IMG/VR virus record: IMGVR_UViG_3300027983_000101
Location: 1 to 27,644 of that record
Strand: one strand, 5' to 3'
Origin: a virus
DNA: 27,644 bases
The position numbers were made by a program, and so were the translations under genes. Of the stretch, positions 1 to 27,644 are shown in pieces; position 1 is the first letter of the stretch, and the number at the start of each line of letters is the position of its first letter. The notes under the pieces were generated by a model, which did no database searches, was not told the DNA's origin, and saw only the letters and a list, made by a program, of their open reading frames with translations.

Positions 1-53
1 AAGAAGCTGGTGACTGGGTAGAGGTACCCGAGGTAATCGATGAAGCTGAGTAA
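1..53 (+). CDS. C-terminal end of an unidentified upstream gene (partial)
   Basis: The frame starting at base 3 is open from the window edge to TAA at 51-53 and gives a short acidic C-terminus (EAGDWVEVPEVIDEAE). It overlaps the endolysin start by 14 bases, a tight overlap typical of co-transcribed phage genes. From its place before the lysis genes it could be the end of a tail or receptor-binding protein, but that is inferred from position only; 16 residues do not identify a family. The other two frames close earlier. Confidence 0.45.
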   Translation, partial: EAGDWVEVPEVIDEAE

Positions 54-603
54 CCCAGCCCCAGGACGACCCGTAACCTCCTCCTACGGCTGGCGAATCC
101 ACCCCATTACCAAAAAACGTGCCTTTCACAGAGGCACCGACTTCGGCGGAACCTTCGACGTCCTCGCTGCCGGAGACGGCGAAATCGTACACATCGGTTG
201 GTCCCCCAAAGGCGGAGGACACGTAGTCATTATCGAACACGAACGCGACCTCTACACCGTCTACTACCACGGCGCACACAAAACCGCCCTCCCCGTCGGC
301 CACAAAATTAAAACAAACGAACTCATTTACCGTTCAGGCTCAACCGGGGCCAGCACAGGGCCCCACCTCCACTTTGAAGTAAGAACTAGCAAAAAATGGG
401 GCACCGACACATCCCCAGAACCATATTTTAAAGAGCAAGAACCTACAAAACTTGTTGAAGACGGCAAACTTGGTAAAAACACGTGGTCTGCTGTTCAAAC
501 ACGTTTGCGAAAAGCAGGTTACTACAATGGTCGTATCGACGGACTACCTGGTAGACTAACTGTGTCCGGACTACAGAAATATATTAACGAAGGAAAATTC
601 TAA
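40..603 (+). CDS. Endolysin: M23-type (LytM-like) metallopeptidase with C-terminal peptidoglycan-binding domain
   Basis: This 187-aa protein should cut peptide bonds in host peptidoglycan at the end of infection. The N-terminal part is an M23 zinc peptidase: the HxxxD zinc motif is at H30/D34 (FHRGTDF), the HxH motif at H109/H111 (GPHLHFEV), and an extra His lies in YYHGAH (about 77). Residues about 137-187 look like a small peptidoglycan-binding domain (LGKNTWSAVQTRLRKAGYYN). There is no signal peptide, so release should need the holin downstream. The ATG at 40 follows a GAGGT ribosome-binding site and overlaps the previous gene. By hand count, GC is about 56% over 61-420 and about 41% over 421-600, with the break at the domain border. 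The peptidase call is firm; the substrate bond is unknown. Confidence 0.9.
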   Translation: MKLSNPAPGRPVTSSYGWRIHPITKKRAFHRGTDFGGTFDVLAAGDGEIVHIGWSPKGGGHVVIIEHERDLYTVYYHGAHKTALPVGHKIKTNELIYRSGSTGASTGPHLHFEVRTSKKWGTDTSPEPYFKEQEPTKLVEDGKLGKNTWSAVQTRLRKAGYYNGRIDGLPGRLTVSGLQKYINEGKF

Positions 604-635
604 TGGGACCTAAGAAAAAAGGCGGTAAGTACTAA
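603..635 (+). CDS. Ten-residue basic mini-gene between endolysin and holin
   Basis: ATG at 603 overlaps the endolysin TAA (TAATG), and its own TAA at 633-635 overlaps the holin ATG in the same way. The product would be MGPKKKGGKY, five of ten residues basic. AAGGA sits about 8 bases before the ATG. The double stop/start overlap suggests that ribosomes leaving the endolysin reading frame re-initiate here and then on the holin, so this may be a translational coupler rather than a functional peptide. I know of no family for it. Chance occurrence cannot be excluded for a frame this short. Confidence 0.5.
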   Translation: MGPKKKGGKY

Positions 636-853
636 TGAACGAACTAACTTTTGCCATTAAAAGCGCACAAGGTTACGCCAAAGCAATCATTGCGGGTGTC
701 GGAAGTGTCCTTGTAGGTCTTAGTGGCCTTAGCGCCGAATTAAACATCACTGTCGTACCAGCAGAAGCACAAAGTTGGATTACGTTTGCACTTGCCGCGT
801 TAACGGCTTTTTCTACTTGGGCTGTTCCTAACGCAGAGCCGGACGGCAAATAA
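635..853 (+). CDS. Putative holin (small two-helix membrane protein)
   Basis: This 72-aa protein has two hydrophobic stretches, about residues 17-35 (AIIAGVGSVLVGLSGLSAEL) and 48-64 (WITFALAALTAFSTWAV), and a polar, charged C-terminus (PNAEPDGK). Size, two membrane spans and a place directly behind an endolysin that lacks a signal peptide fit a holin that opens the membrane at lysis. The start overlaps the 10-codon mini-gene stop, and only a weak GGCGGT lies upstream, so coupled translation is likely. A hairpin terminator overlaps its stop codon. There is no signature motif, so the call rests on topology and context. Confidence 0.72.
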   Translation: MNELTFAIKSAQGYAKAIIAGVGSVLVGLSGLSAELNITVVPAEAQSWITFALAALTAFSTWAVPNAEPDGK

Positions 854-879
854 AAAAGGCCCCCTAATGGGCCTTTTTT
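852..879. terminator. Bidirectional Rho-independent terminator between holin and a leftward mini-gene
   Basis: AAAAAAGGCCC (852-862) pairs perfectly with GGGCCTTTTTT (869-879) around a 6-base loop. The A-run and T-run flank a GC core, so the same hairpin reads as stem plus U-tract on both strands. It overlaps the holin stop (851-853) on the plus strand and the last two bases of the mini-gene stop (878-880) on the minus strand, exactly where two convergent genes would share a terminator. Confidence 0.88.
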
Positions 880-958
880 ATTGGCAACTGTCGCACATTA
901 GTGCTTCCATGGGGTCAACTGGGCATACGACACCGGCAACGATTTCTACATTATCCAT
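878..958 (-). CDS. 26-residue Cys-rich mini-protein, the only leftward gene inside the late region
   Basis: The minus strand reads ATG at 958 to TAA at 878-880 and gives MDNVEIVAGVVC, then PVDPMEALMCDSCQ. It has three Cys; the last two form a CxxC four residues before the stop, so metal binding is possible. AAAAGGA lies 7 bases before the ATG. The stop runs directly into the shared hairpin terminator, so the gene has its own start, ribosome-binding site and terminator. It faces away from the exonuclease gene that begins at 1006. I do not recognise a family. It is short enough to need comparison with relatives. Confidence 0.6.
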   Translation of the reverse strand: MDNVEIVAGVVCPVDPMEALMCDSCQ

Positions 959-982
959 ATTTTTTTCCTTTTTACGCTAAGA

Positions 983-1003
983 TTGTCCAGACGGTTGGGA
1001 CAA
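983..1003. promoter_or_regulatory. Inverted repeat (operator-like dyad) between divergent genes
   Basis: TTGTCC (983-988) and GGACAA (998-1003) are perfect inverted copies separated by 9 bases. They sit in the 47-base gap between the leftward mini-gene start (958) and the exonuclease ATG (1006). A regulator binding here could control both genes, or the dyad could fold as RNA just upstream of the exonuclease start. Six-base arms are short, so chance is a real alternative. I see no convincing -10/-35 pair for either gene. Confidence 0.3.
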
Positions 1004-1005
1004 CT

Positions 1006-1740
1006 ATGAAGATACTTTTATTGGACCTTGAAACATCACCAAACTTGGCGTATGTGTGGGGTTTGTGGGACCAGAACGTGTCAATTAACCAAATAGTCTC
1101 ATCGACAGAAGTTATTTGTTTTGGTGCCCGCTGGTATGGCCAGCGGAAAGTCCAGTTTAGCTCAGTCCACCATGATGGTAAAGAGGCAATGCTTAAAGCT
1201 ATACATAAGCTTTTAGATGAGGCGGATGCTGTGGTGGGTTGGAATAGTGCGGGCTTTGATGTGAAGCATTTGTATCGGGAGTTTATTCAGAATGGTATGT
1301 TGCCTCCGTCTCCACATAAGGAGATTGATTTGATGCGTACTGCGAAAGCTCGGTTTAGGTTTCCGTCAAACAAACTTGATTATGTTGCTCAGAAGCTTGG
1401 TATGGGTGCGAAAGTTAAGCACAGTGGTTTTGATTTGTGGACTAAGTGCATGTCGGGTGATGAGAAGGCTTGGCGTGAGATGAAGAAGTACCAGATTCAG
1501 GACGTAAATTTGCTTGTGGGTTTGTATGAAAAGTTTTTGCCGTGGATTAAGAATCACCCAAACCGGGCAATTATTGATGGTAGGCCGGATAGTTGCATTA
1601 GTTGTGCGTCTGACAAGTTGCAGTCTAGGGGCACTGATGTTACTAGTGTTGGTGTGTATAACAAGTTCCAATGCCGGAGTTGTGGCAAGTGGCAGCGTGG
1701 CAGTAAGAGTGTGGCTATTGGTACAATGAGAAGCATTTAG
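1006..1740 (+). CDS. DEDDy-type 3'-5' exonuclease (RNase H-like fold) with C-terminal zinc ribbon
   Basis: This 244-aa protein has the acidic residues of a DnaQ/PolB-type exonuclease: D7 and E9 in LLLDLETSP, D85 in GWNSAGFDVKHL, and a YxxxD motif at Y162/D166 (YQIQD). Residues 197-226 add a four-Cys zinc ribbon (CISC and CRSC). It probably degrades single-stranded DNA or RNA; substrate and role are unknown. I chose ATG 1006 because the homology-like sequence begins there. An in-frame open stretch back to 901 would run through the leftward mini-gene and has no ribosome-binding site. It is oddly placed between lysis and packaging genes, away from the replication block, and could act on DNA ends during packaging. 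Confidence 0.8.
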   Translation: MKILLLDLETSPNLAYVWGLWDQNVSINQIVSSTEVICFGARWYGQRKVQFSSVHHDGKEAMLKAIHKLLDEADAVVGWNSAGFDVKHLYREFIQNGMLPPSPHKEIDLMRTAKARFRFPSNKLDYVAQKLGMGAKVKHSGFDLWTKCMSGDEKAWREMKKYQIQDVNLLVGLYEKFLPWIKNHPNRAIIDGRPDSCISCASDKLQSRGTDVTSVGVYNKFQCRSCGKWQRGSKSVAIGTMRSI

Positions 1741-1749
1741 GAGGTTTTT

Positions 1750-2058
1750 ATGTCTATGCTGTCATCTGATAATAGTCCGGGTACGTTTAGTAGTGATGAA
1801 AACCCGAAACCGCCTAACCAGGTTGTTGATGATTTTCATCAGAATAGTGATTTGAATGCTCGTGCGGAGGCGCAACATCATACATTGGGTCCGGGCCCGA
1901 CACAGGCCGCGCCGGGTAATCACACTCATGATGGCGGTGATTCGTCGCTGATTCTTGAGGGGCAAACGATTAGTGGTTCTCGGGCGTCTGATGCTTGGCG
2001 TATTTCGGTTAATGCTATTCTTGTTCGTCTTGGAGCTGTCGATAATTCGACCCCATAA
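1750..2058 (+). CDS. Small protein of unknown function before terminase; possible small-terminase position
   Basis: This 102-aa, soluble, low-hydrophobicity protein has an ATG at 1750 behind a strong TAGGAGG that overlaps the preceding stop. A His/Gly/Pro-rich middle (QHHTLGPGPTQAAPG then NHTHDGGDSS) resembles linker segments seen in phage head or tail-fibre proteins. The C-terminal 35 residues (SRASDAWRISVNAILVRLGA) look helical. Its stop overlaps the terminase ATG (TAATG), so the two are co-translated. The position is where a small terminase subunit often lies, but I see no helix-turn-helix, so that role is only a suggestion. Confidence 0.75.
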   Translation: MSMLSSDNSPGTFSSDENPKPPNQVVDDFHQNSDLNARAEAQHHTLGPGPTQAAPGNHTHDGGDSSLILEGQTISGSRASDAWRISVNAILVRLGAVDNSTP

Positions 2059-3641
2059 TGCCAGCGAAAGTTAGACAACCTACTTCGGCAGAGCTGTTGC
2101 AGCTCGCCATTAGTGAGCTGGGCCAAAGTATTCATAAACCGAATATTTTGAATTATGGGGAGAAACCTTACCCTGAGCAGCTTCGGTTTCATAAATCAAC
2201 TAAACGTGGACGTTTTATTTCTGGAGGTAACCGTGGGGGTAAATCGGATGCTGAGGTGGTGGAATCTATTTACTGGGCTACAGACACTCATCCATACCTT
2301 AAACGACCTGGTTCATGGGGTTCTGGCCCGATTCAACTGAGATTTGTTGTTGTTGACGTAGCTAAAGGTATTGAGCAGATTATTTTGCCGAAGATGAAAC
2401 GGTGGATTCCTCGCTCATATTTGAAAGATGGCGACTGGTCTAAAAGTTGGGATGCCACTAACTACATTTTGACGTTTGAGAATGGTTCGACAATTGATTT
2501 TGTGACGTGGGGTATGGACATGATGAAACTGGGTGGTGTGCCCCGTCACGGCATTTTCTTTGATGAGGAGCCTCCACAAAACATTTTTAACGAGTCGATG
2601 ATGCGTTTGATTGACTACAACGGTTTTTGGGTGATTGCGGCCACACCAATTAAGGGTATGGGGTGGACGTTTGATTTGCTGTGGGAACCGGCTTTGGAGG
2701 GTAAAGCGGAGGAGATTGATACGTTCTCCCTGTCGGCTGAGCAGAACCCGTACATTCAGGCTGATGATGATGACATGAATTTTTACATGATGGGCATGAA
2801 CAAAGAGGAGAGGGATATCCGTGAAAAGGGTAGTTTTGTGGCTCGTAGTGGTCTTGTGTTTCCTGACTTTGCTCAAAACATTAACCAGTATTTAGTGGAT
2901 TTTGGTCCTGGGGATGTGCCAAAGGATTGGGCTGTGTATGCGTCTGTTGACCACGGTTTAAATAACCCGACTGCGTGGTTGTGGCATGCTGTGTCTCCGA
3001 CAGGAGATATTGTGACGTTTGCGGAACATTACCAATCAAACATGATTGTGTCGGAGCACGCACAGCTTGTGAAGCAGCGGGAGCTTAGTTGGGGGCGTAA
3101 ACCTGAGTCTGTAGAGCGTATGGGCGACCCTGCGATGCGTCAACGCAACGGGGTGACCGGCACATCGATTATTCAAGAATATGCGCTCCACGGGGTGTAC
3201 GTGAACGTTGAGGGGATACCCCACGATGTTATGGTTGGTATTGAGAAGATGCAGGCGTATTTGCGTCGCCGTAACGATACCCGTTGGGGACCCGACAGGC
3301 CCAAATGGGTTATTTCTCGTAACTGTGCCAATTTTATTCGGGAAATGAAGAAGCTGCGCTGGTCGTCGTACAGTTCGGACAAGATGGCGTATGAGATGAA
3401 CAAGCAGGAAGTTGTGCACAAAAAAGATGACCACGCTTTTGATTCTGCCCGCTATTTTGCTACGACACGGCCTGATTTGAAGCCTGTTGCTGATGTTAAA
3501 AGTGACGCAGAGCCGCCAACTACGCTAAGCTATGAAGAATTGCTTTTGAAGATGCGAGAAGACCCTAACGTCGAGTTCGCAGAAGACAGAGCGTACGACG
3601 ACGGACCTACCGTCATTGCAGGATATGGAGACTACTACTAA
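2058..3641 (+). CDS. terL: Terminase large subunit (packaging ATPase and nuclease)
   Basis: This 527-aa protein is the motor that pumps DNA into the procapsid at the portal and cuts the concatemer. The ATPase domain shows a Walker A-like P-loop at residues 55-63 (SGGNRGGKS) and a Walker B with catalytic acid at about 166-171 (IFFDEE). The C-terminal RNase H-like nuclease starts near YASVDHGLNNPTA (first Asp) and ends with the DDHAFDSARY region (last Asp). Length is usual for phage large terminases. The start overlaps the previous stop and has no clear ribosome-binding site, which suggests coupled translation. The downstream gene also overlaps by one base. No obvious small subunit lies nearby. 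Confidence 0.95.
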   Translation: MPAKVRQPTSAELLQLAISELGQSIHKPNILNYGEKPYPEQLRFHKSTKRGRFISGGNRGGKSDAEVVESIYWATDTHPYLKRPGSWGSGPIQLRFVVVDVAKGIEQIILPKMKRWIPRSYLKDGDWSKSWDATNYILTFENGSTIDFVTWGMDMMKLGGVPRHGIFFDEEPPQNIFNESMMRLIDYNGFWVIAATPIKGMGWTFDLLWEPALEGKAEEIDTFSLSAEQNPYIQADDDDMNFYMMGMNKEERDIREKGSFVARSGLVFPDFAQNINQYLVDFGPGDVPKDWAVYASVDHGLNNPTAWLWHAVSPTGDIVTFAEHYQSNMIVSEHAQLVKQRELSWGRKPESVERMGDPAMRQRNGVTGTSIIQEYALHGVYVNVEGIPHDVMVGIEKMQAYLRRRNDTRWGPDRPKWVISRNCANFIREMKKLRWSSYSSDKMAYEMNKQEVVHKKDDHAFDSARYFATTRPDLKPVADVKSDAEPPTTLSYEELLLKMREDPNVEFAEDRAYDDGPTVIAGYGDYY

Positions 3642-4168
3642 TGACTAGATTTTTCCTAACCGACGCTCCCACCATGTCGCCGGGAGTGTGCTGGATAACT
3701 AAAACTGGTGTTGGGCCTTTCATTGACACCGGCGTTGACCTTAGTTTGCATGTTGTTGACCGTGGGCGGATGTACATTTCTGTAGACGCCCTGCGCGAAA
3801 TGGCGCAAATTGCGGGACTATTCGACGAAAAAGAACCTGTTTCTGTCGAACTCAAGAAAAAAGAATGGTACGACAAAGGCTACCAAGACGCTTCAAAGGA
3901 GATAAATAAAGATGCTATTGACAATTTTATTCAGCACGTTAGTCGTAACGCTGTTGGGGCTGCTGGTGTTGCAGTACTGGGCTCACCACAAAACAATGTC
4001 ACAGCTGCTGGAGCAGCAGTTTCTGAACCTGCGGGAATCGATGCAGGAAAGCCGGAAGACAGTGCAGGTGTTAGCAGACCTGAACGAAAAGGCTCAAGCA
4101 CTAATAGCGTCAAGCGACCCGCTAGCGTTTCAACAAATTCAAGCGATGAATCAAACTTTAGATTATAG
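3641..4168 (+). CDS. Unknown protein whose C-terminal half overlaps the next gene in another frame
   Basis: The 175-aa product begins at an ATG overlapping the terminase stop (TAATG), with GGAG 10 bases upstream. Residues 1-95 look like a genuine folded domain (GPFIDTGVDL, RGRMYISVDALREMAQ, GYQDASKE). From about residue 92 it is a disordered Ala/Ser/Gly/Pro-rich stretch lying over the first 257 bases of the gene starting at 3912, in a different frame. Because its frame has no earlier stop, a real N-terminus forces this long overlap. The tail may be functional disorder or tolerated read-out. The GPFIDTG...YIS pattern recalls small zinc-binding proteins next to some phage terminases, but the usual Cys pairs are absent here. 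Function unknown. Confidence 0.65.
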   Translation: MTRFFLTDAPTMSPGVCWITKTGVGPFIDTGVDLSLHVVDRGRMYISVDALREMAQIAGLFDEKEPVSVELKKKEWYDKGYQDASKEINKDAIDNFIQHVSRNAVGAAGVAVLGSPQNNVTAAGAAVSEPAGIDAGKPEDSAGVSRPERKGSSTNSVKRPASVSTNSSDESNFRL

Positions 4169-4325
4169 TGGTTACCAGGACTACGACCCGTCAGATGAGG
4201 CTGAGTCTGACAGAATCGCTAAACGAAACCCTAACCTTTCAGCAGGAGACGACGTAGATGGCCAAGAAGCCCGCCAATTATTCGCAGAACTCACCGGGGC
4301 TGACCCAGAATTCTACGGTAATTAA
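3912..4325 (+). CDS. Membrane-anchored coiled-coil protein between terminase and portal
   Basis: The 137-aa product has one N-terminal membrane helix (residues 2-24, Leu/Val/Thr-rich), then a heptad-like helix (LLEQQFLNLRESMQESRKT, LADLNEKAQALIAS), and an acidic C-terminus (YQDYDPSDEAESDRIAKR). The ATG has AAAGGAG about 10 bases upstream. Its 5' end overlaps the preceding gene by 257 bases and its 3' end overlaps the portal gene by 68 bases, each in a different frame. A membrane-tethered helical protein here could tie packaging or procapsid assembly to the membrane, but that is speculation. The sequence is much more protein-like than the competing frame over the shared bases. Confidence 0.75.
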   Translation: MLLTILFSTLVVTLLGLLVLQYWAHHKTMSQLLEQQFLNLRESMQESRKTVQVLADLNEKAQALIASSDPLAFQQIQAMNQTLDYSGYQDYDPSDEAESDRIAKRNPNLSAGDDVDGQEARQLFAELTGADPEFYGN

Positions 4326-6393
4326 ACTCCCCGAAGACGGGTTAAACATTGAGCGGTTCCGTGAAAGCGCGGAGGCCAAAAAAATGGTTGCTTGGGTTCA
4401 GTCTGAGTGGTCTAAAGCTAAAACTGCTCGCACCCAGAAACAGTTGCAATGGTTTAACAACATGGCAATGTTTTATGGTCACCACTGGGTTGAGCAGACT
4501 CGCGGAGATTTTCCAGACGGGTATAAAGACAAACTGTTTACGCCGCGTAAGCCTTACTACCACCAGCGTAAAACCATTAACCGTATCCGGTCTTATGTGC
4601 GTTCGGAAATGTCGAAGATGCTGTCATCTTTCCCCAGTGTGCAAGCAATCCCTTCTTCTAGTGAAGACGAAGACCAGAGGGCCGCGTTTGCCGCTGAGCA
4701 GGCGTGGACGTCTATTAGTGAGGCTAAGAAGCTTCGTCAGCACATGTCGCGTGCGATGTGGTGGACGGTAGTTACTGGTAACGGTTTTTTAAAAACGCAT
4801 TGGGACACTACGTGTATGGACAAAGTGTCGGGTGAAATGGGTGACATTAAGTATGGCCACGTCACCCCGTTTCACCTTTTTGTTCCCGACATCCGCGAAC
4901 AAGACATTGAGGACCAGCCGTTTGTTATTAACGCTTATACGAAAACGGTGGAGTGGGCTGAATACTATTTCGCTAAAGAACTAAACGGAATTAGGTTAGC
5001 TCCTAGCACGTCCAGTGCCAACCAAATATTAGATGAGGCTTACCTAAACTTGGGTCACAGCAAAGCTCCCGACAGTGTGATTGTGTACGAAACGTGGGTA
5101 AAGCCTGGTGCAACCAAACTGATGCCAAACGGCGGGGTTATCATCAGCATTGATGACCTCCTCATCAGCATGTACAAAGACGGGTTCCCTTACGACCACC
5201 AAATGTACCCGTTCACCAAGTTTGAGCACATCCCCACAGCCACCTTCTACGCTGACAGCACCATTGTGGACCTGTCGCAGTTGCAGAAAGAATACAACGG
5301 TCTCCGTTCAGAAATTGCTGAAGCGGGTCGGCGTATGGCTAAGCCACAGTTGATTGCCCCTATGGGTTCTATAGTTCCATCTAAGTTGACGAACGAGCCC
5401 GGTCTGGTGATTCAGTACAAGCCGGGTATGGCACCACCACAACCTTTGCCTTTGTCGCCTTTGCCCCAGTATTATTTGGACCAGCAGGACCGTGTGTTGA
5501 ATGACTGGATTGATATTTCTGGTGAGCGGGAAGTGTCGAGGGGTAGTGCCCCCCCTGGTGTGACTTCTGGTACAGCTATTTCGTATTTGCAAGAAGCATC
5601 TAACCAGTATTTGACTCCACAATTCCAAAGCATTGAGGCTGGTATTGAGAAGATTGCTATACAAACTATTGAGTTGTTTGTACAGTATGTGGACATTCCT
5701 CGTAAGATTCGCACAATTGGCGCTGATGGTGCTTTCGACACAATGCTGTTGAAAGGTGCGGATGTGGCGTCAGGTACTGATATTCGTGTTGAGTCTGGTT
5801 CTAGTTTTGCTAAATCTAAGGCCGCTCAGGAAGCTCGTGTGATGGACATGTTTGCTGTCGGCATTATTGACCAGCAGGCTGCCGCACGCATGTTGGAGCT
5901 TGGTGGGGTTCAGAAAATCATGGATACCCTCAATGTGGCTGAGCGTAAAGCGCAACGCGAAAACATTAAAATGAAAATGCTTACTGTTGAAGATGTTGAA
6001 ATGTATCGTATGCAGGCTATGGAAGAAATTATGGCGAGTCTTCCTCCGGAGGCAATGCAAGACCCCGCAATTATGGAGCAGATTCAAAACATGCCAGCCC
6101 CAGCCGTAATTTCTGTCGATGATTTTGATATTCACGAAGTTCATGTGGAAACTCACAACAAGTTCCGTATGTCTCAAGAGTACGAAATTTTGGCGGATGA
6201 GATTAAAGCCCAGTTTGCTGAGCACGTTGCAATGCATAAACAAATTTTGCAGGAACGGGCAATGCAACAAATGATGATGGGTATGCCCCCACAAGCCGAA
6301 GGACAGGCTGGCCCTGAACAAGGTCCTGGTGCTATGATGGCACCTAACGGGGCTGTACCTGATATGGCTCCTGAACAACCTCAAGGAGTATAA
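4258..6393 (+). CDS. Portal protein (head-tail connector)
   Basis: This 711-aa protein forms the dodecameric ring through which DNA enters and leaves the capsid. Evidence is its size, its place between terminase and scaffold/capsid genes, and portal-like segments: an N-terminal helical region (AKTARTQKQLQWFNNMAMFY), a central REVSRGSAPPGVTSGTAIS stretch before long helices, and a stem/crown-like region DIRVESGSSFAKSKAAQEAR. The last 45 residues are rich in Met, Pro, Gly and Gln, probably a flexible tail inside the head. ATG 4258 has AGGAGA 9 bases upstream and lies inside the end of the previous gene. The large size fits podovirus-type portals. Confidence 0.9.
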   Translation: MAKKPANYSQNSPGLTQNSTVIKLPEDGLNIERFRESAEAKKMVAWVQSEWSKAKTARTQKQLQWFNNMAMFYGHHWVEQTRGDFPDGYKDKLFTPRKPYYHQRKTINRIRSYVRSEMSKMLSSFPSVQAIPSSSEDEDQRAAFAAEQAWTSISEAKKLRQHMSRAMWWTVVTGNGFLKTHWDTTCMDKVSGEMGDIKYGHVTPFHLFVPDIREQDIEDQPFVINAYTKTVEWAEYYFAKELNGIRLAPSTSSANQILDEAYLNLGHSKAPDSVIVYETWVKPGATKLMPNGGVIISIDDLLISMYKDGFPYDHQMYPFTKFEHIPTATFYADSTIVDLSQLQKEYNGLRSEIAEAGRRMAKPQLIAPMGSIVPSKLTNEPGLVIQYKPGMAPPQPLPLSPLPQYYLDQQDRVLNDWIDISGEREVSRGSAPPGVTSGTAISYLQEASNQYLTPQFQSIEAGIEKIAIQTIELFVQYVDIPRKIRTIGADGAFDTMLLKGADVASGTDIRVESGSSFAKSKAAQEARVMDMFAVGIIDQQAAARMLELGGVQKIMDTLNVAERKAQRENIKMKMLTVEDVEMYRMQAMEEIMASLPPEAMQDPAIMEQIQNMPAPAVISVDDFDIHEVHVETHNKFRMSQEYEILADEIKAQFAEHVAMHKQILQERAMQQMMMGMPPQAEGQAGPEQGPGAMMAPNGAVPDMAPEQPQGV

Positions 6394-6395
6394 CC

Positions 6396-6593
6396 ATGCC
6401 CGCATTTGATATTATTGGCAGCACCGCGCCTCAGCTTACCCCCCGCGTGACTCGTCACTACGGACGTAAGACTGTTGCACAGTTAAAAACAGAAATTCAG
6501 GCGCTTGACGCCACTACCTACACCGATAGAGTCGTGAACAACATGACTTATGACGACTTGGTGTATGCAGTACAGGTCACCCCCGAGGCTTAA
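6396..6593 (+). CDS. Small hypothetical protein between portal and scaffold
   Basis: The 65-aa product starts two bases after the portal stop with a clear AAGGAG 8 bases before the ATG. There is no membrane helix and no Cys. A C-terminal part (KTVAQLKTEIQALDATTYTD then RVVNNMTYDDLVYAVQ) looks alpha-helical with alternating charges, and the N-terminus has Pro/Thr (STAPQLTPRVTR). It sits in the head-assembly cluster and may be a minor head protein, but I do not recognise a family. Confidence 0.75.
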   Translation: MPAFDIIGSTAPQLTPRVTRHYGRKTVAQLKTEIQALDATTYTDRVVNNMTYDDLVYAVQVTPEA

Positions 6594-6623
6594 TAGCCTG
6601 TAGGGGTATGCAACACAACTAAA

Positions 6624-6634
6624 TACAGTACAAT
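6624..6634 (+). promoter_or_regulatory. Possible -10 promoter elements before the scaffold-capsid genes
   Basis: The 91-base gap 6594-6684 is the longest one in the head cluster. It contains two adjoining -10-like hexamers, TACAGT (6624-6629) and TACAAT (6629-6634), in an A/T-rich stretch. No good -35 lies 16-18 bases upstream. A promoter here would raise expression of scaffold and capsid above that of portal and terminase, which need far fewer copies. The rest of the gap is G-rich and ends in the AAGGAG of the scaffold gene. Confidence 0.25.
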
Positions 6635-6684
6635 TAAATCCACAATGCTAGGGCCTCACTGGGGGGTACGGCGATAAGGAGAAC

Positions 6685-7536
6685 ATGATGGACGAAACTA
6701 CAGGTACAGAGACAGAAACCTCGACGGAGGTTATAGATTCTTCAGGGCCAGTAGGGGAAACAACTGAGCAGCAACCAACCGGAGACTCGGGAGGAAACCC
6801 TGCTTGGGATTCATTACGTTCAAAACTCGACCCTGTTAGCTTCCATAACATTCAGGAAGACCTTAAAAGCTTCGACAAAAACGCAGAATCACGTATTTCT
6901 TCGTTGAACCAGCAACTCAAACAGTACAACGAGTTGGGTTCACCGGAACAGATTCAGAACTATGCGATAATTGCTCAAAGGCTTGATACGGAACCCGAAG
7001 TTATTTACAATGCTTTAGGCGAATTCCTGAAGCAAAATGGTCGGATGCCGGAAACTGTACAAGAAATACAGAATGCGGTAGATGATGAGGAAGCTACGAA
7101 CGAGTCTGGTGAAGCAATTGCTGACCCACGTATTGCACAGCTAGAGCAACAGCAACAGCAAATGCAAGATTTTCTTGCCCAGCAAGAGAACGTGCGGATT
7201 CAGCAGGAAGCCGACACAGCACTTGAACAGGAAATTGGCACACTCAAGCAAGCACATCCAGATTTTTCTGAAGACGATGTGCGTGAAGTTTTGATGCGGG
7301 CGGCATTTCAGCTTCAAAGCACTGGCAAAACAACCAAATTGGTTGATGTTGCTCAAGAGTATGTTGATAAAACAGTAAACCGAATTCGCGCAGTACCGCG
7401 ACCAGGAGATAACGCCCCAAGATTGCTTCCCACTTCGGGAGGCATGCCTGGAGGACAGCAGGCAAAACCGCTCGGCCAATTGTCACGAAACGATGTGCAA
7501 AGTCTTATCGCTTCATCAATTGAGCAGAATCGGTAA
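6685..7536 (+). CDS. Capsid scaffolding protein
   Basis: The 283-aa acidic protein lies directly before the major capsid gene. The first 40 residues are Thr/Glu/Ser-rich and disordered. The middle is helical and Gln-rich (AQLEQQQQQMQDFLAQQ, IQQEADTALEQEIGTL), as in elongated scaffolds. The C-terminus is Pro/Gly-rich with a final short helix (LSRNDVQSLIASSIEQNR) that in scaffolds of this type binds the coat protein. There are two adjacent ATGs (6685, 6688) behind AAGGAG; either could be used. It should guide procapsid assembly and then leave. The call rests on composition and position. Confidence 0.85.
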   Translation: MMDETTGTETETSTEVIDSSGPVGETTEQQPTGDSGGNPAWDSLRSKLDPVSFHNIQEDLKSFDKNAESRISSLNQQLKQYNELGSPEQIQNYAIIAQRLDTEPEVIYNALGEFLKQNGRMPETVQEIQNAVDDEEATNESGEAIADPRIAQLEQQQQQMQDFLAQQENVRIQQEADTALEQEIGTLKQAHPDFSEDDVREVLMRAAFQLQSTGKTTKLVDVAQEYVDKTVNRIRAVPRPGDNAPRLLPTSGGMPGGQQAKPLGQLSRNDVQSLIASSIEQNR

Positions 7537-7550
7537 TCCAAGGTTTAATC

Positions 7551-7569
7551 TCCTTTCAAACCGAAAGGA
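7551..7569 (+). promoter_or_regulatory. RNA hairpin enclosing the capsid gene ribosome-binding site
   Basis: TCCTTTC (7551-7557) pairs perfectly with GAAAGGA (7563-7569) around a 5-base loop. The right arm contains the AAAGGA that serves the capsid ATG at 7576, so folding would hide it. In a leader this could slow capsid translation until ribosomes from the scaffold gene melt the stem, or protect the 5' end of a processed capsid mRNA. The pairing is seen directly; the regulatory role is inferred. Confidence 0.5.
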
Positions 7570-7575
7570 AATGCA

Positions 7576-8796
7576 ATGCCCGCAACTCTTGCAACAATTG
7601 AGTCATACCTCAAGGAGGTGTACCAGGGTCGTATCCGCGAGCAGCTTAGCAACGAAATTGTCGCTTTGAAGCGTATTACTCGCAGTGGCGCTGGTGTAAC
7701 CAACGAGGTAGGTGGAAAGTATGTTACTTTCCCAATCCACACCCGCCGTAACAGTGGTATCGGTTCTCGTTTCGAGTCCGAAGCCCTTCCAGCCCCCGGT
7801 CAGCAGGGACATGCAGCTGCCCGCGTGGGTCTGAAGTATGCTTACGGTGGAATTCAGCTGACAGGTCAGGCAATCAGCCTCTCCGACACCGATGCTAAAG
7901 CTTTTGCGAAAGCTTTGGACAACGAGGTCGAGGGTTTAAAGAATGACCTTATGAAGGACATGAACCGTCAAATTTATGGCTCGGGTAACGGTGCCATTGG
8001 TGTCGCTACTGGTGCCAACACCGGCGCTGTTGTGCCCGTGTCTGACGCTCGCCTGTTCCAGATTGGTATGGTTGTTGACACCCAGACTGGTACCACCGTA
8101 GACAACACTGGCCTCATTGTTGCTTCTGTGGACCTCACTGTTGGTGCTAACACTGTTACCTTCACGACTACCCCCGGTACCGCTACAGCTTCGGCAGACA
8201 TTATTGTCCGCCGCGGTTCTGGTGTTGCTGCTGGTGGTAACCGCGAACTGACTGGTCTCGCCGCAATTATTGACGATTCCGGTACCCTCTACAACATCGA
8301 CCCTTCTGTCGAGCCCGAGTGGAAAGCCACCGTTTCTGCAAATGGTGGAACCGGACGTGCCCTGTCAGAAGCTTTGATGATTGGTATGACGGATTCAATC
8401 CGCACCAAGGGTGGGTCAACCTCCCTTATCTTGCAGTCGCTTGGTGTTCGCCGGGCATACTTTAACCTTCTTTCGCAGTTGCGTCAGACGGTTAACACGC
8501 AGGAGTTCACTGGTGGATTCTCCGGCCTCGCATTTACCACTGACCGTGGAGAAATCCCGGTTGTGGCAGATACTGATGCACCACTGAACAAGCAGTGGTA
8601 TGTCAACGAGGATGCTATTACCTACTACCGTGACGAAGAATGGCACTTTCTGGACAAGGATGGTTCCATGTGGAAGCAGGTTCGTGACTCCAACGGAGAT
8701 TACGACGCTTACTACGCTCGCATGGTTGAGTACCACGAAATTGGTACTGACCGTCGTAACAGCCACGGTGTTATCGAGGACATTCTCGAAGCGTAA
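7576..8796 (+). CDS. Major capsid protein (HK97-fold type)
   Basis: This 406-aa protein builds the icosahedral shell. Sequence and position fit an HK97-fold coat protein: an N-terminal helix (YLKEVYQGRIREQLSNEIV), an E-loop-like segment (YVTFPIHTRRNSGIGS), a spine-helix-like region rich in Lys/Asp (FAKALDNEVEGLKNDLMKD), and a Val/Thr/Gly-rich beta insert at about residues 145-215 that may be an extra surface domain. The C-terminal part returns to the A- and P-domain pattern (TKGGSTSLILQSLGVRRAYF). Codons end in C more often than in neighbouring genes (AAC, CGC, ACC, CTG), as expected of the most expressed gene. The ATG has AAAGGA 7 bases upstream. Confidence 0.9.
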   Translation: MPATLATIESYLKEVYQGRIREQLSNEIVALKRITRSGAGVTNEVGGKYVTFPIHTRRNSGIGSRFESEALPAPGQQGHAAARVGLKYAYGGIQLTGQAISLSDTDAKAFAKALDNEVEGLKNDLMKDMNRQIYGSGNGAIGVATGANTGAVVPVSDARLFQIGMVVDTQTGTTVDNTGLIVASVDLTVGANTVTFTTTPGTATASADIIVRRGSGVAAGGNRELTGLAAIIDDSGTLYNIDPSVEPEWKATVSANGGTGRALSEALMIGMTDSIRTKGGSTSLILQSLGVRRAYFNLLSQLRQTVNTQEFTGGFSGLAFTTDRGEIPVVADTDAPLNKQWYVNEDAITYYRDEEWHFLDKDGSMWKQVRDSNGDYDAYYARMVEYHEIGTDRRNSHGVIEDILEA

Positions 8797-8814
8797 ATCG
8801 CTCTCGCCATAGTG

Positions 8815-8845
8815 ATGGCCTGGCCCTATAATGGGGTCAGGCCAT
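8815..8845 (+). terminator. Strong hairpin after the capsid gene
   Basis: ATGGCCTG (8815-8822) pairs perfectly with CAGGCCAT (8838-8845), and inner CCC (8824-8826) with GGG (8833-8835). The following bases TATTGTTG are only moderately T-rich. It should act as a partial terminator or 3' stabiliser that sets capsid expression apart from downstream genes. Confidence 0.65.
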
Positions 8846-8847
8846 TA

Positions 8848-8876
8848 TTGTTGACGACACTTCTTAAAGGTAGAAT
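8848..8876 (+). promoter_or_regulatory. Possible promoter behind the capsid terminator
   Basis: TTGTTG (8848-8853), a 17-base spacer and TAGAAT (8871-8876) make a reasonable sigma-70-like pair. Transcription would start about at the ATG of the next gene (8883), which would make that mRNA leaderless. An AAAGG at 8866-8870 offers a conventional but distant ribosome-binding site instead, so the reading is ambiguous. Confidence 0.3.
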
Positions 8877-8882
8877 AAAAAT

Positions 8883-9119
8883 ATGGAAAACAAAATTCTT
8901 TTTTACAGGGCCGCATCGGAACTGCCCGATGGTTTGTCGCTTGCCGATTACGAGTACCGTTTCTATGCTGACAACGCGGGCAAAGAGATTCTTACTGTCG
9001 AAATCGACACACCCCTTAACGGACAGGTTTTGAAGTACAACGGTACGTCTGGCGGGTGGGAAAATGCTAGTGACGTTTTTACGGGCCCCGTTACGTGGGG
9101 GGCTTTAGCCGGGGTATAA
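8883..9119 (+). CDS. Small head- or fibre-associated protein of unknown function
   Basis: The 78-aa acidic product follows the capsid gene and its hairpin. The C-terminal half includes GQVLKYNGTSGGWENASDVF, a pattern found in phage fibre and head-decoration proteins where a beta-strand repeat precedes a shaft. There is no membrane helix. Its place after the coat protein suits a decoration or head-fibre protein, but this is inference from one motif and position. AAAGG lies 12 bases upstream of the ATG, a long spacing. Confidence 0.7.
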   Translation: MENKILFYRAASELPDGLSLADYEYRFYADNAGKEILTVEIDTPLNGQVLKYNGTSGGWENASDVFTGPVTWGALAGV

Positions 9120-9133
9120 GCTAAACTAAAGCT

Positions 9134-9604
9134 ATGGAAACATACTTAGGACAATCTCCCAGCGTGTACAACTCCGACCTTGGAGAATTCGTCAGTGACG
9201 ACCATGTGCGTTTTGCGCAAGTATTAAAAGACCTAAAACCCACTTACAGCCTCGTTTATATCCCTGTTTCTAAACGCGCAACACCCGAAGAAAAAAAGCA
9301 TCCTTGGGCCATTATGGACAAGCCAGATAATCTATCTGAATACGCGGTGCGTTTCCTGTCGGAAGAGGACATGAAAGCTCCACACAAAGTTATTGCCTGG
9401 TTGTTTGACGGTGACGTGGTACGCCACGGGGCTAAAAACATTTTGAAACGCATTGAATCTGAAGAAAACGCCAAAAAACTTCTAGATTTCAAAAGACAAG
9501 AAGATGATTTAGAGGATAGAATCGAATATGGCGCGTTTCTAATAAACGGGGGGCGGAATAAGCTCCACACTGTTAAGCATGATGGAAAGAAGTTTGAGCG
9601 ATGA
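9134..9604 (+). CDS. Hypothetical protein in the head cluster, without a visible ribosome-binding site
   Basis: The 156-aa soluble, charged protein has a helical, Glu/Lys-rich C-terminal half (ILKRIESEENAKKLLDFKRQ, EDDLEDRIEYG) and an N-terminal region with PTYSLVYIPVSKRATPEEKK. I do not recognise a family. The start at 9134 has no purine-rich site upstream; TAAACT ends 6 bases before it, the spacing of a -10 element in leaderless transcripts. Its stop overlaps the adaptor gene start (ATGA), so they are co-translated. It lies between capsid and adaptor genes and is probably virion-related. Confidence 0.75.
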   Translation: METYLGQSPSVYNSDLGEFVSDDHVRFAQVLKDLKPTYSLVYIPVSKRATPEEKKHPWAIMDKPDNLSEYAVRFLSEEDMKAPHKVIAWLFDGDVVRHGAKNILKRIESEENAKKLLDFKRQEDDLEDRIEYGAFLINGGRNKLHTVKHDGKKFER

Positions 9605-10257
9605 GCTACAGCCCCCCCACTAAAACCGTTGGTGATGTTTACGCACAGGTCAAACGGGCTTTTGGTGATGAGTCGGGGGTTCAGCTAACTAACGATGATA
9701 TTGCTCGTTGGATTAACGAAGCTCAAACGGATATTGCTGTACAAAATCAGGTGTTACAAGCTACCGACACAATGGCCACTGTTGCGGGGCAAGCCACGTA
9801 CAGTTTGGCAGCTATCAGTCCGCCCATTGATTCGATTGCGTCGATTCTTCTCAATGGTCGTCGTATTGGTAATATTCCTATTTCGCAGGCTGAAGAGTCT
9901 ATTTCTTTGGCTGACCCGGAAGGTTTAGAGATTGGTGCCCCCCAGTTTTGGTACGAGTGGGCTGGGAAAATTATTTTTTGGCCTACACCTGGGCAAGTTT
10001 ACACGATGCTGTTGCGTTATACGGCGGAACCAACACTTGTGACTACAAGTGTTGGTGACCTTTTGGCGGTACCTGACGATTGCTTTACTGACGTGTGTAA
10101 CTATGTTTTAATGCGTGCTTATGAGATGGACGAAAACCCGGAAATGGTAGCTGTGAAGCAAGCCGAGTATAGTTCTTCGGTTGCGGAACGTGGGGAGACG
10201 GAACGTCAGGCAGCTACCATGACGTATGAGACTACTATTACGTTTGAACTTTACTAG
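9601..10257 (+). CDS. Head-tail adaptor protein (short-tail connector, gp4/tail-tubular-A-like)
   Basis: The 218-aa protein begins with a helical region (TVGDVYAQVKRAFGDESG, LTNDDIARWINEAQTDIAVQ) then beta structure (YSLAAISPPIDSIASILLNG) and ends with helices and a beta tail. The pattern of an N-terminal two-helix unit followed by W/Y-containing strands (FWYEWAGKIIFWPTPG, LLRYTAEPT) matches podovirus adaptors that sit under the portal. It should form the ring joining portal and nozzle. Its ATG overlaps the previous stop, and the next gene is the nozzle candidate, the normal order. Confidence is high for the adaptor role, lower for the exact subfamily. Confidence 0.78.
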   Translation: MSYSPPTKTVGDVYAQVKRAFGDESGVQLTNDDIARWINEAQTDIAVQNQVLQATDTMATVAGQATYSLAAISPPIDSIASILLNGRRIGNIPISQAEESISLADPEGLEIGAPQFWYEWAGKIIFWPTPGQVYTMLLRYTAEPTLVTTSVGDLLAVPDDCFTDVCNYVLMRAYEMDENPEMVAVKQAEYSSSVAERGETERQAATMTYETTITFELY

Positions 10258-10265
10258 GAGCGGTC

Positions 10266-11810
10266 ATGCCAGGCGCACCCATACAGGTAGGCCCGTTTAT
10301 TGGTGGTCTTAACACGTTCAGTGATGCTACGGCCATTGCTGACAATGAGCTAACGGTTTGTGAAAATTTTGAACTGGACTTGGATGGTTCACTAAAATCA
10401 CGGCCACCTATTGAAAATTTGGGAATTAATTTTCCGTTAGATAGTACGGGTAACATAGATTTTCTTGGTAACTTTTTTACCCCCGCTGGCGTGTCATATC
10501 TTATTGCTTCGGACGGCAAAGACAGCACCTACTATTTTGATGGCACTGCCTGGGTTCTTATTACTAACACGATGGCTGCGGCAGGGTTTGTGCAGTTTGA
10601 TGACAAGGCTTGGCTTACCGCCCCTATTGGTTCGACAAACTTCGGCGGTTATTGGGAACCTATTGGCGGGTTTGTTACCGACAATAACATGCCTAAAGGC
10701 GAGTGCATTGTCACGTTTAAGGAACGCCTGTGGATTTCTGAGGGTAAAGACAGCACTAACCAGGGCACCCGGTTGTACAGGTCTCGTACCCTTGCCGACC
10801 CTTCCCTTTGGCAGGTAAGTAACGACTTTGTTGACATTGGCTCTGGTGACGGCCAGAACATTGTGCAGTTGGTTGTGTACTTCAACACGCTCATCATTTT
10901 CCGTACCGAGTCTACGTATGGTTTGCAGTACACGTCTGACCCGGCGGCAGCTGTTGTGTCATTGATTATCCCCAAGGTGGGGTTAAACTCAAAGGATTCG
11001 TTAGCCCAGTTTGAGACGTACATTTACTTTATGTACGAAAACAAGGCGTACGAGTTTGTGAACAACCGTGCCTCACAAATCAACGTAAAAGTACCGTTTT
11101 TGCCCACCACTACAACAAACATTTATTTGCCTTACGCCGTGTCAGAGTTTAACCAGCGCATCCTATTTACCTATTTTGACAAAGTATTTGTGTACAACCT
11201 GCGCACAAGGTCGTGGACTATCTGGAAATCTAGTGTGTATGGCTCACTTGGGCAGTTTTACACCCGCTCAAACAACACCGACAAATCCGTTGTTTTGGGT
11301 CACAAAAATACTTTAGTTCCTACAGGAGGTTCTCGCGTAGCTACTCTGCTACAAATCACTGACGAATACGGCTCTGTTGAAGAAACCATGGACTGCCTTA
11401 TTCAAACCAAGAACTTTAACTACCAGGCAAGCTCCATATTTAAGCGCCTGTTTTGGTGGGGCTTGGATGCTTCCTTTAAGGGAACTGTCGTAGGCACCGC
11501 GGTTCCCATCACACAAAGTTTCAGTGTGTCGTGGCAAACCCTGTTTAATGAAGAAACTTGGGGCTCTATGTTGCAGTACACGTGGGGTAGCCCGCAAGAT
11601 GGTAGTCCCCCCATCAACACGTCTGTCACAGAATCCGCTGTCACATTCCGCAGAGTCTTTGTCAAATTTCTTAAATCGTTGCGTTTCCGCCAGATTTATT
11701 TTCGAGTCAGATTTACTACCAACGGGTCCCTAACTGAAGCACCTGTTAGACTATTTTCATTGACAACGTACGTAAATCCTAAGCAAACAGTGACCAAGGA
11801 AGTTTCGTAG
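10266..11810 (+). CDS. Tail nozzle / tail-tubular-B-like beta-propeller protein
   Basis: This 514-aa protein is beta-rich throughout with few long helices. It opens with a motif seen in podovirus nozzle and stabilisation proteins: GPFIGGLNTFSDATAIADNE, then NFELDLDGSLKSRPP. Repeated blade-like strands follow (YLIASDGKDSTYYFDG, RLWISEGKDS, LIIFRTESTYGLQY, FVYNLRTRSWTIWKSS), consistent with a propeller. It should form the distal tail tube below the adaptor. AGGAG lies 6-7 bases before the ATG. No tail-fibre attachment or enzyme domain is obvious. The stop overlaps a GTG start of the next small gene. Confidence 0.75.
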   Translation: MPGAPIQVGPFIGGLNTFSDATAIADNELTVCENFELDLDGSLKSRPPIENLGINFPLDSTGNIDFLGNFFTPAGVSYLIASDGKDSTYYFDGTAWVLITNTMAAAGFVQFDDKAWLTAPIGSTNFGGYWEPIGGFVTDNNMPKGECIVTFKERLWISEGKDSTNQGTRLYRSRTLADPSLWQVSNDFVDIGSGDGQNIVQLVVYFNTLIIFRTESTYGLQYTSDPAAAVVSLIIPKVGLNSKDSLAQFETYIYFMYENKAYEFVNNRASQINVKVPFLPTTTTNIYLPYAVSEFNQRILFTYFDKVFVYNLRTRSWTIWKSSVYGSLGQFYTRSNNTDKSVVLGHKNTLVPTGGSRVATLLQITDEYGSVEETMDCLIQTKNFNYQASSIFKRLFWWGLDASFKGTVVGTAVPITQSFSVSWQTLFNEETWGSMLQYTWGSPQDGSPPINTSVTESAVTFRRVFVKFLKSLRFRQIYFRVRFTTNGSLTEAPVRLFSLTTYVNPKQTVTKEVS

Positions 11811-12007
11811 TGAACAGGTTTCGGAAAGACTACTCTTCCCCCGCTCAGGGTGGGGGAGGGTTCAACCCGTATGCTGCCGGAAAAAAGCATTACGGGAGTG
11901 GACGTCCTATGCCTACTGTTGGTAAAGTAACTGATAAGGCCGGATACAAACAACGAGACGTTAAAGCTGCTGCTAGACGGGATGCTTTGATGAGGAGATT
12001 AGGATAA
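11810..12007 (+). CDS. Small basic virion-cluster protein 1 of 3
   Basis: The 65-aa product starts at GTG (TAGTG overlap with the nozzle stop), with AAGGAAG upstream. It is Arg/Lys/Gly-rich with no membrane helix: an N-terminal Gly-rich part (SSPAQGGGGFNPYAAG), a GRPMPTVGKVTDKAGYKQRD segment and a basic helical end (AAARRDALMRRLG). The end resembles those of the next two proteins, and GRPMP corresponds to GRPYP in protein 2. I recall uncharacterised phage proteins with a similar RPxPxxGKVxDKxGY pattern but no known role. The position suggests a minor virion or assembly factor. Confidence 0.75.
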   Translation: MNRFRKDYSSPAQGGGGFNPYAAGKKHYGSGRPMPTVGKVTDKAGYKQRDVKAAARRDALMRRLG

Positions 12008-12189
12008 TGGCCCCAGAAGTGTGGGACACAAAGAACCCGAAGCCTGCTGGCGAACGGAAGTCTTTGACGCCTGCCCAGAAATCTGGTGCTAAGTCTAGGG
12101 CTAAGGCGGCTGGTAGGCCGTACCCTAACCTTGTTGACAATATGGCTGCGGCCAGGGGTAATTCCATTATGAAAAGGATTAACGACTAA
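12007..12189 (+). CDS. Small basic virion-cluster protein 2 of 3
   Basis: The 60-aa product overlaps its neighbours by single bases on both sides (TAATG). It is Lys/Arg/Ala-rich: SLTPAQKSGAKSRAKAAGRP, then YPNLVDN, ending AAARGNSIMKRIND. The middle resembles a small uncharacterised phage family with AKAAGRPYPNLVDN. High positive charge suggests contact with DNA or an acidic partner. GAGGAGATTAGGA precedes the ATG. It lies within a run of three such genes in the tail/internal-protein part of the cluster. Function is unknown. Confidence 0.75.
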   Translation: MAPEVWDTKNPKPAGERKSLTPAQKSGAKSRAKAAGRPYPNLVDNMAAARGNSIMKRIND

Positions 12190-12332
12190 TGTATAGAGAC
12201 ACTTCTAGTATGGGTAATCGTCTTGCTCCTCAGAAAGCTGCGTATGGGGATAGTGAAGAGATGAAAAAGAAGGCTCGTGAGCGGGCTATGATGAATCGTT
12301 TGTCGTCTGTTCCGGGACAAGCTTCTTCTTAG
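12189..12332 (+). CDS. Small basic virion-cluster protein 3 of 3 (47 aa)
   Basis: ATG at 12189 overlaps the previous stop (TAATG); TAG at 12330-12332 adjoins the ribosome-binding site of the next gene. The 47-aa product starts MYRDTSSMGNRLAPQKAA and contains EMKKKARERAMMNRL before an uncharged end (SSVPGQASS). The helix matches the C-termini of the two preceding proteins. No Cys and no membrane span. Single-base overlaps on the 5' side and the shared motif support it being real despite its size. Confidence 0.7.
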   Translation: MYRDTSSMGNRLAPQKAAYGDSEEMKKKARERAMMNRLSSVPGQASS

Positions 12333-12401
12333 GAGAATATTATGGTTTCTGTTACTAATAACTTGGGTGCCGGTATTTACGGTAAATTTAAATATTCTCC
12401 T
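12331..12401 (+). promoter_or_regulatory. Inverted repeat pairing a gene's ribosome-binding site with its own coding sequence
   Basis: AGGAGAATATT (12331-12341) ends one base before the ATG at 12342, and its perfect reverse complement AATATTCTCCT lies at 12391-12401 inside the same gene. Eleven base pairs would close a 49-base loop holding the start codon and hide the ribosome-binding site. Ribosomes from the upstream gene stop inside the left arm (TAG at 12330-12332) and could open it. The pairing is observed; control of translation is inferred. Confidence 0.5.
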
Positions 12402-13160
12402 GGTGCCACTAATAACTTGGGTGCCAATATTTTTGGTACACCTTACACTACTGGTATTCCGGCTCCCGCCGGCAAACCACCTACTCAGGGCTCCCGTAAA
12501 TTGGGCTCCCGTAAATTGGGAGCTATCCAACCTCAAGAAGCACCAACAGTAACACAACCTTCCATTTCTCGCGGGCCAATTGAATTCCGCGACGCAGCCT
12601 ACAACTCCCAAATCGCCTCAATCCAACGCGCCCTACAAGATTTTGAGACCGGCGCACAAACCCGCGGCGAACGCTACGGCCAAGACTTCAGCACCGGGCT
12701 GGGCCGTATGGGTTACCGCCCAGCTACGGGTTTCCAGGCAATGCCTAACATTCTTGAACAAATGAACCAGCCACAGGCAATGTCACGTATGGGTGCTGGT
12801 GATGGTGCTGAAATGGGTGGGGCCCCGACAGTATCTGTCCCCCCCATCGCAGGCGCTTTTGACATTGAGGGCCAGTTTGACCCGTACAGTTCCGCAGCTC
12901 GTGGGACTCGTGGTTTGCGTGATGAGTTCGCTGGGCGCGGTACTTTGCGTTCTAGTGATTTTGCTAAAACTTTTGGTGAGTTTCAGAATCAGCTTAACCA
13001 GCAGCTTTCTGCTATGGAGACGTCTCGTGGCCGGTTTGGTCAGGACCTTGCTACTGAGGTTGCTCAGCAGCGTACGCAGTCTCAGGAGCGTCAGCAGTCT
13101 GCTCAGCGTGATGCAATGATGAGGGCGGCTATTGCGGCTGCTGGTGGGGCAGGTTTTTAA
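12342..13160 (+). CDS. Virion protein with N-terminal internal repeats (putative internal/ejection protein)
   Basis: This 272-aa protein is Gly/Ala/Gln/Arg-rich. Residues 1-60 carry two duplications: NNLGAGIYGK / NNLGANIFGT and GSRKL / GSRKL. Then comes a helical, Gln/Arg-rich body (SQIASIQRALQDFETGAQTR, FGEFQNQLNQQLSAMETSRG) and a C-terminus QRDAMMRAAIAAAGG that resembles the ends of the three preceding small proteins. Composition and position between nozzle and a 1755-aa protein suit internal virion proteins ejected with DNA. No enzyme motif is seen. Bases about 12,540-12,700 use more C-ending codons than their surroundings. It overlaps the next gene by one base. Confidence 0.7.
   Translation: MVSVTNNLGAGIYGKFKYSPGATNNLGANIFGTPYTTGIPAPAGKPPTQGSRKLGSRKLGAIQPQEAPTVTQPSISRGPIEFRDAAYNSQIASIQRALQDFETGAQTRGERYGQDFSTGLGRMGYRPATGFQAMPNILEQMNQPQAMSRMGAGDGAEMGGAPTVSVPPIAGAFDIEGQFDPYSSAARGTRGLRDEFAGRGTLRSSDFAKTFGEFQNQLNQQLSAMETSRGRFGQDLATEVAQQRTQSQERQQSAQRDAMMRAAIAAAGGAGF
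12354..12425 (+). repeat. In-frame 18-base direct repeat (two copies)
   Basis: ACTAATAACTTGGGTGCC occurs at 12354-12371 and again at 12408-12425, 54 bases (18 codons) apart. Similarity continues for 12 more bases with four mismatches. It encodes TNNLGA twice and reflects a duplication within the gene. Confidence 0.9.
12489..12518 (+). repeat. Perfect 15-base tandem repeat (two copies)
   Basis: GGCTCCCGTAAATTG is present twice without a gap and adds GSRKL GSRKL to the protein. The second copy with the following GGGAGC can form a six-pair hairpin (GCTCCC/GGGAGC), which would favour replication slippage. Confidence 0.9.
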
Positions 13161-14329
13161 TGGGTAAAGATGTAAAAGTGGGTAATACCCGAATTTTGGG
13201 TGGCGGTACAAGGCCCATGGACGCTTCTCCCCCCCCTATTGAGGAGCAATGGAGGGATATTTTAGGGGAACCGCCGCCGCCGCGACCCCCCGTTGGTGGT
13301 AGAAGGTTTGCTTTGCAGGGAGGCACATATTTAGGGGGTTTTGGCCCTCGCTTATTGCCAGAAGTTGTGCCGCCAGAGTTAAGTGTTGCCCAAAAACTTG
13401 CTCAGGCAGCAGTTTTTCAGGCTTCTGGTAGGGCTGACAATGACCGTGTTTATGCTAATCGCGCACGGCAAGCAGAGGCCATGTCTGGTGGCGAAGCCAT
13501 GTCTGGTGGCGAAGCCGTGTCTGGTGGTGTCGGGGGAGGGGCCCCTGCGGGACCCAATTATGGGCCTTACAGGGAAGCTCTTATAGGTCAAGCGGGTGAG
13601 CTTAACGCACGTATTCAGGCAATGTATAACCAGTTAGCTGACCAAGCTGGTGCTAACGTGGACCGCATTTCAGGTATTTACGGTGGCGCTAATGAGGGCA
13701 TTGGTAATGTTTACGACAGTGCCACTGGCAATGTGGCTGACGCTTTTGGTTCTGCGCAGCAACAGGCCGCAGACCAAATGGCCCGCCTCGGCATTGAGGC
13801 CTCCGCCCCACAAGTTATTAATCCTATGGCTTTGGCGCAGGCACAAGCAGTGTCGGGTCTTGAGCAGGGCCGTGCTAGTGGTCAGGCAGCTAATGAGCGT
13901 TTTGGTTCTGCGGCTTCTGGTTTTGGTTCTCAGATGGCTCAGGTTGCTCAACAGCAGGGCACTGAGATGAATTCAGCTATTTTGGGTGCTTTGCAGCAAC
14001 GTTTGAATGATTCTATTCTTATGGAGGAGCAGGGCCGCATGGCTGGTTCTGGGGGCGGTGGGGGTAGTGCCCGGGATGTTTTGACTGCTTACCAGCAGGC
14101 TCAGTTAGCGGCGGGTGCTGAGGGTCGGGGTATTGATTTTGTTCAGTGGGAACGCGAGCAGGGTAACCGCGAACGACAAGACGCTCTTGACCTTACTTTT
14201 AGGTTAATGGAAACCGGGGAGCTATCATTCACTGAGGCCCAGGCTCAAGCAAATGCTGTAATTAGTGGGCAGGCACCCGCAACCCCCGCACAGTCTTCAG
14301 GTAACTGGTTTACTAATTTATTTGGCTAG
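13160..14329 (+). CDS. Gly/Ala/Gln-rich virion protein (putative internal/ejection protein)
   Basis: The 389-aa product starts at an ATG overlapping the previous stop. The N-terminus (to about residue 60) is Pro/Gly-rich (PPPPRPPVGG), followed by an AMSGGE tandem repeat at about 107-123. Then comes a long Ala/Gln/Gly-rich helical stretch (ELNARIQAMYNQLADQAGAN, NVADAFGSAQQQAADQMARL, FGSQMAQVAQQQGTEMNSA), a poly-Gly/Ser linker (GSGGGGGS) and a C-terminal helical part ending NWFTNLFG. It lies between another such protein and the 1755-aa protein, where podoviruses encode ejection proteins. No lysozyme or transglycosylase motif is visible. Function is inferred from composition and place. Confidence 0.7.
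   Translation: MGKDVKVGNTRILGGGTRPMDASPPPIEEQWRDILGEPPPPRPPVGGRRFALQGGTYLGGFGPRLLPEVVPPELSVAQKLAQAAVFQASGRADNDRVYANRARQAEAMSGGEAMSGGEAVSGGVGGGAPAGPNYGPYREALIGQAGELNARIQAMYNQLADQAGANVDRISGIYGGANEGIGNVYDSATGNVADAFGSAQQQAADQMARLGIEASAPQVINPMALAQAQAVSGLEQGRASGQAANERFGSAASGFGSQMAQVAQQQGTEMNSAILGALQQRLNDSILMEEQGRMAGSGGGGGSARDVLTAYQQAQLAAGAEGRGIDFVQWEREQGNRERQDALDLTFRLMETGELSFTEAQAQANAVISGQAPATPAQSSGNWFTNLFG
13478..13528 (+). repeat. In-frame 18-base tandem repeat, nearly three copies
   Basis: GCCATGTCTGGTGGCGAA at 13478-13495 is repeated exactly at 13496-13513, followed by a diverged 15-base copy to 13528 (GCCGTGTCTGGTGGT). It encodes AMSGGE, AMSGGE, AVSGG. Contiguity and frame preservation point to slippage expansion of a flexible linker. 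Confidence 0.92.
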
Positions 14330-14337
14330 GAGTTTAA

Positions 14338-17300
14338 ATGGCGGAGACCACACCACCTAACGATTTTATTAAATACTATAACCAGTATAAAGAACGTATC
14401 GGTACTACTTTAGGGCCATCAAACCCGCCCTCAACAGGTGGTTTTACAAGCACGCCTAAAGAACCTGAAATGGGTGTTTTAGGGGGCGTTAATGATTTTC
14501 TTAGTAGACCTTTGTATGCGGTTACTAACATTGCAGATAAAGCTTTGGATTTGCCGGAACGTTTTGCTGAGGGGGAGGGTATTCAAGCTTTAGGAGCTTT
14601 GGCCATCTCACCACTTACAGGTTTTTTTTCTCAAAGCCGTAAAAATAAAAATTACACTTCCGACCTTATTGAAAAAACTAAAGATGTTTACCACAGGAAC
14701 AACCCTAATTATGTTGATACGGAAGATAACGTAGACCCAATAACTAAAGGTGCCTATGGTCTTCAAGGCGACATTGCTTTAGACCCACTTACTTGGGTTC
14801 CCGCCGCCTGGATTGCTAAGGGTGTGCAACTCGTTACCCGCGGTGCGAAAGCTACTACGGCGGGTACTAAAGCAGTTTTGGGTTCCCGCAAAACGGCTGA
14901 GGCAACTAAAGGCGCTGTAGTTACGGGCAAGCCTGTTGAAGAGGTTATAGACTCTGTTCGCAATAACCAGTCTCCTGTACAAAACTTGGGTGACATTCCC
15001 AATAACAATCCGGCTCCTGCGCAAGCATCTTTAAAAGCAGCTGATGTTATTGCGGATTCGGTTGCTAAAGGTGATTTGCCTAGTAAGACGTTTAGTTCTG
15101 CGTTGCGGGCTTCTGTCGACACTACCAAGTTAATTTCTGGTCAAAAGCCTTTACTTAAAACTAAGATGGTTTCTTTTCTTAATAGTTTGAAGATGGAAAA
15201 AATTGTTTCTTCGACTCCTGCTCCTCAGCGGGAGCTTAGTTTTAACGAGTGGATGAATGAATTTAAAAACTTCCCCGAAGTGGCAAAGGTGGTTAACATA
15301 ACTTTGAAACAGGGTAACCTGCAAGAGATTGTTACTAAGTTGAATAACTTGCCCGCAGAAAAACAGGATGCGTTTTTTGCTCAGCACCAAGATTCGTTTG
15401 TTAATGATGTTCTTAACCCGTTGTATCAGAGGCATGTTGCGGGTATTCGGGCTGGTCAGCGCGTAGACATTGTGGGCCGCGTTGTGCCAGAAGCTGAGGT
15501 GTTGGATGGTGCGGCGGCGGCTGTGGTGCGTTTGGCGGAGATGGCTGGTACGGAGCGGGTTAACGCGGAGTTTGTTTTGGGCTCCGAGTTGTTTAATTCG
15601 ATGCGTCGTATGAAGCCTGAACGTATGGCTAAGTTTTTGGATGCTTCGCAGAATGTTTTGGCGCGTACTGGTGTTGTTGAGGCGATGGGTCTTGTGCGGT
15701 CTAATTCTGCTGAGGCTAAGTTGTTGGCTCGTTTTAATATTACTCCGAAACGGTTGCGGGCTGCTCAGGATGATTTGGCGGAGCGTATTAGTGTGTTGCG
15801 TACGGGGCAACACACTAAGAATTTGTCGGTTGCTGCGGAGACGTTGGGCGAAGACCCAAATTTTGTTCGCCGGTTGCAGGAAGATTTGAGCGCCACTAAT
15901 TTGAAGAACAGCCCTCGAATGGTTGATGATGCTATGTCGGGTATAAAAAATGCTTTGGGTGCGGCGCTTCGTAACTTTACCGACAGCTTCTTGACTAAGA
16001 AATATAAGTATGAAATGTATGATGGCGAATTGTTGCTTACTGATTTGAAGTACGGTGCTGGGGATGCTCGAATTAAAGATTTGTATGGCACATATGTCCA
16101 AAATGATTATTGGACTAGCTTGTCTAAGCGTGCCCGTGTTATGTTTGCTGGTTTTCCTCTTCGCAGGGGGGCTGATTCTCCTATGGTTTTGGAGGGCACA
16201 ATTCAGCGAGATGTTTTGGGCAATGTTATTTACAGGGGCCGGTTACCCAAATACATTAATAAGAAAAACTACCAGGCTTATGCAGGTTTTGATATTGCTA
16301 ATGCAATTGAAGATTATGTGCTGACGGCGGGTAAAGCCGGTGAGGACTTCCTTACGGGTAAGGGTGTGCCAATTACTCTTGATTTGAAGGCTATGGGTGC
16401 ACCTAGGGTTATTGAGCATTTGCGGTTTACGGATATGTACCGTTTGTTAGACGCGGGTTTGGAAGCCACCCGCGTACCCGGTACGGACCGCGCCATGCAC
16501 CGCAGGTGGCTACAGCTGGTGTTCTTTAACGCAAATAGTGGCGTGTCGAGAACAAGTCTTGCGGATGCTTTGATTACTATGCGTCAGGGCGGCACACGTG
16601 AGCAGGTTTTGGATGTGTTGAGGTCGGGTACCACCCGTAGTGGTGGTAAAGCTGTTGATAACTGGTTAGCTGGTGGTAATAAGAAAGCTATTTTTGGGCA
16701 TTCGCGTGGCGCTAATAGGCCAGCCACCCCTCCCGGTATTACTTTGAAGCCTAACCTAGGGACCAATAATCGTCTTGTTGGTCATTATTACGAGTGGAGT
16801 AGCGATGCGGCTGCTGAAAACATTGTGGATGCTTTGTTTGCGGCGAGCCCAAACATTGATGATGTAATCACGTTGAGAACGGGTCAGTACGTTGCTCGGA
16901 TGGAAACAGAGATTAATACTTTGCTGCCCGAAATTTCGCGCAACTTGGTTGATTTGATGTCTAATCCGGTTACGAGGGCCGGTGCTTTGCGGGCGGTTAA
17001 TCGCACTGATGACATTGTGGATGATTACATTAAAAACATTGATGGTACCGAGGCGGCCTCTGTTTATCTCAAGGGCATCATGGATAACTCTGTGCCTACG
17101 ACAGTTACGCAGGCGGCTAGGTCGGCTGAAAAGATTTCTAAGGCGACTGCTACGGGTAGTAAAGCGGATGTCGATAAGGCTCGTGCTCAGAAGGCTCGTG
17201 AGGACAAAAAAGTTTATGACGAGAACGAGGCTAACGCCCAGGCTGCCGCTAAAGAAATTAAGGCTAATCCGGAAGCTTATAGCCCCGAGGATTTGTTGGC

Positions 17301-19605
17301 AGCTGACGAGGTTATTGCTATGCGTAACATTGCTGATGGTTACGGCGTTGTGCAGACGGGTGCTCAAAGGTTTATGCAAGCTTTTAGTGCCGTTTATCGG
17401 ATGGATGCGTCTAACCACGTTGCTGGAAGTATTGGCATTAAGTCGTTTGGTTTGAGGGCACGAAAGTTTAAGGACGAGATTTCTAGGCAGGTTAAAGCTA
17501 TTGCCCTGAACCCTGCGTACAATACTCAGGTGGCTGGTAAAACCCCTGTTCTTAATGCTGCTTTGGAGTTGATTCAGAAACGTGGTGATGCTCCTGCGGA
17601 TACTGTGTTGGCTGCGGCTAAAGCTGATTTAGAGGGTCAGCTGGGTAACGTGTTGGATGTTACGGGCAAAGCTGGTAGTGAGAACCAGTTTTTAAATTCT
17701 ATTTTGGGTACTTCTTTGTTGCACACGGGGGCGGCTTTGGACCAGTTGAATATCGTGTTTATGAAGCACGCTGTTTTGGGTAAGACGGGTGATGACTTTG
17801 CTCGTTTGCCGGAGAGCGGTTCGTTCTTTGACGCTAACTTAGCTGCGAAGGATTCAGTAAAGAAGATTTATCAGGATGCGGCTACGAAGATGGTGCCGAC
17901 TGGTTCTGTTCAAGAAGTAAATGAGATGGCTAAGTTGCTTGCGGCTATGGACCAGTGGCGTAGTTGGAAGGTTACTGACCCGCGCCAGTTTATGCTATCT
18001 ATTCAGACTGCCATGTATGAGTTGGCGGCGAAAGTTTCTTTTGTAGACAACATGTTTGATTACGCTAAAGGCATTAAGCTTGGTACCGACAATGCAATTA
18101 AAGCTAAACAACTTGGGTTTGTAAAACTGGTGTCGGAAGGTAACTCATATTTTGGTGGGGTGCTGCCCGCAAATATGTATGTTGCACCCGAGATTGCGGA
18201 AATGTTTACAGCATTAGACGTTTCTTTCCGCACAAGCCGTAGCCTTAAAGGTCCCATTGGAGATTTTACAAACACTTACCTAGACAAATTGTTGAACACG
18301 TGGAAGTACGCTGTTACTGTTATCCGCCCAGGTCACCACATCCGTAACGAAATAGGTGGGCAGTCGCTTCGCTTTGCCGCTTTGGGCGCATCCAAATTTG
18401 CTTTGGCGGAAAATAAAGCTTACGGGTTGCTGGCTTTACGTAAAAATTACACTGATGTTGACATGTGGGCTGCTTTAAAAGCTGACGGCGAAGAAGCAAT
18501 TAAAACTGGTGAAAAACTTTATTCCGGAAGCAAGTTCAGCATTGACGCTGATGATGCGTTTAGGCGTATGGAAGAAAACTTGTTTGATGTGGGTAGGGTT
18601 GTTGAAGACTTCTTTGACGATGACGTTGTAGCTAGTGGTTTTGCTAAAGGTGTTGACGTCGCAGCTAATATTGCTACTTTGACTTTGGCTAAGCGCGGTG
18701 GCCGGGTTGAAAAAATAGCTTTGGGAGCTTCACAATTTGTTGAGCACAAAGCACGCGCCGCCCATGCGATACAGGCCATGATGCAAATGGCTGATGGCAA
18801 ACCCATTGTTCGCGGTATTGGGCGTGTTGAGTACCCCAAAAATCTTGAAGAGGCGTGGCAGTTTGCTATTGAAAGCGCTTTAAAATATCACCCTAACGCA
18901 GCCTCGCTGGCAGCGTTTGAAACAAAATACATGCGCCGTCTTATACCGTTTTATTCTTGGTTTAAACCAGCAACAGTTGCTTTGCTTGAAGCAAGCATTA
19001 TGAACCCGGCAAGAACCATTACAGCTATTCCCAAAGCTAGCTTTAACCTTGCTATTGCTATGGGACAAGACCCTCATTCTGTTTACTACCCATTCCCCGA
19101 AGACCAAATGTTTCCTAGTTTCTTGACAGAAGAAATGATTGGACCCCAGTTTAAGTTTAATAACAATTATATTTCGGCAAACCCTGGTTTTGCCATTCTT
19201 GATGTGTACAACCAACTTATACCTCGCCCTGTCGAGGGACTTGTTCAAATGACTAACCCGTTTATCCGGGTGCCTATTGAAATTATGGCTGGTTCGCGTT
19301 TGGGCAGCCAAGCCCCCATTAGGGACATGAGCGATTTTATTGATTCGTCAATCCCAGGCGTAAACTATGTGTCGAACATCACTGGTCGCAGCGTTACCGG
19401 CGGGTTTGAACCTCAACGACAGGTGGCTTCTGGCAGTAAAACATTGCTTGACCAGGGGCTTAGTGCGTTTAACTGGTTGACGGGACTGGGTGCACGTAAC
19501 TACAGTAGGTCTAGTTACATTAATTTTGCGGAAATTGAGGCGCGTAATGCGGCGGCACGCGAAGAACAAAGCCAAAGTTTCGTAGACACATTCTTGAGTA
19601 GGTAA
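14338..19605 (+). CDS. Giant (1755-aa) internal virion / DNA-ejection protein candidate
   Basis: The largest gene in the window has a clear AGGAG before its ATG. The protein is mostly helical and Ala/Lys/Asp-rich, with hydrophobic patches (ALDPLTWVPAAWIAKGVQL) but no signal peptide. Near residues 1325-1340 it has VIRPGHHIRNEIGGQ and near 1535 IPFYSWFKPATVALLEAS; I know similar PGxHxRN and PFYxW segments from very long phage virion and polyvalent proteins. Its size and last place among the virion genes suit a gp16-like protein that crosses the envelope with the DNA. I see no transglycosylase, protease or RNA-polymerase motif. Codon style varies along the gene (T/G-ending at about 15,480-15,960, more mixed after about 18,050). 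Confidence 0.7.
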   Translation: MAETTPPNDFIKYYNQYKERIGTTLGPSNPPSTGGFTSTPKEPEMGVLGGVNDFLSRPLYAVTNIADKALDLPERFAEGEGIQALGALAISPLTGFFSQSRKNKNYTSDLIEKTKDVYHRNNPNYVDTEDNVDPITKGAYGLQGDIALDPLTWVPAAWIAKGVQLVTRGAKATTAGTKAVLGSRKTAEATKGAVVTGKPVEEVIDSVRNNQSPVQNLGDIPNNNPAPAQASLKAADVIADSVAKGDLPSKTFSSALRASVDTTKLISGQKPLLKTKMVSFLNSLKMEKIVSSTPAPQRELSFNEWMNEFKNFPEVAKVVNITLKQGNLQEIVTKLNNLPAEKQDAFFAQHQDSFVNDVLNPLYQRHVAGIRAGQRVDIVGRVVPEAEVLDGAAAAVVRLAEMAGTERVNAEFVLGSELFNSMRRMKPERMAKFLDASQNVLARTGVVEAMGLVRSNSAEAKLLARFNITPKRLRAAQDDLAERISVLRTGQHTKNLSVAAETLGEDPNFVRRLQEDLSATNLKNSPRMVDDAMSGIKNALGAALRNFTDSFLTKKYKYEMYDGELLLTDLKYGAGDARIKDLYGTYVQNDYWTSLSKRARVMFAGFPLRRGADSPMVLEGTIQRDVLGNVIYRGRLPKYINKKNYQAYAGFDIANAIEDYVLTAGKAGEDFLTGKGVPITLDLKAMGAPRVIEHLRFTDMYRLLDAGLEATRVPGTDRAMHRRWLQLVFFNANSGVSRTSLADALITMRQGGTREQVLDVLRSGTTRSGGKAVDNWLAGGNKKAIFGHSRGANRPATPPGITLKPNLGTNNRLVGHYYEWSSDAAAENIVDALFAASPNIDDVITLRTGQYVARMETEINTLLPEISRNLVDLMSNPVTRAGALRAVNRTDDIVDDYIKNIDGTEAASVYLKGIMDNSVPTTVTQAARSAEKISKATATGSKADVDKARAQKAREDKKVYDENEANAQAAAKEIKANPEAYSPEDLLAADEVIAMRNIADGYGVVQTGAQRFMQAFSAVYRMDASNHVAGSIGIKSFGLRARKFKDEISRQVKAIALNPAYNTQVAGKTPVLNAALELIQKRGDAPADTVLAAAKADLEGQLGNVLDVTGKAGSENQFLNSILGTSLLHTGAALDQLNIVFMKHAVLGKTGDDFARLPESGSFFDANLAAKDSVKKIYQDAATKMVPTGSVQEVNEMAKLLAAMDQWRSWKVTDPRQFMLSIQTAMYELAAKVSFVDNMFDYAKGIKLGTDNAIKAKQLGFVKLVSEGNSYFGGVLPANMYVAPEIAEMFTALDVSFRTSRSLKGPIGDFTNTYLDKLLNTWKYAVTVIRPGHHIRNEIGGQSLRFAALGASKFALAENKAYGLLALRKNYTDVDMWAALKADGEEAIKTGEKLYSGSKFSIDADDAFRRMEENLFDVGRVVEDFFDDDVVASGFAKGVDVAANIATLTLAKRGGRVEKIALGASQFVEHKARAAHAIQAMMQMADGKPIVRGIGRVEYPKNLEEAWQFAIESALKYHPNAASLAAFETKYMRRLIPFYSWFKPATVALLEASIMNPARTITAIPKASFNLAIAMGQDPHSVYYPFPEDQMFPSFLTEEMIGPQFKFNNNYISANPGFAILDVYNQLIPRPVEGLVQMTNPFIRVPIEIMAGSRLGSQAPIRDMSDFIDSSIPGVNYVSNITGRSVTGGFEPQRQVASGSKTLLDQGLSAFNWLTGLGARNYSRSSYINFAEIEARNAAAREEQSQSFVDTFLSR

Positions 19606-19606
19606 C

Positions 19607-19900
19607 GTGGATAATCAACAAGCTAACCAGTTTTTAATGGACTATGGACCACTTATTTGGTTCATTTTTCTTACTATCGTATCCATTGCCGCCTTGGTTA
19701 AGATGTGGCCGTTTATTTCTAGTGTTGTTAAAACTGTTGAAATTATTACTGAGTTGCCTGAACGATTTCAACACATCGACAAAAAACTTGACACGCTTGA
19801 AATGCGTTTGATTAATGTTGAGCAGGAAGTTAAAACTAACGGCGGGGCTAGCCTGAAGGACGCTATCAAAAGAGTTGAAGACCGTTTAGATACTCTCTGA
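19607..19900 (+). CDS. Membrane-anchored coiled-coil protein (DUF2746-like)
   Basis: The 97-aa product starts at GTG one base after the previous stop. It has one N-terminal membrane helix (about 13-35, LIWFIFLTIVSIAALVKMWP) and a long coiled coil (FQHIDKKLDTLEMRLINVEQ, EVKTNGGASLKDAIKRVEDR). The ending TNGGxSLxDAIxRxE is the pattern I associate with DUF2746 proteins of actinobacterial phages, often near lysis genes. It could be a lysis accessory or a virion-associated membrane protein. It is the last rightward gene and is followed by a hairpin where the two blocks converge. Confidence 0.72.
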   Translation: MDNQQANQFLMDYGPLIWFIFLTIVSIAALVKMWPFISSVVKTVEIITELPERFQHIDKKLDTLEMRLINVEQEVKTNGGASLKDAIKRVEDRLDTL

Positions 19901-19911
19901 AAATAATGCTA

Positions 19912-19935
19912 CCCCGGCTAGGACGGTAACCGGGG
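19912..19935. terminator. Hairpin between the converging late and replication blocks
   Basis: CCCCGG (19912-19917) pairs with CCGGGG (19930-19935) around a 12-base loop. On the minus strand it is followed by TAGCATTATTTT, a U-rich tail that makes a fair terminator for the replication operon. On the plus strand the tail (CAACAATAAATCTT) is weaker. It is placed exactly in the 50-base gap between the convergent stops at 19,900 and 19,951. Confidence 0.6.
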
Positions 19936-19950
19936 CAACAATAAATCTTA

Positions 19951-20361
19951 TCACAGAGGTTTCGGCTGAAGCAGTCCCTTAGTTTCAAAGTAATAGTAGC
20001 CGTGATTGTAGGCGTCTACGGAGTGACTTTTGCTGTGGTCACTGGGGCGTTTGACCCCGCTGTGTAGGGCTGCAACAGTAAGCACTGAGGCATCCTGCAT
20101 GACAAACTTTGCTTTGTGTCGTTTCGCGTAGGCTTTGAGGGCTCCGATGACTTGGACTGCGGGGAACCTGCTGCCTGTCTGCACAAGCTGTTTCCCTTGC
20201 CGTAGGCGATAGTCTTCGCACACTATGACGGTCACGCCTTCGAGAGCTTCTACTCTTTCTATTAGCGCATCAAAGTCGAGGGCTTCTTTTTCAATGAGTT
20301 CGCCTTTGTCTGTCCAGTAGGCGATACCTGTGGTGTCTCCTGGGTCAACGCTGATTACCAT
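19951..20361 (-). CDS. RuvC-like Holliday-junction resolvase (RNase H fold)
   Basis: The 136-aa protein has the acidic signature of RuvC-type nucleases: D6 in ISVDPGDTTGIA, E49 in VIVCEDYRL, and D116 in SHSVDAYNHG with nearby His residues. The size is a little smaller than cellular RuvC. It should cut four-way or branched DNA made during replication and recombination so that concatemers can be packaged. It is the last gene of the leftward operon. The ATG at 20361 lies inside the end of a 32-aa mini-gene, so translation is probably coupled. RuvC-fold proteins also include other structure-specific nucleases, so exact substrate is open. Confidence 0.85.
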   Translation of the reverse strand: MVISVDPGDTTGIAYWTDKGELIEKEALDFDALIERVEALEGVTVIVCEDYRLRQGKQLVQTGSRFPAVQVIGALKAYAKRHKAKFVMQDASVLTVAALHSGVKRPSDHSKSHSVDAYNHGYYYFETKGLLQPKPL

Positions 20362-20453
20362 AGTGTCGACTGGCTATCTCGGCAATGGTTTTCAGCCATT
20401 TCCCGGTCACTGTCAATGTAAGAGCAGTGGCCGCATTCGTAGATGATGTTCAT
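20355..20453 (-). CDS. 32-residue Cys/His mini-protein between polymerase and resolvase
   Basis: ATG at 20453 forms an ATGA overlap with the polymerase stop, and TAA at 20355-20357 overlaps the resolvase start by 7 bases. GGAGG lies 7 bases upstream, one of the strongest sites in the operon. The product begins MNIIYECGHCSY and continues IDSDREMAENHCRDSQ. C7 and C10 form a CxxC, and H23 follows C10 after 12 residues, the spacing of a classical zinc finger; C24 is the only further candidate ligand. It may bind zinc, and perhaps DNA or a replisome partner. Strong site and double overlap support it as a real gene. Confidence 0.72.
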   Translation of the reverse strand: MNIIYECGHCSYIDSDREMAENHCRDSQSTLW

Positions 20454-22225
20454 TTGTCGCCCTCCTGTGGAACCCAGTAATCTACCTCGACTGCAAATCG
20501 AACATCGAAGTCAACATCACCTGTTACGGCGTTGACGTCTTCCATGATTGTTCGTATCTTTTCAATGTATTGGGGTACTACTGATTCCTTAACTTCAAAT
20601 GTAATGGAGTCGTGGACTTGTAGCAACATTCGACACTCTGGCCCTTCTAGTTCTTTAAAACATTTGACCATGATGCGTTCAACAATGTCTGCGGCCCCGC
20701 CTTGAATGACACTGTTCATAGCTTTGTAGGCTTCTCCTCTGTTCTCAAAGTGTCGTTCCCTACCTGACCAGATTTTGATGCGCCCCGCTTCTTCGACTTT
20801 GTTTGTGCAGCGTTCGTTGAACCTGCGAAAGTCTGGGTAGGTGCTGAAGTAGTTTTGGCGAATCATTTTGGCCTCTTGCTTGGTTGCCCCAAAGGCGTCC
20901 ATGATGCGTTGTTCTCCGGCCCCGTATTGCATGGAGTAGACAAGGGTTTTAGTGTCGTGCCTGGTTATGCCTAGTTGTTTGGACATTTCGGTGAAGATGT
21001 CTCGGTTTTCGTTGAATACCTTTTTGAGTTCTTCTTCTCCTGCGTAGGCTGTGGCGAGGCGTAGTTCGAGTTGTGAGAAGTCTGCGTTGAGGAGAACGTG
21101 CCCTTCTTCAGCGATAAAACACTCTTTGACCTTGCCGTTCCAAGCTTTGTCGGATGCTTTGGGTATTTGTTGGAGATTGGGTTCAGCGCAAGAAAGACGC
21201 CCCGTAGCAGTCCCGTGTAGGCGATAACTGCACCTAAGCCGACCATCGGTATCAACTAGGTCAAGATAGGGCTTGTACGCGGCGCTGACGGCTTTTTGCC
21301 AGCCTCTGAAGGTCTTAATCTGCTGCGCGACAGGGTTTTTGAGCTTTTCCAGCATCGAATCATACGCTAACATGGCTTGCTTATCGAAACTAGGGTTACC
21401 CGTAAGTTTACTAGTCTTTACAACCGGCAACCCCATGTCATCAATAAGCAACTTTTTCAGCTGCTTCGGGCTTGCAGGGTTTACACCCAAAGCTTTTTCC
21501 ATTTGAGCCATGACCTCCTCACCCTTTTGTACATATTCTTGGGCAAGTTGTACATCAATCCGTACACCGTGTCGTTTCATCGACAGAAGAACACGGATAA
21601 GGTCTTGTTTGTGTGGCCAAATCTCTGCTGGTAAATCTTTCCAAGCGGACATATTTTGCAGGTGGTGGTACAAACGCCACGTCAATTCGGCGTCTTTCAG
21701 TGCGTACGACCACATTTTCTGCCAGGTAGTGTTAGCCCAACCTGTTTTCTTTTCTTTGTCCAGCTCGGGGTCTTTCAGCTTGCCGGGGTCTTTCAAATAG
21801 AACTGTGCCAAAGAATCCAACCCTTTGTTGTAAGGCTTGTTTTCGTTGATAAGGTGCGCCATTGTGGGGATGTCCACAAAATATAGTTCTGAAGCTATAA
21901 TTCCGATTGTTTCAAGCGACAGCAGGTCGAACTGTGCGTTCACAAACAACAGGGTGTTCTTTTTATTTTCAAGCACATACTTTAGTTTCTCTAAAGTTGA
22001 TTTGCTGACGTTCTCACCAACTTTATGGTTGGTAGGAAAGTAGTGGGCTACTGGCTCGTTGTTGATAACTGCTGCGACACTTACCCCAATGCAGGTGTCT
22101 GTGCCTATGGCCACGCTGAGCCCTGTCGTTTCTGTGTCCACAGCGATAACTGAGCCGGGGTTGTCGTAAAGAATCTTTAGGACGCGCAGGCTTTCCTCAT
22201 TAATGTCGTCAAAGTTTGATGTCAT
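20450..22225 (-). CDS. polA: Family A DNA polymerase with active 3'-5' exonuclease domain
   Basis: The 591-aa protein copies the phage genome. Numbering from ATG 22225, the proofreading domain has D30/E32 (AVDTETTGL), D100 (VNAQFDLL) and Y174/D178 (YALKD), a full DEDDy set. The polymerase domain has TATGRLSC...PNLQQIP, motif A with D382 (DFSQLELR), motif B RHDTKTLVYSMQYG with Tyr430 where E. coli Pol I has Phe762, and motif C with H538-D539 (VHDS). There is no 5'-nuclease domain, as in T7-type enzymes. A TTG four codons upstream also opens the frame, but ATG 22225 is preferred. It overlaps the helicase end by 17 bases and couples to the mini-gene through ATGA. Confidence 0.97.
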   Translation of the reverse strand: MTSNFDDINEESLRVLKILYDNPGSVIAVDTETTGLSVAIGTDTCIGVSVAAVINNEPVAHYFPTNHKVGENVSKSTLEKLKYVLENKKNTLLFVNAQFDLLSLETIGIIASELYFVDIPTMAHLINENKPYNKGLDSLAQFYLKDPGKLKDPELDKEKKTGWANTTWQKMWSYALKDAELTWRLYHHLQNMSAWKDLPAEIWPHKQDLIRVLLSMKRHGVRIDVQLAQEYVQKGEEVMAQMEKALGVNPASPKQLKKLLIDDMGLPVVKTSKLTGNPSFDKQAMLAYDSMLEKLKNPVAQQIKTFRGWQKAVSAAYKPYLDLVDTDGRLRCSYRLHGTATGRLSCAEPNLQQIPKASDKAWNGKVKECFIAEEGHVLLNADFSQLELRLATAYAGEEELKKVFNENRDIFTEMSKQLGITRHDTKTLVYSMQYGAGEQRIMDAFGATKQEAKMIRQNYFSTYPDFRRFNERCTNKVEEAGRIKIWSGRERHFENRGEAYKAMNSVIQGGAADIVERIMVKCFKELEGPECRMLLQVHDSITFEVKESVVPQYIEKIRTIMEDVNAVTGDVDFDVRFAVEVDYWVPQEGDK

Positions 22226-23447
22226 TGTCTTTCGCAAACTGGTTGAAGATGTTACCCAAGTCTGTCGTAAAGCTCAGGTTCTCTGGGTCTCGGGTGATAC
22301 TGAACGGCTCGAAGGTAGCACCAAGCCGGTTTTTCAGCGTGTCAACCTGCAACAGGTTACCGTCTACTGTCTTGAGTGACACCACAAAGTCGACGTCGGT
22401 GGTGATGTAGGTTGAGCCGTACACATCCGACAGTTCCACACCCTTCTTCTGCCCATCATTGGGTTTCTTGCGGTTGTGGTGAATCATAATCATGGCGCAA
22501 GAGTACTTGGCTCGCACCGTTGCAAGGTAGTGGATAAGGGTCTTGACAGCCTGCTCGTCGGTCAACTCCTTAGAACTAATCTTTTGTAACGAATCGATAA
22601 TGAGAATGTCTGGCATATGGTCATTCATAATCTGGTTAAAGAAAACCTGGCCCTCGGGCGTGTCAAGATTGATAGGTGTGCCAAACGGGGCGACCAGAAA
22701 GTTACGGTTCAGAGTGTTCTTATCCTCATACGCCTTACCAATGGTGCCCATAAAATGATTTAATGGGGCGGCCGACATCTCCAACGACAAAAACAGCACC
22801 TTCTTCTTGCCCGCCACGTTGTCCCAGGTAAGAAACTTCTTGGTCCCTAAAGCCATGTGAGCCCCAAGAGCGATAGAAAACTGCGTCTTACCTGTACCGG
22901 GGTAGCCCGCAATAAGTCCAAAGCCTCCCTGGGCCAGGAGCCCGCCCAGTATCCACTCAATCTTGAACTCAGCGTCCACAAAATCCTGGTAACCATAAAT
23001 AAGTTTCGACTCACCCATGATGGGTGTGGTCTGGTTAGCAGACTCAATCATCCGAGTCAGGTCAACATTCTGCAACGAGTTATACCCATGCTTCTGTCGA
23101 GCCCTGTTGATGAAGTCCGTTATGCGCCTATCACGGTCACGACGATACTTGTACTTACCCCAACGGTCATCAGAGTCATATAGTACAGTAGCTATATTTT
23201 CGTCCGACCAGCCCAGCTCAGCCCCCATGTGGGCCAGCTCAGACATAGCCGCAGACCTATCCTTCTTCGGAGGTCCCTCAAAATACTTGTGGTCCCTGTT
23301 GAACTTACTCAGCAGCTCAGGTGTCCAGTTAGCCAGTGTTCGCACATCTTCCAACGATGGAAGGTTGCCCAGCACTAGGTCAGTGCTAACAATCTTTCTC
23401 GCAGAGGATATGTGAGCAAAGTCTTCAAGACTGTACTCAATCTTCAC
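22209..23447 (-). CDS. Replicative helicase (RecA-fold, RepA/AAA_25-like) with N-terminal primase-associated region
   Basis: The 412-aa protein should unwind DNA at the fork. Walker A is GYPGTGKT (181-188), Walker B DILIIDS (280-286), and a His sensor-like HHNRK is at 323-327, followed by SDVYGSTYITTDVDFVVSL as in RepA-type hexameric helicases. Residues about 65-118 (MSELAHMGAELGWSDENIAT, DRRITDFINRARQKHG) resemble the small helical PriCT-type domain that often links AEP primases to helicases. The start is GTG at 23447 with GGAG 8 bases upstream, 11 bases inside the end of the primase gene. Together the two genes look like a primase-helicase split into two chains. Confidence 0.88.
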   Translation of the reverse strand: MKIEYSLEDFAHISSARKIVSTDLVLGNLPSLEDVRTLANWTPELLSKFNRDHKYFEGPPKKDRSAAMSELAHMGAELGWSDENIATVLYDSDDRWGKYKYRRDRDRRITDFINRARQKHGYNSLQNVDLTRMIESANQTTPIMGESKLIYGYQDFVDAEFKIEWILGGLLAQGGFGLIAGYPGTGKTQFSIALGAHMALGTKKFLTWDNVAGKKKVLFLSLEMSAAPLNHFMGTIGKAYEDKNTLNRNFLVAPFGTPINLDTPEGQVFFNQIMNDHMPDILIIDSLQKISSKELTDEQAVKTLIHYLATVRAKYSCAMIMIHHNRKKPNDGQKKGVELSDVYGSTYITTDVDFVVSLKTVDGNLLQVDTLKNRLGATFEPFSITRDPENLSFTTDLGNIFNQFAKDNDIKL

Positions 23448-24009
23448 GTTCCCACTCCTTCACAATGACGGGCATATTCCGTTTGTGATTAGTGGTACGA
23501 ATGGGTCGAAGAATTTGGTCTGCGTCCCAGCCGGATGTATCCGCATGCATCACGTAAGCAAGTGCCCTGTTTCTGTCTTCTAATACGTCAATCTCGTCAA
23601 TAAAGTTATCTAACTTCCAATAGCAATGCTGGTGTCCCTCAATCGACGACTGAACAATCAGTGTCGGCTTAGGCACAAACATCTTGCCGTCCTCCGCTTC
23701 TTGCGCCCATTCCGCGGGCGCATTACCGTCGAAGTCTACCCACAAAACCCAGCTACCAAGAACATTATCCTTGGCCGGGTTAGCCACCTTAAACAAGGCA
23801 GGTGAGTAAAACACGTTAGCTTTGATAGCCGACCACTTTAGCGTGTGTCGGACAACACCCTCCCGTTGGCGCGGCCACTCAAACATGAATGGTGTCCACT
23901 TACTGTCGTGTTCGACAGGCAGGTAAACAAAGGTTGTGTTCGGGCTACTCGCCTCGACACCCCAAATGTAGTTGTAGAACTCCCGCAGTTCCGTTGTAGC
24001 GTCAGTCAT
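23437..24009 (-). CDS. AEP-type (primase-polymerase family) DNA primase
   Basis: The 190-aa protein has the three motifs of archaeo-eukaryotic-type primases: DxD at D92/D94 (LWVDFDGN), a Ser/Gly-His motif at about 121-131 (SSIEGHQHCYW), and an R-x(3-5)-N-x-K motif at about 168-176 (RPIRTTNHK). It should make primers for PolA. I chose ATG 24009 (AAGGAC upstream). The frame continues to an ATG at 24081, but that stretch lies over a strong hairpin, is Gly/Pro-rich and has no ribosome-binding site. It is short for the family, i.e. only the catalytic domain, with the helicase encoded by the next gene. No bacterial TOPRIM primase is present in the window. Confidence 0.85.
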   Translation of the reverse strand: MTDATTELREFYNYIWGVEASSPNTTFVYLPVEHDSKWTPFMFEWPRQREGVVRHTLKWSAIKANVFYSPALFKVANPAKDNVLGSWVLWVDFDGNAPAEWAQEAEDGKMFVPKPTLIVQSSIEGHQHCYWKLDNFIDEIDVLEDRNRALAYVMHADTSGWDADQILRPIRTTNHKRNMPVIVKEWERED

Positions 24010-24032
24010 TTTTGTCCTTAGTGTGAGTGGAC

Positions 24033-24066
24033 GGCCCCGGAGGGAAGAGAGGAAACCTCCGGGGCC
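24033..24066 (-). promoter_or_regulatory. Strong hairpin in the SSB-like/primase gap
   Basis: GGCCCCGGAGG (24033-24043) pairs perfectly over 11 bases with CCTCCGGGGCC (24056-24066), with a 12-base purine-rich loop. It lies in the 77-base gap between the SSB-like stop and the primase start, the largest gap of the leftward operon. In the direction of transcription no U-run follows (GTCCACTCACAC), so it is not a standard terminator. It could be a 3' stabiliser for the upstream messages, a partial terminator or a processing site. Confidence 0.6.
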
Positions 24067-24086
24067 ACCAACGCCCGTCAAGCTAG

Positions 24087-24575
24087 TTATGCAAAAGGAT
24101 TACTAGCTGCGGTCTGACGGGCAGTCTTCTGGGCTGGCTGAGGAGCCTCAGAAGTCTTGGAGACCTTCACATTTTTAATGTTCTGAAACATCCTACCAGC
24201 GTTCTTGCCCTTACCGGCAGTGCTATACAGCTGCAAGGTGCCTCGTGCGCCAATAAGGTCGTCCCGGTCCACATCGTTAATTTCGTCCCGAGCCACACCC
24301 AGGTCGAGCATCCGCTGGACATAGTACCCCAGCTTCTGACGCTCACGGTCAGTGAGGTTTTCAGGGTCTGCGGGCAGCTCAAACAGTTCGCTGTTCTTTT
24401 TGCCCTCATCGCCAACCAAGTATTCGACGATGACCCATGAACGGTCAGGGTAAGCCTGGCTTCCCTGCTTTACGTAGACATCTCCCAAAGTAAATTCGTA
24501 GATGCCATCCTCCATTTCGTATGACGGAGTTGTTGCTTCAGACGTATCAATTCCATACTCATCAAGCAGTCCCAT
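24087..24575 (-). CDS. Single-stranded-DNA-binding-like protein (probable OB fold)
   Basis: The 162-aa protein has a beta-rich core (YEMEDGIYEFTLGDVYVKQG, SWVIVEYLVGD, LIGARGTLQLYSTAG) and a Lys-rich strand (GRMFQNIKNVKVSK), then a disordered Gln/Ala/Thr-rich tail ending SNPFA. A short tail ending in Pro-Phe recalls SSB tails that dock partner enzymes, though the acidic residues are missing. It sits between a Sak4-like ATPase and the primase, the normal place for a phage SSB. AAAGG lies 10 bases upstream of the ATG. It resembles DUF669/DUF2815-type phage proteins rather than classical SSB. Role likely, not certain. Confidence 0.65.
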   Translation of the reverse strand: MGLLDEYGIDTSEATTPSYEMEDGIYEFTLGDVYVKQGSQAYPDRSWVIVEYLVGDEGKKNSELFELPADPENLTDRERQKLGYYVQRMLDLGVARDEINDVDRDDLIGARGTLQLYSTAGKGKNAGRMFQNIKNVKVSKTSEAPQPAQKTARQTAASNPFA

Positions 24576-24596
24576 TAGTTTGTTACCTTTCAGTTA

Positions 24597-25502
24597 TCAG
24601 TTAGTTTCGCCTACGAACGCGGGCTCGTCATCCTCGAAATACTCCTCGGATACGGGCACGCCTTCATCAGGCAGATTATCCGCAGCTAATTCTTTAGCTT
24701 CGGCTACAACACCTCTGGTGTCATCGCTGAGCCAATTGGCCACAACAGCGACAAAATCCTCGGGTGAAGTCATTAGGGGCAAGCCACCGATACGTGACTT
24801 AGCATCCACCAAAGCTGACGGGTGCGCTTGCACCTGACGCTCATAGGTGGTGTTCTTACCAATGCCTTTGATTTCATTGGTGACGTGGGCTGTGACATGC
24901 ATCAGCTTCTGCAACCCATCGTTGTTCTTGGGCGTAAACCCAGGCCTAGTGACCTTCATCTTGCGGTGGTCAACAACCTCACGCTCATGTGCGACAAGGA
25001 TAACGTGAACCCCCGACAGATTCTGGAACATCTCAACAGCCTTACGACACGCATCACCCAAAGGCTTGTACAGGCGAGGGTCAAGGGCGACTGTCGGAAT
25101 TTCATCCTTCAACGCGCCAATGTCCTCACGAAACAAGTCGTCCAGAAGCATGTCAGCTGCAGTGGAGAACTCATCAATAACGACAGCCCCCACCTTTTCA
25201 AGACCCCTCTCTCCCTTAGCTATCGCGTTAGCAATAATCGCAAAGTCAGAGAAGTTCTGATAGTTCATGCGCACAACATCTTCCAACAAAGACTCGTGGT
25301 TTTGCAAAGAAACCCAGCCCTCTTTGGTGTCAATGTACAGCACTTTTTGTTTCGGCCCAACAATTTTCTTTGCCAGAGCGACAGACAGGACAGTTTTGCC
25401 AGTTCCCGGCTTGCCATACAGCATTGCCATTAGATTCTTAGCAACCTTTTCCGTACCGAGGTCAGCCATTCTCGACATTATTTCATCAAGGCGATTAGAC
25501 AT
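24597..25502 (-). CDS. Sak4-like RecA-fold recombination ATPase (phage nucleotide-binding protein)
   Basis: The 301-aa protein has Walker A GKPGTGKT (30-37), a Walker B VGAVVIDEFS (D110/E111), and an LVAHE segment that may act as sensor. It is a core RecA fold without the DNA-repair domains of bacterial RecA, as in Sak4 proteins that promote single-strand annealing with an SSB. The C-terminus is acidic (EEYFEDDEPAFVGE). I chose ATG 25502 because AAGGAA lies 7 bases upstream; the ATG at 25517 has no such site. The first 8 bases overlap the nuclease gene. Neighbours (SSB-like protein, RecB/Cas4-like nuclease) make a complete recombination set. Confidence 0.85.
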   Translation of the reverse strand: MSNRLDEIMSRMADLGTEKVAKNLMAMLYGKPGTGKTVLSVALAKKIVGPKQKVLYIDTKEGWVSLQNHESLLEDVVRMNYQNFSDFAIIANAIAKGERGLEKVGAVVIDEFSTAADMLLDDLFREDIGALKDEIPTVALDPRLYKPLGDACRKAVEMFQNLSGVHVILVAHEREVVDHRKMKVTRPGFTPKNNDGLQKLMHVTAHVTNEIKGIGKNTTYERQVQAHPSALVDAKSRIGGLPLMTSPEDFVAVVANWLSDDTRGVVAEAKELAADNLPDEGVPVSEEYFEDDEPAFVGETN

Positions 25503-26424
25503 TATTTGTTCCTTCATTTGTTGCGCCGATTACGCGGCGTCGTCTTATTTTGTATTCAGTTTTCATCATTAGTTCGGTGTTGCCACCAATCAGTTCAGTA
25601 GAGCACATGTCACGGAATGAGCAGGACTGGCACACCATTTTGTTTGCTGTGCGGTAAGCCCGACTGCTTTGTTCCTCAATCGGCAATTCTTTGAGCTTCT
25701 GAATTTCAGATGCTACACCTAATTGCTCTTTGAACGTATTTAACACGCGGTCAACATTAGGTTTCAACATCATAAAGTACTGCATCGATGCTGACTCAGG
25801 TGTTTTTAGTTTCCTAGTACGCACCATGTTGTACGCACCATAAGCAATCTCATGGTTCATTGCACGCAACGCGCCGATGTACTTAGGAATCTGTGGCTGC
25901 AGGTCTGTCTGCTCAGGAGTGTAAAAGTCGTACACAAACTTGTGGTCAACGACTACGTAACGACCTTCGGTGTCTTTTACAATCATGTCTACAACAAATG
26001 GGTAACTACTTTGCGTGTTTTCGTCGTAAATTAAACTAAATTCGGCCTCAACGGCTAAGATTGTCCACCCGGCACGCACGACATACTCGTTAACGAAGTA
26101 ACCCCACCCCTCATTGAAGAGCATGTCGTGTAGCCGTGCCCTGTTGGGCGCATCTTCGTAACCTTCTTTTACAATTTCCTGATACTCGGATTCGGCAACA
26201 GCGTAGGCCGCATCCCAGGCATCTGCCTGTTCTTTAGGCGTAACGCCCGCCTCAAGCAAAGTTTTGTAAAACATTTCCAAGACACGGTGACCTGCTGTGC
26301 CTGTCGCAAGCGCTTGGCTGGTGCTAATACGCTCAAGGCTAAGCCCGTAACCGTAGTAGTGCTTACGGCGACACAGCAGGTAACTGTCGACCTCTGAATG
26401 GCTGACACTAGGCATCTGGGTCAC
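25495..26424 (-). CDS. Cas4/RecB-like PD-(D/E)XK exonuclease with Fe-S cluster cysteines
   Basis: The 309-aa protein has the nuclease core H46 (GTAGHRVLE), E126, D146 (FVVDMIV), D160-H-K162 (VVVDHKF) and a QxxxY-like LQPQIPKY at about 175-182. C18 (SYLLCRRKHYY) together with C265, C268 and C274 (CQSCSFRDMC) gives the four-Cys arrangement that holds a 4Fe-4S cluster in AddB and Cas4. It probably makes single-stranded ends for the Sak4-like ATPase next door. The likely start is GTG 26424 or ATG 26415; neither has a clear ribosome-binding site, and both lie inside or beside the end of the previous gene. The C-terminal Lys/Arg-rich tail may contact DNA. No other cas genes are present. Confidence 0.9.
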   Translation of the reverse strand: MTQMPSVSHSEVDSYLLCRRKHYYGYGLSLERISTSQALATGTAGHRVLEMFYKTLLEAGVTPKEQADAWDAAYAVAESEYQEIVKEGYEDAPNRARLHDMLFNEGWGYFVNEYVVRAGWTILAVEAEFSLIYDENTQSSYPFVVDMIVKDTEGRYVVVDHKFVYDFYTPEQTDLQPQIPKYIGALRAMNHEIAYGAYNMVRTRKLKTPESASMQYFMMLKPNVDRVLNTFKEQLGVASEIQKLKELPIEEQSSRAYRTANKMVCQSCSFRDMCSTELIGGNTELMMKTEYKIRRRRVIGATNEGTNNV

Positions 26425-26977
26425 CGACAGAAGGGTTGAAGCTTAGTTCTTCAATAAGTTCTGCATATTTTGAATACAGCGCGTAGCTGTCTTCAATGTC
26501 TTGCAAAGCCCTGTGCATTGTAGGGCGCGTCTTCTCTCCGACAAAGCCGTAGCCCATGGCGTCAAAAAACATGCGTAGGGTGCTGACATCTAAGTGCCTG
26601 TGGCTGAGCTTGCGAGCTAGCCTGGGCATCCAGTTGTTGATAAAGGCCCTGTCAAAGTGAACGCTTGAACCCGCAAGGATGAAGAACTGGTCGTCATACT
26701 TAGCTAAGTCTTCAAGGATTTGGTCTTCAGCATCATCAACCATGATGGACCCAAACGATTCCATGTCTTTAAGCAAGTCGTTTTCGGTGTGCATTGTCTG
26801 CACAAACAAGTCCTGCTGCATCAGTTCCCACGCAACCTTATCGGGCGTGATAAGAACTGATTGCACATCAGTTACCTGGTCAAGGTGGTCTGCCATCAGC
26901 CAACCCACCTCAATAATGCGGTCATTGTCTGGGTCTAGCCCAGTAGTTTCAAGGTCAATCCATAAATACATTGTCAT
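26408..26977 (-). CDS. Oligoribonuclease-like DEDDh 3'-5' exonuclease
   Basis: The 189-aa protein follows the oligoribonuclease pattern along its length: WIDLETTGL (D8/E10), GSSVHFDRAFI (D109), HRHLDVSTLR, and HRALQDIEDSY (H155/D160). The length matches cellular Orn. Orn degrades 2-5-nt RNA to mononucleotides. A phage copy might recycle RNA fragments to feed DNA synthesis, remove nanoRNAs that prime transcription, or clear cyclic-dinucleotide breakdown products such as pGpG. Which applies cannot be told from sequence. AAAGGA precedes the ATG. It overlaps the nuclease gene by 17 bases, so it is part of the replication operon. Confidence 0.88.
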   Translation of the reverse strand: MTMYLWIDLETTGLDPDNDRIIEVGWLMADHLDQVTDVQSVLITPDKVAWELMQQDLFVQTMHTENDLLKDMESFGSIMVDDAEDQILEDLAKYDDQFFILAGSSVHFDRAFINNWMPRLARKLSHRHLDVSTLRMFFDAMGYGFVGEKTRPTMHRALQDIEDSYALYSKYAELIEELSFNPSVGDPDA

Positions 26978-27011
26978 TACCGTCCTTTCATTAGGGAGAC
27001 TAGCGTACTAG

Positions 27012-27584
27012 TTACTCCGTGTCAACATTAGCGAGCAACTTATTTTTAGTTGCCCACCACGTCTCATTATCAGCTATTTCTTGGTCAGTTGCTTTTGTTA
27101 CTGCATCATGCGGTTGCCACTTATATTCCGGCAAAGGCATGAATGGTTCGTCGGCAGGTGGCCGCGGACCGTAATACTTATTGTTCAGGGCGTGCCACCT
27201 GTTGTGACACGTACTACAAATACGGTGTACGTTATCGGGCGCATTGTTGATGACATTCTTGTCAGGCCCATGGTGGCGGTCACCCTTGTCGGGGCCTTTA
27301 GTTGGCTGTATAACGCTTCCTGCACAGCCGATAATCGGCTCGACCCCACCACCCGCATTTCTAAGATTTGCCCACTCACAGTTCATGTCCTTAAATATTG
27401 GGTACATCATTGCAGCCCGCTTACGACCTGTCGACACAATGTCAGTAATATCTGAAGGCTCTGACATGGGCCTACCTATGCCACGCTTATCAATTTCAAT
27501 GACAGTGTAGTCATCCTGGTGTGGTTCGTACAACTTGAAGTTGGCATCAATCCAAGCTTCCTCGAACAGGTCGGTGTTACTCAT
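27012..27584 (-). CDS. HNH endonuclease with zinc-binding cysteines
   Basis: The 190-aa protein has an HNH core: HH at 104-105 (GDRHHGPDKN), N118 and H120 (DNVHRICSTCHNRWH), and the final His at 127/131. C69 and C87 before the core and C123/C126 within it may hold a structural zinc. It cuts DNA; the role could be host DNA breakdown, branched-DNA cleavage or homing. The gene is not inside another gene or intron in this window, so homing is not supported. GGGGGGA lies just before the ATG. The ATG overlaps the end of the upstream partial gene by 8 bases. First near-complete gene of the visible leftward operon. Confidence 0.85.
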   Translation of the reverse strand: MSNTDLFEEAWIDANFKLYEPHQDDYTVIEIDKRGIGRPMSEPSDITDIVSTGRKRAAMMYPIFKDMNCEWANLRNAGGGVEPIIGCAGSVIQPTKGPDKGDRHHGPDKNVINNAPDNVHRICSTCHNRWHALNNKYYGPRPPADEPFMPLPEYKWQPHDAVTKATDQEIADNETWWATKNKLLANVDTE

Positions 27585-27644
27585 TGTGTCCCCCCGTCAT
27601 CGGTTCTTGCACACGCGCCCCACCCACCACAATCTCAGGCTCCA
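27577..27644 (-). CDS. C-terminal end of an unidentified upstream gene (partial)
   Basis: On the minus strand one frame is open from the window edge to TAA at 27577-27579 and gives EPEIVVGGARVQEPMTGGHNE as its end. It overlaps the HNH start by 8 bases (ATGAGTAA). The other two frames close earlier. The overlap fits an operon gene, but 21 residues give no family. Confidence 0.45.
   Translation of the reverse strand, partial: EPEIVVGGARVQEPMTGGHNE

Follow-up and report, generated by a model that had tools for sequence, protein, structure and literature searches.

A pair of genes overlapping in two frames between terminase and portal in P22-portal-like phages, with evidence for selection on both products

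The viral DNA analysed here (hereafter the window, 27,644 nucleotides, IMG/VR record IMGVR_UViG_3300027983_000101) carries between its terminase and portal genes two genes, A and B, with about 250 nt in common that are read in different frames. Comparison with related phage sequences makes it very probable that these are separately started genes, that both proteins are under selection and that the arrangement has an old origin. In large dsDNA phages a long overlap of genes on one strand is easily mistaken for an annotation error, and no description of this gene pair was found in the open-access literature that was searched.

Layout and distribution of the gene pair

The terminase-portal interval of the window is organized as follows.

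2058..3641, + strand: terminase large subunit gene (PHROGs terminase large subunit, E 1.7e-8), upstream neighbour of A and coupled to it by TAATG
3641..4168, + strand: gene A, 175 aa, stop codon TAG; degenerate zinc-ribbon-like N domain, two helices and a disordered acidic tail, as predicted from relatives and AlphaFold
3895..3901, + strand: AAAGGAG, putative ribosome-binding site of gene B, located inside gene A, ten bases before the ATG of B
3912..4168, + strand: dual-coding region of A and B, 257 nt, with B in the +1 frame relative to A
4121..4168, + strand: C-terminal tip of A (...SSDESNFRL) plus stop, conserved, with B-silent sites strongly constrained
3912..4325, + strand: gene B, 137 aa; predicted N-terminal transmembrane helix continued by a long helix; contains the motifs SDPLAFQ and DPSDEAE
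4258..4325, + strand: second overlap, 68 nt in which the last codons of B coincide with the first of the portal gene
4258..6393, + strand: portal gene, P22-like (PF16510, E 2.8e-15)

The boundaries that the first-pass annotation had given for A (3641-4168) and B (3912-4325) proved exact, as did the 257 shared bases and the lack of an earlier stop in A, and the TAATG coupling, the separate AAAGGAG of B and the 68-base overlap of B with the portal gene were all found in the window as described there. The terminase end and the ATG of A at 3641 overlap within TAATG, the ATG of B at 3912 lies inside A, and B ends inside the portal gene. Since B is read in the +1 frame of A, the first codon position of A is the third codon position of B. 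In the second overlap (4258-4325) the third positions of B changed 3.32 times per site among 42 close relatives, compared with 5.41 in the B-only region, and the portal gene starts at the same place in all 42.

Viral contigs were searched with A (40 loci) and with B (60 loci), and in order to avoid bias a separate search was performed with the terminase alone, which gave 80 terminase-anchored loci. The pair was found automatically in 75 of these 80. Four of the five remaining loci are contig ends (L034, L124, L139 and L140), and in the fifth, L129, the same overlap was present when the frames were read directly. Pair counts, like the shuffles described below, came from custom scripts with simple start-codon rules; the automatic choice of the A frame was wrong in four loci, and L042, L110 and L126 were shown by coordinates or translations to have the expected frame. 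Wherever the interval from terminase to portal was complete, the terminase-anchored relatives all carried the pair, with A and B in the same frames relative to each other, down to a terminase identity of ~36%, and 25 to 109 codons of A lay over B (an overlap of roughly 75-330 nt). Among the close relatives, both frames were open through the overlap in all 42 distinct sequences and A stopped at the identical codon; one of them, L039, has a stop near the usual start of A, with the tail frame intact.

Among isolates, the pair was also present in Microbacterium phage Shocker, Arthrobacter phages Jasmine and Casserole, and Cellulosimicrobium phage DS1. The lineage that carries it consists of P22-portal-like phages, and its known isolates infect actinobacteria. 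Jasmine itself is a podovirus (PMC5513430). No such pair was found in Pelagibacter phage HTVC033P or in ctKR88 (~23% terminase identity).

The first-pass annotation had proposed overprinting, either as a new disordered tail created over an existing gene or as a stop lost from A, and had named relatives with A ending ahead of B as what would refute it. Such relatives were sought and none was found among the complete terminase-anchored intervals, the shortest overlaps being 25 codons (L113) and 30 codons (Shocker). A recent lost stop or new tail was not supported either. The reality of both frames and the selection on them were upheld (see below). Phages that diverged deeply, with terminases ~36-49% identical to that of the window, have this overlap in common, so it must be old. 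The comparison shows an overlap long since fixed in the P22-portal-like lineage, and not one produced by the recent loss of a stop.

The evidence on which frame is the older points both ways. The stop of A is mobile (25-109 codons into B) and the core of B is steadier, so that the tail of A is the more variable partner, which fits overprinting of B by the A tail. Codon fit and the narrower phylogenetic spread of B lean weakly towards the A frame being older; both are confounded, and codon-usage dating was not relied on because the two frames share their bases. A separate observation was made in Clostridia prophages (L171-L222, terminase identity ~28-31%), where 22 loci encode a cysteine-rich zinc-ribbon-like protein of 62-99 aa just before the portal gene. 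This protein has no long tail and is not accompanied by B; its similarity to the N domain of A is only suggestive of a possible tailless relative.

Selection on both reading frames

One important question is whether the A frame over B could be open fortuitously, or as a side effect of the codons of B, the tail of A being meaningless. The tail is indeed variable and of low complexity, and most of it evolves fast. Its KRPASV stretch seems conserved because the SDPLxF motif of B forces it, and this conservation was discarded as evidence. However, when codons were shuffled with the B protein preserved, the A frame was open for a mean of 69.9 codons in 54 divergent loci, compared with 29.7 expected; 39 of the 54 loci were individually significant (p<0.05; Fisher p ~1e-40). 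As controls for the same null, 11 of 399 control windows passed and the third frame passed in 0/54 loci. For the window alone, shuffled with its own codon usage, the null gave a mean open run of 28.9 codons, and the actual run of A within B is 84 codons (p = 0.007). The 25-30 codon overlaps of L113 and Shocker were individually non-significant in this test.

The comparison of both frames over the overlap that had been suggested with the first-pass annotation was carried out by parsimony on a tree of the 42 close relatives, using one reconstruction and expectations taken from portal rates, and it showed constraint on A. Changes silent in B numbered 305 in the overlap, compared with 501 expected. 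Those creating stops in A were the most depleted (4 seen, 31.9 expected), followed by those radical in A (69 against 151), with conservative ones less affected (227 against 313). No shift away from stops or radical changes was observed in the portal control. The four stops were inferred on reconstructed branches, and none of the 42 sequences has a stop inside the overlap. The B-only control was also somewhat below expectation (120 seen, 148 expected), so the overall drop in silent change is only moderate; the observed/expected ratio was 0.61 in the overlap and 0.81 in the B-only control (p = 0.005).

The composition of the A tail departs from that imposed by B. Its acidic fraction was 0.182, compared with 0.106 expected from the B protein, with an excess in 52 of 54 loci, and the tail is less hydrophobic than B would force it to be and nearly cysteine-free. 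At the third positions of B an abrupt switch takes place past the stop of A, from G 0.42/T 0.12 to G 0.20/T 0.30. The G-rich, T-poor third positions could partly reflect selection at the RNA level and not on the A protein. From the same analysis, the absence of stop-making T-ending codons was set aside as circular, and the base switch at the A stop was retained. The most constrained part of A is its last codons (SSDESNFRL, 4121..4168), with 36 B-silent changes seen and 78 expected. The Tyr codon of B that provides the T of the A stop is TAT in 42/42 close relatives; TAC is the slightly commoner Tyr codon in the other genes of the window that were sampled. Taken against the shuffles, the avoidance of stops, the bias towards conservative changes, the acidic tail and the base switch, a merely chance-open A frame is highly improbable.

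A further explanation is that the A frame is kept open for reasons of translation or mRNA, with through-running ribosomes keeping the B start accessible or protecting the message, and not for the tail protein. The position of the B start and ribosome-binding site inside A in the relatives examined agrees with it. Nevertheless, a short overlap suffices for coupling and ~70 codons would be unneeded, and neither the conservative bias of changes in A nor a tail acidic beyond expectation in 52/54 loci is accounted for, which makes this explanation rather unlikely.

The same strand, the +1 frames and the long overlap would also suit a programmed frameshift fusion of A and B, of the kind known from tail assembly chaperones. 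Against this, B has its own ATG and Shine-Dalgarno-like site, such a match being present at 42 of 54 divergent B starts against a 15% background, and an in-frame stop lies within 30 codons upstream of the B start in 50 of 54 loci. A frameshift fusion is thus hardly to be expected, and separately started genes with two selected products remain the preferred reading. In overprinted virus genes in general, two selected frames also share bases and one product is disordered (reviewed in PMC8227390); the difference is that here a terminal overlap persists across a broad range of dsDNA phages. Such strong evidence for two-frame selection over many diverged genomes offers rich natural data on the birth and upkeep of overlapping genes.

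Predicted proteins and candidate roles

Searches of A and B against Pfam, PHROGs, NCBIfam and PDB profiles gave no useful match. Foldseek found no PDB fold for A and nothing for B, and a viral library returned only the A family itself. The A family has the zinc-ribbon-like pattern PGxCxxCG...D.G...G.xYxCxxC..E.A, with the CxxC...CxxC cysteines present in 39 of 68 family representatives and absent from the window protein. At 3641-3910 the putative zinc-binding cysteines typical of the family have been lost in the clade of the window, with the domain retained. AlphaFold predicted with confidence a domain ending near residue 60, then helices at 67-107 and a low-confidence tail, which is probably disordered, as the first-pass annotation had it. 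Hence, A is predicted to combine a zinc-ribbon-like domain with a stalk of helices and a tail that is acidic and disordered. For B, one continuous helix (2-67) followed by short helices was predicted; the alignments for structure prediction were built without three rows from isolate records. Across relatives B carries the motifs SKDPLxFQ and SDExE.R. The C-terminal side of its membrane helix is the more positive in 48 of 68 representatives and the less positive in 5, which predicts an N-out/C-in orientation; the charge score is neutral for the B of the window itself. B is accordingly predicted to be a membrane-anchored long-helix protein with its C-terminal part in the cytoplasm.

An overlapping pair in which one member joins a membrane helix at its N terminus to a long helix recalls the Rz/Rz1-like spanins of lysis. 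The predicted orientation of B is, however, the reverse of the i-spanin N-in/C-out. By eye, the alignment of A showed no signal or lipobox, and its start is a soluble zinc-ribbon-like domain, which does not fit a lipoprotein partner. Moreover, the known hosts of the relatives are actinobacteria and an endolysin-like gene is located elsewhere (window 40-603). A spanin pair is for these reasons very doubtful.

With the ribosome-binding site and start of B inside A, both proteins would be made from the same message, probably in a fixed ratio, and their constant pairing between terminase and portal leads us to infer joint action. The head-block position, the invariable pairing and the membrane anchor beside the portal suggest, by analogy, a role in assembly or packaging. 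During packaging or the assembly of the portal/procapsid, B might anchor an assembly factor, possibly A, at the inner membrane face. In T4 the portal starts at the membrane with gp40, which supports membrane-bound portal assembly (PMC9958956); the likeness to gp40 lies in the proposed role only. Such a membrane-tethered role is a weak guess. Tentative in the same way is the broader proposal that the pair, dual-coding throughout this lineage of short-tailed phages since before its deepest sampled split, might form a new membrane-linked head-assembly module of two co-produced partners, one zinc-ribbon-like and acidic-tailed and the other a membrane-anchored helix.

Small virion or ejected proteins may be encoded beside the portal gene, as are gp6.7 and gp7.3 of T7. 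A podoviral relative, the place directly before the portal, the small size and the membrane helix of B would suit such a function for A and B, for which no sequence or fold match was found. This possibility is nearly as likely as the assembly role; it bears on function alone and would leave dual coding untouched.

Isolate records and other features of the window

Within the head-gene block this pair forms a core part that is still uncharacterised, and cultured phages, Jasmine and Shocker among them, allow direct tests. B was missing or truncated in the isolate records that were examined, one partner having been dropped by gene callers. In Jasmine and its relatives (Jasminevirus, gp13/gp12) a long-tailed disordered A homologue, which like that of the window has no CxxC, and B in the same relative frame occupy the terminase-portal position; unlike in the window, the overlap is ~108 codons, an extra gene precedes A and B is unannotated. 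This omission extends to the records of Jasmine, Casserole, Adat and Brad (L042, L043, L234, L235) and of DS1 (L044). DS1 has an A homologue (QSJ04813) that carries CxxC...CxxC and is overlapped by B over ~83 codons. The homologous pair of Shocker (gp18/gp19, L041) has identical order and frame, whereas its A is shorter, the overlap is 95 nt (30 codons) and gp19 is annotated from an internal start that misses the membrane helix. In ctEqG8 (L045) an overlapping A, absent from the annotation, is accompanied by a shorter B with no obvious membrane helix.

Two other features of the window were recorded. At 19607-19900, directly after a 1755-aa gene, another small protein, with a GTG start, has a membrane helix and, after it, a charged segment that is probably helical, and the protein encoded at 13160-14329 contains tandem GGEAMSGGEAMSGGEAVSGG repeats.
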